64,000 nucleotides of DNA from Hoeflea phototrophica DFL-43 (lineage in GTDB: Bacteria; Pseudomonadota; Alphaproteobacteria; Rhizobiales; Rhizobiaceae): positions 3,545,853 through 3,609,852 of the forward strand of contig NZ_CM002917.1 in the NCBI RefSeq assembly GCF_000154705.2, read 5' to 3'. Positions within the stretch are counted from its first letter, which is position 1; each line of letters starts with the position of its first letter. This document shows, piece by piece, positions 1 through 64,000 of the stretch. The position numbers and the translations under genes are program-made. The notes beneath the pieces are model-generated. The model was not told where the DNA came from and did no database searches. It worked only from the letters and a program-made list of their open reading frames with translations.

Positions 1-145
1 CCAGCACATTGTCCAGATCGGCAAGTGTGCTGTCTTCGGACGGAGCACGCATCGTGGCGATGACGTTCCAACCTCTTGCCTGAAAGTGCCGCGCCGTTGC
101 TTCGCCGATGCCCGATGAGGCTCCTGTGATCAGTATGGTTTTCAT
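1..145 (-). CDS. SDR family oxidoreductase, N-terminal fragment (runs off window)
   Basis: Only the first 48 codons lie in the window. The start reads MKTILITGASSGIGEATARH, the Rossmann TGxxxGIG nucleotide-binding motif of classical short-chain dehydrogenases, followed by a typical second strand (GWNVIATMR). It begins 11 bases after the stop of the upstream SDR on the same strand, so the two are probably co-transcribed. The substrate cannot be inferred. The gene is cut by the window edge, not visibly broken. Confidence 0.8.
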   Translation of the reverse strand, partial: MKTILITGASSGIGEATARHFQARGWNVIATMRAPSEDSTLADLDNVL

Positions 146-155
146 GTAAGCCGCC

Positions 156-1025
156 TCAAGCGTTCAGATCGAGCATCTGTTCGATGCCGAAACTGGTGAA
201 GATATTGCGGGTGACGTCGTGGAGCACTTCGTTGTAACGCTCGATCTCAGGGCCGACGCCGACATAGTCGACCACCGTGCGGAAGGGCTTTTCACCAAGC
301 GGCCTGTCCAGAAGAGCGACGACCGCCTCCGCAATGCGCTCCGGCCGCTGATCGGGAGTTGCGTCGAGCATCTGGACCAGTCCGTTGCTGGACATCGCGG
401 GCACAGCGGCGAAGTCGCCGTATTCGGCCTCGCGTGCAGCATCGTTCGGTGTCACCATGCCATCAAAGAAGGCTGTCGGCATGGCGCCGGGTTCGATGAT
501 GCAGGATTCGATCCCGAACCCTGATAGCTCGGTACGGTAGCATTCGACGATAGCTTCCAGCGCCCATTTCGATGCCGAATAGGTGCCGTAGAACGGGGTC
601 GCAATCCGTCCGATCAAACTGGAGGTGTAGAGCACGGTGCCGCGCCCCTGCGCCCGCAGATGCGGCAACGCTGCCCGCATGACCCGTTGAACGCCCATGA
701 CGTTCACGTCGAGAACCCGTGTCATGTCCTCTGGAGACATCAGCTCCTGGATGCCATAGGAGCCAATGCCCGCATTGTTGAACAAGATGTCGAGCCCGCC
801 AAGTTGCGAGATGGCATCAGAGACACCGCGTTCGGTGCTCGCCGTGTCGGTCACGTCCATCTCGATAATCCTCGCGCCGGCCGCTTCCAGTTCGGCAACA
901 GTCGCGGCATTCTTTCCGCTGCGGCTGCGGACACTTCCGGCGACGACGTAGCCCCTTGCCAAGAGAGCCAGCGCCGTGGGTTTGCCGAAGCCACCTGCGA
1001 TACCGGTTATGAAGACATTTTTCAT
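156..1025 (-). CDS. SDR family oxidoreductase
   Basis: A 289-residue NAD(P)-dependent short-chain dehydrogenase. Residues 7-14 carry the cofactor loop TGIAGGFG, NNAG lies near residue 83, and the catalytic Ser and YxxxK are in the TSSLIG...YSASKWALE region near residues 135-153. The length and the C-terminal extension after residue 240 fit the extended-classical oxidoreductases often annotated as oxidoreductases of unknown substrate. It sits 11 bases upstream of a second SDR and is divergent from an AraC regulator across 163 bases, the usual arrangement when the regulator controls the enzymes. The substrate is unknown. Confidence 0.85.
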   Translation of the reverse strand: MKNVFITGIAGGFGKPTALALLARGYVVAGSVRSRSGKNAATVAELEAAGARIIEMDVTDTASTERGVSDAISQLGGLDILFNNAGIGSYGIQELMSPEDMTRVLDVNVMGVQRVMRAALPHLRAQGRGTVLYTSSLIGRIATPFYGTYSASKWALEAIVECYRTELSGFGIESCIIEPGAMPTAFFDGMVTPNDAAREAEYGDFAAVPAMSSNGLVQMLDATPDQRPERIAEAVVALLDRPLGEKPFRTVVDYVGVGPEIERYNEVLHDVTRNIFTSFGIEQMLDLNA

Positions 1026-1188
1026 CTCTGCTATCCCTTCGTGTTGATATCAGCACGATAGTCGACGCAACCGCCCTAATCTTTATGATTTGTCTTGATT
1101 TCTTGCACGATCCTCCAGATCCGGACTTTTTTGGTAATTTCGTTCGCCTTTCCATGCTATGCGTAGCGCCTGAGCAAAGGAAATTGTC

Positions 1189-2079
1189 ATGATACGCAAG
1201 GCACTGGTCACCCGAGTGTCGTCACTGCTTGATCAATCGGGATTGCGCGAGGGGGCGCTTTTCCATGAGGACAGTGGAACACACCTTCTTCGCCACGAGG
1301 CTCCCACGGGCCAGAATCCCACCGTCTATCGGCCACTGATTTGCCTCATCCTGCAAGGTGCAAAAGAGGTTGGAACCAATAAAAGAACAATAACCGTGCG
1401 CGCAGGCCAGTCTTTGATCGTCAGCCACGCCTTGCCGGTTGTGTCACGAATTACCGAGGCAGCGCCCGATTTACCCTATGTTGCGCTGGTCTTCCCGCTT
1501 GATCTGGACCTGCTCCGCTCGTTGGCCCCGGCAGTGTTGCCTTCGTCAGTCTCGCGGGCTTCGGAACCGTTTTCAATTCACCTTTGCGACACGGACGAAG
1601 AGATCGAAGATGCACTATGGCGCTATTTCAGCCAATGCGATACCGACGCGACCCGCCGCCTTTTGGCCCCGATCACCGCCCGGGAAATCCACGCCCGCCT
1701 GCTGATGGGGCCGCACGGCGAGACGCTTCATAAACTGCTGTGGCATGAGAGCACGGCCAGTCGCATTTTTCAGGCGACGAGGGACATACAAACCCATCTC
1801 GCCAGGGCCATAGCCGTCAAGGAACTGGCCCGGGATGTAGGCATGAGCAGTTCGGCCTTTTTCGAGCAATTCAAGGCTGTGACCGGAACGTCTCCGCTGC
1901 AATACCAGAAGGATTTGCGCCTGCTCCGGGCGCGCGAAGCGCTTCAGACCTCCAGCGCGAAAGTGTCGGAGATCGCATTCGGTGTTGGATACGAAAGCTC
2001 GGCACAATTTTCGAGGGAATATTCCCGAAAATTTGGACGATCGCCGCGACATGATCGCGAACTCGTGGCACTTGAGTGA
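1189..2079 (+). CDS. AraC family transcriptional regulator
   Basis: A 296-residue regulator. Residues 1-190 form a cupin-like AraC N-terminal domain (HLLRHEAPTGQNPTVYRPLICLI region). The last 100 residues form the two helix-turn-helix motifs of AraC/XylS proteins, including AVKELARDVGMSSSAFFEQF and the second signature VGYESSAQFSREYSRKFGRSP. The start is an ATG after AGGAAA. It is divergent from the SDR pair, so control of those genes is the simplest inference. The effector is unknown. Confidence 0.9.
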   Translation: MIRKALVTRVSSLLDQSGLREGALFHEDSGTHLLRHEAPTGQNPTVYRPLICLILQGAKEVGTNKRTITVRAGQSLIVSHALPVVSRITEAAPDLPYVALVFPLDLDLLRSLAPAVLPSSVSRASEPFSIHLCDTDEEIEDALWRYFSQCDTDATRRLLAPITAREIHARLLMGPHGETLHKLLWHESTASRIFQATRDIQTHLARAIAVKELARDVGMSSSAFFEQFKAVTGTSPLQYQKDLRLLRAREALQTSSAKVSEIAFGVGYESSAQFSREYSRKFGRSPRHDRELVALE

Positions 2080-2399
2080 ACCAGTTGTCGGCCCTGCCCT
2101 GATCAGTTTGCCGTCGAAAGCATGTCTTCCGATTGTCAGCATACTTCGACAGCGTTCTGGGTAGGTATGGGCTCCAACCGCGCCTGGGCTGCCTAAAAAC
2201 GTAGGTCGGCTTTGGGCCGTGAGTGCCGGTCACCGCTAAAGATCGAGGCTATGAAAAGGGCCCGGAGCCGACCGTCGCGGCGGCCCTCTCCGCGTTCGCG
2301 CAAGGACAGTTTCAAGTCGCGCACCGCTACCAGCCCTACGGCAAAAACCGTCGTTTCTGACAATTGCAAATCTCAAACCGGCGGCGTAGCTTGCGCGGA

Positions 2400-2590
2400 T
2401 TCGGGTTCCATGAAGGCCAAGCCTTTGGGATGAAAAGGGAACACGGTAGGGACGACCCAATAAAGGGGCCCGATCCGTGGCTGCCCTCGCAACTGTGAGC
2501 GTGAGCCGCATCCACAATGCCACTGGGGAAACCCGGGAAGGCGGATGCCGGCAATCAAGCGCGAGCCAGGAGACCTGCCCGGATTTCGGG
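2400..2590 (+). promoter_or_regulatory. Cobalamin (B12) riboswitch
   Basis: The conserved cobalamin aptamer blocks appear in order: GAAAAGGGAACACGGT (about 2431-2446), CCGTGGCTGCCC and GCAACTGT (about 2476-2497), CCACTGGG with GGGAAGGCGG, and the B12 box AGCCAGGAGACCTGCC at 2564-2579. The outer boundaries are approximate. It lies about 60 bases ahead of the CbiM-like gene. Repression of that gene by adenosylcobalamin is the family expectation. Confidence 0.92.
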
Positions 2591-2649
2591 GAAGCACAAC
2601 AGCTTCCGAATTCAACCTGTCGCACGAAGGGTGCGGAAAGGATTACACC

Positions 2650-3333
2650 ATGCATATCGAACCTGGCGTCGTTGACGGCGCAAAACTGGCCTTGAGCTAT
2701 GCCACGGCCGCTGCCGCAGGCGGCCTGATGATGAAAATGTCCTGGGACACGATCCGCAACGATGGCGGCCTTGCAGCCCTTGGCATGCGCTCGGTCGTCA
2801 CCACGCTTATGGTCTTCACCTTCTTTGAAGTGTTCCCGCATCACGCGGTCGGCGTGTCCGAAGTTCACCTGATCCTCGGCTCGACGCTCTATCTGTTGTT
2901 CGGCGCCGGGCCGGCGGCAATCGGTCTGGCACTTGGCCTGCTGATCCAGGGTGTTGCCTTCGCCCCCTTCGACCTGCCGCAATACGGCATGAACGTCACC
3001 ACGCTTCTGGTGCCGCTCTATGCCATGTCGCTGATCGCAAAGCGCATCATCCCGGCGGGCACCGCCTACAAGGATGTGAGCTACAAGCAGGCCCTGGCGC
3101 TGTCGACCAGCTATCAGGGCGGCATCGTCATGTGGGTCGGCTTCTGGGCACTGTACGGCCATGGCTTCGGCGCCGAAAACCTGTCGCAGATCGCAGCCTT
3201 CGGCGCGGCCTACATGCTGGTGATCATCATCGAACCGCTGGCCGATCTCGGCGTCCTGGCGCTCGCCAAGACGTTCTCCGGCACGCGTAACAACCCGATG
3301 TTCCACAACCGGTTGCACGGCCACGCCGCCTGA
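2650..3333 (+). CDS. CbiM-like energy-coupling-factor permease (cobalt or corrinoid uptake)
   Basis: A 227-residue integral membrane protein starting MHIEPGVVDGAKLALSYATA. The MHI start is typical of CbiM, whose N-terminal residues take part in metal loading. About six hydrophobic segments follow. An ATG after AAGGA was chosen; a frame extending upstream into the riboswitch is not credible. It directly follows the cobalamin riboswitch and ends at a terminator, so it is a single-gene transcript. CbiN, CbiQ and CbiO subunits are absent from the window, so it would have to use partners elsewhere or act alone. Cobalt uptake for B12 synthesis is inferred from family and riboswitch. Confidence 0.82.
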   Translation: MHIEPGVVDGAKLALSYATAAAAGGLMMKMSWDTIRNDGGLAALGMRSVVTTLMVFTFFEVFPHHAVGVSEVHLILGSTLYLLFGAGPAAIGLALGLLIQGVAFAPFDLPQYGMNVTTLLVPLYAMSLIAKRIIPAGTAYKDVSYKQALALSTSYQGGIVMWVGFWALYGHGFGAENLSQIAAFGAAYMLVIIIEPLADLGVLALAKTFSGTRNNPMFHNRLHGHAA

Positions 3334-3355
3334 CGCAGGTCCTGTTCGCTGACAA

Positions 3356-3384
3356 GCCGCGCGGGTTTTCTCGCGCGGCTTTTT
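3356..3384 (+). terminator. Rho-independent terminator of the cbiM-like gene
   Basis: Perfect 8-bp stem GCCGCGCG (3356-3363) with CGCGCGGC (3372-3379), an 8-base loop, then TTTTT at 3380-3384. It lies 22 bases after the permease stop codon. Confidence 0.88.
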
Positions 3385-3874
3385 GGTGTGACTGCCGGCA
3401 ACCGAATCAGATCCATCGGACACTTCCGGCAGACCTGAAAATGCCCGCCGCGCCTCTGAACACACGCGATAAGTGTGGCGGCAAGCTTCCGGCACACCAA
3501 TACAGCGCCACCCATTGCTGGAAGCCGCGCCGCTGAGGACAGAGCGCTCGCGAAGCGCAGAATGTACTCGAAAAAACAAACATGAATCGAACATTCATGA
3601 CTTTTTGAACGCATGCCCGGGATTCGCAGATCCCTGAAATCGGGCGAAATTAAAATTCCGGGAAGCCACAGTACAACCAACTTTGATTTCGAATTCTCGG
3701 AAAATAGAAAACAATATCAATGCTTTATTTAGCGTAAATCGACTTCCAAATTTTGTTTCGCTTGGGGTTTGACACACCAATAAATTGCTGACTACTATTA
3801 ATGCTATCTTATGTTTTGCCAGCACTCCGTAAACAGCGTTCTTTTTGAAACAGACATGACTGGGTGGTAAACAC
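3385..3874. other. AT-rich gene-free region upstream of the PatG-like protease
   Basis: About 490 bases without a supported gene. From about 3590 on the sequence is clearly AT-richer than its neighbours. It contains an inverted repeat CATGAAT-N5-ATTCATG at 3581-3599 that could be an operator, and a promoter-like pair near 3769-3798. A 39-codon frame opening at 3613 lacks a ribosome-binding site and was not called. The base composition hints at separate acquisition of the downstream locus. Confidence 0.6.
3769..3798 (+). promoter_or_regulatory. Candidate sigma-70 type promoter for the protease/peptide operon
   Basis: A perfect -35 TTGACA (3769-3774) and a -10-like TACTAT (3793-3798) are separated by 18 bases, about 75 bases before the GTG start of the protease gene. 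Predicted by eye only. Confidence 0.5.
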
Positions 3875-5872
3875 GTGGCTTGTATTGCAATCATAGATGG
3901 TATCGTTGATGCGGAATGCAACGCATTGTCGGGTGTTGCGGTTTCGGTTGAACGGGCCATGATCCCGGATGGTTTCGACAAGCCGGATTCGCATGCAACC
4001 GAAATCGCCAGCCTGATTTTCGGAAATGGCGCCAACGGCTCTCCCGAACACAATCCCCTGACATGCCTGTCATTGCCGATCTTCTTTCATTCTGGCACCG
4101 GCTCGACGGCAGCCATGGCGTCCCAGATGGATCTGGCCCGCGCTTTGACCATTGCTGCTGAACGCGACGCCGCAATTGTCAACATCAGCGCCGGACAGAA
4201 AGCCGCCAGTTCCGAAGCCGGACGGCATCTCCAGGACGCGGTCAATCTTTGCCTGAGCAAGCGCATCCTCATCATAGCTGCCGCGGGAAATGACGGCTGC
4301 GCCTGCTTGCATGTCCCCGCCGCCATCAATGGCGTCCTTGCGGTCGGCGCGATGGATCTCGACGGCCGTCCGTTTGAGAAAAGCAATTTCGGCGCAGCCT
4401 ACAAAGCCAATGGCATCCTGGCGCCGGGCGTCGAACTGCAGGTCACCGGCACCGGCAACGAGGCGTTGACCCGTTCCGGAACGAGCTACGCCACGGCCGT
4501 GGTCACACAAGTCGCCGGCCAGTTGCTGGCACAGGCCCAACGCACCGGCGTCGCTATGGACCCGATCGACATCATGTCGGTCATACTTGATAGCGCTGAT
4601 GCGTGCGTTCCCGAGCAGGACGAGGATTGCAGCCGCATCCTGGCCGGACGGCTCAACATCGCTGCGGCCTTTCAACTCTTCGAGGAGCGAGCCTTTGCAC
4701 GGACACCCCCACTCCCCGTTCAGCCCAGCCATCTTACGCAACCCAAACCACTGGAGGGAATTCACATGAGCGATGTACACCCGACTGCCCAAGCAAGCCC
4801 AATTGCCGCACAGCCCGCCCCGGCGCCACAGCCGGCACCGGTTATGCCGCAAGCTGCGGCAAGTGCGACTGACATGATGCAGCCCGCCGCTGACATCGGG
4901 CAGAGTGCCTGTTCCTGCCAGGACAAGAAGGAAGAGGTTACGGCTTCCACATCCGTCAGCGCGACAGTTCCCCCTGCAGCTTCCCCGGCCTTGCCGGTGG
5001 CCCAGTCCGCCTCCAACCCGCACAGCCCGACACTCTCGCAACTGAGTTGCGGCTGCGGCGGAGAGTCTGCACCGGCGATCGCCTATGCACTCGGTGCGCT
5101 GTGGTTCGACTACGGCACAGAGGCCCGTTACGACGCGATCGTTCAGCAGATGGGAAGTGCGGTGGCGGCCAACACCCCGGCGCAACTGCTGGATTTCCTG
5201 TCGGACAATCCGGAATTCGCCGGCGGTGTAACCTTCGTCCTCATGCAGGATCAAATTCCGATCTACGCGATCCAGCCGGCAGGCCCGTTTGCAGTCGAGA
5301 TCTACCAGGCGCTGATCGACTCCATAAAAGGGGCGCTGGACGATGACAGCGGCATGCACCGCGTCGGCATCCCCGGCCTCATCAAGGGCACCACCCGGCT
5401 GATGAACGGCATGATCCTGCCCATGCTCTACCCCGACAAACGCGGCATGGCGGAGTGGAAGACCCAGGAATTGGTCGCCCAGGTCAGGGAATTTGCGGAG
5501 AATTCAGCTGGCGATGCACCCGCCGACGACAAGATCTTCAACTTCCTCGTCCGGGTCTATGACGAGCTGCGCAATCTGGGCGCGGCACCTCAGGAGCGGG
5601 CGATCAATTTCGCCGCCACCAATGCATTCCAGGCCGCGCGTGCTTTCAGCCAAGCCGCCCAGAAGGAGCTGGAGCTTTACACCATCAAGGTCAACAAGAG
5701 CCCGATTTGCCGGCCCGATTCCGATTGTTGGGATGTCCAGTTGCAGATGTTCGATCCCGAAAATGAACGCCGCGCCGGCCGGATCTACCGCTTCACCGTC
5801 GATGTCAGCGAGACCTTGCCGGTAACCATCGGTCCGATGCGCCAATGGTCTGCACCGCTGACCCAGATGTGA
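3875..5872 (+). CDS. S8 subtilisin-like protease with PatG-type C-terminal domain (cyanobactin maturation protease family)
   Basis: A 665-residue protein with no signal peptide, so probably cytoplasmic. Residues 1-275 form a compact S8 domain with the triad visible: Asp8 (CIAIIDGIVD), His40 (DSHATEIASL) and Ser204 (SGTSYATA), plus oxyanion Asn139 (AAAGNDG). Residues 280-390 are a Pro/Ala-rich linker with CSC (346-348) and CGCGG (392-396) motifs. Residues 402-665 begin YALGALWFDYGTEARYD, which resembles the domain that follows the protease in PatA/PatG proteins. In cyanobactin pathways PatA removes the leader and PatG cleaves and cyclises the core; which reaction this protein performs is not known. 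The start is GTG, since frames further upstream stop at once. Followed by a Cys-rich peptide gene. No heterocyclase or prenyltransferase is nearby. Confidence 0.85.
   Translation: MACIAIIDGIVDAECNALSGVAVSVERAMIPDGFDKPDSHATEIASLIFGNGANGSPEHNPLTCLSLPIFFHSGTGSTAAMASQMDLARALTIAAERDAAIVNISAGQKAASSEAGRHLQDAVNLCLSKRILIIAAAGNDGCACLHVPAAINGVLAVGAMDLDGRPFEKSNFGAAYKANGILAPGVELQVTGTGNEALTRSGTSYATAVVTQVAGQLLAQAQRTGVAMDPIDIMSVILDSADACVPEQDEDCSRILAGRLNIAAAFQLFEERAFARTPPLPVQPSHLTQPKPLEGIHMSDVHPTAQASPIAAQPAPAPQPAPVMPQAAASATDMMQPAADIGQSACSCQDKKEEVTASTSVSATVPPAASPALPVAQSASNPHSPTLSQLSCGCGGESAPAIAYALGALWFDYGTEARYDAIVQQMGSAVAANTPAQLLDFLSDNPEFAGGVTFVLMQDQIPIYAIQPAGPFAVEIYQALIDSIKGALDDDSGMHRVGIPGLIKGTTRLMNGMILPMLYPDKRGMAEWKTQELVAQVREFAENSAGDAPADDKIFNFLVRVYDELRNLGAAPQERAINFAATNAFQAARAFSQAAQKELELYTIKVNKSPICRPDSDCWDVQLQMFDPENERRAGRIYRFTVDVSETLPVTIGPMRQWSAPLTQM
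4753..4768 (+). promoter_or_regulatory. Strong internal Shine-Dalgarno and in-frame ATG inside the protease gene
   Basis: GGAGGG at 4753-4758, 7 bases before an in-frame ATG at 4766 (codon 298, MSDVHPTAQA), exactly where the protease domain ends and the linker begins. Initiation here would give a separate 368-residue linker-plus-PatG-domain protein. Alternatively it is a relic of two genes that fused. Translation from this site is inference. Confidence 0.55.
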
Positions 5873-5876
5873 TTTT

Positions 5877-5898
5877 CGCAAGGCGTGCCTGCCTTGCG
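5877..5898 (+). other. Stem-loop between protease and peptide genes
   Basis: CGCAAGGC (5877-5884) pairs perfectly with GCCTTGCG (5891-5898) just after the protease stop. A weaker hairpin (AATCCA-TGG-TGGATT) follows. There is no clear T-run, so mRNA processing or partial attenuation is likelier than full termination. Confidence 0.5.
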
Positions 5899-5984
5899 CA
5901 ATGTTTGATCAATCCATGGTGGATTGGTCTTAGCCCGAGCCCAAAGCGCTATGCGGCGGCTCACAACCAACGGAGAAGTGAACC

Positions 5985-6128
5985 ATGAAGTCTCCCAAAC
6001 AGTCTGCACCCGTCAATCGTGACGCCCTGAAGACAGCCAGCGCAGGGGTTGGCCAGTCCTGTTGCCCCGGTGGCAAGCAGTGCTACGGCGTCTGCATCTT
6101 GGGCACCTGCACCGGCATCTGCGCGTAA
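5985..6128 (+). CDS. Cys-rich RiPP precursor peptide candidate, cyanobactin-like leader
   Basis: A 47-residue peptide. GGAGA lies 8 bases before the ATG. The N-terminus MKSPKQSAPVNRDAL resembles cyanobactin (PatE-type) leaders, which carry a PxQxxPVxR element. The C-terminal half contains six cysteines at 26, 27, 33, 37, 42 and 46 (SCCPGGKQCYGVC, then ILGTCTGIC) in a Gly-rich context and ends in Ala47. It lies 112 bases after a PatG-like protease, as expected for a protease and its substrate. The cyanobactin heterocyclase recognition element and the AYDG-type cleavage site are not evident, and no heterocyclase is encoded here, so the mature form (disulfides, macrocycle, other) is open. A bacteriocin or signal role is speculation. 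Confidence 0.75.
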   Translation: MKSPKQSAPVNRDALKTASAGVGQSCCPGGKQCYGVCILGTCTGICA

Positions 6129-6150
6129 GCGAGCTGCCAACCAAAGAAGC

Positions 6151-6182
6151 GGCCGGGGGCGAGACCATCAACGCTCCCGGCC
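6151..6182 (+). other. Stable stem-loop after the precursor gene
   Basis: GGCCGGGGGCG (6151-6161) pairs with CGCTCCCGGCC (6172-6182): 11 base pairs with one G-U, 10-base loop, starting 22 bases after the peptide stop. It lacks a T-run. Such structures often protect a highly expressed short upstream message and lower expression of what follows; that role is inferred. Confidence 0.6.
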
Positions 6183-6224
6183 ACGCCGCAAGCCGGAGAC
6201 AAAGCTTCAGAAGGAACCTGTTAA

Positions 6225-6383
6225 ATGCGCAAGCCAGTTCAAACAGAATCGATGGTGCGAGTTTTCAAACAGGTGTTGTTGAGCAAGATGGCAACGCCGG
6301 ATCACGCGCAACCCAACGCCGCACCAGCCGCCGCGAAGCCGCAAAAACCCAGGGCCGCAAGCAAGAAGAAACAAGACCGGTGA
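6225..6383 (+). CDS. Small basic protein, hypothetical, downstream of RiPP precursor
   Basis: A 52-residue frame opening MRKPVQTESMVRVFKQVLL, with an Ala/Pro-rich middle and a strongly basic tail (PRAASKKKQDR). AGAAGGA lies about 9 bases before the ATG, a good ribosome-binding site. It is the only further frame between the peptide gene and the convergent dehydratase. No family is recognised. It could be a small partner of the peptide system (immunity, binding or second substrate) or a chance ORF. Confidence 0.4.
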   Translation: MRKPVQTESMVRVFKQVLLSKMATPDHAQPNAAPAAAKPQKPRAASKKKQDR

Positions 6384-6488
6384 CAGCTTTCGCCAACCTG
6401 GTCCTCGACCAGGCGCACAAGCCCCGGAACTGACCATGCCGGCATGGCTGACAGCCTTCTGCGCTGGAAACGGTCGCGCCGAAACTGC

Positions 6489-7463
6489 CTAGGCGGCAAA
6501 CCGTTCCAGAGCTATGCGAAACACATCCGCATCGACATTGCCACCCGAGATCGTGACGATCACGTCCCCACCTTCGATCTCGTCACCATGAAACAGCGCA
6601 GCGGCCAGGGCGACAGCGCCACCAGGCTCGGCGACAAGCTTGAGCCGGGAGAAAGCCAGAGCAACGGCATGAAGCGCCTCATCCTCGCTCACGACCAGAC
6701 CCGGACCGGCCAGCCGCGAGATGATCGGAAAGGTCAGGTCCCCCGGTTGCGGGGTGATGATGGCATCGCAGAGCGAACCGGCGCGGCGGCTGTTGCTCTC
6801 GATGACGCCCGAGGCCAGGCTGCGGGCCATGTCGTCAAACCCTTCTGGCTCCACCGGCCGGACCCGCAGCCCGGGCGCGTCCGCCTCCAGAGCCAGCGCT
6901 ATGCCTGACGCAAAACCGCCGCCGCCGCAACACACAAGCACATCGGCGTTGGTGACGCCCTCGGACTTGGCCTGCTCGGCGATTTCCAGTCCGCAGGTGC
7001 CCTGACCGGCGATGACCTGCGGCTCGTCAAAGGGCTTGATCAGGGTCAGGCCACGCGCTGTGGACAGTTCCGCGGCAATCGCATTACGGTCGTCGTTGGC
7101 GCGATCATACAGCACCACTTCGGCTCCCAGTGCACGGGTGTTGTCGATCTTCATTTTCGGCGCATCCGACGGCATGACGATGACCACCGGTGCACCGTGC
7201 CGGGTGGCGGCCAACGTCACGCCCTGCCCGTGGTTGCCGCTGGAAAAGGCGAGGACCCCACGCGCCCGAACATCCGGATCCATTGCCGAGACAGCGGACC
7301 AGCCGCCGCGAAACTTGAAGCTGCCGGTGTGCTGCAAACACTCGGGCTTGACCCAGACGCGCCGGCCCGCGATCTCATCGAGAAACGGAGATGTGAGAAG
7401 GGGCGTGCGCCGCACATGGCCGTCCAGCCGATCTTGCGCGGCGCGAATCATCTCGATGTCCAC
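6489..7463 (-). CDS. PLP-dependent threonine/serine dehydratase family protein
   Basis: A 324-residue fold-type II PLP enzyme. The lysine that binds PLP lies in GSFKFRGG near residue 52, the substrate loop SSGNHGQG near 79, and the phosphate-binding glycine loop CCGGGGFASG near residue 178. Length matches single-domain catabolic threonine dehydratases, with no ACT regulatory domain. The start is a GTG (VDIEMIRAAQ) after AGGA; a longer frame upstream has low-complexity, non-family sequence. The reaction is probably deamination of threonine or serine to a 2-oxo acid; hydroxyaspartate or an ectoine-type substrate is possible. It converges on the peptide locus. Confidence 0.85.
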   Translation of the reverse strand: MDIEMIRAAQDRLDGHVRRTPLLTSPFLDEIAGRRVWVKPECLQHTGSFKFRGGWSAVSAMDPDVRARGVLAFSSGNHGQGVTLAATRHGAPVVIVMPSDAPKMKIDNTRALGAEVVLYDRANDDRNAIAAELSTARGLTLIKPFDEPQVIAGQGTCGLEIAEQAKSEGVTNADVLVCCGGGGFASGIALALEADAPGLRVRPVEPEGFDDMARSLASGVIESNSRRAGSLCDAIITPQPGDLTFPIISRLAGPGLVVSEDEALHAVALAFSRLKLVAEPGGAVALAAALFHGDEIEGGDVIVTISGGNVDADVFRIALERFAA

Positions 7464-7575
7464 TGCGAGTGTCCTGTGTCGGTGAGCTGTTTGCAGGCTA
7501 GAGTGTTTTGGTGTGATTCTCCAAGGCGTTTTGCCCCAAATCCATTGTCCATGGTAGGCGCGGCTCCACCGCCCC

Positions 7576-8475
7576 TCACCCCAGCTGCACGCCCTCTTCC
7601 TTGGCCTTGTGCCCCGGCTCGACATGAATGATCACCTGAATGCCGTCGACCTCGCGCTTGAGCGCGGCCTCCAGCCGGTCGCAGATGGTGTGCGATTGCT
7701 CCACGGTCATGCCGCCATCGACCACCAGGTGAAACTCGACAAATGACACTTGCCCGGCCATCCGGGTCTTGATGTCATGAGCCTCGATGGCCCCGTCCGC
7801 TTCTGCCTTGATGATTTCGTGAATGCGGATTTCATCGGCGGGATCGATGGCCTGATCCATCAGGCCGCCGACCGACGCGCTGATCACCTTCGAACCCTGC
7901 CAGAGCACATTGATGGCGACAATCAGCGCCAGCAACGGATCAAGCCGCGGCTGGTCGAACATGATCGCCAGGATCAGTCCCGCAATCACACCAACGGAGG
8001 TCACAACATCTGAGAGGATATGATGACCGTCGGCCGAAAGCGCCGGAGACCGGTAGCGCCGCCCGGCCCGGATCAGGACAAAGGCCCAAATGCCGTTGAT
8101 GACAGCGGCGCTGCCATTGATCGCCAGACCAAGGGCGGGCGCTTCGATCTGCATGGGCGCGATCAGGCCGCCAATCGCCTCATGCACGATCAGCAGTGCC
8201 GCGACCACGATCAGCACGCCTTCAAGCACCGCGGAGAAATACTCGGCCTTGTGATGGCCGTAGGGATGCCCGGTATCGGCGGGTTTTTGCGCGTAGCCGA
8301 TGGCGATGAAGGCCGCCAGCGCCGCAATCACATTGACGGTGGATTCCAGCGCATCGGAATAAAGCGCGATCGAGCCTGTCAGAAACCAGGCAACGAATTT
8401 CAGGGCCATGACCCCGAGCGCCAGCGGGATCGACCAGAAGGCGAGCCGCCTTACCGTTCTTGCGCGATCAGGCAT
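7576..8475 (-). CDS. Cation diffusion facilitator (CDF) family transporter
   Basis: A 299-residue inner-membrane divalent metal/proton antiporter. Six hydrophobic helices occupy residues 10-210, with the metal-site helix SDALESTVNV, the family motif HPYGHHKAE near residue 70, and the HxxxD pair HHILSD in helix 5. A cytoplasmic domain of about 80 residues ends in HVEPGHKAKEE. The export substrate (Zn, Fe, Mn, Co) is not decided by these motifs. It lies 6 bases downstream of the cytochrome c gene, in one leftward unit with trpE(G). Confidence 0.9.
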   Translation of the reverse strand: MPDRARTVRRLAFWSIPLALGVMALKFVAWFLTGSIALYSDALESTVNVIAALAAFIAIGYAQKPADTGHPYGHHKAEYFSAVLEGVLIVVAALLIVHEAIGGLIAPMQIEAPALGLAINGSAAVINGIWAFVLIRAGRRYRSPALSADGHHILSDVVTSVGVIAGLILAIMFDQPRLDPLLALIVAINVLWQGSKVISASVGGLMDQAIDPADEIRIHEIIKAEADGAIEAHDIKTRMAGQVSFVEFHLVVDGGMTVEQSHTICDRLEAALKREVDGIQVIIHVEPGHKAKEEGVQLG

Positions 8476-8481
8476 GGCCGA

Positions 8482-8841
8482 TCAGCCCTGCAGCGATGCG
8501 ATATAGGCGATGATCGCATCCACCTGTTCGGGTGTGGCGATGAATTCCGGCATGTCGGGATGGCCGGAATAGATGCGGCCATCGGAAAATGCCTCCTCGA
8601 GCGCATCCATGGGAAAACTGTCCGACAGCATCCGGAAAGGCGGCGCGGCCACATGTGGGCTGGCGTCTGATTGCCCGACGCCATGACAATCGCCGCAATT
8701 CACCTCGACCAGGTCTCGGCCGGCCTCAATCTCATCAATGGGCTGCGCCAATGCCGGGGACAGGCTCGCCGGCATGCAGAGGATGCAAACGCCAAGCATG
8801 GCAATTCCAAAAACCGTTCCCATCCTGAACATTCGGGTCAT
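8482..8841 (-). CDS. Small periplasmic c-type cytochrome
   Basis: A 119-residue protein with an N-terminal signal peptide (cleavage probably near PALAQP, residue 33), one haem-binding CGDCH at about residues 49-53, and a probable Met ligand in the GHPDMPEF segment near the C-terminus. This is the small class I cytochrome c pattern. Its ATG overlaps the trpE(G) stop as ATGA, so the two are translationally coupled. The redox partner is unknown, and a link to tryptophan synthesis is not expected. Confidence 0.85.
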
Positions 8842-11027
8842 GCTGCCCTCACCTTCGATTTGCGCGTCAGGTGCGCCACCACATTCTCGATCATACGCAT
8901 TCCTGCGTCCTGGCCCAGCGTCATGATCGATTCAGGGTGGAATTGCACCGCCGCCACCGGTTCGCTCTCATGCTCGATCGCCATCACCACCCCGTCATCG
9001 GTCTCAGCCGTGACACGGAATTCCCTCGGCAATGTGGCATAATCCGCAAAGATCGAATGATAGCGCCCCACAGTCACCTCCTTGGGCAGACCCGAGAAGA
9101 TGATCCCGTTGGCGGACACCCGGATGCGCGACGGCTTGCCATGCACCGGAACCGCGAGCTGACGCAGGCTGCCGCCATAGCTTTCAGCCAGCGCCTGCAG
9201 CCCGAGGCAGACCCCGAACATAGGAAGCTCGCGGGCCCGAAGTGTCTTGATGGTCGAGGCGCAATCAAAGTCCTTGGGACTGCCCGGTCCGGGCGACAGC
9301 ACCACCAGATCGGGTGAAATGCGATCCAGCATCTCGTCGGCAATGGGTGCGCGCACGGTCGTAACCTTGGCCCCGGTCTGACGGAAATAATTGGCCAGCG
9401 TGTGCACGAAGGAATCTTCGTGATCGACGATCAGGATCGACACCCCATCGCCAACCCGCACCGTCTCCCGGCCGGTCGCGCCTGCATTGCCAAGCCGCGC
9501 GTCGCGGATTGCCGACAACATCGCCGAAGCCTTGAGTTCGGTCTCCGCCTCTTCCTCCTCGGGATTGGAATCAAACAGCAGCGTCGCCCCGGCACGGACT
9601 TCGGCAATGCCGTCCTTGACCCGGATGGTTCTCAGCGTCAGCCCGGTGTTCATATCGCCATTGAAACCGACCATGCCGATGGCGCCGCCATACCAGGCCC
9701 GCGGGCTTTTCTCGTTGTTTTCGAGAAACCGCATCGCCCAGAGCTTCGGCGCACCGGTCACCGTCACCGCCCAGGCATGGCTCAAAAATCCGTCGAAGGC
9801 GTCCATGTCATCGCGCAAACGGCCCTCGATGTGATCGACCGTGTGAATGAGCCGCGAATACATCTCGATCTGGCGCCGGCCGATCACCTTGACCGAACCC
9901 GGTTCGCAGACCCGGCTCTTGTCATTGCGGTCGACATCCGAGCACATGGTGAGCTCGGATTCATCCTTCTTCGAATTGAGCAGCTTGAGGATCTGTTCTG
10001 AATCCGCGATTGCGTCCTCGCCGCGCTTGATGGTGCCGGAGATCGGGCAGGTTTCGATGCGCCGGCCATTGACCCGCACGAACATCTCGGGCGAGGCGCC
10101 GATCAGATATTCCTGGTTCCCCAGATTGATGAAAAACGAATAGGGCGAGGGATTGATCGCCTTCAGCCGCCGGCTGATTTCGGAAGGCTTGGCGTCGCAG
10201 CGCTCAAAGAAGGTCTGGCCCGGCACCACCTCGAACAGATCGCCGCGCTTGAAGCTTTCCTTGGCGCGCTTGACCAGTTCCGCATATTCGCCGGGCGTAT
10301 GATCGCCCTTGGCCGGAATGTGATCCGCCGGTTTGAAGTCTTCCGGCACGATGGCCGCGTCGCGCCCTTCTGTGCTGACATCGCCGGCGGCGAAATCATA
10401 GCGGTCAATCCAGGCTTTTGCCGCGTGATTGTCCACCACAAGGATTTCATCGGGCAGATACAGCATCAGATCGCGCTGGTCGTCTGGCCGGTCAATCTTC
10501 AGCGGGACGGAATCAAACTGGAACGCCAGATCGTAACCAAAGGCGCCATAGAACCCGATATTGCCGTCCTCGTCCGAGTGGAACAGATCGACGATCACCC
10601 GCAGCACCGAGAACACCGTCGGCGCACGCGAACGCTCCTCCTCGGAAAACACCCTGTCCGGCTCATGCACATCAATCTCGGTCTTGCGCGGTGTGCGGGA
10701 TGAAATGGTGAAGTCATCCTGACCGGCGAGCTTGACGTTCAGGATCTCCAGCAGCGCTTCGCCACGCCCATTATAGGCCTCGATGGTCAGTTTGCGGCCG
10801 CGCGCTGAGACGCCAAGTGGTGGATCGACGATCGCCGTATCCCAGCGGGTGTAGCGGCCCGGATATTCATAGTTTGAGGAAAATACCGCGCCACGGCGGC
10901 TGTCGAGCGCGTCGATATAGTCTGAAATCGCATCGCCGTAAGGTGTTTCGCGCCGCCGCCGCGTGATCGCCACCCCGCCGCGGGTTACATAGCTTTCGGC
11001 GCTGTCAAATGTTTCGGTCATAGCCAT
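8838..11027 (-). CDS. trpE(G): Fused anthranilate synthase TrpE(G)
   Basis: A 729-residue bifunctional enzyme that makes anthranilate from chorismate and glutamine, the first step of tryptophan synthesis. Residues 1-510 are the TrpE chorismate-binding part ([30 protein letters not shown]). Residues 530-729 are the TrpG glutamine amidotransferase with the nucleophile in [12 protein letters not shown] and the His-Glu pair in QFHPES. The fused form at this length is characteristic of Rhizobiaceae and relatives. The start MAMTETFDS follows AGGGGA; a longer frame reads through the attenuator and is not used. A leader peptide and attenuator precede it. Confidence 0.97.
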
Positions 11028-11076
11028 CTCATTCCCCTGTTTCCGCCCCCGGGCCGATGCCTCCAGTGGACGTAAC

Positions 11077-11109
11077 AAAAAAGCCGCCTGGAGGTCTCCC
11101 GGGCGGCTT
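11077..11109 (-). terminator. trp attenuator terminator
   Basis: On the minus strand, AAGCCGCC (11102-11109) pairs with GGCGGCTT (11081-11088) across a short loop and is followed by a run of T. It sits between the Trp-rich leader peptide and trpE(G), the arrangement of transcription attenuation. Confidence 0.88.
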
Positions 11110-11134
11110 GTTGATCTACAACGCACATGCGTGG

Positions 11135-11191
11135 TCAGCGCCGCCGAATGCGGGTCCACCACCAGTTCATGTTTGCTGCGCAAGTGCTCAT
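11135..11191 (-). CDS. trpL: trp operon leader peptide
   Basis: A tiny frame containing three consecutive Trp codons ([11 protein letters not shown]), ending 108 bases before trpE(G). Two in-frame starts are possible: 11191 (18 residues, [12 protein letters not shown]...) or 11170 (11 residues); neither has a strong Shine-Dalgarno. Three adjacent Trp codons followed by a terminator match the trp leader known from Sinorhizobium. Stalling at these codons when charged tRNA-Trp is scarce would prevent formation of the terminator downstream. Confidence 0.85.
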
Positions 11192-11209
11192 GGGTGTTTC
11201 AATAGCGGT

Positions 11210-11238
11210 GAATAGGATTTTGGGCAAGCCTCTTGCAA
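11210..11238 (-). promoter_or_regulatory. Candidate promoter of the trp leader/trpE(G)
   Basis: On the minus strand, TTGCAA (11233-11238) and CTATTC (11210-11215) are 17 bases apart, just upstream of trpL and downstream of the receptor gene's terminator. Judged by eye. Confidence 0.4.
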
Positions 11239-11278
11239 GCAACAGATTGCACCGATTGCAGCCGTTGCTTCGCAAACC

Positions 11279-11316
11279 AAAAATCCCCCGCGCCACGCGC
11301 AATGGCGGCACGGGGG
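11279..11316 (-). terminator. Terminator of the TonB-dependent receptor gene
   Basis: On the minus strand, CCCCCGTGCC (11307-11316) pairs with GGCGCGGGGG (11285-11294), 10 pairs with one G-T, followed by ATTTTTGG. It lies about 20 bases after the receptor stop. Confidence 0.85.
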
Positions 11317-11336
11317 ACATGATTGCAATAGCGGGC

Positions 11337-13553
11337 CTAGAACCGCTGGGTGATCGAGACCTTGAAGGAGCGGCCGGGCTCCGAATAGTACTCTTCCGGC
11401 TGGTTCATGGTCACGTCGCGCAGGCTGACAGCATCATAGTAGGTCTCATCAAAGATGTTGTAGACCCCTGCCTGGACGCTGAAGCCATTGAGCTTTTCCG
11501 GCTTCCACCAGGCGGTGGCGTCGACGATACCATAGCTCGGCGCCTTGAAGTTGGCCGTCGAGTTTTCGGACACGGAAGCAACGCCGATCCAGTTGACGTT
11601 CGCCCCCCAGGTTTCTGTTGCATAACCGGCACCGATAACCGCTTTGAACGGGGCGACGGAACCAAGCACTTCACCGGTGTCCCGGTCGACGCCGCGGGCG
11701 TAGGCCAATCCACCGTTCAGTGAGAAACCATTGTCAAACTGCTTCTCGATGCTGAATTCCGCACCATAGATCTCGACACTGGCGCGGTTGATGCTCTGTG
11801 TCACACCGAAGGGATAGGTTCCCGGCGCAATCCCCAAAGCAGTCTGCTCGGCAGTCGAAAGGGACCGCGTATCGATGAAGTTCTTGTAGCGATTGTAGAA
11901 GGCCGTCGCCCGTCCACGCAGGCTGCCATTGTCGTAGGTTCCGCCGATTTCAAAGCCGTGGCTGGATTCAGGGTCCAGATCCGCATTGCCAATGCTCAAA
12001 TAGGTCCCGGGAGCACCGTAATCCAGATAAAGCTCGGAGGCTGTCGGCGCGCGGAACGCCATCGCCCACTGTGCGAAGACATCAAATTCAGATGTGACCT
12101 CATACTTGCCGAGAAGCTTTGGCGAGAACTGATAATCGTCCTGGCCTGCGGGCAAACCGGTGTAATTCGGATTTACCTGATAGGCCGCGGTATCCTTTGG
12201 CGAATGGTCGTACCAATCGAAACGGATGCCCGGCGTCAGCGAGAAGCGGCTGTCTCCGATGGTGATTTCATCATCGATGTAAATTCCGAATTGGGTGGAA
12301 TCGACATCCGGCATGTCAGCCTGGTTGGTGTGCAGGAAGTTGCAAGTGAAGCTCGGCGCGGTCGCGCAGGAATCCTGGCCGGAGGAGTACTGCGACGTGG
12401 TCCCGGTCGAGAAATTACCGCCCACGGTGAACTTGTGGCTCAACCCGCCCAGTTCCAGCGTCTTCTCACCCAGGCCGGACAGGCCATAGGACTCGTTGGT
12501 GACTTCGCTCAGCCGCGAGTATGGCCCGATCACGGAGGTGTAACGAGAACCGCTGGTGCCACTCGAGCGGCGAAGCCGCTGCCAGTAAACAACGGCGTTG
12601 GCTGTGTCGAAGAACGAAGCGTCATCGGCTGCTTCGTAATTGTAGTCGAAGGACAGCCGTTCGCGCCGTGTCCCCTCGGAGCCCCACCAGTCGCCAGGCC
12701 GGTAGTTTCCGGTTGGTGTCTGCTCGGACATCAGGTCGGTGTCCGTGTCGATGTCATAGCGTTCCGCGGTCAGGCCGAATGTGTGACCGCCTTCGGTCGC
12801 CTGCCGCAGCTTGAACAGCAAATTGTTCTCGTCATAGTCAGCCGGATTGGCTTCCGTCCGTGTCGGACCATAACCACCGACATTGCCATTGCTCTCGGTC
12901 TCGTTGCCGGAGCGGTAACCGCCCTGGAACAGGACAGAGCTGTTGCCCATGCGCGCGGCAATACCGGCAAAGCCACTGATGCTCGAGTCCTTGCTGTCAT
13001 AGATGGACCGCAGATAGCCGCCGGTATCGCGACCTTCCTGGATCAGGTCTTCGGGCTCAAGGGTCCTGAGAATCATGGCGCCGCCCAGCGCCCCTGAACC
13101 GCCGCGGCTCGAATCGCCGCCGCGCACGATGTCGATGGCTTCAAGAGAGTTGAAATCGAAGCTGTTGATGCCGCCGTCCGCACCGCGGGCCCCGTCCTCA
13201 AGATAGGGAATCTGGATGCCGTCGATCGCAGTGAGCACCCGCGCGCCGTCAAGACCGCGGATGTTGACACTGCCATTGCTGCTGTTGAAGCCAACTCCTG
13301 GCTCAAGCCTGCGGCCAAGATCCTCAATGCTGGTGATCTGGGCGTTCTCGATGTCTTCGCTGCTCGTCTCGGTGGCAAGAGGGGTGTCGGCAACCCCGGT
13401 GGCATCTTCGCCGCCACCGCGCACCTGCAGCCTTTCCAGAACGGTGGTGGAGGACCCTTCTGAGGCGTCCTGGGCGTGAGCCAGTGGAACGAGTGTGAAA
13501 GCGGCAAGCGCACTGCCAGCCATTAAAGCGTTGCGAAGTCTTCCGGCAACCAT
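11337..13553 (-). CDS. TonB-dependent haem/haemoglobin-type outer membrane receptor
   Basis: A 738-residue outer membrane receptor. Signal peptide residues 1-27 (ALAAFTLVPLAHAQ), plug domain about 45-165 (IRGLDGARVLTAIDGIQIPY, IDIVRGGDSSRGGSGALGGA), then a 22-strand barrel ending in aromatic F738. FRAPTASELYL followed by IGNADLDPESS matches the FRAP/NPNL signature of haem receptors (HmuR, BhuA, ShmR type). The start MVAGRLRNALM follows AAGGAT; the longer frame has no signal peptide at its own N-terminus. Transcribed alone, with no haem ABC transporter nearby. Iron control is expected but no binding site was confirmed. Confidence 0.88.
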   Translation of the reverse strand: MVAGRLRNALMAGSALAAFTLVPLAHAQDASEGSSTTVLERLQVRGGGEDATGVADTPLATETSSEDIENAQITSIEDLGRRLEPGVGFNSSNGSVNIRGLDGARVLTAIDGIQIPYLEDGARGADGGINSFDFNSLEAIDIVRGGDSSRGGSGALGGAMILRTLEPEDLIQEGRDTGGYLRSIYDSKDSSISGFAGIAARMGNSSVLFQGGYRSGNETESNGNVGGYGPTRTEANPADYDENNLLFKLRQATEGGHTFGLTAERYDIDTDTDLMSEQTPTGNYRPGDWWGSEGTRRERLSFDYNYEAADDASFFDTANAVVYWQRLRRSSGTSGSRYTSVIGPYSRLSEVTNESYGLSGLGEKTLELGGLSHKFTVGGNFSTGTTSQYSSGQDSCATAPSFTCNFLHTNQADMPDVDSTQFGIYIDDEITIGDSRFSLTPGIRFDWYDHSPKDTAAYQVNPNYTGLPAGQDDYQFSPKLLGKYEVTSEFDVFAQWAMAFRAPTASELYLDYGAPGTYLSIGNADLDPESSHGFEIGGTYDNGSLRGRATAFYNRYKNFIDTRSLSTAEQTALGIAPGTYPFGVTQSINRASVEIYGAEFSIEKQFDNGFSLNGGLAYARGVDRDTGEVLGSVAPFKAVIGAGYATETWGANVNWIGVASVSENSTANFKAPSYGIVDATAWWKPEKLNGFSVQAGVYNIFDETYYDAVSLRDVTMNQPEEYYSEPGRSFKVSITQRF

Positions 13554-13661
13554 GATCGGATCCTTTTTCAATGATCTATGGCTGGCTGCGGGAAGAAAGC
13601 GCCCGGGTGGCTGGCTTGAATTACGAGTTACATCCGGCGCTTTCACGCGCCTTGTTTCTGC

Positions 13662-13690
13662 CACATAAAAAACATGACAAAAGAAGTCAA
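13662..13690 (-). promoter_or_regulatory. Candidate promoter of the receptor gene
   Basis: On the minus strand, TTGACT (13685-13690) and TATGTG (13662-13667) are separated by 17 bases in an AT-rich segment about 110 bases before the receptor start. Confidence 0.45.
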
Positions 13691-13788
13691 CATATAATTA
13701 ACACGGAAGCCTGTTGTAAACCGGAGTCATCATCACCGCCCGTCAAGGCCGCAGACGTTGCGGCTTGGGATGCCTGAAGGCATCTTTT

Positions 13789-14520
13789 TCATCCCGCATC
13801 TGCTGTCTTGCTGCGCGTGAGAAAATGCACAATCAGCCAGGACAGGCTCGCCCATGCAGCGCCGAGCGCCCAGCCGGCGGCGACATCGCTCGGCCAGTGA
13901 ACGCCGAGATAGACCCGGCTGACACCAACGATCACCGCAACCAGAACCGCCACCGCGAGCACGTATAAACGCGCCCTCCGGCTTTCAAGAAACCCGATCA
14001 CAATGGAAGCCAGGGTGAGGTAGGCGACCGTCGTCACCAGAGCATGTCCGCTCGGGAAGCTCAGCGTGTGAACCGTGTCGAGATGATCGACAAGGTCGGG
14101 GCGCGGGCGGCCATAATACTGTTTGAGCGTCTGACTCAACAGCGCGCCGCTGCCAACCGAAAGCACCGCATAAAGCGCAGCCCCATAGCGCTCGGTGACA
14201 AAGAAGAACCCGGCGACCGCTGCAAAGGTCAGCACAATCAGCGGAAATCCGCCGATTGCCGTGATCTCGACCGCGGTTTCCTGAAGCCATGCCGGACCCA
14301 AAGGCTGCGACGGGTCGCCCGCACTCCTGAGGCTCAAAAACAGCCATTCGTCAATCTTGCGAAGTTCGCCCTCGGCCATCTCATCGGCAATTGCGATGAA
14401 GGCAAAGACGCCCAACGTCAGCACCGCAAACAAGGCAACCGGCAACCGGTGTGCAGCGCCGTTCCTCACGCCGCGGACCAGCCAGTCAGTGAGTCGGCGC
14501 AGTACGGGTGATGCTGTCAT
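13789..14520 (-). CDS. PAP2 superfamily membrane phosphatase
   Basis: A 243-residue multi-pass protein with all three PAP2 motifs: KQYYGRPRP (K-x6-RP), SFPSGHA (PSGH) and SRVYLGVHWPSD (SR-x5-H-x3-D). Five or six hydrophobic segments are visible. Members dephosphorylate lipid phosphates such as phosphatidate or undecaprenyl pyrophosphate at the outer face of the inner membrane; which applies here is unknown. The start MTASPVLRR was preferred because the upstream extension lacks family character, though its Shine-Dalgarno (AGGA) is rather far. Confidence 0.88.
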   Translation of the reverse strand: MTASPVLRRLTDWLVRGVRNGAAHRLPVALFAVLTLGVFAFIAIADEMAEGELRKIDEWLFLSLRSAGDPSQPLGPAWLQETAVEITAIGGFPLIVLTFAAVAGFFFVTERYGAALYAVLSVGSGALLSQTLKQYYGRPRPDLVDHLDTVHTLSFPSGHALVTTVAYLTLASIVIGFLESRRARLYVLAVAVLVAVIVGVSRVYLGVHWPSDVAAGWALGAAWASLSWLIVHFLTRSKTADAG

Positions 14521-14700
14521 GTGTAAAAACGGTCCTGTTTTAAAATCCGAAAACCCGGTGCGCTTGCAGCTTGCAGGTTCCACTCCGGCATCCCGCGGCT
14601 GCATGACAAAAGCGTAATCAATCGGCAAGGCCGCGGAAAGGCTGGATCTGCCAATTTCGAATGGTCAAATCAAGACAAACAAACCCAATGGGGAAGCATC

Positions 14701-15477
14701 ATGAACCAGCTCGGTACCAACCTGCTCATTGTCGGCGTCACGGTCGCAGGGATCGCCGCAAGCGCCTTTGCCGCGCAAGCCGCCTCCGGCTCAGTCGCCA
14801 TCACCAAGAGCCGCGGCGAGATCTGCATGGTCTCCAACGGCCTCCCCGACCACGCCACGGGCTCCTTTCCCAATGCCGGAAACCCGCATCAGATATCGGC
14901 ACAGGCAATAGAAGTTTGCGTGCCGCAAGATCCGATCAAGACCAGCAAGGCGACTGAGCTACGCGGATCGAGCGGTTTTGCGCTCAATGGCGTGATGATC
15001 AGGCCCGGCACCGCCGATTATTACGACCCCTCCTCACCACGCGGTTTCAGCCGGGACAGATCCTCAGGCTGGAAACTCGACGGGATGGGAGCTGGCCTGA
15101 TGCTCGGACTTGATCAGAACAACGCCCACGTCGATCACCGAGGCCTTTATCACTACCACGGACGCCCCAACGGACTGCTCAAGGGCAGCAACAAAACACT
15201 GGTGGGCTTTGCAGCTGATGGCTTCGAAATTCACGACATTGGAGCCAAGGCCGTGCCCGGCTACACACTCAAACCCGGCAACCGGAATAGCGGCCCAGGC
15301 GGCCAGCATGACGGCACCTATGTTCAGGACTGGCAATACACCGGCGGTTCAGGCACCCTTGATAAATGCAATGGCGGCATGCTGGACGGCAAGTTCGTTT
15401 ACTTCGTCACCGACAGCTATCCCTATTTTCCCCATTGCGCCTGGGGTAAGGTCAGCAGAGATTTTCTCAGGCCCTAA
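14701..15477 (+). CDS. YHYH domain-containing secreted protein
   Basis: A 258-residue protein with a signal peptide (cleavage near AAQAAS, residue 28). The signature YHYHGRPNG lies near residue 150, preceded by NNAHVDHRGL, and a conserved tail YFVTDSYPYFPHCAWG. The YHYH family is widespread and poorly understood; the clustered histidines suggest metal binding. A GGGGA Shine-Dalgarno precedes the ATG. It is 14 bases upstream of the extensin-like gene and probably co-transcribed. Confidence 0.85.
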   Translation: MNQLGTNLLIVGVTVAGIAASAFAAQAASGSVAITKSRGEICMVSNGLPDHATGSFPNAGNPHQISAQAIEVCVPQDPIKTSKATELRGSSGFALNGVMIRPGTADYYDPSSPRGFSRDRSSGWKLDGMGAGLMLGLDQNNAHVDHRGLYHYHGRPNGLLKGSNKTLVGFAADGFEIHDIGAKAVPGYTLKPGNRNSGPGGQHDGTYVQDWQYTGGSGTLDKCNGGMLDGKFVYFVTDSYPYFPHCAWGKVSRDFLRP

Positions 15478-15491
15478 AACCCGCCGGGACC

Positions 15492-16223
15492 ATGCGATTG
15501 CAGCACTCGATTCTTGTTCCACTGATCGTCATGGTTCTGGCCGGAGCCGAACTCACCGCTGACATCCCGATCCCGGTCCCAAAGCCCAAGCCTGTGGCCG
15601 AGACCGGCACCCCTGAACCAGCCGTCAAGGCAAGCCCACAGGTAACGATCACGGCACCTGAGGGTACGGAGGCTGCTCTTCGAAGCTGCGAAAGCGAACT
15701 GGAAACGCTTGGCGTTGACTTTGAAAGACTTGAACCGGTCACCGGTGAAAACGGATGCGGCATTGCAAGCCCCTACGCCATCACGGCAATCGCTCACGGC
15801 GTCGCCCTGAAACCCGCCACCGAGCTGCGTTGTGAGACAGCCCTGTCACTGGCGCGATGGGTCAGAGATGTCGCTGTACCGTCAGCACGGGCACTTCCCG
15901 GCAGCCCGCGCTTGCGCACAATCAACCACGGGTCCACCTATGTCTGCCGGCGGCGCAACAACCTGCCCACCGGCAAGATGTCGGAACACTCCATCGGCAA
16001 CGCCATCGACATAGTGGGCTTCGAGTTCGAAGGCCGCGAACCGATTGGAGTCACACCACGCACCGGCAAGGGCTCCTTCGAAGAGGCCTTCCAGCGCGCG
16101 GTTCGCGCCGGGGCCTGCCTGCATTTCACCACCGTGCTGGGCCCCGGCGCCAACGCCAGCCATGACGACCATCTCCATTTCGACATCGCCAGGCGCAGAG
16201 GCGGCTACCGGCTGTGCCAGTGA
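15492..16223 (+). CDS. Extensin-like C-terminal domain protein
   Basis: A 243-residue exported protein: N-terminal hydrophobic segment (residues 6-20), a Pro-rich stretch (IPIPVPKPKP), then the extensin-like C domain with conserved cysteines and the metal-site pattern SEHSIGNAID and HDDHLHFD. The family is related in fold to peptidoglycan-acting peptidases of the VanY/LAS type, so a cell-wall role is plausible but not shown. It follows the YHYH gene by 14 bases. Confidence 0.85.
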   Translation: MRLQHSILVPLIVMVLAGAELTADIPIPVPKPKPVAETGTPEPAVKASPQVTITAPEGTEAALRSCESELETLGVDFERLEPVTGENGCGIASPYAITAIAHGVALKPATELRCETALSLARWVRDVAVPSARALPGSPRLRTINHGSTYVCRRRNNLPTGKMSEHSIGNAIDIVGFEFEGREPIGVTPRTGKGSFEEAFQRAVRAGACLHFTTVLGPGANASHDDHLHFDIARRRGGYRLCQ

Positions 16224-16306
16224 ATGAAAGCCAACCCACAGGCTCTGTCATCTACGGTTCACACTGGAGGCCTATTGCCCGAATGCGAACTCAATCCTGG
16301 TGATCC

Positions 16307-17020
16307 ATGCACGACGACCCAAGACCCGACTTCCTTCGAAATTTCTGCGGCAAAGGCCAAGGACCCAAGCCTGAAAGGCTGGGCATCAGACTTGACGAGA
16401 GCGGCACATTTCTGTCCGAACCAGGCAACACCGTGGTCTGCCATGTCGTGCCGGATTCTCCCACGCAAAGGGCCATGATCAAGGTTCGCGATCGTTTGCG
16501 CGAGCTGGATAGAAACGGTCATTTTGCCTGGACACCCGTGTCGAGCTATCACATGACCGTTTTCAACGGTGTGATTGAAAGCCAGCGTGAACAAGATCAC
16601 TGGCCTGCGGAATTGGCGCTTGAGGCCTCAATCGCAGACACCACGCATTATCTGATGCCCCGCCTGACCGGCGCACGGCCGGCCGCGCCTTTCAGCGTCA
16701 AGCTCGACCGGATTACGCCGTTCGGTCTTCGGGTTTCCGGCGCAACAAGCGGTGACCAGGAGATCATCAAGGATTTCCGCGAGCGGCTTGCTCAGCGCTT
16801 CGGATACCGCAAGCCAGACCATGACAGCTATGGCCTGCATCTCACGATGGCCTACATTGTCCGCTGGCTGCCAAGCGAAGCGGTCGAGACCTATCTGCCG
16901 GCCCTGCAGCAGATGACCGCCGCGTTTCAGGCCGAGATCCCGGTCCTGGAGCTGGGCCCCGCCGATTTCTGCACCTTTGAGAACATGAACCATTTCGAAC
17001 CGGTGCTCAGATTGAGCTGA
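16307..17020 (+). CDS. DUF1868 protein, 2H phosphoesterase-like
   Basis: A 237-residue cytoplasmic protein with two HxT-type motifs, HMTVFNG near residue 85 and HLTMAYI near residue 180, the hallmark of the 2H phosphoesterase / 2'-5' RNA ligase superfamily. The remainder fits DUF1868. Activity on cyclic phosphates or 2'-5' bonds is possible but unproven. It is 83 bases after the extensin-like gene and converges on fhs. Confidence 0.8.
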   Translation: MHDDPRPDFLRNFCGKGQGPKPERLGIRLDESGTFLSEPGNTVVCHVVPDSPTQRAMIKVRDRLRELDRNGHFAWTPVSSYHMTVFNGVIESQREQDHWPAELALEASIADTTHYLMPRLTGARPAAPFSVKLDRITPFGLRVSGATSGDQEIIKDFRERLAQRFGYRKPDHDSYGLHLTMAYIVRWLPSEAVETYLPALQQMTAAFQAEIPVLELGPADFCTFENMNHFEPVLRLS

Positions 17021-17062
17021 GAACCGGCTCGAATTCCAGAATCAAACACCTAGGGTCAGGAC

Positions 17063-18742
17063 CTAGAACAGCCCCTCGATCTGCCCCTGGTCATTGAGGT
17101 GGATCTTTTCCGAAGATGGAACCCTTGGCAGTCCTGGCATGGTCATGATTTCGCCGGTGATGACGACGATGAACCCCGCACCCGCCGACAGCCGCACTTC
17201 GCGAACCGGCACCGTGTGGCCCGATGGCGCGCCTCGCTGATTCGGATCGGTCGAGAACGAATACTGCGTCTTGGCCATGCAGATCGGCAAGTTGCCGTAG
17301 CCCTGGGCTTCCCATTGCTTGAGCTGCTCCCGCACGGATTTCTCCGCTGACACCTCGCCTGCGTGGTAGATCGATTTGGCGACGGTTTCGATCTTTTCAA
17401 ACAACAGCATCTCGTCGGGATAGAGCGGCGCGAAATTTGCCTCGCCCGAATCCGCCAGTTCCACCACCTTGTGGGCGAGATCCTCGATGCCTGTCGAGCC
17501 CTGCGCCCAGTGCTTGCACAGGATCGCTTCGGTTCCCAGCGTCGCGACGTAATCCTTCACCGCCTGGACTTCCGCCTCCGTGTCAGTGACGAAGTGGTTG
17601 ATCGCAACCACCACCGGTATGCCGAATTTCTTCACGTTCTCCACGTGACGGCCGAGATTGGCGCAGCCCTGCTCGACGGCCGCAACATTCTCGGCAGCCA
17701 GATCATCCTTCTTGACGCCGCCATTCATCTTCATTGCCCGCACAGTGGCAACGATCACCGCCGCATCGGGCTTGAGACCGGCCTTGCGGCACTTGATGTC
17801 AAAGAATTTCTCGGCCCCCAGATCCGCTCCGAAACCGGCCTCCGTCACCACGTAGTCGGCAAGCTTCAGAGCCGTGGTTGTTGCCACCACTGAGTTGCAG
17901 CCATGCGCAATGTTGGCAAACGGCCCGCCATGCACGAAGGCCGGATTGTTTTCGAGCGTTTGCACCAGATTGGGCTGCATCGCGTCCTTGAGCAGCACCG
18001 TCATCGCGCCATCGGCCTTGATGTCGCGGCAATGGATCGGCGTCTTGTCGCGGCGATAGGCCACAACGATCGACCCCAGCCGCTGCTGCAGATCATCAAG
18101 GTCCTTCGCCAGGCACAGGATCGCCATCACTTCCGATGCGACCGTGATGTCGAACCCGGTCTGGCGCGGGAAGCCGTTGGCGACGCCACCAAGACTGACC
18201 ACGATGTCCCTGAGCGCCCGGTCATTCATGTCCATCACCCGCCGCCAGACCACCCGGCGCGCATCGATCTCCAGCTCGTTGCCCCAGTAGATGTGGTTGT
18301 CGATCATCGCCGAGAGCAGATTGTGCGCGCTGGTGATGGCGTGGAAATCGCCGGTGAAATGCAGGTTCATCTCCTCCATCGGCACAACTTGCGCCATCCC
18401 CCCGCCGGCTGCCCCGCCCTTCATGCCGAAGTTCGGCCCCAGCGAGGCTTCGCGGATGCAGATCATGGCCTTCTTGCCGATGCGGTTGAGCCCGTCGCCA
18501 AGCCCCACCGTGGTGGTGGTCTTGCCCTCGCCCGCAGGCGTTGGGTTGATCGCGGTGACCAGGATCAGCTTGCCGTTGGGCTTGTCTGACTGCCGTGAGA
18601 TGAAGTCTGCTGACACCTTGGCCTTGTCGTGGCCATAGGGCACCAGGTCCAGCTCCGGGATGCCAAGCCTGGCCCCAATCTCCATGATCGGCTTCTTGTT
18701 CGCCGCCCGCGCGATCTCGATATCGGATTTGTACTCGGCCAT
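17063..18742 (-). CDS. fhs: Formate-tetrahydrofolate ligase
   Basis: A 559-residue enzyme that joins formate to tetrahydrofolate using ATP, giving 10-formyl-THF for one-carbon metabolism. Diagnostic segments: [19 protein letters not shown] (P-loop), [18 protein letters not shown], and the C-terminal [16 protein letters not shown]. Length is the family norm. The start [11 protein letters not shown] follows a purine-rich GGGAA segment; the longer frame adds 35 residues not found in the family. Transcribed alone. In methylotrophic or glycine-using alphaproteobacteria it balances the serine and purine pathways. Confidence 0.97.
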
Positions 18743-18952
18743 GATGTTGTTCCCTCTTCCCGAACTGGCCCGCATCTCCCGTGCGGCCTTTGGGGATGGA
18801 TAGAAACAGAAACTGTGGCCGATGCCTACATGAAACGGGACTCGCAATGCGCCAATTGCGACACCTCACCCCGATCCTTCGATCTCAACAATCGCAAACA
18901 CGTGATGGCGTGTGATTTGCCTCATGAATTTTAACAGCCAATACTGCCGCAC

Positions 18953-19522
18953 ATGAGAACGACATTGAACCTATTTGCCGCCCTGATGATGATCGCCAAC
19001 CTGGCTGTAACAACGGCTTGGGCACAAAACACGCCTGACGACTGGAAATGGGTTGTGGACCACTTCAAGACTTTTGGAATCTGGGAGGTGGCCTGCGATC
19101 ACCGCGAACTTGACAAGAGCCGTGGAGAAGAGAAACGGTGCTATCTCAGAGTAGTGGACGTTTACGCCCCGCGCCCCGACTTCGGCGCAGCTTTCTTGTT
19201 TGTCACCCGCACTTCGGGTGAAGGACTCCGCTTCGATTTTAGCTTTGAAAAGGGAACGGAATTCGAGGCTGGCGGGTTTGCAGTCATTCAAGACAACACC
19301 AATACATTCGGTTTTGAGCCTGCCCGTTGTGAAGCCGGAGCGCGATGCCTGATTCAGGGCAACGAAGCCGAGCGGTTTGCCGTGAGCCTGTCCGATGACG
19401 CCCATCTTCGGCTCGCATTCCTGGACAGATTGGGACGCGATTGGGAGCGGACCTGGACCGGCCAGGGCTTTGCCGAAGCGCTTGCCGATCTGACCCGTGA
19501 AAGCGAAAAACGCGGGCTGTAA
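18953..19522 (+). CDS. Periplasmic protein resembling invasion-associated locus B (IalB) family
   Basis: A 189-residue protein with a clear signal peptide (LAVTTAWAQN, cleavage near residue 25). The mature part opens with FGIWEVACDHREL and KRCYLRVVDVY, like the WxVxC...CY pattern of the IalB family, and has a second cysteine pair (CEAGARC). Similarity was judged from pattern only. It is 210 bases divergent from fhs and ends 6 bases before the stop of putA. Confidence 0.55.
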   Translation: MRTTLNLFAALMMIANLAVTTAWAQNTPDDWKWVVDHFKTFGIWEVACDHRELDKSRGEEKRCYLRVVDVYAPRPDFGAAFLFVTRTSGEGLRFDFSFEKGTEFEAGGFAVIQDNTNTFGFEPARCEAGARCLIQGNEAERFAVSLSDDAHLRLAFLDRLGRDWERTWTGQGFAEALADLTRESEKRGL

Positions 19523-19528
19523 CAGCCC

Positions 19529-22500
19529 TCACCCGTCACCCATCGCAATCAGCCCGGCATTGCCGCCCGCCGCCGCAGTATTGACCGAAACCGCCTGCTC
19601 GACCGCAAACCGCATCAGGTAATGCGGGCCGCCGGCCTTGAAGCCGGTGCCTGACAGGCCCGACCCGCCGAACGGCTGGGTGCCGACCACGGCGCCAATC
19701 ATGTTGCGGTTGATGTAGACATTGCCGGTGTCGAGCCGGTCGATGACCTTCCGCACGGTTGCCTCGATGCGCGAATGGACACCGAGGGTCAGGCCGAAGC
19801 CGGTGGCGTCGACGGCATCAAGCACCGTATCAAGCTTCTTGGCCTTGTAGCGCACCACATGCAGCACCGGTCCGAATATCTCACGGTCAAGTGCTGCCGC
19901 ATCCTTGAGCTCGACGATATGCGGCGCAAAGAACAAACCCGCTTTCGGCGCCTCGCCGGCATAGACCAGCTTCTGGCTCTTGCTGATCGTTGAAACATGG
20001 TCAGCCAGCATGTCGCGTTGGGCTTGATCGATCACCGGCCCGATGTCGGTCGAGGGGCTGGCAGCATTGCCAAGTTTGAGCTCGCGCGCGGCCCCCTCGA
20101 TCATCTCGAGCATGTGATCGGCGACATCGTCCTGGACAAACAGCAGCCTGAGCGCCGAGCAGCGCTGTCCGGCGGAGCGGAAGGCCGACATCACCACATC
20201 GTCGGCCACCTGTTCGGCCAGCGCGGTGGCGTCGACGATCATCGCGTTGAGCCCGCCGGTCTCGGCAATGAAAGGCACGATCGGTCCATCCTTGGCGGCC
20301 AGCGTGCGGTTGATGGCACGTGCCGTTTCGGTCGAACCGGTAAAGGCCACGCCGCCGATCTTTGGATGCGAGGTCAGTGCCGCTCCGACATCGCCCGCGC
20401 CTGGCAGGCACATCAGCACATCCTTGGGCACGCCCGCCTCGTGCAGCAATTGCACGGCTTCATGCGCGACCAGCGGCGTCTGTTCCGCCGGCTTGGCGAT
20501 CACCGCATTGCCGGCGGCAAGCCCCGCCGAGACCTGGCCCAGAAAGATCGCCAGCGGGAAGTTCCAGGGCGAAATACACACGAACACGCCACGCCCACGC
20601 CAGCCGAGCCGGTTCTCCTCGCCCGTTGGCCCGGGCATTGGAACCATCCCGCCAAACATCTCGCGCGACCGCGCCGCATAATACCGGAGAAAATCAACCG
20701 CCTCGCGGATTTCGGCAATGCCATCATCAAGCGTCTTGCCGGCTTCCGCCGAGAGCAGCGCCATGAACCGGTCACGGCGCTCCTCGAGCAGATCGGCTGC
20801 CTTGTCGAGAGCGGCGGCACGGCGCTGCGGCTCCATGCGGGACCAGCTCCTGAATCCCTTGAGAGCCGCGTCAATGGCCTTGTCGACGTCCTTGGGATCG
20901 GTGAAACGCACCGTGCCAACGATGTTGGAGGGATCCGATGGTGAGGTGATGTCCTGAACCTTGCCGCCCGTCAGACCCGGTGCCAGCGGCCCCGCCTCGA
21001 CACGCGCCGTTGAGCGTTCCATCCCGGCAATCAGCGATTCCAGCTGGAACCGGTCGCCGAATTCGATGCCGCGCGAATTCGCCCGGTCGGGATAGATCGC
21101 CAGCGGCAGCGGGATCTGGCTGTTGCGGGCGGAATGGCCCTCGCTCAGGCCCAGTTTCGCATCCGGCCGCACCAGAAGATCCGCGACGGGCACCTTGCGG
21201 TCGCCGGCAACCGCCACAAAGGAGGAGTTCGCCCCGTTCTCCAGCAGACGGCGCACCAGATAGGCCAGCAGATCACGATAGCCGCCCACCGGCGCGTAGA
21301 TCCGGCACGGCACCCGATCATTGCTCTTGTTGAGGCTCTCATAGACGACGTCGCCCATGCCGTGCAGCCGCTGGAATTCGAAGCCGCTGCGGTCCTGGGC
21401 CATTTCGATGATGGTGGCGACGGTCAGCGCATTGTGGGTGGCGAATTGCGGGAACAGCACGTCGCGCAGATCGAGCATCTGCTGCGCGCAGGCGAGATAG
21501 GACAGGTCCGTCGCAGCCTTGCGGGTAAAGACCGCATAGCCCTCGAGACCGCGTTCCTGGGCGCGCTTGATCTCGGTGTCCCAATAGGCGCCCTTGACCA
21601 GCCGCACCATCATCCGCCGGCCGTGTTTGCGGCACAGGCCGGCAATGTGATCGATCACCTGCGGGGCACGCTTCTGATAGGCCTGGATTGCCAGGCCAAA
21701 CCCGTCCCAGCCAGCCAGGGACGGATCTCCAAAGGCCTGGTCGATCACATCGAGCGAGAGCTCCAGCCGGTCGACCTCTTCGGCATCGATGGTAAAATTG
21801 AGATCATGCGCCTTGGCCATCTGCGCCAGGCGGACCACGTCCGGCACCAGTTCGGCCAGCACCTGATCGCGATGGGTGGGGAGGTAACGCGGGTGCAGTG
21901 CCGACAGCTTGACCGAGATGCCCGGGCGGTCAGGCAGCTTGCGCCCGGCAGACACCTTGTCCGCCGACTTGCCGATGGCCGCAATCGCATCGGCATAGGA
22001 TTTGAAATAGCGCTTTGCGTCAGCCAGGGTCCGGGCCCCTTCGCCCAGCATGTCATAGGAATGGCGATAGCCGCGGGCTTCATTCTTGGCGGCACGGCCA
22101 AGCGCATCCTCGATGGTCTCGCCAAGCACGAAATGATGCCCCAGAAACCGCATTGCCTGACGGGTCGCACTGCGCACAGTGGGCATGCCCATGCGCTTGA
22201 CCAGGCCCCGCATCACACCTTCAGGCGTCTCACCGGGCTTGATCACCCGTGCCGACATGCCAAGCGCCCAGGCGGATGCGGACACAAACCATGTATCGCC
22301 ATGGGTCTCATGCTCGCTCCAGCCGCCTTCCTTGAGCTTGTCCTCAATCAGCCTGTCCTGCGTCAGCGCATCGGGAACCCGAAGCAGCGCTTCCGCCAGC
22401 ACCATCAGCGCCAGGCCTTCACGCGTCGAAAGCCCGTATTCGCGCAGAAAGTCGTCGACTCCGCCAATCTGACCGGACTCCGCGCGGATCGCGTTGATCA

Positions 22501-22645
22501 ACGTTGAAGCCCTGGCATCGATCGCCTGATTTTGCGCCGCGGAAAAGCGCAGTTGCTCGCTAAAACTGCGGATCAACCGGTCATCATCCGCCGCGTGCGG
22601 CGCGTGAAATGCGGTCAGGCTATGGCTTGTGCTTGCGTCGATCAT
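19529..22645 (-). CDS. putA: Bifunctional proline dehydrogenase / glutamate semialdehyde dehydrogenase
   Basis: A 1038-residue PutA converting proline to glutamate. Proline dehydrogenase barrel about residues 140-450 (ISVKLSALHPRY, VKGAYWDTEIKRAQ, CRIYAPVGGYRDLLAYLVRRLLEN), aldehyde dehydrogenase about 530-1000 with general base in IAETGGLNAM and nucleophile in SAGQRCSALR. It lacks the N-terminal ribbon-helix-helix DNA-binding domain of E. coli PutA, so it is the short, non-regulatory type. The start MIDASTSHSL follows GGGAG; 47 residues of longer frame overlap the regulator promoter and were rejected. Divergent from the Lrp regulator. Confidence 0.96.
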   Translation of the reverse strand: MIDASTSHSLTAFHAPHAADDDRLIRSFSEQLRFSAAQNQAIDARASTLINAIRAESGQIGGVDDFLREYGLSTREGLALMVLAEALLRVPDALTQDRLIEDKLKEGGWSEHETHGDTWFVSASAWALGMSARVIKPGETPEGVMRGLVKRMGMPTVRSATRQAMRFLGHHFVLGETIEDALGRAAKNEARGYRHSYDMLGEGARTLADAKRYFKSYADAIAAIGKSADKVSAGRKLPDRPGISVKLSALHPRYLPTHRDQVLAELVPDVVRLAQMAKAHDLNFTIDAEEVDRLELSLDVIDQAFGDPSLAGWDGFGLAIQAYQKRAPQVIDHIAGLCRKHGRRMMVRLVKGAYWDTEIKRAQERGLEGYAVFTRKAATDLSYLACAQQMLDLRDVLFPQFATHNALTVATIIEMAQDRSGFEFQRLHGMGDVVYESLNKSNDRVPCRIYAPVGGYRDLLAYLVRRLLENGANSSFVAVAGDRKVPVADLLVRPDAKLGLSEGHSARNSQIPLPLAIYPDRANSRGIEFGDRFQLESLIAGMERSTARVEAGPLAPGLTGGKVQDITSPSDPSNIVGTVRFTDPKDVDKAIDAALKGFRSWSRMEPQRRAAALDKAADLLEERRDRFMALLSAEAGKTLDDGIAEIREAVDFLRYYAARSREMFGGMVPMPGPTGEENRLGWRGRGVFVCISPWNFPLAIFLGQVSAGLAAGNAVIAKPAEQTPLVAHEAVQLLHEAGVPKDVLMCLPGAGDVGAALTSHPKIGGVAFTGSTETARAINRTLAAKDGPIVPFIAETGGLNAMIVDATALAEQVADDVVMSAFRSAGQRCSALRLLFVQDDVADHMLEMIEGAARELKLGNAASPSTDIGPVIDQAQRDMLADHVSTISKSQKLVYAGEAPKAGLFFAPHIVELKDAAALDREIFGPVLHVVRYKAKKLDTVLDAVDATGFGLTLGVHSRIEATVRKVIDRLDTGNVYINRNMIGAVVGTQPFGGSGLSGTGFKAGGPHYLMRFAVEQAVSVNTAAAGGNAGLIAMGDG

Positions 22646-22757
22646 TGCGCTCTCCCGTGCATGATCCATCTTATCGCTTGCCCGATGGTTTTTCTCGCTA
22701 TATTTTTCGTCATAGCTCCCAATTATCTCTACAAGAGATCGGTTTTTTGGTGAATAA

Positions 22758-23219
22758 ATGAAGACAATTGATCGAATTGACCGCAAGATTCTCCGCGCTG
22801 TTCAAGACGATGGCCGGCTGACCAACCTCGAACTGGCCGAAAAGATCAGCCTGTCGCCGACCGCTACTGCGGAGAGGCTGAAACGGCTTGGACGTGATGG
22901 CTACATCACCGGGTACATGGCACGTCTCTCAGCCTCCATGCTTGACCGCGGCATGCTCGTCTTTGTGGAGGTCAAACTTGACCGCACCACACCGGATGTT
23001 TTCGACGCATTCGCGGATGCCGTGCGCAGATCCGACGATGTGATGGAATGCCATATGGTGGCCGGCGGCTTTGACTATCTGGTCAAAGCAAGAGTAAAAG
23101 GCATGGACGCCTACCGGGCTTTTCTTTCTGATGTGATCCTGTCGCTCCCGGGTGTTCGTGAAACACACACTTACCCTGTCATGGAGGAAGTAAAGAGCAC
23201 TGGGAAAATACCAGTTTGA
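22758..23219 (+). CDS. putR: Lrp/AsnC family regulator, probable PutR
   Basis: A 153-residue Lrp-type regulator: helix-turn-helix in residues 5-55 (IDRKILRAVQDDGRLTNLEL, ISLSPTATAERLKRL) and the RAM ligand-binding domain in the second half (VMECHMVAGGFDYLVKARV). It is divergent from putA across 112 bases, the arrangement of PutR in Agrobacterium and relatives, where it activates putA in the presence of proline. The symbol rests on this context. Confidence 0.85.
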   Translation: MKTIDRIDRKILRAVQDDGRLTNLELAEKISLSPTATAERLKRLGRDGYITGYMARLSASMLDRGMLVFVEVKLDRTTPDVFDAFADAVRRSDDVMECHMVAGGFDYLVKARVKGMDAYRAFLSDVILSLPGVRETHTYPVMEEVKSTGKIPV

Positions 23220-23356
23220 GTTTTAGTATTCTCTAATAAATCTAGTTGTCGTACCTAAGTTTGCTTCATTTGGAAAACATCCGGGCGCTATGTGGCGCTT
23301 CGAAGCAAATGGCGATAGTATGAGACGGCGGAAAGATCTATGATGGATTGCTGTGA

Positions 23357-24070
23357 ATGAAATTCAACGAAGACCTTTTTCAGAGGTTGAAAACAGCAAC
23401 GACGGAACACGAGCTCGCGGTCTCGCTGCAGGCATTGACATCTGAATTCGATTTCAGATTCTTCTCGATCTTTGACATTCCTGCGACCTTCAGCGACCGT
23501 TTGTCCAAGCATATAAGACTGTCCAATCTGCCCTCCGAATACATCGAGGAATACGACTCGCTCAACCTTTTGAGCAACTCGTCAGTCTTTGCCATGCTTA
23601 GGCAGTCAACCGCACCAATGACGCGGTTCCTTGATCTTGCCGTCAAGGAGCGGCCGACCGAGGAACAGCAGGTCATGAGGGCGGTGTTTGAAAAACATAA
23701 CATGACGATGGGCGTATACTTCCCCGTCCATGGATCCAATGGCCGCCGGGCAGCGATGGCTTTTTATGGAACTCGCCCCGCATTGTCCTTCGCAGAAACC
23801 GGTGTACTGGGTCTTTGCGTGCTTCATGCCTTTGACGCCTATTCCAAAATGACCAACAAGACCGGCACAAAGGCCAACGGCATAACCACACGCGAACTTG
23901 AGGTCCTGCACTGGGCGGCCAACGGAAAAACCTCCACAGAAATCGCGGCGATCCTGTCCCTGTCAGACCATACCGTCAACACCTACATGAACAGCGCCAT
24001 GCGCAAGCTCGACTGCGTCAACCGCACCCAGCTTGTTGCCAAGGCGCTCAGGCTTCACCTGATCAGCTGA
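23357..24070 (+). CDS. LuxR-type regulator with a degenerate autoinducer-binding domain (solo)
   Basis: A 237-residue protein. Residues 15-165 align with the acyl-homoserine-lactone domain; residues 172-237 are a GerE/LuxR helix-turn-helix (ITTRELEVLHWAANGKTSTE, VNTYMNSAMRKLDCVNRTQL). In the pocket region LPSEYIEEYDSLNLLSNSSV the usual Trp57 is Tyr, Tyr61 is kept, and Asp70-Pro71 are Ser-Ser (TraR numbering). No LuxI synthase lies in the window. It may sense another ligand or none. The upstream 137 bases are AT-rich and hold no other gene. Confidence 0.85.
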   Translation: MKFNEDLFQRLKTATTEHELAVSLQALTSEFDFRFFSIFDIPATFSDRLSKHIRLSNLPSEYIEEYDSLNLLSNSSVFAMLRQSTAPMTRFLDLAVKERPTEEQQVMRAVFEKHNMTMGVYFPVHGSNGRRAAMAFYGTRPALSFAETGVLGLCVLHAFDAYSKMTNKTGTKANGITTRELEVLHWAANGKTSTEIAAILSLSDHTVNTYMNSAMRKLDCVNRTQLVAKALRLHLIS

Positions 24071-24167
24071 CAGTCTGACGCAGCCACGTTCCCATCGCCG
24101 CAGAGCCGCGCATCCGGTTGAACGCACCATCCGGGGAACCCGCATCAAATTACCGGCAGACCGTGGG

Positions 24168-25265
24168 TCAGCGGTCGAGAATGCCGCGGATTTCCACCAG
24201 TTTGGAGCGGAACCTGAGCACATAAAATCCCATGGTTGCCAGATGCGTCGGCATGATCCAGCCACTCTCATTGCCATTGGAGATAATGAAGGGCTGGATC
24301 TTGAGCGCAGAAGACAATTGTCCGTCCATCTCGTCCCACAGCTGCCCAAGGTTTCGCTGGGCGACCACGTCGCGGAAGTCTTCGCGCGTTGCTTTCAGGA
24401 TGCCGTAGTAACCGTAGAGCTGCCCGTAGGAGAACCAGAACCGGTCATCTGCGCGGGTGTCGAACCATCCGGCATTGAAATTCTCCGACCGGTCTCTGAG
24501 GATCGCGGATGTCGAGCCGACATCCGAGGCGATCCGGTCAAGGAACTGGATCAGGTTGTCCGCGCGCGCATCATAGATCGCGTTGCAGGTTGAAAGACGA
24601 TCGTTAAAGGCCTGGAGATCGTCGATTGCGGAACGGTAGAATGAGGGTGTCGGAGTTTTCGGTCCAAACGGGTTGAGCCCGAAATACCAGGTGTATTCAT
24701 CAAACTGCATGGCGCCGCGGGCGTCTTGCAAATCGCCATCGACCTGACTGGTTCCGCGCACGCGGCCGAGCGTATCGACAAATTCCACCGTCGTACGACG
24801 GATCGCCTGATTCACCCCGCGCTGAAATGCAGCCTTGTTGTCGAAGAACGGCGTGTGATCCCAGTCGATCCCGAAGAAGCCCGTCTTGTAGAGGATCATC
24901 GAGGAAGTCCAGGCGTTCTGGTTGACGTTGAAGTCGATCAGATCCGATGTCACCGAGACCATCGCGGAGGGGGCGCATGTCCCATTGCCGGTCGCGGTGC
25001 CTGGTGTTGAAGCAATCATCTCGCGCTTGGCCGGATATTCGGGATCAAAGCCGCTCCAGATCTGCGATTGCCAGAAGAAGTAGCCGTAAAGACCCGCAAA
25101 AAGAACGATGATCCCGCCAACCACAGCCTTGAGGATGAAACCCCGCCTGCGGTACCAGCCGGCCATTGTGACAAATGGCCAGAGCAGCGCCGCGATCACC
25201 AAACCGATGCCGCGGCCGATGGCATGAAAAATGCGCTCGAAAAAGGCAATCACGGGATCAAGCAT
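24168..25265 (-). CDS. DUF2333-like membrane-anchored protein, last gene of the AAA operon
   Basis: A 365-residue protein with two N-terminal hydrophobic segments (about residues 15-35 and 44-66, KAVVGGIIVLFAGLYGYFFW) and a large, probably periplasmic domain of alternating charged and aromatic sequence. It resembles DUF2333, a family without known function; this assignment is from memory. Its ATG overlaps the stop of the upstream gene by 8 bases. GAAGGA precedes it. It would provide the membrane anchor of whatever the cytoplasmic AAA protein acts on (inference). Confidence 0.65.
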   Translation of the reverse strand: MLDPVIAFFERIFHAIGRGIGLVIAALLWPFVTMAGWYRRRGFILKAVVGGIIVLFAGLYGYFFWQSQIWSGFDPEYPAKREMIASTPGTATGNGTCAPSAMVSVTSDLIDFNVNQNAWTSSMILYKTGFFGIDWDHTPFFDNKAAFQRGVNQAIRRTTVEFVDTLGRVRGTSQVDGDLQDARGAMQFDEYTWYFGLNPFGPKTPTPSFYRSAIDDLQAFNDRLSTCNAIYDARADNLIQFLDRIASDVGSTSAILRDRSENFNAGWFDTRADDRFWFSYGQLYGYYGILKATREDFRDVVAQRNLGQLWDEMDGQLSSALKIQPFIISNGNESGWIMPTHLATMGFYVLRFRSKLVEIRGILDR

Positions 25266-26559
25266 TGTCCTGGTTTCCTTCAAGTCCGTAGAGCCGCGCC
25301 CTGAGCGCCGCCTTGTCCTTCAGATAGGTGTCCGACAGCACCTTCACAACATGGGCCCGATAACCCTCGGAATATCCGTCATAGGCTTCATAGAAGCCTT
25401 GCTTGTCAAAAACAAAGCGCGAAACGAAATCAAACGGCGCCAGCCGCGCTAGCAAGCGGTTGATCAGCCACTGGTCCTTATGGGCGGGGGCAGCACGGCA
25501 CAACAGCAGCCGGCGATCGGAACGCACCTCACCCATCTTGATCTGCCCGGTGGCCGATATCTCGCGGATCATTTCCTGCAGGAACGGATAGACCCCCTGC
25601 TCGGCGATCAGACCCGCGTTGCGATGCATCCAGGTTTGCAACCAGATCTTGTCCGCACGGCTCAGATCCACATCCGGATCGACCTTGCCGATAAGATCGA
25701 AGATCGCCATCTCGGCACGGTGCTCGAAGAAGCCGGAGGGTTCGACCCAGGATGCCCGTGGCAATTGCAGCCGCCCGCTCTTGGAGAGGTATTCGAAGAT
25801 GCGGGCATGATCGGCAATATCGATATAGCTCACCTCCCATGGCCGGGAGCGGCGGAAGCCTGGCGCCTGATTGTTGCAGATCACCGTTGTGGTGCGGTCA
25901 TCGCGGAAGATGAACACGCCGCCAAAATGATTGGCCCAATAGGAGGTGTGCTCAAACACCAGCTTGTCTGGCACCAGCGCGTTCTGCCGGATGTCGCCGG
26001 TTTCGCGCGCCAACGCCACCATGCGGTTAAGCATGTCGTCATCGCGCCAACCATCCCGCGAGCTCTTCAGACGGTCCACCAGTCCGCGCAACTCGGACGC
26101 CTTGCCAAGCATGTCCTCGGCCGACAAGACACGGAAACGGACCTCCTCGATTGCAAGCAGATCCTCGACGCCGGTCACGATGGCGATGGGATCCTCGATC
26201 TCGCCGAACAAGGCGTCCTTGATGGTGATCGCATGCACGACCCGGCGGTTGCCGTCGAAGAACTGGTGCATCAGTCCGGCAGTGTTGGAAAACTGGGTGT
26301 GCACCACCGGCAGGTGTTCCTGCTCCGGTGTAAGAATCACAAACCGCCGGTTCACTCCGTTGGGATCAAGATAGTCCCGGTCATCAAGCTCTTCGGCGAT
26401 CTCCGGCGAGAAGCCGGTCATGTCGATGCGGAAATGCTCAAGGGCCGTCTGAGGAAGGCCAAAAGCCTTCAGCGCCTTGTTGTAACGGCCGACCAGATGC
26501 GGCTCGCTGATCGGCAGCAGGCGACCGTAAATCAACTCATTGTCGGCGAGAAGTTTCAT
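25258..26559 (-). CDS. Conserved hypothetical protein of the AAA operon
   Basis: A 433-residue soluble protein, no signal or membrane segment, acidic and rich in charged alpha/beta sequence (HLPVVHTQFSNTAGLMHQFF, VFEHTSYWANHFGGVFIF). No catalytic motif is recognised. Its ATG overlaps the AAA gene stop as ATGA, and its own stop overlaps the next start, so the stoichiometry of the three products is probably coupled. The family is uncharacterised as far as I can tell. Confidence 0.7.
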   Translation of the reverse strand: MKLLADNELIYGRLLPISEPHLVGRYNKALKAFGLPQTALEHFRIDMTGFSPEIAEELDDRDYLDPNGVNRRFVILTPEQEHLPVVHTQFSNTAGLMHQFFDGNRRVVHAITIKDALFGEIEDPIAIVTGVEDLLAIEEVRFRVLSAEDMLGKASELRGLVDRLKSSRDGWRDDDMLNRMVALARETGDIRQNALVPDKLVFEHTSYWANHFGGVFIFRDDRTTTVICNNQAPGFRRSRPWEVSYIDIADHARIFEYLSKSGRLQLPRASWVEPSGFFEHRAEMAIFDLIGKVDPDVDLSRADKIWLQTWMHRNAGLIAEQGVYPFLQEMIREISATGQIKMGEVRSDRRLLLCRAAPAHKDQWLINRLLARLAPFDFVSRFVFDKQGFYEAYDGYSEGYRAHVVKVLSDTYLKDKAALRARLYGLEGNQDNA

Positions 26560-28472
26560 GTCTGCCAGCGCCCGTCGCGTTTCATCTCTTCGATCTCGCG
26601 GATCGCGCGCTCACGCTGCCGCTCGCGGCGAATGATGTCATCAACTGCCGTTGCGTCCGAACGGTCGGTGTAGCGGAACTCGGAATCGGCATAGCGATTG
26701 ATTTCCTGCAGCACCATGTCGATGGTGAAGGGCTTGCGCAGCTCGGAGATCATCGCGACCTTGTCGTCATAGGACTTGTGCATGAAAGCTTCAGGCGTCT
26801 CGAACCACACGTCCGGCAGGTCGATGTCCATCGCCCGCATCTTGATTGCGTCGGTGATGTTCTTGATCGCACGGCCGGTGAAGCGCGGTTCGGCAAGCTT
26901 GATGCGGTGCAGATAGGCACCGATATCCGCGATGGTCTTGACCTTGCCATGCTCCTTCTCGAATACTTCCCAGACCGACAGAAGCCCCTCTTCCTGCGGC
27001 CGGTCGTGGCCATCATAGGATCGCGCCACCGCCTGCTTGATCTCCTGGCTGACAAACAGCTCATGATCGCCCAGAGGGATCGAATGGTTCTTGCCCGCCA
27101 GCAGCGCGAAGATGTCGATGTAGTCATCAAGCGATTGCGGCCCATCGACCAGCCAACGCGCCCCGGCACGCTGTCTGAGCGCATCATCGACATTTTCCGG
27201 ATAGTTGGAAAACATCCCGAAGCTGCAATTGCCGCGCACCACGGTCGACGCGCCGGCGAAGCTCTCCATCAGCACCGCGGTCACTTCCTGCTGCCCGGAC
27301 GAGGCACGATCATCCGAACGCTTGGCGGCAACCTGGTCGATGTCGTCGACGGTGCCGAAGCCTATGGCACGCGGATTGAGCACATTGTCGACGAAGGCCT
27401 TGCAGTTCTGACCCGACTTGCCCTGGTAGGAGGAGATCTGGTCGACACCGAAATTCTCGTAGTGGAACGGGTAGCCCGCGACCTCACAATAATCATTGAT
27501 CATGCCGGCCAACATCTGGATCAGGATGGTCTTGCCGGTGCCCGGCGCGCCATCGCCCATGAAGGTGAAGAGAAAGCCGCCAAGTTCGACAAACGGATTG
27601 AGTTGCCGGTCGAAATCATACGCAACGATCATCCGCGCCAGCCGCATCGCCTGGTGCTTGGCAAGATGGTTGCCGATGATCTCATTGGGCTTCTTGAAGC
27701 TCATCACCAGCGGCTTGCGCCGCTGCCCCGGCGCCACATCGAAACCATCCAGGGTGAAATTGTCGCTCTCGAGCCTCAGATGCGTTTGCGCAAAGGCACT
27801 CAGCGCATCGAACCGGCCGCGGCGGCTGATCAGCCCCTCAATCGCAACCCGCGCCAGTGCCCTGGCCCGCGCCGTCATCGTCACTTCGTCGGGCGCACCG
27901 GCAATGGCGGCGTCGAGGCCCGCAATCAGCGACTTGAGGGCATCCTGGGGCGTGTCGAACAGGAAATCGGGCTCCTCGGTGTCATTGGCAGGCTCGCTCT
28001 CGCCATCCACTGTCTGGAGAATGTAGGCCGCAAAGCTGAAAGCCGCGACATAGGCGGACGCGGTCAGCAACCGTTTGAACCGCTCCGCCTCCTCGCCCTG
28101 CAGCGGCGCGCCCGCATTGCGTGATTGCAGGCTTTCAAGATCGGTCTGACGGCCGAACATCTCCGCCACCGCCAGCGCCACCGCCAGGCCGCGCCGGCTC
28201 CGAAACAGCAGCGTGTGCTGCGGGATCGACAGCATCTGATCATCCGGGCGGATGGCCTGAATGGTCTTGCCAAGCTCAATCTCGCGGGTCCGGCGCATGC
28301 CACTGGTCGAAACGGTGGAGACAAACCGCCGGTTGGTCCCCGCAAGCGGCGTCGATGATGTGCCGTCTTGTTTTTCCATCACGATCACGCGGGTGACCAT
28401 CGACTGCGCCAGCGGTCGATGCTTTGCGATGTCGTCTTCGGATATTGTGGTCAGTCCGGTTGTCTGGCTCAT
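26556..28472 (-). CDS. AAA family ATPase
   Basis: A 638-residue protein. The first 250 residues are not recognised. The AAA module covers about residues 270-520 with Walker A GAPGTGKT (308-315), Walker B-like GFGTVDDID (371-379), a sensor-1 Asn near 423 (GMFSNYPENVD) and an arginine-rich finger segment DALRQRAGARW (430-440) like the Vps4/spastin/katanin branch. A single AAA module with a long N-terminal adaptor suggests an oligomeric remodelling ATPase. The partners are probably the four co-transcribed proteins. No protease domain or zinc site is present. Confidence 0.88.
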   Translation of the reverse strand: MSQTTGLTTISEDDIAKHRPLAQSMVTRVIVMEKQDGTSSTPLAGTNRRFVSTVSTSGMRRTREIELGKTIQAIRPDDQMLSIPQHTLLFRSRRGLAVALAVAEMFGRQTDLESLQSRNAGAPLQGEEAERFKRLLTASAYVAAFSFAAYILQTVDGESEPANDTEEPDFLFDTPQDALKSLIAGLDAAIAGAPDEVTMTARARALARVAIEGLISRRGRFDALSAFAQTHLRLESDNFTLDGFDVAPGQRRKPLVMSFKKPNEIIGNHLAKHQAMRLARMIVAYDFDRQLNPFVELGGFLFTFMGDGAPGTGKTILIQMLAGMINDYCEVAGYPFHYENFGVDQISSYQGKSGQNCKAFVDNVLNPRAIGFGTVDDIDQVAAKRSDDRASSGQQEVTAVLMESFAGASTVVRGNCSFGMFSNYPENVDDALRQRAGARWLVDGPQSLDDYIDIFALLAGKNHSIPLGDHELFVSQEIKQAVARSYDGHDRPQEEGLLSVWEVFEKEHGKVKTIADIGAYLHRIKLAEPRFTGRAIKNITDAIKMRAMDIDLPDVWFETPEAFMHKSYDDKVAMISELRKPFTIDMVLQEINRYADSEFRYTDRSDATAVDDIIRRERQRERAIREIEEMKRDGRWQT

Positions 28473-28476
28473 TCGG

Positions 28477-29622
28477 TCATACCTCGCTGATCACCTGGTT
28501 GCCCGACACCACATGCACGGTGAAGCCTGAAAAGATGCTCTCGGCCTCGCCTGATGCATAGAGCGCCTGATAGGCATCATGGGGCACCAGCGCATGCTTC
28601 TGGTAAGCACTCACGCCCTGGCGGGTGGCTTCAAGATCGTCGGTGTCGATGTGATATTCGTCGCGCGCCGGTTCGGAACTCCACAGCCCGCGCTTTGCAG
28701 GCCGTTCTGTCTTGGAGAACACTTCCTGCATGGTCCAGGTCAGAAGCCAGGCGTTTTCTTCCTTGCGTACTTTCGACAGGATCTTCGAGATCTTGTCGTT
28801 GTTGTCGGTGGCACCCGCTGAATAGAACGGTCCGAGGACAAAACGGCGCAATTGCTTGGGATGCAGAAACTCGAAATCAGCATCGATGTTCTGCGCAATC
28901 GTCACCGGCGAGAGCGAGTAGGCGCCATGCCGTTCCGCGGACGCGTCGAACGCATGGGCAAATTCGGGATTGAGCAGCCCGCCGACAGGCAACGGGATCT
29001 CGACGTCCGGGTTGAGCTTGCCGCTCTTGGTGACCAGCATCTTGGCGATCGCTTCGCTGGAATCCTCAATCACCGCCATATAGACCATCGGCAAGGTCTG
29101 GCTGCCGTCAAACACACCCCAGTGAACCACATAGAACGGCCGCCCGTTTTTCGGATTGACCGAGACCTTGATGGTTTCAGGCAGATTGAATGGAGCAAAC
29201 ACCGCATCCCTACCGATCTCTTCGAGATAGAGCCGTTCGGCGATCTGTTCCTGCAGTGCTGCGGGGAAATCCCGGTGACGCAGGATGAAATCCGCCATCT
29301 CGGCCTTGAGGGTCTCGATATCCGGCATCGCCGCCAGCCGGTCCTTGGCGCTGGCGCGATCGTTTTCGAGCGTCAGCACGTTCTGGAACACCGGGAAACC
29401 GCTGTCTGCCCTGCTGATGCGGAACCGCTCCATGAAACCGACCCGGTTCTCCCAGGCTGAAAAGGTCGCCTCCAGCCGGTCGACATAGGGAATGATCACC
29501 TGACCGACCAGGCCATGCGTATAGAGCGGTGATTTGGCGTCGGCGAGATAGACCCGCAACCCCTTCAATGCCGCCCGGATCGACCGGAAATATGCGCCGG
29601 CGGCACCTGTATCAGCGCGCAT
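28477..29622 (-). CDS. Conserved hypothetical protein of the AAA operon
   Basis: A 381-residue soluble protein lying 4 bases upstream of the AAA gene and 29 bases after the coiled-coil gene. It is rich in aromatic and hydrophobic strands (GRPFYVVHWGVFDGSQTLPM) with an N-terminal helical region. No known domain or catalytic motif was recognised. Tight spacing argues that it works with the AAA ATPase, as adaptor or substrate. Confidence 0.7.
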   Translation of the reverse strand: MRADTGAAGAYFRSIRAALKGLRVYLADAKSPLYTHGLVGQVIIPYVDRLEATFSAWENRVGFMERFRISRADSGFPVFQNVLTLENDRASAKDRLAAMPDIETLKAEMADFILRHRDFPAALQEQIAERLYLEEIGRDAVFAPFNLPETIKVSVNPKNGRPFYVVHWGVFDGSQTLPMVYMAVIEDSSEAIAKMLVTKSGKLNPDVEIPLPVGGLLNPEFAHAFDASAERHGAYSLSPVTIAQNIDADFEFLHPKQLRRFVLGPFYSAGATDNNDKISKILSKVRKEENAWLLTWTMQEVFSKTERPAKRGLWSSEPARDEYHIDTDDLEATRQGVSAYQKHALVPHDAYQALYASGEAESIFSGFTVHVVSGNQVISEV

Positions 29623-29651
29623 GGCCGTGCCCCATCCTCATGTCACCCAAA

Positions 29652-30740
29652 TCAGGGTTTCACGTAATTGGCGGAATTGTGCTTTTCGAGAACTTCCGAA
29701 AACCGTCGCGCAAACGCATCATCGGCCAACTGCTTGCGGCGCTGGATATCCTGCGTCGACAGCATGTTCTTCTCATGCATCTCCAGAAGATCACCAATGT
29801 GCTTCTGCGCCGCCGCACCGATGCCCGCCATGGTTTCTTCAGCGGCGGTGTCCACCCTGCTGCCCAGCGTGTTGATCTTGTGCGCAACATCCTGCTGCGC
29901 CGCGGTCTTAAGTGAATCCTCAAGCGCCTTGTAGAGCACGATGCGCTGTTCGGTATCGATGGTCAGCTTGTTGATCAGCGTGTTTTGCGCCGCAATCTGA
30001 TTGTTGAGCGAATCCACAAAAGTCTGGAACATCGAGGTGTAGCGTTCCAGCGTCTGGCTCTCGGCCAGCAATTCCTGCTCCTTGGCCTGCTGCTCATTGT
30101 ATTCGGTGGCGAGCCTGGAACGATCGCTTTCCAGTTCGGTCCGTGTCTTCTGATCCGTCGACGCCGCGATCTGGTTTTCGATATCGAGCAATTGCGGATT
30201 GATCTCCTCGATCCGCTGTTGCGTCGCTTCCAGCTGCGCCATGGTCTCCTTGCGGCGCTCGATCACCTTGATAAGGCTTGCTTCCGAGGTCTTGTAACGG
30301 CTGTCCAGAATGTCCTTCTGGTCCTTGAGAATTCCGGTGATGGTGTCGGATTTCTTCAACAGTTCCTGAAGATTGCCCGACAGCGACATGTTCCTGACCC
30401 GGTCCGAGCGCATCCGCTGCGCACGTGCCTTGGAAAAGATCGAGATAAAGCTCTCCATGCCGGAAAAGCCCTTCATGCTTTCAAATTCCGAGCCGAACAC
30501 ATTGGTTGCATCCTCAAGCCCGATGATCAGGTCAGCGATGTTGCTTTCCATGATCCGCTGCTGGCGAAGCACATCCTGAATGCGGGCATTCTCGATATCG
30601 AATTGCGGATCACCCAGTTCGGCATCAGCCTCAGACATCTTCTCGAGCACCACCCCGGACGCCTCGATCTTGGAGCGCATGTCTTCCACAACGGAACGGG
30701 TTTTCTCGATTTCAGCGTCAAAACTCTTGATGTTGGCCAT
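29652..30740 (-). CDS. Long coiled-coil protein, first gene of the AAA operon
   Basis: A 362-residue, largely alpha-helical protein. Heptad-like charged and Gln-rich stretches cover most of residues 1-330 (IEKTRSVVEDMRSKIEASG, ETMAQLEATQQRIEEINPQL, RSRLATEYNEQQAKEQELL). The architecture is loosely like TelA (toxic anion resistance) proteins, but I would not assign that family. The start MANIKSFDAEIEK follows AAGGA at 8 bases; a longer frame with a hydrophobic N-terminus runs back through the promoter region and was rejected, though it would add a membrane segment. Confidence 0.75.
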   Translation of the reverse strand: MANIKSFDAEIEKTRSVVEDMRSKIEASGVVLEKMSEADAELGDPQFDIENARIQDVLRQQRIMESNIADLIIGLEDATNVFGSEFESMKGFSGMESFISIFSKARAQRMRSDRVRNMSLSGNLQELLKKSDTITGILKDQKDILDSRYKTSEASLIKVIERRKETMAQLEATQQRIEEINPQLLDIENQIAASTDQKTRTELESDRSRLATEYNEQQAKEQELLAESQTLERYTSMFQTFVDSLNNQIAAQNTLINKLTIDTEQRIVLYKALEDSLKTAAQQDVAHKINTLGSRVDTAAEETMAGIGAAAQKHIGDLLEMHEKNMLSTQDIQRRKQLADDAFARRFSEVLEKHNSANYVKP

Positions 30741-30883
30741 GCCCGAATTCCTTATAATTTCGCGCCTCAGATCGTGCGCCCAAATACCTTGTCCGGAAGC
30801 ACCGGATTCCAGTTCTTTTGTAGCACCGCGAACCACAGGCGCAAACAAAACGACCAGTAACAACGTAAGCATGACAAGTGCAC

Positions 30884-30913
30884 AAAAAAAGACCGCCCCC
30901 GAAAGAGCGGTCT
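30884..30913 (-). terminator. Terminator of the cytochrome c gene
   Basis: On the minus strand, AGACCGC (30907-30913) pairs with GCGGTCT (30890-30896), followed by seven Ts. It lies 25 bases after the cytochrome stop and separates it from the AAA operon. Confidence 0.92.
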
Positions 30914-30937
30914 ACAATAAAGCAGGAGCGAATGCTC

Positions 30938-31336
30938 TTATTCGGCGGCAGAGGGGTCCTTGAGGTAGGCAATCACGTTTGCAACGTCATCGTCCTTCTT
31001 CAGCCCCGCAAAGGCCATCTTTGTGCCTTTGACCACTTTCCGCGGTGCACGAAGGTAGGCGTCGAGCGCCTCGACTGTCCAGGTGGGAACTTCGTCGGCA
31101 TGGGCGATCATGGCTTTTGAATATTTGTAGCCTTCAACCGAGGCCATCGGCCGGTCGACAATACCGACCAGATGCGGCCCGACACGGTTCTTGGCTTCAG
31201 TGGCGACATGACAGGCGGCACACTTCTTGAAAACTTTCGCGCCTGCGACAGCGTCGCCGTCTGCAAGAGCCGCGGTTGGTGCTGAAAGTCCTGCCGCGAT
31301 AACGGCACCGAACAACATAGGTAGGGATATGCGCAT
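30938..31336 (-). CDS. Class I cytochrome c (c550/c2-like)
   Basis: A 132-residue periplasmic cytochrome. Signal peptide residues 1-25 (SAPTAALADG), haem site CAACH near residue 38, probable axial Met in KGTKMAFAGLKK, and the C-terminal helix DDVANVIAYLKD. This is the soluble electron carrier type that links the bc1 complex to oxidases. The start MRISLPMLFG follows GGAGA at good distance. A single-gene unit with its own terminator. Confidence 0.92.
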   Translation of the reverse strand: MRISLPMLFGAVIAAGLSAPTAALADGDAVAGAKVFKKCAACHVATEAKNRVGPHLVGIVDRPMASVEGYKYSKAMIAHADEVPTWTVEALDAYLRAPRKVVKGTKMAFAGLKKDDDVANVIAYLKDPSAAE

Positions 31337-31471
31337 AAACAGTCTCCGTTCGCGTTTGCTTATAATAAGGTTATAGCGCACGCTGCGGCGAGGGCAATGT
31401 GCCTAATCCCTACTCACTTTTTCCGACATGCAAAAAGGGAGATGGTTCAGGGCAGAATTATGGCCGATTCC

Positions 31472-32062
31472 CTAATTGGCGACCTCGGGGTTCATGACTT
31501 CGTCCCAATGACGGCGACAATAGGACACATAGCGGTCATTGCCGCCGACCTCGATTTGCGCGCCCTCCCGCAAGACCATGCCGTTCTGATCGGTCCGAAC
31601 CACCATGGTCGCCTTGCGCCCGCATTCGCAGATAGTGCGCACTTCGCGCAGTTCGTCGGCAATCGCCAAGAGCGCTTGCGAGCCTGGAAAAAGCTGTCCG
31701 CGAAAATCCGTGCGCAAACCGTAGGTCATCACCGGGATGCCCAGCCGGTCAGCGGCGCGCGCCAGTTGCCAGACCTGATCCTCAGTCAGAAACTGAGCCT
31801 CGTCGACAAAGGCGCAGGCGATGTCGCCCTCGGCTTGCAACGCCTTGAGTTGGGCATAAAGATCATCATCGGGGCGGAACGGGAGCGCTTCGCAATCAAG
31901 ACCGATGCGCGACGCGATCTTTCCGACACCAGCGCGGTCGTCGAGACTCGCGATCAACAACACCGTGCGCATGCCCCGCTCCCGGTAATTGTAGGAAGCC
32001 TGCAGCAACAAGGTCGATTTTCCCGCATTCATCGTCGAATAGCTGAAATAAAGCTTGGCCAC
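31472..32062 (-). CDS. tdk: Thymidine kinase
   Basis: A 196-residue type II thymidine kinase, phosphorylating thymidine in the salvage pathway. P-loop STMNAGKSTLLL at residues 9-20, Walker B FVDEAQFL near 85, lid segment GLRTDFRGQLFPGSQALL near 115, and zinc-site cysteines (CECGRKA, YCRRH). Length is the family norm. Standing alone between the cytochrome and the choline operon. Confidence 0.96.
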   Translation of the reverse strand: MAKLYFSYSTMNAGKSTLLLQASYNYRERGMRTVLLIASLDDRAGVGKIASRIGLDCEALPFRPDDDLYAQLKALQAEGDIACAFVDEAQFLTEDQVWQLARAADRLGIPVMTYGLRTDFRGQLFPGSQALLAIADELREVRTICECGRKATMVVRTDQNGMVLREGAQIEVGGNDRYVSYCRRHWDEVMNPEVAN

Positions 32063-32284
32063 GGCGGCTCTCCGGTCGTTGGGCGTTTTCAGACCCCGTG
32101 AAAGAGATCATTGTGCTTCGGTTGTGACCCTTCTTGCCCATACCGCCCCGCCAATTCCAACCCCGGATGGACCTCTTTCAACAGCCGTTTTGTAACCGTT
32201 GCGCCAAATTACGGCGACTTTGACGCTTGAGTTCAACGCCTAGAGGTGCTTGTTTCAGCTCTTCGAAGACCAGAGGGATGAAAC

Positions 32285-33214
32285 ATGACAAGAAAAATCA
32301 CCATCACCATCGCAGCTATGCTGCTCGCAGGCACCGCGACCGTCCAGGCCGCTGATTCGGAAGCCTGCAAGAATGTGCGTTTCGCCGACGTCGGCTGGAC
32401 CGACATTCAGGCCACAACGGCAGTCGCCGGCGTTGTGCTCGATGCGCTTGGCTACAGCCAGGAAGTTCAGGTGCTCAGCGTGCCGGTGACCTACCAGTCG
32501 CTCAAGAACAAGGACATGGATGTGTTCCTCGGCAACTGGATGCCATCGATGGCAGCCGACGTGCAGCCGTTCCTTGACGACGGATCAGTCGAATCCATCG
32601 CGCAGAACCTTGAAGGCGCAGGCTACGGCCTCGTCGTGCCGGCCTACGCCGCAGAAGGTGGCGTCACGAGCCTGACCGACATCGGCAAGTTCAAGGACCA
32701 GTTCGACGGCAAGATCTACGGCATCGAGCCCGGCAATGACGGCAACCGCATCGTGCTCGAGATGATCGACGATGCAGCCAACGGCCTTGACGGTTTCGAA
32801 CTCGTGGAAAGCTCGGAAGCCGGCATGCTTTCGCAGGCCGAAAAGGCGCTCAAGAACGAAGAATGGATCGCCTTCCTCGGCTGGACCCCGCACCCGATCA
32901 TGGGTGAAATGGACATTGTCTATCTCGACGGCATGGGCGATTCAGGATTTGGCGCGGCGACCGTACATACCAATGTGCGTGCAGGCTTCACCAGCGAGTG
33001 CCCGAATGTCGGCACTCTGGTCAAGAACCTTGAGTTTTCGCTGACCATGGAAAACCAGATCATGGACGCGATCCTCAAGGGCGAAGACGCCAACGAAGCT
33101 GCTCTCGCCTGGCTGAAGGCCAACCCGGACACCGTGTCGCCCTGGCTTGAGGGTGTGACCACATTCGACGGTGGCGATGCCGCCGCAGCCGTGACTGCCA
33201 AACTCGGCATGTAA
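32285..33214 (+). CDS. choX: Choline ABC transporter substrate-binding protein
   Basis: A 309-residue periplasmic binding protein with a signal peptide (ATVQAADSE, cleavage near residue 22). The choline aromatic box of Sinorhizobium ChoX (Trp43, Asp45, Trp90, Tyr119, Trp205) is present with a constant offset of five: Trp38, Asp40, Trp85, Tyr114 and Trp200. This supports choline over betaine. The SD is GAGGG before the ATG. First gene of choXWV, separated from choW by a strong hairpin. Confidence 0.96.
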   Translation: MTRKITITIAAMLLAGTATVQAADSEACKNVRFADVGWTDIQATTAVAGVVLDALGYSQEVQVLSVPVTYQSLKNKDMDVFLGNWMPSMAADVQPFLDDGSVESIAQNLEGAGYGLVVPAYAAEGGVTSLTDIGKFKDQFDGKIYGIEPGNDGNRIVLEMIDDAANGLDGFELVESSEAGMLSQAEKALKNEEWIAFLGWTPHPIMGEMDIVYLDGMGDSGFGAATVHTNVRAGFTSECPNVGTLVKNLEFSLTMENQIMDAILKGEDANEAALAWLKANPDTVSPWLEGVTTFDGGDAAAAVTAKLGM

Positions 33215-33224
33215 TTTCGACATT

Positions 33225-33262
33225 CCGGTCCGGCGACCCTGACAGGTCAGGCGCCGGACCGG
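33225..33262 (+). other. Intercistronic stem-loop between choX and choW
   Basis: CCGGTCCGGCG (33225-33235) pairs perfectly with CGCCGGACCGG (33252-33262), and the loop itself contains CCTGA/TCAGG. There is no T-run. Stems at this position in binding-protein transporter operons usually stabilise the upstream message so that the binding protein is made in excess. Confidence 0.8.
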
Positions 33263-33284
33263 GCTCAATGCCGAGGGGACTGGC

Positions 33285-34139
33285 ATGGACGGACTGGAAA
33301 ACTTACTCACCGCGTGGAAAATTCCGGTCGGGCAATGGGGCAAAAGCTTCTTCAGCTTTCTCACCGACAATTTCGAATTCATCTTTGACGCGATTGCCGA
33401 TTCACTCAAGTTCCTGCTCGACGCAATGATCGACGGGCTGTTGTGGCTGCCGCCCCTGATCGTGGTGGCGGTCATTGCCCTGATCGGCTGGCGCATTCAG
33501 AAATCCTGGAAGCTCGCGCTTGGCATCGTGCTGGGACTGGTTTTCATCATCAACCAGGATCTCTGGAAAGAAACCGTCGAAACCCTCGTTCTGGTGATTT
33601 CCGCCGCCTTCATGTCCATGGCCATCGGCGTACCGATCGGCATCTGGCTCGCCCACCGCCCCAAGCTCTACGCCTATATCCAGCCAATCCTCGACCTGAT
33701 GCAGACGATGCCGACCTTCGTCTATCTCATTCCGGTGCTGATCCTGTTTGGCCTTGGCCTTGCGCCCGGCCTTCTGGTCACCATCATTTTCGCCTCACCT
33801 GCTCCCATCCGGCTCACCTATCTGGGCATCACCTCGGTGCCCAAGCCGATGATCGAGGCCGGCCAGGCCTTCGGCGCCTCGCCGGGGCAGTTGCTGCGAA
33901 AGGTCGAGTTGCCGGCCGCACTTCCGACCATCATGGCGGGCCTGACCCAATGCATCATGCTGTCCTTGTCGATGGTGGTCATCGCGGCCCTGATCGGCGC
34001 CAACGGGCTTGGCAAGCCGGTCGTCCGGGCGCTCAACACCGTCAACATCCCGCTGGGACTGGAAGCCGGCATCGCGATTGTCATCCTTGCCATCATCCTC
34101 GACCGGATCTGCCGTGTCCGCATGGGAGCCACATCATGA
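33285..34139 (+). CDS. choW: Choline ABC transporter permease
   Basis: A 284-residue inner-membrane permease of the OpuAB/ProW type, six or more hydrophobic helices, with the permease-ATPase coupling segment EAGQAFGASPGQLLRKVELP near residue 190. The ATG follows GAGGGGA. Its stop overlaps the choV start as ATGA. Confidence 0.95.
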   Translation: MDGLENLLTAWKIPVGQWGKSFFSFLTDNFEFIFDAIADSLKFLLDAMIDGLLWLPPLIVVAVIALIGWRIQKSWKLALGIVLGLVFIINQDLWKETVETLVLVISAAFMSMAIGVPIGIWLAHRPKLYAYIQPILDLMQTMPTFVYLIPVLILFGLGLAPGLLVTIIFASPAPIRLTYLGITSVPKPMIEAGQAFGASPGQLLRKVELPAALPTIMAGLTQCIMLSLSMVVIAALIGANGLGKPVVRALNTVNIPLGLEAGIAIVILAIILDRICRVRMGATS

Positions 34140-35197
34140 GCACTGAGCAGGTTCGCGGCTCGGTCCGCATCGACAATGTCTCGATCATTTTCGGCGACAA
34201 CACCGAGCAAAGCCTGGCCCTCGCCGATGCGGGCAAATCCCGCGCCGAGATCCAGGAACAGACCGGCGATGTGCTCGGCGTCCACAATTGCACCGTCGAC
34301 ATCAACGAAGGCGAAATCCTGGTCCTGATGGGCCTGTCGGGCTCCGGAAAGTCGACACTTCTGCGCGCCATCAACAGGCTCAATCCGATCAGCCGCGGCA
34401 AACTCATCGTCAATTGCGGCGATGAGACCGTTGATGTGGGCGCTTGCGATGAAAGGCGGCTTATGGAGTTGCGCATGGACACCGTCTCGATGGTGTTTCA
34501 GCAATTCGGTCTTCTGCCCTGGCGCTCGGTGGCTGACAATGTCGGCTTCGGCCTGGAGATCGCAGGCATACCCGACAGCGAACGCAAGAGCCGCGTCACC
34601 GAACAGCTCGCGCTGGTCGGCCTGTCCGATTGGGCCGACCGGATGGTCGCCGAACTCTCGGGCGGCATGCAGCAGCGTGTTGGTCTTGCGCGCGCCTTTG
34701 CCACCGGCGCGCCGGTCCTCCTGATGGATGAGCCGTTTTCTGCCCTTGATCCGCTGATCAGGACCCGGCTGCAGGATGAACTCCTCGAGCTTCAGACCCG
34801 GCTGGGAAAAACCATCGTGTTCGTCAGCCACGATCTCGACGAAGCCATGAAACTCGGCAACCGCATCGCCATCATGGAAGGCGGCCGGATCATCCAGTGC
34901 GGCACCCCGCGCGAGATCGTCAATTCGCCGACCAACCAGTATGTCGCCGATTTCGTCGCCAACATGAACCCGATCGGCATGCTGTCGGCCAGTGACGTCA
35001 TGACACCTGGAAAGCCTGACGCCACGCGAGGCAAAACGCCGCTCGCTGCCTCCGTCACGCCAGACACACCGCTTGCGGAGGTGATGGATGCACTGGCCAA
35101 GCGGGAGGGCACCATCGGCGTCATTGACAAAGGCGCGGTCACAGGTTCCATCACAGCTGACGATATTGTGCGTGGATTGACCCGGCATCGCCGCTAG
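34136..35197 (+). CDS. choV: Choline ABC transporter ATP-binding protein
   Basis: A 353-residue ATPase: Walker A GLSGSGKST near residue 68, signature LSGGMQQRVGLARA near 178, Walker B LLMDEPFSALD, and H-loop SHDLDEA. The C-terminal 70 residues carry a CBS-like stretch (ASDVMTPGKP, EGTIGVIDKGAVTGS) as in OpuAA/ProV relatives. A longer frame continues upstream through choW but is not coding. Overlaps choW by 4 bases. Confidence 0.95.
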   Translation: MSTEQVRGSVRIDNVSIIFGDNTEQSLALADAGKSRAEIQEQTGDVLGVHNCTVDINEGEILVLMGLSGSGKSTLLRAINRLNPISRGKLIVNCGDETVDVGACDERRLMELRMDTVSMVFQQFGLLPWRSVADNVGFGLEIAGIPDSERKSRVTEQLALVGLSDWADRMVAELSGGMQQRVGLARAFATGAPVLLMDEPFSALDPLIRTRLQDELLELQTRLGKTIVFVSHDLDEAMKLGNRIAIMEGGRIIQCGTPREIVNSPTNQYVADFVANMNPIGMLSASDVMTPGKPDATRGKTPLAASVTPDTPLAEVMDALAKREGTIGVIDKGAVTGSITADDIVRGLTRHRR

Positions 35198-35260
35198 TCC
35201 AAACGCGCTTTCAGACCCAAAACACCAAGACAACCCGATCGTATTCGAGGAGACGAAACC

Positions 35261-36022
<762 letters not shown>

Positions 36023-36026
36023 CGCC

Positions 36027-36782
36027 ATGAAAGAGCCGGTCAAAACCATCCGCGACACCGATGAAGAGGCCAGACAGCTCGCACGCCGTCTGGTCAGAGG
36101 CGCTCGGTTCGCGGCTATCGGGGTGCTGGAACCTGAAACCGGCTTTCCCTTCACAAGCCGGGTCCTGACAGGAACAGACACCGATGGCGCTCCGGTGATC
36201 CTGGTTTCAGGCCTGTCGGTTCACACCGCAGCCCTGCTCGACGATCCAAGAGCGTCGTTGTTGTTTGGCGAGCCGGGCAAGGGCGATCCGCTGGCCCATC
36301 CGCGCATCACACTGCGCACCCTTGCGGTCCGGGTTCCGCGCGATGACGAAAGACATGCAGCTCTGCGCGCCCGCTTCATTGCACGCCACCCCAAGGCAGC
36401 TCTCTATGCCGATTTCCCGGATTTCACCTTCTTCCGGATGGTGCCGGAATCAGCCAGCCTCAATGGCGGCTTCGGAAAGGCCTATGTGCTCGAGGCTTCC
36501 GATTTTCTGATCCGATCGCCGGCCATTGCCGACATGGCCGCGCTTGAACCGGGCGCCATCGAGCACATGAACACCGATCATGCCAGCACCGCCGATGCCT
36601 ATGCCAGGGCCTTCGCCGGGTCAAAGCGAACCGGCTGGAGGGTTTGCGGAATCGACTGCGCCGGACTTGATCTCGCCAATGGTGATGAACTCGTCCGGAT
36701 CGAGTTCGAAGCGCCCTTGGAGGAGGCCGACCAGCTTCGCGCAATGCTTGTAAAATTGTCTCGTTTCGCCTCTCAAAAATAG
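36027..36782 (+). CDS. HugZ-like protein (pyridoxamine oxidase fold plus DUF2470)
   Basis: A 251-residue protein. Residues 15-150 have the split-barrel flavin/haem-binding fold (AAIGVLEPETGFPFTSRVLT, SVHTAALLDDPRASLLFGEP); residues 165-250 form DUF2470 (IEHMNTDHASTADAYARAFA). This architecture is that of HugZ-type haem-utilisation or haem-degrading proteins. Activity is not established here. The ATG at 36027 follows the SDR stop by 4 bases. Confidence 0.85.
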   Translation: MKEPVKTIRDTDEEARQLARRLVRGARFAAIGVLEPETGFPFTSRVLTGTDTDGAPVILVSGLSVHTAALLDDPRASLLFGEPGKGDPLAHPRITLRTLAVRVPRDDERHAALRARFIARHPKAALYADFPDFTFFRMVPESASLNGGFGKAYVLEASDFLIRSPAIADMAALEPGAIEHMNTDHASTADAYARAFAGSKRTGWRVCGIDCAGLDLANGDELVRIEFEAPLEEADQLRAMLVKLSRFASQK

Positions 36783-36878
36783 GGGTATACAGGGCAAGCT
36801 TCATGATTAAATTGTTTCCAAATCAACGGATTAAAACCTTTAGCCGCACCCGGCCCGACGCATTTCGAAAGATCGAGC

Positions 36879-37175
36879 ATGATCGACGCACAAGACCTGG
36901 AACGCAATTCGGATGAAGCTGCAACGCTGCTCAGCGCCATGGCAAACCAGAAACGCCTTCTAATTCTGTGCAATCTCGCAAGAGGCGAAGTGCAGGTCGG
37001 TGTCCTCGCTGAACGTGTGCAACTGAGCCAGTCAGCGCTCTCGCAGCATCTGGCCAAGCTTCGCAATCAGGGGCTTGTGTCGACGCGCCGGGAGGCGCAA
37101 ACAATCTTCTATTCGATAAATTCCAATCCCGTGCTGCAGATGCTCAGGACACTCGATACGCTTTATTGTCATTGA
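36879..37175 (+). CDS. ArsR family regulator, NolR-like
   Basis: A 98-residue winged-helix regulator. SAMANQKRLLIL, LSQSALSQHLAKLRNQGLVS and TRREAQTIFYS closely match NolR, the global repressor of Rhizobium nodulation and growth genes. The cysteine metal site of ArsR/SmtB (ELCVCDL) is absent, so metal sensing is unlikely. It precedes the copper genes by 80 bases with a hairpin between. Whether it regulates them is unknown. Confidence 0.85.
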   Translation: MIDAQDLERNSDEAATLLSAMANQKRLLILCNLARGEVQVGVLAERVQLSQSALSQHLAKLRNQGLVSTRREAQTIFYSINSNPVLQMLRTLDTLYCH

Positions 37176-37182
37176 ATCCAGC

Positions 37183-37203
37183 GCGCCGGCTTGCCGCCGG
37201 CGC
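37183..37203 (+). terminator. Probable terminator of the NolR-like gene
   Basis: GCGCCGGC (37183-37190) pairs with GCCGGCGC (37196-37203), 5-base loop, 7 bases after the stop. The T-tract is weak (TTGACGTTTT). Confidence 0.6.
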
Positions 37204-37254
37204 TTGACGTTTTCCGGTCGGCGTCCCCATATGGACCCTGAAAGGAAACAGCCA

Positions 37255-37467
37255 ATGACAGTTTCGATCAAAATCGAGGGTATGCATTGCAACGGCTGCG
37301 CGAACTCTGTCGAGAAGGCAGCGAAAGCGGTCGATGGCGTTTCCAATGTTCGCGTCAGCATAGAAGCCAATGAATTGACAGCCGATCTCGCCAAACCGGA
37401 GCTCGTTGATGCGCTCAAGGGAGCCATCGAGGCCAGCGGATTTGATGTGGTCGGCATCGGCAATTAA
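37255..37467 (+). CDS. copZ: Copper chaperone, heavy-metal-associated domain
   Basis: A 70-residue single HMA domain with GMHCNGCANSVEKA, the metal-binding MxCxxC, at residues 10-15. Ferredoxin-like length. AAGGA lies 8 bases before the ATG; the longer frame upstream was rejected. Its TAA overlaps the copA start (TAATG), so the two are translationally coupled, typical for a chaperone and its pump. Confidence 0.92.
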   Translation: MTVSIKIEGMHCNGCANSVEKAAKAVDGVSNVRVSIEANELTADLAKPELVDALKGAIEASGFDVVGIGN

Positions 37468-39725
37468 TGGATCTGGCGATGAACGCCGCCCCTCAACACC
37501 TGACCTTCGACATAAGCGGCATGACCTGCGCCAGCTGTTCAGCCCGTGTGGAAAAGGTGCTGTCGCGGCAGCCAGGCGTCCGTGAAGCGCGCGTCAACCT
37601 GGCGCTGGAACGCGCGGATATAGAGGGCGAAGCGCTTGATCCGGGTACGCTTGCAACGGCAATTGGCAAGGCCGGCTTCGGTGCATTGCTCCGTCAGGCG
37701 GATTTTGCAGCGCACCGCGACGCCGATGAAGCTCAGGCCGCGACACGCCGGGCCGATGAACGCCAGACACTCCTGCGCCTTGTCGTTTCCGCAATCCTGA
37801 CACTGCCGATTGTGATTGGCATGCTGCCGATGATGACTGGCATGGGGCAAGCCTGGATATCTCCGGTATGGCAAGCCATACTCGCCACCGGGGTAATGGG
37901 CGTATCCGGCAGCCGGTTCTGGCGCGAAGCCGTGGGCGCGCTGCGCGGCGGTTCCGCCAACATGGCGGTGCTGGTCTCTCTTGGCACAGGTGCCGCCTAT
38001 GTTTTCTCGATGTGGGTGCTCCTGAGCAACTGGGGTGATCCGCATGCCGCCCATGACGGCACATCCGCGCATCTGCATTTCGAAGCTGCCGCGGTGGTTC
38101 TCACGCTGATCATGCTGGGCAAATATCTCGAAGCACGGGCCAAGTCCGGCGCCGCAGGCGCGCTCAGGGCATTGGGCAGGCTGCAACCTGAAACCGCAGA
38201 TCTCAAGACCTTGAACGGATCCGTCCGCACCGTGCCGGTCGAGCGTCTGGTTGCGGGTGACATTATAATTGTCAAGCCAGGCGCGCGCGTCGCTGCCGAT
38301 GGCGTGATCACAGCTGGCCAGTCCTCGCTTGATGAGGCGATGGTGACCGGCGAAAGCATGCCGGTCGCCCGAGGCCCGGGCGAACCGGTGATCACAGGCA
38401 CCACCAACACCGATGGACTCCTCGAAGTCGAGGTCCGGGCTGTCGGTGCCGACACCCGGCTTGCCCGCATGACCCGTCTGGTGGAGGAAGCGCAGTCAGG
38501 CCACGCGCCTGTCCAGAAGCTGGTCGACCGGATTTCAGCTGTCTTTGTGCCGGTCATACTGGTGATTGCCGGCATCACGCTTTCCTGTTGGCTGCTTGTG
38601 GGCGCAGGTTTTGAAACAGCGATGGTCGCAGCCGTCGCAGTGCTGGTGATCGCCTGCCCCTGCGCGCTGGGGCTCGCCACCCCCACCGCATTGGTCGCAG
38701 GCACCGGGTCTGCAGCAAAGGCAGGCATCCTGATCCGCGACATCGAAACCCTGGAGCGCGCCACCGACATCAAGGCCATCGCCTTCGACAAGACCGGCAC
38801 ACTGACCGCCGGTGCGCCCGAAGTTGCGGACCTTTACCCGGCAGACGGCGTCAGCGCTGTTGATCTGTTGTCCCATGCCGCGGCGGTGGAGACCGGAAGC
38901 GAGCACCCCATCGCCAACGCCATTCTCGCCCGTGCAGAAGGATCCGGCGTCGCCTTCAAACCCGCCAGCGATATCCGCGCCGTGCCCGGGCGCGGACTTA
39001 CGGGAATGGAGGGCCAAATCAACATCCGTGTCGGATCTGCACGCTTCCTTGAGGAGGCCGGTATCGACACCACTCGGCTCGGCAAAAATATCGATCTCAA
39101 CGGTGCCGGAACGCTGGCCTGGGTCGCAGCCGACCAACGCCTGATCGGTGCAATCAGACTGGCCGACGCGATACGGCCGGAAGCCCGCACAGCCATCGCC
39201 GAATTGAATCGCCGCGGGTTGCAGACGATCATGCTCACCGGGGACAATCAGGCCACGGCGCGGGCAATCGGGGAGATGGCCGGGGTCTCGGACATACGTG
39301 CAGGCCTGCTGCCGGCAGAGAAGCTTGATGCGATACGCGAGTTGGCGCACCGGACCGGCGGCCATGTCGCCTTTGTCGGCGACGGCCTGAATGATGCGCC
39401 CGCGCTGGCAGCGGCCAGTCTCGGCATTGCCATGGCAGGCGGCGCGGACGCGGCGCGCGATGCGGCGGCAATCACCCTGATGCGGCCCGACTTGCGGCTG
39501 GTTCCAGCCGCCCTCGATGTGGCAGCGAAAACCCGCCGGACAATCCGCCAGAACCTCGGCTGGGCCTTCATCTACAATCTGATCGGGGTTCCGCTAGCAG
39601 CATTCGGCATACTGCCGCCAGTCTTTGCAGGTGCGGCAATGGCCTTTTCCTCGGTCAGTGTCGTCGCAAATTCGGCCCTCATGGCCCGCTGGCGGCCCAA
39701 AGCCGATCAGCCTCCTTCAAAGTGA
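37467..39725 (+). CDS. copA: Copper-translocating P1B-type ATPase
   Basis: A 752-residue copper exporter. N-terminal HMA domain with GMTCASCSARVEK (residues 18-30), phosphatase motif TGES near 295, ion-binding CPC in VIACPCALGLATP near 395, phosphorylation site DKTGTLT near 440, and hinge GDGLNDAPAL near 638. The CPC and the N-terminal CxxC point to Cu(I). No CueR gene is adjacent. It ends at a bidirectional terminator. Confidence 0.95.
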   Translation: MDLAMNAAPQHLTFDISGMTCASCSARVEKVLSRQPGVREARVNLALERADIEGEALDPGTLATAIGKAGFGALLRQADFAAHRDADEAQAATRRADERQTLLRLVVSAILTLPIVIGMLPMMTGMGQAWISPVWQAILATGVMGVSGSRFWREAVGALRGGSANMAVLVSLGTGAAYVFSMWVLLSNWGDPHAAHDGTSAHLHFEAAAVVLTLIMLGKYLEARAKSGAAGALRALGRLQPETADLKTLNGSVRTVPVERLVAGDIIIVKPGARVAADGVITAGQSSLDEAMVTGESMPVARGPGEPVITGTTNTDGLLEVEVRAVGADTRLARMTRLVEEAQSGHAPVQKLVDRISAVFVPVILVIAGITLSCWLLVGAGFETAMVAAVAVLVIACPCALGLATPTALVAGTGSAAKAGILIRDIETLERATDIKAIAFDKTGTLTAGAPEVADLYPADGVSAVDLLSHAAAVETGSEHPIANAILARAEGSGVAFKPASDIRAVPGRGLTGMEGQINIRVGSARFLEEAGIDTTRLGKNIDLNGAGTLAWVAADQRLIGAIRLADAIRPEARTAIAELNRRGLQTIMLTGDNQATARAIGEMAGVSDIRAGLLPAEKLDAIRELAHRTGGHVAFVGDGLNDAPALAAASLGIAMAGGADAARDAAAITLMRPDLRLVPAALDVAAKTRRTIRQNLGWAFIYNLIGVPLAAFGILPPVFAGAAMAFSSVSVVANSALMARWRPKADQPPSK

Positions 39726-39756
39726 AAAAGCCCGCCTCCTTCAGCAAGCGGGCTTT
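39726..39756. terminator. Bidirectional terminator between copA and the chemoreceptor gene
   Basis: AAAGCCCGC (39727-39735) pairs with GCGGGCTTT (39748-39756). T-rich tails exist on both strands, five on the minus strand. It serves both convergent genes. Confidence 0.88.
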
Positions 39757-39794
39757 GTAGAAACGCTCTGGGCGTCTACTGAGACCAGGAACGC

Positions 39795-41750
39795 TTAAAA
39801 CTCTTCCCAGTCGTCCTGCGCGAGAGCAGCGTTGCCATGGCTTTGCGGCTGCGGTGCAGGAGCCTTCGACGGTGCCCGGCTCGGCGCAGAGGGCTTGGCT
39901 TTCGGAGCAGCATCTGCCATCGCCTGAGCCGTTGCATGCAGGCTGGCAGATTGCATCGTGGCCGAGCCATCGATCCGGAACTGCGAGATCAGTTCGCGGA
40001 GTTTTCCGGCTTCCATCGCCAGTTCCGACGAAGCTGCATTGGATTCCTCGACCATCGCGGCATTCTGCTGCGTGGTCTGGTCCATCGAGTTGACAGCCTG
40101 GTTGACCTCGGACAGTCCGGTCGACTGCTCCTTGGCGGAGATCGCAATCGCATCCATATGCGTGTTGATGTCCGTAATGAAGCCACCGATCGTGCGCAGC
40201 GCCTCGCTTGCCTTGCGGACCAGGTCCACGCCGCTCGAGACTTCCGACGAGGAGTTCTGGATCAGCTCCTTGATCTCCTTGGCCGCGTTGGCGGAGCGCT
40301 GAGCCAGTTCCCGCACTTCCTGGGCGACGACTGCGAAGCCGCGACCTGCTTCACCTGCCCGCGCCGCTTCGACACCGGCATTGAGGGCAAGAAGGTTGGT
40401 CTGGAAGGCGATCTCGTCAATCACTCCGATGATGTTGGAGATCTGGTTGGAGCTTTCCTCGATCCGGCGCATCGCGTCTTCCGCACGGCCCACCACTTCG
40501 GAAGACTCGACTGCCGACGAGTTTGCCTGGGATGCAACACCGCGGGCTTCCTCGGTGCGCTGGGTCGAGTTGGTCACGTTGGCCGTGATCTCTTCCACTG
40601 CGGCCGCGGTTTCTTCAAGAGCCGCCGCCTGACGCTCGGTGCGCTTGGAAAGGTCATCCGTGCCGTTTGCGATTTCCCGGGTTCCGGTTTCCATCATCGA
40701 GACGCTCTCGGTGATCGAAGCCATGGTTCCGCTCAACTGCCGTATGGACTTGTTGAAGTCATGGCGCAGAGCCTCGAAGTCGGGAGCAAAAGCTTCCTCC
40801 AGCTGGAAGGAGAGATCGCCATCCGCGAGCCTCTGCAAGCCTGTTGCAAGGCCCGAAGTGGCAATCTTGAGCCGCTCGGCTGCATTTGCTTCGGCCGCTT
40901 CCTGAGCTGCGAGGCGATCAGCTTCGGCCTGCTGACGGTTTGCTTCAGCGTCAGCCTGCAGCTGCTTGTTGGCCACCGCAGCTTCGCGGAACACCTGCAT
41001 GGATTCAGCCATCTTGCCGATTTCATCCTTGCCGCCCTTGTCAATGGTCACGTCCAGATCGCCATCGGCAAGCCGTGCGGTCGCATCAGCCAGACGGCTC
41101 AACGGACGTGAAACAAGGCGGAAGTTCAGAAGCCCCATCAAGCCCGCCACAATCGCCACAATCACGGATGCAGCAAGGCTGATGAAAACCACTCCGGACA
41201 GCGCTGCGCGCTGTTCTTCTGCGGTAACAAGCGAACGTTCCTGAACAACAGTCGCGATCGATCCAATGTTTTCCTTGAAGGCGCCCTGAAGTTTTGTCCC
41301 TTCACCGGTCAACTCAAGCACGCGAGCGAGTTCAACGGTGAGCGGGTCACGCATCAGTGCAATCTGGCGATCAACCAATGTCGTACGCCATTCGGCCAGG
41401 ATTGTCTTGACATCCGCAACCGTCGAGGCCTGATCAGGAGCAGACTCCGCGACCATTGCTTCAAGTTTGGCAATGTCCGCGTCTATAACAGCGCTGGTTT
41501 CCTCGTAGACCGTCACGAAATCCCGATTGCCTGTCAAAAGGAAGTTCTTCAGCGCCATATTGGCGAAGGTAACATCATTGCTGATCTTGACCGTTTCTTC
41601 CCGCAACAGTGCCATGTTCTGATTGCGCTCAACGAGCTCGGTTGTGGTCACCGCACGAACATAAATCAGGCTGGATGCACTGATGGCGATGAATGCTAGG
41701 ATGGCGAACGCCACAAAGCCCTTGGCACTGACAGATATATTCTTGAGCAT
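39795..41750 (-). CDS. Methyl-accepting chemotaxis protein
   Basis: A 651-residue transmembrane receptor: TM1 about residues 10-32, periplasmic four-helix sensor region about 33-190, TM2 about 190-212, HAMP about 213-265, a second HAMP-like stretch near 300-345, and the signalling domain with hairpin tip [20 protein letters not shown] near residue 445. The last residues DDWEEF form a CheR/CheB-docking pentapeptide (E. coli NWETF type). The ligand is unknown. A periplasmic sensor-like gene lies just upstream on the same strand. Confidence 0.93.
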
Positions 41751-41824
41751 TGTCTCAATCCCGTTGTGTCTCTCGAACCTTCACCTGGCTTGTTCCAGGG
41801 GTTCGGGAACTTGAAACTGGTGCC

Positions 41825-42430
41825 TTACGCGCCTGCGGCGGTTCGGCGTTCAAGTTCAGTAAGGTTGACTTCCATTGTGACCGCGCCGATCGGCTCACCC
41901 TCATCGGTCACAGTGAAACTGACCTGGCCGCGCCAGATTTTTGCGCTGTCGTCCCATTCAGGCTCATCAATGAAGAGGGCATCCGCAGACACATCATAAG
42001 TCTTCTGGAACTTCGCTTCATCGCCCTGCCAGAAATCGCCGGTGATGGAGCTTTGCCCAACATTGAGGCCGTTCTGATCCATGACGAAAATTTCAGCATA
42101 GAGCCCAAGAGATTTTCCCTGCAGCCGCGTCAGATAGATCGAAAGCGGGTTCGACAATGTCGCTGCAATCAACGGCTTGTCGTCGCTCTCGCGCTCGGCC
42201 CGCCATTGCTGGTCGAGCGCGTCGATCTGATCCTGGGGCAGTTTTTTCAAACGGTCGTTCTGAGCACCGATCGAAATCCGGACGATGTCGGTTTCGATCC
42301 ACTGCCGCATATCCGCAATCAGCGCGGGAGTGATCAGGCTTTGGGCGTCTGGCGCGGGCGGCTGGGCAAAAGCTGCAGAGCCTGAAAGGCAGATTAACCC
42401 GGTCGCAAGAGTAGCTTTGAAAACGTTCAT
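41825..42430 (-). CDS. Periplasmic PDC/Cache-like sensor protein
   Basis: A 201-residue exported protein: signal peptide residues 1-22 (CLSGSAAFAQ), an alpha-helical region, then a PAS-like beta core GLYAEIFVMDQNGLNVGQ and GQVSFTVTDEGEPIGAVTME typical of PDC/Cache ligand-binding domains, here without any membrane or output domain. The ATG follows GGAGG. It lies 74 bases upstream of the chemoreceptor gene, so it may present a ligand to that receptor; this is inference. Confidence 0.72.
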   Translation of the reverse strand: MNVFKATLATGLICLSGSAAFAQPPAPDAQSLITPALIADMRQWIETDIVRISIGAQNDRLKKLPQDQIDALDQQWRAERESDDKPLIAATLSNPLSIYLTRLQGKSLGLYAEIFVMDQNGLNVGQSSITGDFWQGDEAKFQKTYDVSADALFIDEPEWDDSAKIWRGQVSFTVTDEGEPIGAVTMEVNLTELERRTAAGA

Positions 42431-42931
42431 TGGAACCTCCATTGTGTTGGTACAGTTGGAGGTTCCCGCTTAAGATGCGGTTAAGCTTACCGGATCCACT
42501 TACGCTAAAAATACCCCGTGAATTTTGGGAAAAAGGCACAAATGATCCCCTATTTGGGGGAAAAATCATATTAAATTTAGGGGATTATCTTATCCGGTGC
42601 GATTGCGTGATATCGCACCTTAAAATCAACGGCTGCCGTACACGAGATGGCAGACCCGTTGGTCGTAAACAGAACATGTTTTTGGGGATTGGCAGACGGG
42701 CGCCACCCTGCTCGGACGACGCCCGTCTAGCGACAGCGGGAATTCCCGCCATGCCGCCGGTCGCTGCGAACAATGCACATTTAAACTTGCTTGGGCCTTG
42801 CGCCGCAAAACCGCCCGCTTGCGGCAAATCCGCCTCCATGCCAATGCTCCACGCAGCGTTGGGGATACACAGCTTCGATTCCCCGTTGGATGGTGCAGTC
42901 CGGACCGGCAGTGCAGAGGAGAGAACTGCAA
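42431..42931. other. Gene-free divergent region with several dyad structures
   Basis: About 500 bases between divergent genes. The left part (42490-42600) is AT-rich with repeated G/C tracts, including ATGAT-CCCC-TATTT-GGGG-GAAAA-ATCAT near 42543-42570. The right part has a 9-bp perfect stem AGACGGGCG (42694-42702) / CGCCCGTCT (42720-42728) followed at once by the 14-bp palindrome GCGGGAATTCCCGC (42736-42749). No frame with a ribosome-binding site was found. It may hold two promoters, an operator or a small RNA. Confidence 0.5.
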
Positions 42932-43885
42932 TTGGCATACAAGATCATCATCGACACGGATCCGGGGATCGACGACGCCATGGCCATCGCCTACGCGATC
43001 GCTCATCCGCAACTGGACTTGCTGGCGCTGACCACCATTTTCGGCAATGTCCGCACCCATGAAGCAACCCGCAATGCTCTCGCACTTCTCGATCATTGGG
43101 GCTCGAAAGCCGACGTGGCCGAAGGTGAAACCGCACCGCTCGCGATTGCCGCCAATGAGCCAAGCTACCTGGTTCACGGTCTCAACGGATTTGGCGGCGT
43201 CGACATTCCGCAGTCCGCCCGCCAGAAGCATGAACACGATGCCGCCGACTACATCATTGACGCCACAAAACGCTTTCCCGGCGAAATCGTGCTGTGTGCC
43301 GTGGGCCCTCTGACCAATCTCGCACGGGCCCTGGAGCGTGACCCGGAAATCGTATCGCGCATCAAGGCGGTTGTTGTGATGGGTGGTGCGGTGCACCGCA
43401 AGGGCAATGTCACGACCATGGCCGAAGCCAATTTCTGGAACGACCCGCATGCCGCCGATAAGGTTCTGGCAGCCTCATGGCCTCTGGTCCTGGCGCCGCT
43501 TGACTGCACCATGCCGGTGTTGTTCACACCGGACTTCATGCAGGCAATTGCCCGGGAAAACACCACACTCGGTCCACCCCTGGCGGCCATGGCGGAGTTC
43601 TACGCCCGTTTCTACCGCTCCCATCTGGGGCTTGGCGGCTGTGTGCCCCATGATGTGATGGCCTTGTCCTGGCTCACAGTGCCCGGTGCCTTCCGGTTGC
43701 AGAAGGGCGCGCTCGCAGTTCTCACCGAAGGCCCCGCGATCGGCCAGAGCATCTTCCAGCCCGGTGGAACGCAAAGCCGCGCCACCATATTCAATGGCCG
43801 TCCCGATCATCTGGTGATGGTCGACACCGACCCCGACATGTTTATGGCAGACTACATGATGGTCATGACCCGCCACGCAGGCTAG
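42932..43885 (+). CDS. Inosine/uridine-preferring nucleoside hydrolase
   Basis: A 317-residue hydrolase that splits ribonucleosides into base and ribose. The N-terminal calcium/ribose motif DTDPGIDDAMA is at residues 8-18, followed by TTIFGNV and NPHAADKVL-type segments. The start is a TTG (LAYKIIIDTD) preceded by GAGGAG; the longer frame adds 47 residues of non-family sequence covering the palindromic region. It could feed uracil to the pyrimidine degradation genes further right. Confidence 0.9.
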   Translation: MAYKIIIDTDPGIDDAMAIAYAIAHPQLDLLALTTIFGNVRTHEATRNALALLDHWGSKADVAEGETAPLAIAANEPSYLVHGLNGFGGVDIPQSARQKHEHDAADYIIDATKRFPGEIVLCAVGPLTNLARALERDPEIVSRIKAVVVMGGAVHRKGNVTTMAEANFWNDPHAADKVLAASWPLVLAPLDCTMPVLFTPDFMQAIARENTTLGPPLAAMAEFYARFYRSHLGLGGCVPHDVMALSWLTVPGAFRLQKGALAVLTEGPAIGQSIFQPGGTQSRATIFNGRPDHLVMVDTDPDMFMADYMMVMTRHAG

Positions 43886-43967
43886 CGCCGGCCATCGACA
43901 CATCCATCCGCAGCCCTAGATGATGTCTTCATACAGATAGGCAGCGCGGACAGCGGGAAACGAACAC

Positions 43968-44672
43968 ATGCAAAGTCTTCAAACGGGCGGTCTGGCGATT
44001 GTCATCGGCCAGAGCGGCGGCATTGGTGCAGCCATCAAGGCGGCACTTGAAGCCTCTGGCTCTTTCGAGAGCGTCATCGGTTTCTCCCGCACATCAGAGC
44101 CCGGCATCGATTTGCTGGATGAAGCAACAATCGCGGCCGCAGCAGCACAGGCCAAGGCCACAGGGCTCGACATTCGCCTGGTGTTTGACGCCACAGGCTT
44201 TCTCCACGGCAACGGTTTCAGCCCGGAAAAATCCCTCTCGGCCATTGATCCGGCGCATATGGCCTATGCCTTTGCCGTCAATGCGGCCGGCCCGGCATTT
44301 CTGATGAAGCATTTTCTGCCACTTCTTCCAAAATCGGGAAAATCGGTCTTTGCCACCCTTTCGGCCAAGGTCGGCTCCATTGGCGACAACGCGCTGGGTG
44401 GCTGGTACAGCTACCGCGCCTCCAAGGCTGCACTCAATCAGTTGGTTCACTCAGCCGCAATCGAACTCAAGCGCCGCGCGCCGGAGGCCATATGCGTCGC
44501 CTTGCATCCGGGAACCGTCGACACCGGGCTGTCGGGTGATTTCGCCAAAAACGGACTGACAGTTCGCCCTCCCTCCGACGCGGCCACCATGCTGATTGAA
44601 GTGATTGACCAGCTGAAGCCCGCACAAACCGGCGGTTTTTATGACTACAAGGGCGAAGCTCTGCCCTGGTAG
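43968..44672 (+). CDS. SDR oxidoreductase, C-factor/CsgA-like
   Basis: A 234-residue SDR with an atypical cofactor loop GQSGGIGAAI instead of TGxxxGIG and catalytic Ser/Tyr/Lys in LSAKVGSIGDN and YSYRASKAALNQL. The short length and the HPGTVDTGLSGDF segment fit the CsgA/C-factor type subfamily. It lies 82 bases after the nucleoside hydrolase gene. The substrate is unknown. Confidence 0.85.
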   Translation: MQSLQTGGLAIVIGQSGGIGAAIKAALEASGSFESVIGFSRTSEPGIDLLDEATIAAAAAQAKATGLDIRLVFDATGFLHGNGFSPEKSLSAIDPAHMAYAFAVNAAGPAFLMKHFLPLLPKSGKSVFATLSAKVGSIGDNALGGWYSYRASKAALNQLVHSAAIELKRRAPEAICVALHPGTVDTGLSGDFAKNGLTVRPPSDAATMLIEVIDQLKPAQTGGFYDYKGEALPW

Positions 44673-44750
44673 AAAACTCAAACTCCAGCATCGCGGGATA
44701 CTGCGGCGTTCTTTACCGGGTTTTCACCCGGGCACCGCTATGATCCTATC

Positions 44751-45809
44751 ATGACAAAATCCGACATCATCCGCTGGGGCATAGCCGGGACTGGCCACAT
44801 TGCTCGCCAGTTCGCCGGTGACATACGCCACGCCCGCGCTGCGCGCCTGACCGCTGTTGCAAGCCGCTCGGAAGTTTCAGCGCAGTCATTCGCCAAGCAC
44901 TTCGATGGCGTGACCGGTTTTGCCTCCCTCGACGCGATGATTGGGTCCGGCCTGATTGATGCGGTCTATGTCGCCACACCCAATACGATCCATCATGATC
45001 AGGCCCTTTCTTGCATCAAGGCCCGCATGCCGGTGCTCGTGGAAAAACCGCTGACCGCGAACCTTGATCAAGCCCTCGATATCAAGGCAGCCGCAGAGAT
45101 TTCCAAAAGCTTCGTGATGGAGGCGATGTGGAGCCGCTATCTGCCTGCGGTGAGAGCAGCGCGTGCCGCCATTCTCTACGGCGCCATCGGTGAAATCCTC
45201 CGGTTTGAAGCAGACCTCGCCTGGAACGTGCCTTACGACCCGAAAAGCCGCTTCTTCGACAAGGCCCAGGGCGGCGGCGTCCTGCACGATCTTGGTGTCT
45301 ATCCCCTGTCTCTCGCAAGGTATTTTCTCGGCGAACCCCAGCATGTTGACGGCACCTGGCGCGCAGCTCCGTCCGGCGTCGATATCAGCGCCCACCTTGC
45401 GCTGCGTTTCGCCGATGTTGAGGCACATGTTTCCTGCAGCTTTGAGCGTGACGGATCAAACCGGATCATCATTGAGGGCGAGAAGGGCGTGATGGTTCTC
45501 GGCCCGCTTTTCATCAAGGCGGAGGAGTACACCATCTTCGCCTCGCGGCGGCTCGCAGACCTCGCCCATCCCGGCGGCAGCGGACTGTCGGCACGCCTTC
45601 GCCGCAAGCTCTCCCGGTCGATGCCCCTGCCCGGCGTGACGCGGCATCCCTATCGCTTCGAGGGAACCGGCATGGAGTTTGAAATCGACGCCGCTTCAAG
45701 CGCGATCAGGGAAGGCAGGCTGGAGGAACCGTCCAATAGGCTGGATGACACACTGGCCGTTCTGCGAATGATCGGGCAGGTGCTTGCTCGCCCGCCGGAA
45801 ACGGCCTGA
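44751..45809 (+). CDS. Gfo/Idh/MocA family oxidoreductase
   Basis: A 352-residue NAD(P)-dependent oxidoreductase, usually acting on sugars or inositols. Rossmann motif GIAGTGHIARQF at residues 9-20, the conserved EKPLTAN near 98, and the C-terminal beta-sheet domain. It converges on a second member of the same family with only 19 bases between stops. The substrate is unknown. Confidence 0.9.
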   Translation: MTKSDIIRWGIAGTGHIARQFAGDIRHARAARLTAVASRSEVSAQSFAKHFDGVTGFASLDAMIGSGLIDAVYVATPNTIHHDQALSCIKARMPVLVEKPLTANLDQALDIKAAAEISKSFVMEAMWSRYLPAVRAARAAILYGAIGEILRFEADLAWNVPYDPKSRFFDKAQGGGVLHDLGVYPLSLARYFLGEPQHVDGTWRAAPSGVDISAHLALRFADVEAHVSCSFERDGSNRIIIEGEKGVMVLGPLFIKAEEYTIFASRRLADLAHPGGSGLSARLRRKLSRSMPLPGVTRHPYRFEGTGMEFEIDAASSAIREGRLEEPSNRLDDTLAVLRMIGQVLARPPETA

Positions 45810-45828
45810 AGCCAGCTCAGAACAACTC

Positions 45829-46968
45829 TCAAAAATTCGAGCGCGGCTCGAAACTGCCAACACCGTCATTGAGCGCCAGTGCCAGCTCGCTCAGATGCAG
45901 CGCGCGCTGACCAGAGAAAAACGGCGTCTCGCCGGAGCTGATCGCCTCCGCCATCACGGCGATGCCGCGCGCGAAATCGATCTTCGAGGGAAACGACGAG
46001 AGGCTCATGGCCGAAGCAGGAAACGGGTAAGCCACCGGTTTTCCATGGGTCAGCCTGAGCGGCAACACCGTACCGCGCTGACGCTCGAAGCGGCCGGCCA
46101 GCCGTTGCAGCAGGGGGCGTTTTTCGTCAAAGCGGCTGAGATGAACCGGCGAGCGGTCATCCCAAAGATCGCGCACCACGATTGATCCCTCATCGCCCAC
46201 GATCGTTAGCGAGCGATCACGCGGCGCCGCAAGACCACAGGTCAGCCGCGCCGTCACGCCAGACCTGAATGTCAGGCAGCCGACGGAAAAATCCGCCGCC
46301 AAAGAGAGATCATGCGTACCGGGCCCCTTGTCCGGAAAGGTCAGCGCAGAAAAAGCCTGGCCACTCTCGACCGGCCCGAACAGCGCCACCAGCCAGGACA
46401 GGCCATAGCCAGCATGCTCGAGCGTGCAGCCGACCTCGAACTCATGCAGTCCGGGCCATTTCGCCCCGGATCGCGAGCGCCACTCGGTCCAATTGTCCTT
46501 GAAGACGGGACCGTCTTCCATTTCGGCGTAGGCAAGTCGCGGCTTGCCAATTTGACCCGTCTCGATCAGTTGTGCCGTCAGCCGTTTCGCATCCGACAGG
46601 CCATTTGCGGGCGCGCCGCAAACGGTCAGCCCCTTCTGATCAGCCAGATCTATGACATGGCGCGCCTCGTCAAACGTCATCCCCAGCGGCTTTTCGCAAT
46701 AGACATGCTTGCCTGCTTCAAGGGCCATGCAATTGAGCGCGAAATGGCTTTCAGGGTTCGTCAGATTGACGACGATCGCAACATCCGGATCTTCCATACA
46801 CTGTTCAAGCGATCCATAGGCTTTGAGTCCGTGGAACCCGGTAAACTGCTTGAGCCGCGCGGCATCGCGATCCCAAACGCCACCAAGCCGCAACTCGGGA
46901 TGATTGGCGCGCGTCGTCACGTAGTAGTCTGCGACAAAGCCAGCGCCGACAATGGCGATCGTGGTCAT
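45829..46968 (-). CDS. Gfo/Idh/MocA family oxidoreductase
   Basis: A 379-residue relative with IVGAGFVADYYV at residues 5-16, EKPLGMTFDEARHV near 95, and a long C-terminal domain. It is distant in sequence from its convergent neighbour, so not a recent duplicate. The start MTTIAIVGAG was chosen over a frame 11 residues longer because it begins at the first strand. The next gene upstream on this strand is the GH9 enzyme 88 bases away transcribed in the same direction, but its position places this gene downstream of no shared operon element that can be seen. Confidence 0.88.
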   Translation of the reverse strand: MTTIAIVGAGFVADYYVTTRANHPELRLGGVWDRDAARLKQFTGFHGLKAYGSLEQCMEDPDVAIVVNLTNPESHFALNCMALEAGKHVYCEKPLGMTFDEARHVIDLADQKGLTVCGAPANGLSDAKRLTAQLIETGQIGKPRLAYAEMEDGPVFKDNWTEWRSRSGAKWPGLHEFEVGCTLEHAGYGLSWLVALFGPVESGQAFSALTFPDKGPGTHDLSLAADFSVGCLTFRSGVTARLTCGLAAPRDRSLTIVGDEGSIVVRDLWDDRSPVHLSRFDEKRPLLQRLAGRFERQRGTVLPLRLTHGKPVAYPFPASAMSLSSFPSKIDFARGIAVMAEAISSGETPFFSGQRALHLSELALALNDGVGSFEPRSNF

Positions 46969-47055
46969 GGGGCGAAATCCCGGCGAATTGAACTGCCCCA
47001 ACCTAGCCCGGTGGCGTTAAGATGCGGTTGCCGGCTTCAGTGCAGTACGTCCGGT

Positions 47056-49326
47056 TCACCTGGTATCTGCAAGAAACGAGGCGATCCAGACCAGCGGCGC
47101 GTTCCAGTTGATGGCGATCTCGTTGGTTGAGAACGAGCGCGGATCATCGACATAACAGGCCTGCGGCGCGCAGCCCTTGAGCACCTTGATCGCATAGTCA
47201 TCCGCCGGCTGGCTGTTCGGTCCCCCTGCCAGAACGCCCTTGGGCGGCTTGGGATAGGACGGGTCGCTGGCATGCGCGAACATGTTGGAATGCTGGCGCT
47301 GGGCGTAAAGTGTCCCGTACCCCGTGACGTAGGAGATGCCCAAAGCGTTGCGGCCGAGCAGATAGTCCATGCTTTCACGCACCGCCTGCAGATAACGTTT
47401 CTGGCCGGTAATGTCATAGGCGGTGGCAACCACGATCATGTTCTGGATCAGCGACTGGTTCGATCCCCACCCAAAGCCCTGGTCAGGACTGTACATCAAA
47501 CCGAACGCTTCTTTGCGCTGCACCTTGAGATAGGCATCGGCAGCCTTGATGACCGACGAGCGGATTTTCCTCAGATCGCCCGAGGGCATGTTTGACGGCA
47601 CCGAAGCGAGCTGAATCCGCGCCAGCGCCGCAGTCGCACGCCAGTTGAACCCGTCGGGATAAAACACCGGACCCGACCAGTGCGGCGAGGCTTTTGCCCG
47701 CTTGAGCCAGGCCGCATCGCTGGTTGTCAGATAAAGCTCGGATGCGGCCCAGTAGAACTCGTCAGAGACATCGTCATCGGAATAATCCCCGCCGCCGAAG
47801 GTGCCATTGGTGACCGGAGCATAGAGTTTCGGGTTGGCTTCGGCGGCCTCATAGGCGCGGATCGCGGCGGAGAGCAGCCATTGCGCGTAGGCGGGATCAG
47901 CACGCGCAAACAGCCGCGCCCCCTGAGCAGCCGCCGCAGCAAGATTGAGCGTTGCCGCTGTCGAGGGGCGATGCAGCACCCGCAGCTCCCGGTCGCGATG
48001 CGGCAGGATCGGGCCGACCGTCCAGCGATTGCCATGCATCTTGTGATGCGCCATGCCGGCCAGGGGTTCTCCCTCCGGCACCATCATGGAGACCAGAAAA
48101 TCAAGCTCCCAGCGCGCCTCATCAAGAATGTCGGGGACACCATTGCCTGCTTCCGGGATGGAAACCAGCCGATCCGCCAGCGCCTGAGAGCTGCCGCCGT
48201 AGTTCAGGGCGCGCTCATAGCTCGCGAGCAGCTGCGCAGTCGCAATGCCGCCATTGACGACGTACTTGCCGAAATCGCCGGCGTCATACCAGCCACCGGC
48301 CACGTTGAGCTTGTAGCCACAGCTCCAGGCCTTGCCGTAGACCTTTCGGGCGGTGCGTGTGTCGACGCAGCCAACCGACGTGTCGCCTCGATTGGGAGAT
48401 TTTCCCAGATGCCCGGCTGGACGGGCATAGTCCGTTCCGGCGTATTTCGCCTCGATGTCGATGCCGCTTCGCACCTTGTAGAAATAGGACAAGGCGTCAT
48501 TGCGCAACGCGGCATAAGCCTCGCGGGATATCGAGAATAGCGGGCTCGTTTCCCCACCCACAACCAGCCGATAGCCGTCGCCCGGCGTGTCGAAATCGCT
48601 GAAGTCGATGGTATGCACCTCAAGCTCTGAAGACATGTCCAGGCCATTGGCCCTGGTCTTTCCCGAAGCGACGCGCGCGCCAGTGTTCGAGATCAGAGTC
48701 CAGGTCTGGGCAGTGCGGCCAGCCTGCACCAGAGTGGCGCGCTTGGGACCGCCGGGGAGATAAGCGGTCTGGTTCACGCGAATGGCAGAAGGCCCGCCGC
48801 TGACGGACGCCGGTGCAGACGCCTGACCGGACAGTAGCGAAACCGAATGCAGACAGAAGCGCCAGGCTCTTTCCGAGCCACCAAGCTGAAACACAAGCTG
48901 GGCCGGGCGGTGCGTGGTTCCGGCTTCAAAATCTGTGCTGGCGCTTTGCTTGTCTGGACTGAGGCGCCGGGTGATCTCCCCTTCCGCGGTCCAGGGTTCG
49001 GCCCCTTTCTGTGCAATCGCCCGCATCGGGCCTCCGGGATCGCCGGAGACAATGATCGACAGCCGGTATGTCTCGCCCTTGTCGAGCCGCACCCCGTTGA
49101 TGCCCAGGATCGCGTCCCAGGGCTGGACGCTTCCACCGGCAACAGAGCCGCAGAGCGCACCGCGCTGATAGTCGAATTTGATGTTGGGCGTTGCCCACCA
49201 CTCGCCAACCAGCGCCGCCTGGGCGAAGGTCGGATCAGGAAGTTGCTCGGCCGCCTTGAGATCAGATTGAAAAGCAAAGGCCGCAAGCGATGCAGTGAGG
49301 CCGATCATGGCCTTGAAATGCGTCAT
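47056..49326 (-). CDS. Glycoside hydrolase family 9 endoglucanase, secreted
   Basis: A 756-residue exported beta-glucanase. Signal peptide about residues 1-25, a CBM4/9-like carbohydrate-binding region about 28-165, an Ig-like CelD_N domain about 180-268 (IRVNQTAYLPGGPKRATLV), and the GH9 barrel about 270-756. The catalytic aspartates lie in GWYDAGDFGKY (Asp348, Asp351), and the acid is Glu736 in STNEIAINWNAP. The target is probably cellulose or another beta-1,4-glucan. Such an enzyme in this group may act on plant or algal wall or on the cell's own cellulose; no cellulose synthase genes are nearby. Confidence 0.92.
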   Translation of the reverse strand: MTHFKAMIGLTASLAAFAFQSDLKAAEQLPDPTFAQAALVGEWWATPNIKFDYQRGALCGSVAGGSVQPWDAILGINGVRLDKGETYRLSIIVSGDPGGPMRAIAQKGAEPWTAEGEITRRLSPDKQSASTDFEAGTTHRPAQLVFQLGGSERAWRFCLHSVSLLSGQASAPASVSGGPSAIRVNQTAYLPGGPKRATLVQAGRTAQTWTLISNTGARVASGKTRANGLDMSSELEVHTIDFSDFDTPGDGYRLVVGGETSPLFSISREAYAALRNDALSYFYKVRSGIDIEAKYAGTDYARPAGHLGKSPNRGDTSVGCVDTRTARKVYGKAWSCGYKLNVAGGWYDAGDFGKYVVNGGIATAQLLASYERALNYGGSSQALADRLVSIPEAGNGVPDILDEARWELDFLVSMMVPEGEPLAGMAHHKMHGNRWTVGPILPHRDRELRVLHRPSTAATLNLAAAAAQGARLFARADPAYAQWLLSAAIRAYEAAEANPKLYAPVTNGTFGGGDYSDDDVSDEFYWAASELYLTTSDAAWLKRAKASPHWSGPVFYPDGFNWRATAALARIQLASVPSNMPSGDLRKIRSSVIKAADAYLKVQRKEAFGLMYSPDQGFGWGSNQSLIQNMIVVATAYDITGQKRYLQAVRESMDYLLGRNALGISYVTGYGTLYAQRQHSNMFAHASDPSYPKPPKGVLAGGPNSQPADDYAIKVLKGCAPQACYVDDPRSFSTNEIAINWNAPLVWIASFLADTR

Positions 49327-49474
49327 GGCTGTTTCCGGATTCCGTGATCGGGACTGGCTTGCGGCCTCTCAACACTCATCACTGAGCACCCGCAATCCAT
49401 ACAATTGCGCGAAACCTTAGGCCAACCTGGTCAACAAAGCTTTAATCCGGGGAGATGCACCGGCGCGGTACCGT

Positions 49475-50311
49475 TCAACCGGCGGCCCCGACAACCGCCT
49501 TGCACAGCGGATGATCCCGATCAGCCAATCCGTCAATCACATCAAAATGGTGCCGGCCGGCTTCCTCCACAATCGCCATTGGCGTCTCGAAACCGCGCCA
49601 CATGTCGAACAGCGCCCTGTTCTGACGCACAAATTCCGGTCGCTCCTTTGCCCCCACCCAGGCCGTAACCGGAACCGCAGCCAGCGGCTCAAGCAGCACC
49701 GGGCTCTGTGAGCGCGCTTCATCCATGTCAATGTGGAGGGTGTCGTTCATCTCGGTCCGCATGATCGGCCGCAAATCATGGACCCCCGAAATCGAGACCA
49801 CACCGGCAATCCGCGTCAACACCGCTTCAGGCAGCAGCGCCTCGCCGCTGATCATCCGCGTCACCAGATGCCCACCGGCGGAATGACCGGTCAGACGGAT
49901 CGGCCCGGCAATTTCACCGGCGCAAAAGCTGACGGCGGTGGCGATTTCACGGGCGATATCGCCAATCCGGGCATCGGGGCACAAAGTGTAGCTCGGCATC
50001 GCCACAGCAAACCCATGAGCCAGAGCCCCGGCGGCCAAATGCGACCAGACGGATTTGTCGAACGCCTTCCAGTACCCGCCATGCACGAACACAACCAGCC
50101 CTTTGGGCGCACCCTCGGGCAAAAACAGATCCACGGCATGGCGATCACCCGGACCGCAGGAAAGATCGGTCCGCGCCCGCCCCGCTTGCTTCAATGTGCT
50201 GCGGAAACCTTCGGCCTGTTGTATCCATCTGGGTGGAAACTCCCCAGCGCCGGCAATATGGGCGCCGTTCGCATAGGCATCGTCGTAGTCGGTTATCGGA
50301 TAGACTGTCAC
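49475..50311 (-). CDS. Alpha/beta hydrolase, kynurenine formamidase-like
   Basis: A 278-residue hydrolase: oxyanion motif HGGYWKAF near residue 76, nucleophile elbow GHSAGGHL near 142, and acid/base residues in the last 60 residues (AGRHHFDVIDGL). The HGGYW form is typical of arylformamidase/N-formylkynurenine hydrolases. No other kynurenine genes are adjacent; it is divergent from preT across a region with repeated operator motifs, so an amide-hydrolysing role in pyrimidine use is conceivable. Confidence 0.8.
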   Translation of the reverse strand: MTVYPITDYDDAYANGAHIAGAGEFPPRWIQQAEGFRSTLKQAGRARTDLSCGPGDRHAVDLFLPEGAPKGLVVFVHGGYWKAFDKSVWSHLAAGALAHGFAVAMPSYTLCPDARIGDIAREIATAVSFCAGEIAGPIRLTGHSAGGHLVTRMISGEALLPEAVLTRIAGVVSISGVHDLRPIMRTEMNDTLHIDMDEARSQSPVLLEPLAAVPVTAWVGAKERPEFVRQNRALFDMWRGFETPMAIVEEAGRHHFDVIDGLADRDHPLCKAVVGAAG

Positions 50312-50384
50312 AGCTGGCTCCTTGCTTTGCCAGCATATTTAACGTGCCGCCGCAGAAGCGCAATCTTGACCATAAAAGTCAATT

Positions 50385-50422
50385 TTTGATCATTTGATAA
50401 AAAATTTGACCTTTTGATAAAA
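50385..50422 (+). promoter_or_regulatory. Tandem operator motif in front of preTA
   Basis: Two 18-bp direct repeats, TTTGATCATTTGATAAAA (50385-50402) and TTTGACCTTTTGATAAAA (50405-50422), differ at two positions and are spaced 20 bases apart, about two helical turns. Just upstream, TTGAC-N7-GTCAA (50366-50382) resembles E. coli RutR half-sites (TTGACCA). The second repeat overlaps a possible -35 (TTGACC). A third copy occurs before the aminotransferase gene, so a shared regulator is likely. Confidence 0.65.
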
Positions 50423-50519
50423 TCGTTTCATTCTTTGCCAATGGCGGCGCTGGTGTCACTGAGGAGTTGCACCACAACAGACCGCGCAAAAAAGATCTCG
50501 ACAACGAGGGGTCCAGAGA

Positions 50520-51869
50520 ATGACAGAAACCCAATCCAGTGACATCAAGTCCGGCCGTCTTCCAGACGTTGCCTATGCAGACAATTTCTCAGACATTCAC
50601 CCGCCACTGACACCACACGAAGCCCTGGTCGAAGCCGATCGTTGCTACTTCTGCTACGACGCACCCTGCATGACGGCCTGCCCGACATCGATCGACATCC
50701 CGATGTTCATCCGCAAGATCCAGGCCGGCAACCCGGTCGGTTCTGCCAAGACCATCTTCGAAGAGAACATTCTGGGTGGCATGTGCGCCCGCGTCTGCCC
50801 CACAGAATCGCTGTGCGAGGAAGTCTGTGTGCGCGAAGTGGCCGAAGGCAAGCCGGTCAAGATCGGCCTGCTCCAGCGCCATGCCACAGACACCTTCATG
50901 GAGCGCGAACAGGCGCATCCGTTTACGCGCGCAGCCCCGACCGGCAAGAAGATCGCCGTCATCGGCGCCGGGCCAGCAGGTCTTTCCTGCGCCCACCGGC
51001 TCGCCGTGCACGGTCATGACGTCACCATTTTCGAAGCCCGGGAGAAATCCGGCGGCCTCAACGAATATGGCATCGCCGCCTACAAGACGACCAACGACTT
51101 CGCCCAGGATGAAGTCGAGTTCATCATGCAGATCGGCGGCATCACCATCGAGAATGGCAAGGCCTTGGGCCGCGATATCACGCTCGATGGGCTGACCGGC
51201 GATTACGACGCCGTCTTCCTTGGCGTCGGCCTGCCCGGCGTCAATGCGCTCGGGCTGGAAGGCGAGGATGCCGAAGGTGTTCTTGACGCGGTCGATTTCA
51301 TCGGCGTGCTGCGCCAGACCGAGGACCTGTCGGCTCTGGATATCGGCAAGCGCGTCGTCGTCATCGGCGGCGGCATGACCGCCATCGACGCCGCGATGCA
51401 ATCCAAGCTCCTGGGCGCAGAGGAGGTGACGATCGCCTACCGCCGCGGCCAGGAACAGATGAACGCCTCGCTCTATGAGCAAGAACTGGCACAGACCAAC
51501 AACATCACCATCCGCCACTGGATGATGCCGAAAGAGCTGCACACCGAAAGCGGCGCAGTTTCGGCCATCACACTCGAGAAAAGCGAAATTGGAGACGACG
51601 GCAAGCTTCGCGGCACCGGCGAAACCGTCACGCTTCAGGCCGATCAGGTGTTCAAGGCCATCGGCCAGACTTCGGATGCCGGCCCGCTCGCAGGTGTGGA
51701 CATCACGCTGGAGAAGGGCCGCATCCGCACAGACGAGGCGCGGCGCACATCCCATCCCAAGGTCTGGGCCGGCGGCGATTGCATTGCCGGCGGCGAAGAT
51801 CTCACCGTGGTCTCCGTCGAAGACGGCAAGATCGCCGCTGAAAGCATTCACAAAGCCCTGATGGGCTAA
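50520..51869 (+). CDS. preT: NAD-dependent dihydropyrimidine dehydrogenase, subunit PreT
   Basis: A 449-residue flavin/iron-sulfur subunit that transfers electrons between NAD(H) and PreA. N-terminal Fe-S cysteines in RCYFCYDAPCMTACPTSID (near 40-60) and MCARVCPTESLCEEVC, then two Rossmann motifs (VIGAGPAGLSCA near 145, VVIGGGMTAID near 282) as in glutamate synthase small subunits. The start follows GAGGGG. It is 16 bases ahead of preA, forming a two-gene operon for the first step of reductive uracil/thymine degradation. Confidence 0.95.
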   Translation: MTETQSSDIKSGRLPDVAYADNFSDIHPPLTPHEALVEADRCYFCYDAPCMTACPTSIDIPMFIRKIQAGNPVGSAKTIFEENILGGMCARVCPTESLCEEVCVREVAEGKPVKIGLLQRHATDTFMEREQAHPFTRAAPTGKKIAVIGAGPAGLSCAHRLAVHGHDVTIFEAREKSGGLNEYGIAAYKTTNDFAQDEVEFIMQIGGITIENGKALGRDITLDGLTGDYDAVFLGVGLPGVNALGLEGEDAEGVLDAVDFIGVLRQTEDLSALDIGKRVVVIGGGMTAIDAAMQSKLLGAEEVTIAYRRGQEQMNASLYEQELAQTNNITIRHWMMPKELHTESGAVSAITLEKSEIGDDGKLRGTGETVTLQADQVFKAIGQTSDAGPLAGVDITLEKGRIRTDEARRTSHPKVWAGGDCIAGGEDLTVVSVEDGKIAAESIHKALMG

Positions 51870-51885
51870 GGAAGGAGACGAGACC

Positions 51886-53196
51886 ATGGCAGATCTGTCC
51901 ACCAATTTCCTTGGAATTAAATCGCCGAACCCGTTCTGGCTCGCCTCTGCGCCGCCGACCGACAAAGCCTACAATGTCGAGCGCGCCTTCGAAGCCGGTT
52001 GGGGCGGCGTGGTCTGGAAGACCCTTGGCGAAGCCGGCCCGCCGGTCGTCAATGTCAACGGTCCGCGCTATGGCGCGATCTGGGGCCCTGACCGCCGCCT
52101 GCTGGGGCTCAACAACATCGAGCTGATCACCGACCGCGACCTCGAAACCAACCTGCGTGAAATCGCGGAAGTGAAGAAACGCTGGCCCGACCGGGCCATG
52201 ATCGTCTCGATCATGGTGCCCTGCGAGGAGGCAAGCTGGAAGGCAATCCTGCCACGCGTCGAGGACACCGGCGCCGATGGCATCGAACTCAACTTCGGCT
52301 GTCCGCACGGCATGAGCGAACGCGGGATGGGCTCGGCCGTCGGCCAGGTCCCCGAATACATCCAGATGGTCGCCGAATGGTGCAAGCAATATTGCCGCTT
52401 GCCGGTGATCGTGAAGCTCACGCCCAACATCACCGACATCCGCTATCCGGCCCGCGCAGCAAAGGCCGGTGGCGCGGATGCGGTGTCGCTGATCAACACC
52501 ATCTCCTCGATTGTCTCGGTCGATCTCGACAATTTCGCGCCGATGCCAACGATCGACGGCAAGGGCTCGCATGGCGGTTATTGCGGCCCGGCGGTCAAGC
52601 CGATCGCGCTCAACATGGTGGCCGAAATCGCCCGTGATGCGGAAACACGCGGCCTGCCGATCTCCGGCATTGGCGGCGTGCAAACCTGGCGCGATGCGGC
52701 CGAGTTCATTGCACTCGGTTGCGGCACCGTTCAGGTCTGCACCGCGGCGATGACCTACGGCTTCAAGATCGTTCAGGAAATGGCGCAGGGCCTGTCCGAC
52801 TGGATGGACGAGAAGGGCTACGAGACCATCGCAGACTTTCAGGGCCGCGCGGTCCCGAATGTCACCGACTGGCAGTATCTCAACCTCAACTATGTCACGA
52901 AAGCGAAGATCGATCAGGATCTGTGCATCAAGTGCGGCCGCTGCCACATTGCCTGTGAGGACACATCGCACCAGGCGATCACCTCGATGGTGGATGGCGC
53001 CAGGCACTTCGAGGTGATGGACGACGAATGCGTCGGCTGCAATCTCTGCGTCAATGTCTGTCCTGTCGATGACTGCATCACCATGGTGCAGATGACCGAG
53101 GGCTCGGACCCGCGCACCAGCCGGCCGATCGACCCCGATTACGCCAACTGGACAACGCACCCGAACAATCCGATGTCGAAGCAGGCTGCTGAATAA
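51886..53196 (+). CDS. preA: NAD-dependent dihydropyrimidine dehydrogenase, subunit PreA
   Basis: A 436-residue catalytic subunit reducing uracil and thymine to dihydro forms. FMN TIM barrel about residues 1-310 (NPFWLASAPPT, ELNFGCPHGMSERGMG, VKLTPNITDI), then two 4Fe-4S motifs, CIKCGRCHIAC near 346 and CVGCNLCVNVCPVDDC near 385. AAGGAG precedes the ATG. A strong terminator follows. Confidence 0.96.
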   Translation: MADLSTNFLGIKSPNPFWLASAPPTDKAYNVERAFEAGWGGVVWKTLGEAGPPVVNVNGPRYGAIWGPDRRLLGLNNIELITDRDLETNLREIAEVKKRWPDRAMIVSIMVPCEEASWKAILPRVEDTGADGIELNFGCPHGMSERGMGSAVGQVPEYIQMVAEWCKQYCRLPVIVKLTPNITDIRYPARAAKAGGADAVSLINTISSIVSVDLDNFAPMPTIDGKGSHGGYCGPAVKPIALNMVAEIARDAETRGLPISGIGGVQTWRDAAEFIALGCGTVQVCTAAMTYGFKIVQEMAQGLSDWMDEKGYETIADFQGRAVPNVTDWQYLNLNYVTKAKIDQDLCIKCGRCHIACEDTSHQAITSMVDGARHFEVMDDECVGCNLCVNVCPVDDCITMVQMTEGSDPRTSRPIDPDYANWTTHPNNPMSKQAAE

Positions 53197-53219
53197 ATCC
53201 AGCTTTGGCAACAAGACCC

Positions 53220-53261
53220 GTGGCCCCGTCATTTTTCAGATGGCGGGGCCACAGTTGTTTT
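53220..53261 (+). terminator. Terminator of preTA
   Basis: GTGGCCCCGTCAT (53220-53232) pairs with ATGGCGGGGCCAC (53240-53252), 13 pairs with one G-T, followed by AGTTGTTTT, 23 bases after the preA stop. Confidence 0.88.
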
Positions 53262-53399
53262 CAGCTCCTCGCTCTGCCACACGACAGACAGATCTGGTTT
53301 GGCGGTTTCAGGCAGCCTGCTCTCTCCCGGGTCACAACAATTGCCAAGTCCTGACCATCTGGCTATGAAATCATCTCAGATCGAGTTGCGGGGAACATC

Positions 53400-53996
53400 A
53401 TGTTGAAGCGCGTTGTTATGGTCCTGATTACAGCCATTGTGCTGTCATCGTGCCAGACCATGTCGAAGGAAGAGTGCGCCGTTGCTGACTGGCGCGTGGT
53501 TGGCGAACAGGATGGCGCGGCCGGCTACGAGCCGCAAAGCCGCTTCGCCCGCCACGTCAAGGCATGCGAACGTGCCGGTGTTCTCGCCGACCAGACGCTC
53601 TGGTACCAGGGTTATCAGCAGGGACTGCCGCGCTACTGCACGCCGCTCAACGGCCTGTCCGTCGGCCGCGATGGCAAATCCTACGCCAATGTCTGTCCGG
53701 TTGATCTGGATGCCGGGTTCCGCGAAGGCTACAGCCTGGGTCAGGCCTATTATCGCAAATCCAGCGACATTCGCAGCGCGGAATCCCAGATCAGGAGTCT
53801 CGAACAGGCGATCCGCACAGACCAGGACCTGATCGCCAAGGGACAGGTTGACCAGCGCGAGGCAGAGCGCAGGATTGACAACAATCGCTGGAAGATCCGG
53901 GACCTGGAACGCGAAATCGGGCGGATGCAATCCGAGCTTCGCCAGATCGAGGTCGACATGGAAGACTTCCGCAACAGGACGGTGCTGCGCGGCTAA
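53400..53996 (+). CDS. DUF2799 lipoprotein
   Basis: A 198-residue lipoprotein: signal with lipobox VLSSC (Cys18), a conserved DUF2799-type region (ECAVADWRVVGEQDGAAGY, YQGYQQGLPRYCTPLNGL, GFREGYSLGQAYY) up to about residue 120, and a charged coiled coil in the rest (RSLEQAIRTDQDLI, DLEREIGRMQSELRQIE). Function unknown. Transcribed alone after the preTA terminator. Confidence 0.85.
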   Translation: MLKRVVMVLITAIVLSSCQTMSKEECAVADWRVVGEQDGAAGYEPQSRFARHVKACERAGVLADQTLWYQGYQQGLPRYCTPLNGLSVGRDGKSYANVCPVDLDAGFREGYSLGQAYYRKSSDIRSAESQIRSLEQAIRTDQDLIAKGQVDQREAERRIDNNRWKIRDLEREIGRMQSELRQIEVDMEDFRNRTVLRG

Positions 53997-54048
53997 GGCG
54001 CGCCCGTCACTGGGGGCTTCTTTCAACCATTCCGGCATCGGATACGTG

Positions 54049-54786
54049 TTAGGCGTGCGCCCGCATTTCCAGAGGATTGCGCCCGTAGCGGTGCCGGAAC
54101 GCCCGGGCAAAACCCTCCGGCGAACCATATCCGTAGCGCCGCGCAACCGCGTCCACCCGGTCCCCCTTGAGGAGATCCTGACGCGCCAGTGTCAGCCGCC
54201 ACCGCCGTAGATAGGCCGCAGGCGTTTCGCCCACAATTGCCATGAAGGTTTCGGCCAAACGGCTGAGCGACAGGCCGGCGATCTCCGCCAGATCCTGGTT
54301 GCGCCAGTCCCGGCCCGGCTGATCATGCATGGTAACAATGGCCCGGCTCAGCCGCGGGTCGGACAGACCGGCAATCAGCCCCGGTCCGGTGGAGCCCGCT
54401 TCGATCTGCGCCCGCAACAGACGCACGATCAGCACCTCTCCGAGGCGGTTGACCACCGAGGCCGCACCACACCGCCCGGCGCCAAGTTCCGAGCGCATCA
54501 GGCTCACCACGCTTGCCATCTCCACGTCCTGAGCCAAAGCAAACTCAAACCGGTTGGGCAGCGCCGCCATCAGGGGGTTGTCGGCGCCACCCCAATCCAC
54601 CACGACACAGACCAGCACCCGATCGGGATCAATGCCGCTCGCAATCCCCGGCGCCCCAAACAGGATCTGTGATGGCTCACCGGCTTCATCAGCGCTCACA
54701 ACGAGCGTCGCCCGTGACGCATCCGCAGGCACGACCTGAAGCGTGAAGCGCTCCATCAAGGTTGTCAAACGATCAAAACCTGCCAT
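54049..54786 (-). CDS. AraC family transcriptional regulator
   Basis: A 245-residue regulator with a cupin N-terminal half (VLVCVVVDWGGADNPLMAAL) of the Cupin_6 type and a C-terminal AraC double helix-turn-helix (DLAEIAGLSLSRLAETFMA, RRYGYGSPEGFARAFRHRYG). It is divergent from the peroxiredoxin-like gene over 89 bases and probably controls it. The start at 54786 lacks a strong Shine-Dalgarno; an internal Met at codon 11 is an alternative. Confidence 0.9.
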   Translation of the reverse strand: MAGFDRLTTLMERFTLQVVPADASRATLVVSADEAGEPSQILFGAPGIASGIDPDRVLVCVVVDWGGADNPLMAALPNRFEFALAQDVEMASVVSLMRSELGAGRCGAASVVNRLGEVLIVRLLRAQIEAGSTGPGLIAGLSDPRLSRAIVTMHDQPGRDWRNQDLAEIAGLSLSRLAETFMAIVGETPAAYLRRWRLTLARQDLLKGDRVDAVARRYGYGSPEGFARAFRHRYGRNPLEMRAHA

Positions 54787-54875
54787 TTCGGGATTTTCTA
54801 TCAGTTATTTCGGATTTCTTTGATCATAAATCCGATAGATTGATATCACAACCGGCTCACAGAAAGGCCCCAACC

Positions 54876-55412
54876 ATGCTCATGCCACGCCAGAAGACAC
54901 CAGACCTCACATTGCCGACGCTCAGCCACGGCGAGTTCAACCTTGCAACCGACAGCTCGGAGCGCGGAACGGTGATCTGTTTTTACCGCGGGCTGCACTG
55001 CCCGATCTGCGCCACCTATCTCACAGAGTTGCAGAAGCGGGTCTCCGATTTTGCCGAACGCGGCGTCGCCACAATCGCCGTCAGTTCAGACGGTGAGGAC
55101 CGCACCCGTCAGATGGCGGAGAAGATCGGTGCAGACAGCTTGCGGTTCGGCTACGACCTGCCCTTGGACAAGGCGCGCGAATGGGGCCTGTACATCTCCA
55201 CCTCACGCGGCACGACATCCATCGGCATCGAGGAACCGGCCCTGTTTTCCGAGCCAGGCCTGTTCATGGTGACGCCGCAGCAGACCCTCTATTACGGATC
55301 CGTGCAGACCATGCCGTTCGTCCGCCCTCACTTCTCGGAGCTCGTGGGCGCACTCGATTTCGCCATCAAGAACGACTATCCGGCGCGCGGCGAATACACC
55401 GGCGCGGTCTGA
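54876..55412 (+). CDS. Peroxiredoxin-like AhpC/TSA family protein
   Basis: A 178-residue thioredoxin-fold protein. The peroxidatic Cys lies in FYRGLHCPICATYLTEL, a CPIC arrangement found in the peroxiredoxin-like group, near residues 35-45. AAAGG precedes the ATG at 54876; a longer frame overlaps the regulator promoter and was rejected. The reductant is unknown. The gene ends 2 bases before the convergent arsH stop. Confidence 0.88.
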   Translation: MLMPRQKTPDLTLPTLSHGEFNLATDSSERGTVICFYRGLHCPICATYLTELQKRVSDFAERGVATIAVSSDGEDRTRQMAEKIGADSLRFGYDLPLDKAREWGLYISTSRGTTSIGIEEPALFSEPGLFMVTPQQTLYYGSVQTMPFVRPHFSELVGALDFAIKNDYPARGEYTGAV

Positions 55413-55414
55413 CC

Positions 55415-56131
55415 TCAGATCGATCGTACATTGACCCGCTTGGAGAGCTCTTCGGCGCTCTCCACTCGCTCGGAATAGCGGTCCACCAGATAGGCCGCGC
55501 GGCCACGGGTCAGCAGGGTGAACTTGACCAGTTCCTCCATCACATCAACCATCCGGTTGTAAAAGGGAGATGACTTCATCCGGCCTTCTTCGGTGAACTC
55601 CGCAAATGCGCGGGGCACCGAAGACTGGTTGGGGATCGTGATCATCCGCATCCAGCGGCCGAGAATGCGCATCTGGTTGACGGTGTTGAAGCTCTGCGAT
55701 CCGCCGCACACCTGCATCAGCGCCAGCGTCCGGCCCTGGGTCGGACGCACCCCGCCAATCGGCGCCAGCGGCAACCAGTCGATCTGGGTCTTCATCACCC
55801 CGGTCATCGCGCCGTGCCGTTCAGGAGAACACCAGACCTGGGCTTCCGACCAGAGCGAAAGCTCGCGCAATTCCTGGACCTTCGGATGCGCTTCCTCACT
55901 GTCAGACACCAGCGGCAGTCCTGCCGGATCGAACACGCGAACCTCTGCACCCAGGGCCTCGAGCACACGCTTCGCTTCCAGGGTCATGAACCGCGAATAG
56001 GAACGCTCACGCAACGAGCCGTAGAGCATCATCACCCGTGGCGGATGACTTGGCTCACCGGACAGGCTCAGGAGATCTGTATCGGGCTGGTGCAGACTGT
56101 CAGGGTCGATATTCGGCAGATCATTGCTCAT
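55415..56131 (-). CDS. arsH: Arsenical resistance protein ArsH
   Basis: A 238-residue NADPH-dependent FMN reductase of the ArsH type, which oxidises trivalent organoarsenicals. FMN phosphate loop [10 protein letters not shown] near residue 38, [20 protein letters not shown] near 100, and the flavodoxin-like core. Length is the family norm. Its ATG overlaps the arsC stop as ATGA. Confidence 0.95.
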
Positions 56132-56532
56132 GGCGCTGTGACAACCTCACCATCTTCCTTGGTGTAGCTCGCACCGGAGGGCACATCGAGAAGCGCGAAC
56201 ACCGCTTCCGACGGGCGGCACAGGGCAACCCCCTTCGGCGTGCACACGATCGGGCGGTTGACCAGAACAGGGTGCTCGATCATGGCATCGAGGATCACCT
56301 CGTCGCTGACAGATGGATCGGTCAGTCCCAGCTCTTCCGCCGGCGACTTGGAAACCCTCAGCGCCTCGCGTGGGGTCAGTCCCGCAGCTGCGAACAAGCC
56401 CAAGAGTTGCGGCCGGGTCCATCCGGTTTCAAGATATTCGACAACAACCGGTTCACCGGCAAAGCCGCGGATGATCTCCAGAACATTCCGCGACGTCCCG
56501 CAACCGGGATTGTGATGGATGACAATGCTCAT
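56128..56532 (-). CDS. arsC: Arsenate reductase, glutaredoxin-dependent
   Basis: A 134-residue arsenate reductase of the R773 ArsC type. Catalytic Cys in [14 protein letters not shown] (residue 11) and the arginine triad region [10 protein letters not shown] and RPIVCTPKG. Co-translated with arsH. Neither an ArsR regulator nor an efflux pump (ArsB/Acr3) lies within the window, so these must be elsewhere or the pair is a partial operon. Confidence 0.94.
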
Positions 56533-56654
56533 GATGGGACTCTTTATGATTGGGATCTGACAAGCTCTCCCCTAACCCAAACTGCGCTGCGAGACCAGCC
56601 TAACATCAACATTTCTGGATTTATTGATTTGTCGATCAACAGTGCCCGTTTCGT

Positions 56655-57413
56655 CTACGCGATCAGCCCGACCGCCCGTCTGCCCTCTTGGGTCTTGAGC
56701 TCGAAATCACCGCCATCATACTCTTTGCCATTCTCCGTGGTGAGCCAGGCGGCCGCTTCGCCCACCCATTCCGGTGAAATGTGCCAGGACCAGTCCAAAA
56801 AGCTCAAGGGATTGATCCCAGAGGCCTGGATCGTTCGCTGCATGTCCGTAGCGACGGTGCCCGGCGACAAGCCGACAACACGGACATTGTCCTGCATGTT
56901 CTCCCTGTGGGCCGCTCGCGTTAGCGAAAGAACTGCGGCCTTGGACGCGCAGTAATGGCTCCACCCCTCAAGTACGGAAACAGCCGCGCCGGACGAGACA
57001 TTGACCACAACACCGCCACCGGACCGTTTCATGACAGGGATAGCGGCTCGAAGCCCGTAATAAACGCCCTTCACATTGACATCGATCACCCGGCCCCAGG
57101 CCTCGGGATCGGACTCTTCGAGGCGGGCGATCGGTTCGATCACAGCGGCATTGTTGACCAGAATGTCAAGCTGTCCGAAACGCTCGACACTGGCGTTTAC
57201 GGCATCCTGAACATCCGCAAACCGGGAAACATCACAACGCACCGCATGCGCGCGATGACCGATTTCAGCAGCAATCCGTTTGAGATCGGCCGTGGACCTT
57301 GCGGCAAGGACAACATTCGCACCATAATCGGCGAAGATGCGAGCCGTGGCCTCACCAATCCCGCGGCTGGCGCCGGTGATCAAGGCCGTCTTTCCGTTCA
57401 GATCCACACTCAT
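56655..57413 (-). CDS. SDR family oxidoreductase (divergent paralogue A)
   Basis: A 252-residue classical SDR with TGASRGIG, NNAAV, catalytic Ser in VSSGAAVS and YCASKAA. A gapless alignment by hand to the divergent neighbour gives 187 of 252 identical residues, about 74%. The start ATG at 57413 was preferred to the preceding TTG. The substrate is unknown; the paired inverted copies suggest a duplication. Confidence 0.92.
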   Translation of the reverse strand: MSVDLNGKTALITGASRGIGEATARIFADYGANVVLAARSTADLKRIAAEIGHRAHAVRCDVSRFADVQDAVNASVERFGQLDILVNNAAVIEPIARLEESDPEAWGRVIDVNVKGVYYGLRAAIPVMKRSGGGVVVNVSSGAAVSVLEGWSHYCASKAAVLSLTRAAHRENMQDNVRVVGLSPGTVATDMQRTIQASGINPLSFLDWSWHISPEWVGEAAAWLTTENGKEYDGGDFELKTQEGRRAVGLIA

Positions 57414-57676
57414 CAAGCACCCTTTGCCCGGATGATGGACAGCCCGTTTTGAGACATTGCAAAAGCCCGCTTCGCACCCGGCACATCATCGACCGGATAA
57501 CAGTTCTAAAGGCTCAGGCTTGCGCCAGATTGGTGTAAAATGCTGGTCAGCCTGATCGCTCCATGGTCACCGCGGCTGAATTGGGCCATTGAACACCTTG
57601 GCTCCGGACACCGGCGCAAAGTAAATCCGGCGGATCATTGCCGCCACCAAACACCTGGAATCGAAGGGAACATGGA

Positions 57677-58435
57677 ATGACCATCAACTTGACCGGCAAG
57701 ACCGCCCTGATCACTGGCGCCAGCCGCGGCATCGGCGAGGCGGCCGCCCGCGTCATGGCAGGCTATGGCGCCAATATTGTCCTGGCTGCGCGCTCGACCA
57801 GCGACATCGACCGCATTGCCGCCGAAATCGGGGATAACGCCATGGCCGTCAGCTGCGATGTCAGCCGCTTTCAGGATCTGCAGAAGGCTGTTGCGGCTGC
57901 AAGGGACCGCTTCGGCGGCCTCGACATTCTGGTCAACAATGCCGGCGTGATCGATCCGATCGCCAGGCTTGAAGAGTCCGATCCCGACATCTGGAACCAG
58001 GCCGTCGATATCAACCTCAAGGGTGTCTATCACGGCCTGCGCGCAGCCATTCCCGTGATGAAACAGCATGGTGGCGGCGTCATCATCAACATCTCGTCAG
58101 GTGCGGCCACCGGTGCAATCGAAGGCTGGAGCCACTACTGCGCCACCAAGGCCGCCGTGCTGTCGCTCACCCGCTGCGCCCACAAGGAAAACGCGCAGGA
58201 CAATATCCGTGTGGTCGGCCTTTCGCCCGGTACCGTGGCAACGGACATGCAGCGAACCATCAAGGATTCCGGCATCAATCCCGTCAGTCAGCTCGACTGG
58301 TCTGCGCACATCTCGACGGAATGGGTCGGCAAGGCAATCGCCTGGCTCGCCACCGATGCCGGGCGGCCCTATGACGGCGATGATTTCTCTCTCAAGACCG
58401 AGGAAGGCAGACGCGCAGTTGGCCTGATCGCATAG
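57677..58435 (+). CDS. SDR family oxidoreductase (divergent paralogue B)
   Basis: A 252-residue classical SDR, about 74% identical to the divergent copy with no gaps, and the same C-terminal EEGRRAVGLIA. Catalytic Ser in ISSGAATG and YCATKAA. GAAGGGA lies 7 bases before the ATG. The two starts are 263 bases apart with an intervening region that holds no recognised element. Confidence 0.92.
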   Translation: MTINLTGKTALITGASRGIGEAAARVMAGYGANIVLAARSTSDIDRIAAEIGDNAMAVSCDVSRFQDLQKAVAAARDRFGGLDILVNNAGVIDPIARLEESDPDIWNQAVDINLKGVYHGLRAAIPVMKQHGGGVIINISSGAATGAIEGWSHYCATKAAVLSLTRCAHKENAQDNIRVVGLSPGTVATDMQRTIKDSGINPVSQLDWSAHISTEWVGKAIAWLATDAGRPYDGDDFSLKTEEGRRAVGLIA

Positions 58436-58524
58436 GACCCCTGGCCGCTCATGACCCGGCGACTGTCAGGGCCGGACGAGGCTAAGTGATGGTTGCGCTG
58501 GCAAAGCCCCGGAGATCAAGCACG

Positions 58525-59220
58525 TCAGAGAGACCTGACCCTTGGTTGTTCGCCTGATTTGACCTTCGGCTTGAGCCCGTCGAGAAACAGCATGTCGAGA
58601 TAGCGCGCGGCATCCTCGAACCGGCCGTCACCGCCCAGGTCTGGTCCCAGGATCACCTGAACCTGGACATCGAAATCGGCATAGTGCTGCGTTGTCGACC
58701 AGATCGAGAAGATCAGATGGCGCGGATCGACACTGTTGATCCGCCCCTCCTTCATCCAGCCCGCAAGAACCTTGGCCTTCTCGTCGACCAGCGGCTTGAG
58801 TTCACTCTCCAGAAGCGTCTTGATATGCGGTGCGCCCTGCAGGATTTCATTGGCAAACAGCCGGCTTTCGCGCGGAAAATCTCGCGCCATTTCAAGCTTC
58901 CGGCGAATGTAGGATTGCAGTTCGGGAAGCGGGTCCCCAGCCGCATCGAGCTCCTGCAGCGGTTCCAGCCAGGTGTCCAGAAGCCTGCTGATCAGGGCTT
59001 CATACATGTCGATCTTGCGTCGAAAATAATAGAGCAGGTTCGGCTTGGACATGCCCGCATGATCGGCAATCTGGTCGATCGTTGCACCACGAAAACCACG
59101 CACTGAAAAAACTTCCAGCGCCGCATCGAGAATGCGCTCCTCGTTTTCAACTTGAATGCGCGTCTTGCGTTGGGTCTCCATCGCCCGCGCTTTCATGTCC
59201 GGCGCTTCTCGCTCTGCCAC
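58525..59220 (-). CDS. rutR: TetR family regulator, RutR-like
   Basis: A 231-residue TetR regulator. N-terminal helix-turn-helix about residues 25-70 (ILDAALEVFSVRGFRGATID, MSKPNLLYYFRRKIDMYEAL), and a C-terminal ligand domain whose RRKLEMARDFPRESRLFANE and LEPLQELDAAGDPLPE stretches fit RutR, the uracil sensor. The start is a GTG after GAAGGG. It is divergent from the aminotransferase/amidohydrolase genes over 190 bases with a motif shared with preTA, so control of the pyrimidine regulon is likely. Confidence 0.85.
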   Translation of the reverse strand: MAEREAPDMKARAMETQRKTRIQVENEERILDAALEVFSVRGFRGATIDQIADHAGMSKPNLLYYFRRKIDMYEALISRLLDTWLEPLQELDAAGDPLPELQSYIRRKLEMARDFPRESRLFANEILQGAPHIKTLLESELKPLVDEKAKVLAGWMKEGRINSVDPRHLIFSIWSTTQHYADFDVQVQVILGPDLGGDGRFEDAARYLDMLFLDGLKPKVKSGEQPRVRSL

Positions 59221-59299
59221 GTTTACCCTTCCCAGGCCTCAATTTCACTTGCGCCAACATGGACAATTGGCCTTGACCGGATTGTCCGCCCTGTTAGAG

Positions 59300-59317
59300 T
59301 TTTATCAAACAGTCAAG
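59300..59317. promoter_or_regulatory. Operator motif before the aminotransferase, third copy
   Basis: TTTTATCAAACAGTCAAG; its complement CTTGACTGTTTGATAAAA matches the preTA repeats in the pattern YTTGAYYNTTTGATAAAA. It lies between the divergent RutR-like regulator and the aminotransferase. Confidence 0.65.
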
Positions 59318-59410
59318 AATTCGCAACACAGCCTGACACACAAGATCAGGCGTTCGAATTTTTCCCTGACTGAACGATCGGGAATCCAAGCGTCAGGAGG
59401 CGCGCCAGCC

Positions 59411-60739
59411 ATGTCCAACCGGCTCAACACCACACCCAATGATTTGCGGGCATTCTGGATGCCGTTCACCGCCAACCGCCAGTTCAAGCAGAACCCGCGG
59501 ATGATGGTGGCTGCCAAGGACATGCATTTCAGCGCCGCCGATGGCCGCCAGGTGCTTGATGGCACGGCCGGCCTCTGGTGCGTCAATGCCGGCCACTGCC
59601 GGCCGCTGATCACCGAAGCCATCCGCCAACAGGTCGGCGAGCTCGATTATGCGCCCGCGTTCCAGATGGGCCATCCCAAGGCCTTTGAACTGGCCAACCG
59701 GCTGATCGACATCGCACCCGACAACATGGCCAATGTGCTGTTCACTAATTCTGGCTCGGAATCGGTGGAAACCGCGCTCAAGGTGGCGCTGGCCTATCAC
59801 CGGGTGAAAGGCGACGGTTCGCGCACCCGCCTGATCGGCCGCGAACGCGGCTACCACGGTGTCAATTTCGGCGGCATTTCCGTGGGCGGCATCGTTGCCA
59901 ACCGCAAGATGTTCGGAACGCTGCTGACCGGCGTCGATCACATGCCGCACACCCACCTGCCCGAACAGAATGCGTTCACCCGTGGCGAACCTGAGCATGG
60001 CGGCGATCTGGCCGACGAGTTGCAGCGCATCGTCACCCTTCACGACCCCTCAACCATTGCGGCTGTGATTGTCGAGCCGGTGGCGGGCTCCACCGGTGTG
60101 CTGGTTCCGCCGAAGGGTTATCTCAAGCGCCTGCGCGAGATCTGCACCCAGCACGGCATCCTGCTGATCTTTGATGAGGTCATCACCGGCTATGGCCGGC
60201 TCGGAAGCGCCTTTGCCTCGCAGCATTTCGATGTGAAGCCCGACATCATCGTCACTGCCAAGGGACTGACCAACGGCGTGATTCCGATGGGCGCGGTGTT
60301 TGTCACCCAGGAAATCCATGATGCCTTCATGCAGGGACCCGAACACATGATCGAGTTCTTCCATGGCTACACCTATTCGGGCAATCCGATTGCCTGCGCC
60401 GCCGCACTCGGCACGCTGGAGACCTACAAGCAGGAAGGCCTGTTCGAGCGCGCCGCAGAGCTTGCGCCCTATTGGGAGGATGCACTGCATTCCCTCAAGG
60501 GCGAGCCACATGTCATCGACATCCGCAACATAGGCCTGGTTGGCGCAATCGAACTCCAGGGTGTTGCCGGAGAGCCGACCAAGCGCGCCTTTGCCTGCTT
60601 CGTCCGCGCCTGGGAAAAGGGCTGTTTGATTCGCACCACCGGCGACATCATTGCATTGTCGCCGCCACTGATCATTTCAAAATCGCAGATCGATGAACTG
60701 ATTGACTGTGTGCGCACTGTTCTCAATGAAGTTGCCTGA
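59411..60739 (+). CDS. Omega-amino acid-pyruvate aminotransferase (beta-alanine type)
   Basis: A 442-residue class III PLP aminotransferase. Pyridoxal lysine in VTAKGLTNGVIPMG near residue 288, the DEVITGYGR motif near 257, and NSGSESVETALKVA near 116. N-terminal MPFTANRQFKQNPRM is typical of beta-alanine/omega-amino acid aminotransferases. Probable reaction: beta-alanine plus pyruvate to malonate semialdehyde plus alanine, the last amino step of uracil breakdown. Start chosen at MSNRLNTT after AGGAGG; the longer frame includes the operator region. Confidence 0.92.
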   Translation: MSNRLNTTPNDLRAFWMPFTANRQFKQNPRMMVAAKDMHFSAADGRQVLDGTAGLWCVNAGHCRPLITEAIRQQVGELDYAPAFQMGHPKAFELANRLIDIAPDNMANVLFTNSGSESVETALKVALAYHRVKGDGSRTRLIGRERGYHGVNFGGISVGGIVANRKMFGTLLTGVDHMPHTHLPEQNAFTRGEPEHGGDLADELQRIVTLHDPSTIAAVIVEPVAGSTGVLVPPKGYLKRLREICTQHGILLIFDEVITGYGRLGSAFASQHFDVKPDIIVTAKGLTNGVIPMGAVFVTQEIHDAFMQGPEHMIEFFHGYTYSGNPIACAAALGTLETYKQEGLFERAAELAPYWEDALHSLKGEPHVIDIRNIGLVGAIELQGVAGEPTKRAFACFVRAWEKGCLIRTTGDIIALSPPLIISKSQIDELIDCVRTVLNEVA

Positions 60740-60741
60740 CC

Positions 60742-60828
60742 ATGCAGATCGCCCAAAATGTCATCGGCGGGAAACTGACAGATCCCGCCTTCGAGCCGTG
60801 TGAAGCCGTTATCCATTTACCGGACTGA
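60742..60828 (+). CDS. Short frame of unknown status, possible aldehyde dehydrogenase remnant
   Basis: A 28-residue frame, MQIAQNVIGGKLTDPAFEPC and a short tail, starting 2 bases after the aminotransferase stop and ending 3 bases before the cupin gene. Its IGGK segment recalls N-termini of methylmalonate-semialdehyde dehydrogenases, which often follow such aminotransferases. It may be a remnant or a coupling ORF. Weakly supported. Confidence 0.25.
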   Translation: MQIAQNVIGGKLTDPAFEPCEAVIHLPD

Positions 60829-60831
60829 GCC

Positions 60832-61119
60832 ATGAAACGTGAACCCGCCACCGCAACAACCCTGGTCGATGATGAGCGCGTCCGCGTGACGCGCTTCGAC
60901 TTCGAACCCGGCCAGGAAACCGGATGGCATGTGCACGGCCATGATTATGTCGTCACACCGGTGACCGAATGCGTCATGGTGCTCGAGGAGCCGGGCGGCG
61001 GCGCGCGCGAAGTCACAATGGCGGCAGGCGACGCCTATCGCCGCCCGCTTGGCGTCGAACACAATGTCATCAACGGCGGCACCGCACCGATGACCTTCGT
61101 TGAAGTCGAACTGAAATAG
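60832..61119 (+). CDS. Small cupin domain protein
   Basis: A 95-residue single-domain cupin with metal-binding pattern GWHVHGHDYVVTPVTE and a second motif AYRRPLGVEHNVINGG. The reaction is unknown. It sits between the aminotransferase and the amidohydrolase, probably co-transcribed (9 bases to the next start), so a minor enzyme or binding role in pyrimidine catabolism is possible. Confidence 0.85.
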   Translation: MKREPATATTLVDDERVRVTRFDFEPGQETGWHVHGHDYVVTPVTECVMVLEEPGGGAREVTMAAGDAYRRPLGVEHNVINGGTAPMTFVEVELK

Positions 61120-61128
61120 GAGACCACC

Positions 61129-62379
61129 ATGTCCGCACCTGCAGCAAATCTTCGCATCAACGCCGACAGGCTGTGGGAATCGCTCATGGACATGGCCAAG
61201 ATCGGACCGGGCATTGCCGGCGGCAACAACCGCCAAACGCTCACAGACGAGGACGGCGAAGGCCGCCACCTGTTCCGCAAATGGTGCGAAGACGCGGGTC
61301 TCACCATGGGCGTAGACACCATGGGCAACATGTTCATGACCCGGCCCGGCACTGATCCAGATGCGCTGCCGGTCTATGTCGGCTCTCACCTCGACACCCA
61401 ACCAACGGGGGGCAAATATGACGGCGTGCTTGGCGTGCTTGCAGGCCTCGAGCTGGTCCGCACGCTGAACGATCTCGACATCAAGACCAAGCATCCGATC
61501 GTTGTGGTCAACTGGACCAACGAGGAAGGCACCCGCTTTGCGCCCGCGATGCTGGCTTCCGGCGTCTTTGCAGGCATCCACACCCAGGACTGGGCCTATG
61601 ACAAGGTCGACGCCAAGGGCAAGCGCTTCGGCGACGAGCTGGTTCGCATCGGCTGGAAGGGCGACGAGGAAGTGGGCGCACGCAAGATGCATGCACTGTT
61701 TGAACTTCACATCGAGCAGGGCCCGATCCTGGAAGCCGAAGGCAAGGACATCGGCGTCGTCACCCACGGCCAGGGCCTGCGCTGGATACAGTGCACGGTG
61801 ACCGGCAAGGAAAGCCACACCGGCTCGACCCCGATGCCGATGCGCAAGAACGCCGGCCGCGGCCTCGCCCAGATCACCGAGCTGGTGCACGAGATCGCGA
61901 TGGCCAACGCGCCGAACGCCGTGGGCGCCATCGGCCACATCGACGTCTACCCGAACTCCCGCAACATCATTCCGGGCCAGGTGGTCTTCACCATCGATTT
62001 CCGCAGCCACGAGCTCGACACCTTGAACGGCATGGTCGACAGGCTGATGGCGGAAGCCCCGAAGCTTTGCGATGCCCTGGGCGTCAGCTTCGAGGCAGAG
62101 ATCGTCGGCCAGTTCGACCCGCCGGAATTCGACCATGGCTGCGTCAAGGCGATCCGCGACGCGGCCGAGCGGCTCGGCTACTCGCACATGGACATCATCT
62201 CCGGTGCCGGCCACGATGCTTGCTGGATCAACCGCGTCGCCCCGACCGCCATGGTCATGTGCCCCTGCGTTGACGGGTTGAGCCACAACGAGGCCGAAGA
62301 GATCACAAGGGAATGGGCAGGCGCGGGATGCGACGTGCTGATGCATGCGGTGGTGGAAACGGCCGGGGTGGTGGAATAG
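61129..62379 (+). CDS. N-carbamoyl-beta-alanine amidohydrolase (Zn-dependent)
   Basis: A 416-residue M20-type hydrolase. Metal ligands in GSHLDTQPTGGKYDG near residue 85, NWTNEEGTRF near 128, and ISGAGHDACW near 365. These match beta-ureidopropionase / N-carbamoyl-L-amino acid hydrolases, which release beta-alanine, CO2 and ammonia in the third step of reductive pyrimidine degradation. AGGAGA precedes the ATG. Confidence 0.92.
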   Translation: MSAPAANLRINADRLWESLMDMAKIGPGIAGGNNRQTLTDEDGEGRHLFRKWCEDAGLTMGVDTMGNMFMTRPGTDPDALPVYVGSHLDTQPTGGKYDGVLGVLAGLELVRTLNDLDIKTKHPIVVVNWTNEEGTRFAPAMLASGVFAGIHTQDWAYDKVDAKGKRFGDELVRIGWKGDEEVGARKMHALFELHIEQGPILEAEGKDIGVVTHGQGLRWIQCTVTGKESHTGSTPMPMRKNAGRGLAQITELVHEIAMANAPNAVGAIGHIDVYPNSRNIIPGQVVFTIDFRSHELDTLNGMVDRLMAEAPKLCDALGVSFEAEIVGQFDPPEFDHGCVKAIRDAAERLGYSHMDIISGAGHDACWINRVAPTAMVMCPCVDGLSHNEAEEITREWAGAGCDVLMHAVVETAGVVE

Positions 62380-62428
62380 CGCAAATGGCCTTATATTGGG
62401 ACAACCTCAATCGTCTGGAGCCACGGCC

Positions 62429-62632
62429 ATGTCGCCGGCAACCGAAAACCTTGCGCTTGAGCATCTTCACGCCATTCGCACGACGGTTGATCGGCTCGCC
62501 GACGACATGCAGGAGGTCAAAGGTCGGCTCGGCACTCTCGAAATGCAATATGCCAGCATTTCGACCCGGCTCGACCGGATGGATGAACGCGTTTCCCGCA
62601 TCGAAAAGCGTCTTGGGCTCGTCGACGTTTAG
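62429..62632 (+). CDS. Small coiled-coil protein, hypothetical
   Basis: A 67-residue, mostly helical protein with regular heptads (LEHLHAIRTTVDRLADDMQ, RLGTLEMQYASISTRL, DERVSRIEKRL). Similar small coiled coils are frequent in Hyphomicrobiales and uncharacterised. The start MSPATENLALE was chosen because the upstream frame overlaps the amidohydrolase end. No strong Shine-Dalgarno was found. Confidence 0.6.
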   Translation: MSPATENLALEHLHAIRTTVDRLADDMQEVKGRLGTLEMQYASISTRLDRMDERVSRIEKRLGLVDV

Positions 62633-62779
62633 GCCGAGTACCCGGCTTCTCTGCAATGCAGTGAACCGCGATTTCTTCCCATTCCCTATGCGCCACAGCG
62701 CGGCACACCCCATAGCTGCAGTGCGGCTTGGGGGAAGATCCGTCCGGCATTCGACGCACAAACAGCGGAGACCAAGTCC

Positions 62780-63541
62780 ATGACCACATCAGCCAAAGTT
62801 TTGCCAATGGACCGCAACGACGAGCAGCAGCTTCGGATCGATCTCGCAGCAGCCCTGCGCCTCGCCGCCTATTACGACTGGCACGAAGGCGTGGCCAATC
62901 ACTTCTCCGCCGCGGTCTCGGCGGATGGCAAAAAGTTCCTGATCAATCCGCGCTGGAAGCATTTCTCCCGCGCCAAGGCGAGCGAATTGCTGCTGGTGGA
63001 CGCGGATGATCCCGACACGATGAACCGGCCCGACGCGCCCGATCCGTCGGCATGGTCGATCCATTCTGCCATTCACCGCAATGTGCCCCACGCCCGTGTG
63101 GCGCTGCACATTCATCCGCCCTACGCGACCACGCTGGCAACACTCAAGGATCCGTCGATCAAACCGGTCGACCAAGTCACCGCACGCTTCTTCAACCGGC
63201 TGGCGATGGATATGAATTTCGGCGGCATCGCGTCAGAGGAAGCCGAGGGCGAACGCATCGCCACCACCATCGGCAATCACTCGGCCGTCATGATGGCCAA
63301 TCACGGCGTGACCACCCTGGCACCGACCGTCGCCGAGGCCTTCGACGCGATGTACCATCTCGAGCGCGCCGCGCGGACCATGGTGCTGGCCTACTCAACC
63401 GGCCAGCCGCTGAACGTCATGAGCGACGAACTGGCGGAATCCGTGGCGCGCGAATGGGATGTCTACAAGGACGCCGAGTTCTCGCATTTCGAGGAAATGA
63501 AACGTGTGCTTGACCGTGAAAATCCCGGCTATGCGGAGTGA
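62780..63541 (+). CDS. Class II aldolase/adducin family protein
   Basis: A 253-residue protein with the class II aldolase zinc histidines in ALHIHPPYA (near 110) and ANHGVTTL (near 175). Members are fuculose/ribulose phosphate aldolases, sugar acid decarboxylases or similar. The substrate is unknown. It lies 147 bases downstream of the small coiled-coil gene. Confidence 0.9.
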   Translation: MTTSAKVLPMDRNDEQQLRIDLAAALRLAAYYDWHEGVANHFSAAVSADGKKFLINPRWKHFSRAKASELLLVDADDPDTMNRPDAPDPSAWSIHSAIHRNVPHARVALHIHPPYATTLATLKDPSIKPVDQVTARFFNRLAMDMNFGGIASEEAEGERIATTIGNHSAVMMANHGVTTLAPTVAEAFDAMYHLERAARTMVLAYSTGQPLNVMSDELAESVAREWDVYKDAEFSHFEEMKRVLDRENPGYAE

Positions 63542-63594
63542 GGCAGAAGCGTTGAAACATGATTGAGCGAACGCACAGGGCCAGCCGACAGGTT

Positions 63595-63658
63595 CCTCTC
63601 CCCCCGGGGGAGAGGTCGGGCGGCACTGCCGTCCCCCCTCCCCCTTGAGGGGAGGGGT
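63595..63658. repeat. GC-rich palindromic intergenic element
   Basis: Two adjacent hairpins: CCTCTCCCCCCGGGGGAGAGG (63595-63615, a near-perfect palindrome; written here as halves CCTCTCCCC and GGGGAGAGG around CCG) and CCCCTCCCCC/GGGGAGGGG around 63635-63656. This resembles the GC-rich dispersed palindromes common in alphaproteobacterial genomes. It lies between the aldolase and the DUF559 gene. Confidence 0.65.
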
Positions 63659-63678
63659 TAGGGGTGGGGGTATTGTTC

Positions 63679-64000
63679 ATGTCACCTACTATCGTCGATC
63701 CAAAAATGATTCCGCGAGCGCGCAGGCTTCGCCGAACCATGACAGAGGGTGAAAAAAGACTTTGGTCAGAACTCCGCGGTTTCAAAAGGCTCTACGGACT
63801 CCATGTCCGCAAACAAGTTCCAATCGGCCCTTTCGTTGCCGATTTCGCAATTCACTCCGCCAAGCTTGTTATCGAAGTGGACGGCGAGCATCATTTCACC
63901 CGGCAAGGGATGGCTAACGACAAACGACGCGATGAGTGGTTGAAAAATGCGGGCTACCGGGTTGTCCGGTTTAACACCGGTGAACTGTCTGACACATTCG
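63679..64000 (+). CDS. DUF559 endonuclease-domain protein, C-terminus beyond window
   Basis: 107 codons are visible, reading off the end. TMTEGEKRLWSELRGFKRLY and VRKQVPIGPFVADFAI, then LVIEVDGEHH and GYRVVRFNTGEL match DUF559, a small Vsr/PD-(D/E)xK-like nuclease fold. Family members are about 120 residues, so only a few codons are missing. They occur next to GC-rich palindromes in many alphaproteobacteria; the function is unknown. Confidence 0.85.
   Translation, partial: MSPTIVDPKMIPRARRLRRTMTEGEKRLWSELRGFKRLYGLHVRKQVPIGPFVADFAIHSAKLVIEVDGEHHFTRQGMANDKRRDEWLKNAGYRVVRFNTGELSDTF

Follow-up and report, generated by a model that had tools for sequence, protein, structure and literature searches.

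The question raised by this locus is what a protease of the type best known from the cyclic-peptide factories of cyanobacteria does when it stands alone, followed by a short cysteine-rich peptide. We consider it probable that the locus is a peptide-maturation unit of two or three genes, in which a PatA-type protease cuts off a leader and frees a linear Cys-rich core. This is apparently a kind of bacterial peptide-maturation unit not described before, and we found no description of such a protease/peptide unit in the one open-access library searched.

A stand-alone PatA-type protease

The original prediction comprised a protease, a Cys-rich peptide and a basic ORF, and all three frames are present on the forward strand of the window (the whole 64,000-nucleotide stretch of DNA analysed), at 3875..5872, 5985..6128 and 6225..6383 respectively. 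An AT-rich stretch upstream of the protease gene holds a weak promoter-like site on the same strand (TTGACA-18-TACTAT, 3769..3798), which matches the consensus at 10 of 12 positions in a region where a consensus scan gave two such sites with 1.0 expected. A hairpin between the peptide gene and the basic ORF is not notable (z = -1.33).

The protease is 665 aa long, has a GTG start, and over its full length scores 818.6 bits in a profile search with TIGR03895, well above the cut-off of 421.05, as the family assignment first proposed would have it. A subtilase domain lies at residues 36-242 (3980..4600; PF00082, 3.8e-19), the C-terminal half matches both PatG_D (PF18047, 6.5e-18) and PatG_C (PF18065, 5.5e-42) in a segment at 5084..5848, and residues 403-661 match the solved structure of the PatG DUF, 4uvq, at 185 bits. 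The S8 catalytic domain (residues 4-270) aligns with the structures 3zxx, 4h6v and 4h6w, which we take to be PatA and PagA entries, and the proposed triad of Asp8, His40 and Ser204 falls on the D, H and S of PatA. This domain scores about 170 bits against the PatA/PagA structures versus about 85 against the PatG macrocyclase; the earlier description of the enzyme as PatG-like holds for the family profile and the C-terminal domain, but the catalytic domain is that of a PatA-type leader-cutting protease. The protein begins at the catalytic domain, with Asp8, and thus has no room for a signal peptide.

That the protease stands alone was borne out: it is the one TIGR03895-type protein in the whole genome (E ≤ 0.001), with no separate G-type protease/macrocyclase, and the search for a YcaO heterocyclase (PF02624) was negative in this one genome and positive in 5 of 14 controls. 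Across the protease loci no other gene family was found to be widely common, tailoring families included, and no exporter was seen among the genes that they share.

Pairing of protease and peptide in relatives

Co-conservation of protease and peptide, proposed as a test in the original prediction, is evident from the relatives, since Cys-rich peptides lie directly downstream of the protease in 20 of 22 alphaproteobacterial loci and searches across the order agree. In 397 genomes of the order (E ≤ 0.001), five of the six matches to a class A peptide profile and five of the seven to a class B profile adjoin a protease; the remaining genomes with matches (G218, G103 and G201) lie outside the eight that are TIGR03895-positive and their frames lack the leader, and all matches that look genuine adjoin the protease. 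ORFs with the strict leader motif number 47 within 3 kb downstream of the proteases and four elsewhere at 40 loci, a count that takes three loci twice (L016 = L057, L017 = L056 and L042 = L061).

Homologous proteases without an adjacent Cys-rich peptide, which had been named as grounds for rejecting the pairing, do occur in a few relatives, namely at the actinobacterial locus L045 and at L035 and L063. L045 and L063 instead have small peptides of other kinds whose leaders are similar, and L035, which is nearer to cyanobactin loci, has a heterocyclase gene in place of the peptide. The pair of protease and peptide stands as first drawn, but drawn too narrowly, as relatives bear from one to several peptides, belonging to at least four Cys-rich classes.

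Peptide leader, junction and core

The 47 aa class A peptide contains six cysteines and comprises the leader motif MKSPKQSAPVNR (MxxPxQxxPVxR; 5985..6020), a junction GVGQS (6045..6059) with a predicted cut after Ser25, and a predicted mature core of 22 aa, CCPGGKQCYGVCILGTCTGICA (6060..6125), that ends in CTGICA-stop and is followed by nothing resembling AYDG. The frame is conserved at the protein level, as the prediction required of a real gene: a class A profile from which the window was withheld recovers it from the 1182 window ORFs at E = 2e-14 (runner-up 0.16), a leader-only profile of 30 leaders, none from the window, does so at 1.3e-5 (next 0.36), and in each of the 11 pairs tested synonymous changes outnumber replacements per site, which indicates purifying selection. 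Five core cysteines and two core glycines do not vary across the ten rows of alignment A1. Over all rows but those of L022 and L039 and the class B row of L019, mean identity is 0.55 in class A cores and 0.44 in class B cores, versus 0.18 and 0.19 respectively in the leader from R12 to the junction.

No family in Pfam, NCBIfam or PHROGs matched the peptides above its cut-off or at E = 0.01, and no PDB sequence did so; among the curated families, neither a metallothionein nor any other Cys-rich family was matched above the curated cut-off. Leader models of cyanobactin precursors gave sub-threshold matches, restricted to the leader region, with the window peptide (E = 0.015 and 0.016) and with the class B peptide of L041 (E = 0.042).

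The basic ORF, whose 52 aa begin like a leader in alignment A3, is probably a class D member of the system. It ranks first of the 1182 window ORFs for the class D profile, at an E value (0.17) that is not significant alone, and the pattern M-x2-P-x-Q-x5-R, picked after both genes had been seen, fits just two of the 5006 start codons in the window, those of the class A peptide and this adjacent ORF.

Junction residues and protease clades

The PatA cut-site consensus, as given in PMC10885120, is G(L/V)E(A/P)S; the window has GVGQS, locus L059 has an exact GVEPS, and a looser pattern is present in 36 of 37 peptides, against a mean of 5.7 and a maximum of 15 in 2000 shuffled trials. The pattern was read from the very peptides on which it is scored, which are those of classes A, B, C and E, to the exclusion of class D (five rows, with no Cys-rich core) and of the unclassed peptides of L060, L062 and L024. 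The residue before the cut Ser (P2) is Gln in all 21 clade-I peptides, and among the other 16 it is Pro in 13 and Ala in two, with none in one. Six class A peptides compared across the clade division, three per side, have cores 69-81% identical and leaders 22-35% identical, and the junction is always of the type of its own side.

The proteases differ along the same division. The second His of the catalytic HGTH motif is lost in 11 of 11 clade-I proteases, where the third residue past the catalytic His is Glu in eight, Asp in two and Gly in one, and is kept in 23 of the 24 others, the exception being L062 with Leu; the tree behind this comparison excludes the partial sequences L044 and L045 as well as L042, whose frame is broken and which is placed in clade I solely by a best-segment identity of 58% to the window protease. 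Residues 410, 419 and 457 of the C-terminal domain are likewise changed in all 11 clade-I proteases and nearly fixed in the 21 others compared, a set without L062. As clade I is a single lineage, each of the two changes, in the junction and in HGTH, may have arisen once, with descent alone joining them. They are not strictly tied, given that L062 lacks the second His yet has Pro in its junction.

Insertion of the locus

The whole locus is a 3-kb insertion missing from same-genus relatives. In DNA comparison with genomes of the genus, similarity ends at 3271-3400 and returns at 6480-6519, which puts the ends of the segment at approximately 3400..6480, and cbiM and the PLP-enzyme gene are directly adjacent in nine of ten same-genus loci compared. 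No clear boundary repeats were found among those listed. Pfam identifies an AraC regulator, CbiM and a PALP enzyme in the flanks, and a cobalamin riboswitch lies with cbiM upstream. We rejected a link with cobalamin or cobalt, since this neighbourhood looks accidental in view of a terminator-like stem of 12 pairs at 3354-3381 and of relatives in which the site is empty. A mobile-element reading was also set aside: neither the insert nor the peptide has a match in the plasmid collection, and of the 72,556 plasmid records 10, from cyanobacteria and Streptomyces, have a match to the protease, which in two of them covers 80% or more of the protein.

Proposed maturation and its alternatives

On the reading that we favour, the precursor would be made with a leader bearing M-x-x-P-x-Q-x-x-P-V-x-R, recognized by the PatA-type protease without a PatG partner, with P-V-x-R as the putative docking element; cleavage after GVGQS would then release the linear core with its six cysteines, which would probably fold through them, by disulfides or, less likely, by metal binding. 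Counting against this reading are L035 and L063, which have the protease and no Cys-rich peptide, and the result that no exporter was seen among the genes common to the loci. Leader removal alone is predicted, and the label of a RiPP in the strict sense, with a core modified beyond cleavage, would be tentative.

It is unlikely, in our view, that the protease cuts the leader and the core is tailored by enzymes whose genes lie elsewhere in the genome, to give a true modified RiPP. The cores are rich in cysteine, and PatA-type proteases act after tailoring in the cyanobactin pathways, according to PMC4663559 and PMC4259220; against this, the genome has no YcaO heterocyclase and tailoring families are not widely common to the loci. 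We also think it improbable that the freed peptides are intracellular, metallothionein-like metal binders activated by leader removal. The missing room for a signal peptide in the protease, the lack of an exporter among the shared genes, and the conservation of Cys and Gly spacing in cores that are conserved, not variable, would all suit such a role, but no metal-binding family of Pfam or NCBIfam was matched above its cut-off (the nearest being a CopL model, E = 0.08 for L041), and the adjacent cobalt-type transporter gene is owed to the insertion history and not to conserved association. Head-to-tail cyclization by the protease, as with PatG, is very improbable: the family name and C-terminal domain are shared with PatG, but we rejected a macrocyclase because the catalytic domain is PatA-like and no follower on which a PatG-type enzyme could act lies between the core and the stop codon. 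The peptide is short, but a chance open frame beside the protease is contradicted by the profiles, the co-occurrence and purifying selection, and can be practically dismissed.

Having returned to leader removal by a PatA-type protease as the preferred reading, we put forward more tentatively, as a wider reading that we think may well be wrong, that stand-alone PatA-type proteases and P-V-x-R leaders mark an unrecognized class of ribosomal peptide systems, ancestral or parallel to the cyanobactins, with Cys-rich products conserved for a fixed job instead of being diversified, and that the C-terminal DUF docks the P-V-x-R leader, in cyanobactin enzymes as well. The docking role is proposed because the protease is the sole partner common to the loci; it is countered by the finding, reported in PMC4259220, that the isolated PatG DUF showed no PatE binding by NMR. 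With a PatA-type protease separated from the remaining cyanobactin machinery, and one protease and its leader-bearing substrates as the only widely common parts, these loci form a natural minimal system in which both the purpose of the N-terminal P-V-x-R element and the task of the PatA/PatG domain of unknown function become testable. The clade-specific junction residues provide a natural specificity experiment, and the system also points to conserved families of small Cys-rich peptides, found in Alphaproteobacteria and not named by curated profiles.

Comparison with cyanobactin systems

The heterocyclase is optional in cyanobactins. The G-type protease/macrocyclase, in PMC4663559, is said to be always present in their clusters, whereas here an A-type protease is present and both the G-type protease and the heterocyclase are absent from the genome. 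The window protease resembles PatA and PagA in its S8 catalytic domain, its C-terminal domain and, more loosely, a predicted cut site akin to theirs; it differs in having no PatG partner, in the loss from clade I of the second His of HGTH, and in a substrate with Gln before the cut Ser. Its C-terminal domain is like the PatG DUF, from which, as from other proteases with that domain, clade I departs at the three residues named above. To the precursor models (TIGR04446 of the PirE type, PF19158 or DUF5840, and TIGR03678 of the PatE type) the window peptide is alike in sub-threshold leader matches only, and it has neither the LAELSEEAL element nor the AYDG follower. Cyanobactin precursors carry a short, hypervariable core behind a conserved leader; in the peptides described here the Cys-rich cores are conserved and the leaders variable, which is the reverse arrangement.

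The protease locus and its setting

The reading frames bear out the layout first proposed for this locus, in which a protease, a six-cysteine peptide and a basic ORF follow one another on one strand: the protease gene (665 residues, positions 3875-5872, + strand) is followed by one encoding a peptide of 47 residues, six of them cysteine (5985-6128, +), and then by a basic ORF of 52 residues (6225-6383, +). The suggested PatA/PatG kinship also stands, since a profile search places the protease at 818.6 bits against TIGR03895, nearly twice the cut-off of 421.05, and a domain search finds both PatG_D and PatG_C. Among solved structures, N-terminal cyanobactin proteases match the catalytic domain at about 170 bits and the PatG macrocyclase matches it at about 85 bits; the C-terminal half matches the DUF of PatG (its domain of unknown function) at 185 bits. 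The protease is the one TIGR03895-type protein in its genome (E<=0.001).

Such proteases are sparsely distributed. At E<=1e-60, 8 of the 397 genomes from the order (by inference the Rhizobiales) match TIGR03895, as do 2 of 385 in the class sample, the window genome being included in both, and at E<=1e-30 the window genome is the only one matched among 18 of its genus. Scanning of genome contigs yielded 31 loci, which belong to Alphaproteobacteria, Cyanobacteria, Bacteroidota, Gemmatimonadota and one actinobacterium.

Upstream of the protease lies a gene that is CbiM-like by domain match, preceded by a cobalamin riboswitch (2386-2596; Rfam RF00174, 111.7 bits) and followed by a terminator-like stem (3354-3381); downstream of the locus a gene for a PLP-dependent enzyme (6489-7466) is read from the opposite strand. 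In nine of ten same-genus loci cbiM and the PLP-enzyme gene are neighbours in the same orientation, and nothing is inserted between them, the second gene of the tenth not being found in the stretch compared. The window differs from those nine in the orientation of the PLP-enzyme gene, which is inverted, and in the roughly 3.1 kb that separate it from cbiM; the G+C content ahead of the protease (3560-3874) is 38.7% against 60% for the window. The empty site in relatives, the inverted gene and the low G+C together suggest that the locus most likely came in as one piece and that an inversion took place at its edge.

Peptides encoded beside the protease

The peptides carry a leader, the N-terminal part with M-x-x-P-x-Q-x-x-P-V-x-R, which was counted strictly as M-x2-P-x4-P-[VIL]-x-R. 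Over 40 loci, three of them taken in twice, 47 such ORFs occur in the 113,088 bases within 3 kb downstream of proteases, against 4 in 1,249,846 strand-bases elsewhere; two of these four (in L018 and L040) are members by sequence. A strict-leader ORF near the protease is absent in 12 of the 40 loci. L016 and its copy L057, L018, L060 and L062 nonetheless encode Cys-rich peptides, with looser leaders except in L018, where the coordinates used for the count missed them; L030 and L036 have small Cys-containing ORFs with degenerate leaders, L044 is cut by a contig end, and L040 has precursors of the classical cyanobactin type. L035 has a single Cys-poor ORF of a different family. The cyanobacterial proteases of L028, L029, L031-L034 and L040 have beside them another conserved small ORF, which bears a similar leader (MKLPKQSPPVKRPDLIQPHE...) and lacks a Cys-rich core; a relative occurs in L035 (9932-10186).

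The predicted co-conservation of protease and peptide holds for 20 of the 22 distinct alphaproteobacterial loci (window counted), in which Cys-rich peptides lie just downstream, and fails in L035 and L063. In L063 (10252-10667) and L045 (2249-2440; an actinobacterial MAG), the last two of the 12 loci, the small peptides beside the protease are hydrophobic and nearly Cys-free and bear similar leaders; a Cys-rich substrate is thus not a requirement.

We grouped the peptides into classes A to E. The window peptide falls in class A, whose ten-row alignment has 11 invariant columns, among them five core cysteines and two core glycines; class B has eight invariant cysteines (twelve rows), class C mostly four (six in L060 and L062) and class E six. 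Class D is the basic ORF. Its versions in four relatives have R-x-F-M and a C-terminal C-L-x-x-L-x-T-F in common; the window ORF lacks this tail and is tied to the class weakly (E=0.17).

In the 397 genomes (E<=0.001), the class A profile has six matches, five of which adjoin the protease (G000, G372, G123, G156 and G343), and the class B profile seven, five of which do (G372, G123, G156, G343 and G399). The profiles were built in part from the same genomes, so that positive matches are partly expected, and the informative result is that there is no credible match away from a protease. E-value alone cannot separate linked from unlinked matches, as the class A values for G123 (4.7e-4) and G343 (5.0e-5, to a class B peptide) are not stronger than that for G218 (4.5e-5). 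The G218 match is a 47-codon stop-to-stop frame without a leader that overlaps a 604-codon ORF in another frame; of the unlinked class B matches, that in G103 has few cysteines and no leader, and that in G201 an internal stop. These three genomes are not among the eight TIGR03895-positive ones, and a PF18065 search of them, run without a positive control, was empty. The remaining positive genomes, G076 and G126, have Cys-rich peptides of class C or unclassed.

The repeated 3' end of the protease gene in L018 (3154-4060, two copies, 97%) and L030 (3446-5164, four copies of 151 nt ahead of further peptide genes) looks as if peptide cassettes multiply through duplication of the protease end together with a peptide. 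In L042 and L061 (Pseudoxanthobacter MAG) the protease frame is broken and the class B peptide has an in-frame stop, through either decay or assembly error.

Cleavage junction and protease clade

Cleavage is reported to follow GLEAS in the case of PatA (PMC4282754) and G(L/V)E(A/P)S in that of PatA-like enzymes (PMC10885120). Of the 37 peptides in classes A, B, C and E, 36 have a similar element, GVGQS in the window peptide, no more than four residues ahead of the first core cysteine, against a mean of 5.7 and a maximum of 15 in 2000 shuffles of the leader-to-Cys residues, the pattern having been derived from the peptides on which it was scored.

The window protease falls in a clade (clade I) of 11 of the 34 tree rows, with support of 100/100 and recovered in a second protease tree. 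The residue before the final junction serine is Gln in all 21 clade-I peptides (20 of 20 without L042, assigned to the clade by identity only), and the 16 peptides from alphaproteobacterial loci outside the clade have Pro (13) or Ala (2) there, except one without a junction. Three residues past the catalytic His, clade-I proteases have Glu (8), Asp (2) or Gly (1), and 23 of the 24 others with sequence there have His. The exception, L062, has Leu and yet a Pro junction, so losing this His does not of itself entail Gln. Among six class A peptides, three of clade I and three not, cores are 69-81% identical and leaders 22-35% identical, and the junction type of each follows its own side. This pattern, which rests on one split, is the trace that would be expected from a specificity change followed by the substrate. 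Residues 410, 419 and 457 in the PatG_D region are changed in all 11 clade-I proteases and nearly fixed in 21 others.

Other genes at the loci

When ORFs of 100 aa or more from 32 loci were clustered, the protease was the sole widespread family (28 loci), and no other family occurred in more than four. Most of the smaller families come from close relatives (Aurantimonadaceae; L038, L039 and L041; cyanobacteria) or represent antisense frames of the protease gene. One of the smaller families unites the cyanobacterial L029 and L033 with L035. Within 7887-13115 of L035 (Roseobacter MAG), its member is a SagD/TOMM-family heterocyclase just downstream of the TIGR03895 protease (TIGR03604 270 bits against a cut-off of 219, TIGR03882 128 bits, over its cut-off; NCBIfam), indicating that such partners are detected where present. 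The L035 protease groups with cyanobacterial ones (100/100), and the locus is cyanobactin-like, in a MAG that carries an alphaproteobacterial label and may be contaminated. No YcaO enzyme was found in the window genome (0 of 1; control positive in 5 of 14).

Proposed function and relation to cyanobactins

The simplest account is that a stand-alone PatA-type protease would remove the leader from the precursor, and the predicted products are linear Cys-rich peptides. The C-terminal protease domain and the P-V-x-R motif are the two shared unknowns, which raises the idea that the one docks the other, although no binding of PatE to the PatG domain in isolation was seen (PMC4259220).

We found no description of this system in one open-access library, subscription journals being mostly outside that scope, and its novelty is provisional. 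The consulted parts of PMC4603692 and PMC9549277 treat PatA and PatG as cyanobacterial, excerpts of a 2015 review state that cyanobactin clusters had then been identified in cyanobacteria only and that active clusters always encode both A and G proteases (PMC4663559), and the corresponding text of a 2023 review of RiPP leader proteases makes no mention of a stand-alone PatA-type system (PMC10885120).

Synonymous exceeds replacement change per site in all 11 peptide pairs examined, for example 0.60 versus 0.088 in class B (L038/L039) and 0.89 versus 0.227 in class A (L041/L059). The window pairs (2.12 versus 0.43 and 1.2 versus 0.53) are near saturation, and the recent ones (L016 duplicate, 0.15 versus 0.11; L021/L022, 0.04 versus 0.02) are little informative on selection. 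Identity is higher in the core than in the leader stretch from Arg12 to the junction (0.55 versus 0.18 in class A, 0.44 versus 0.19 in class B). Whereas cyanobactin cores are described as hypervariable in the same 2015 review (PMC4663559, excerpts), here it is the leader stretch that varies and the core that is conserved, which argues for mature peptides with a fixed role rather than a diversified arsenal.
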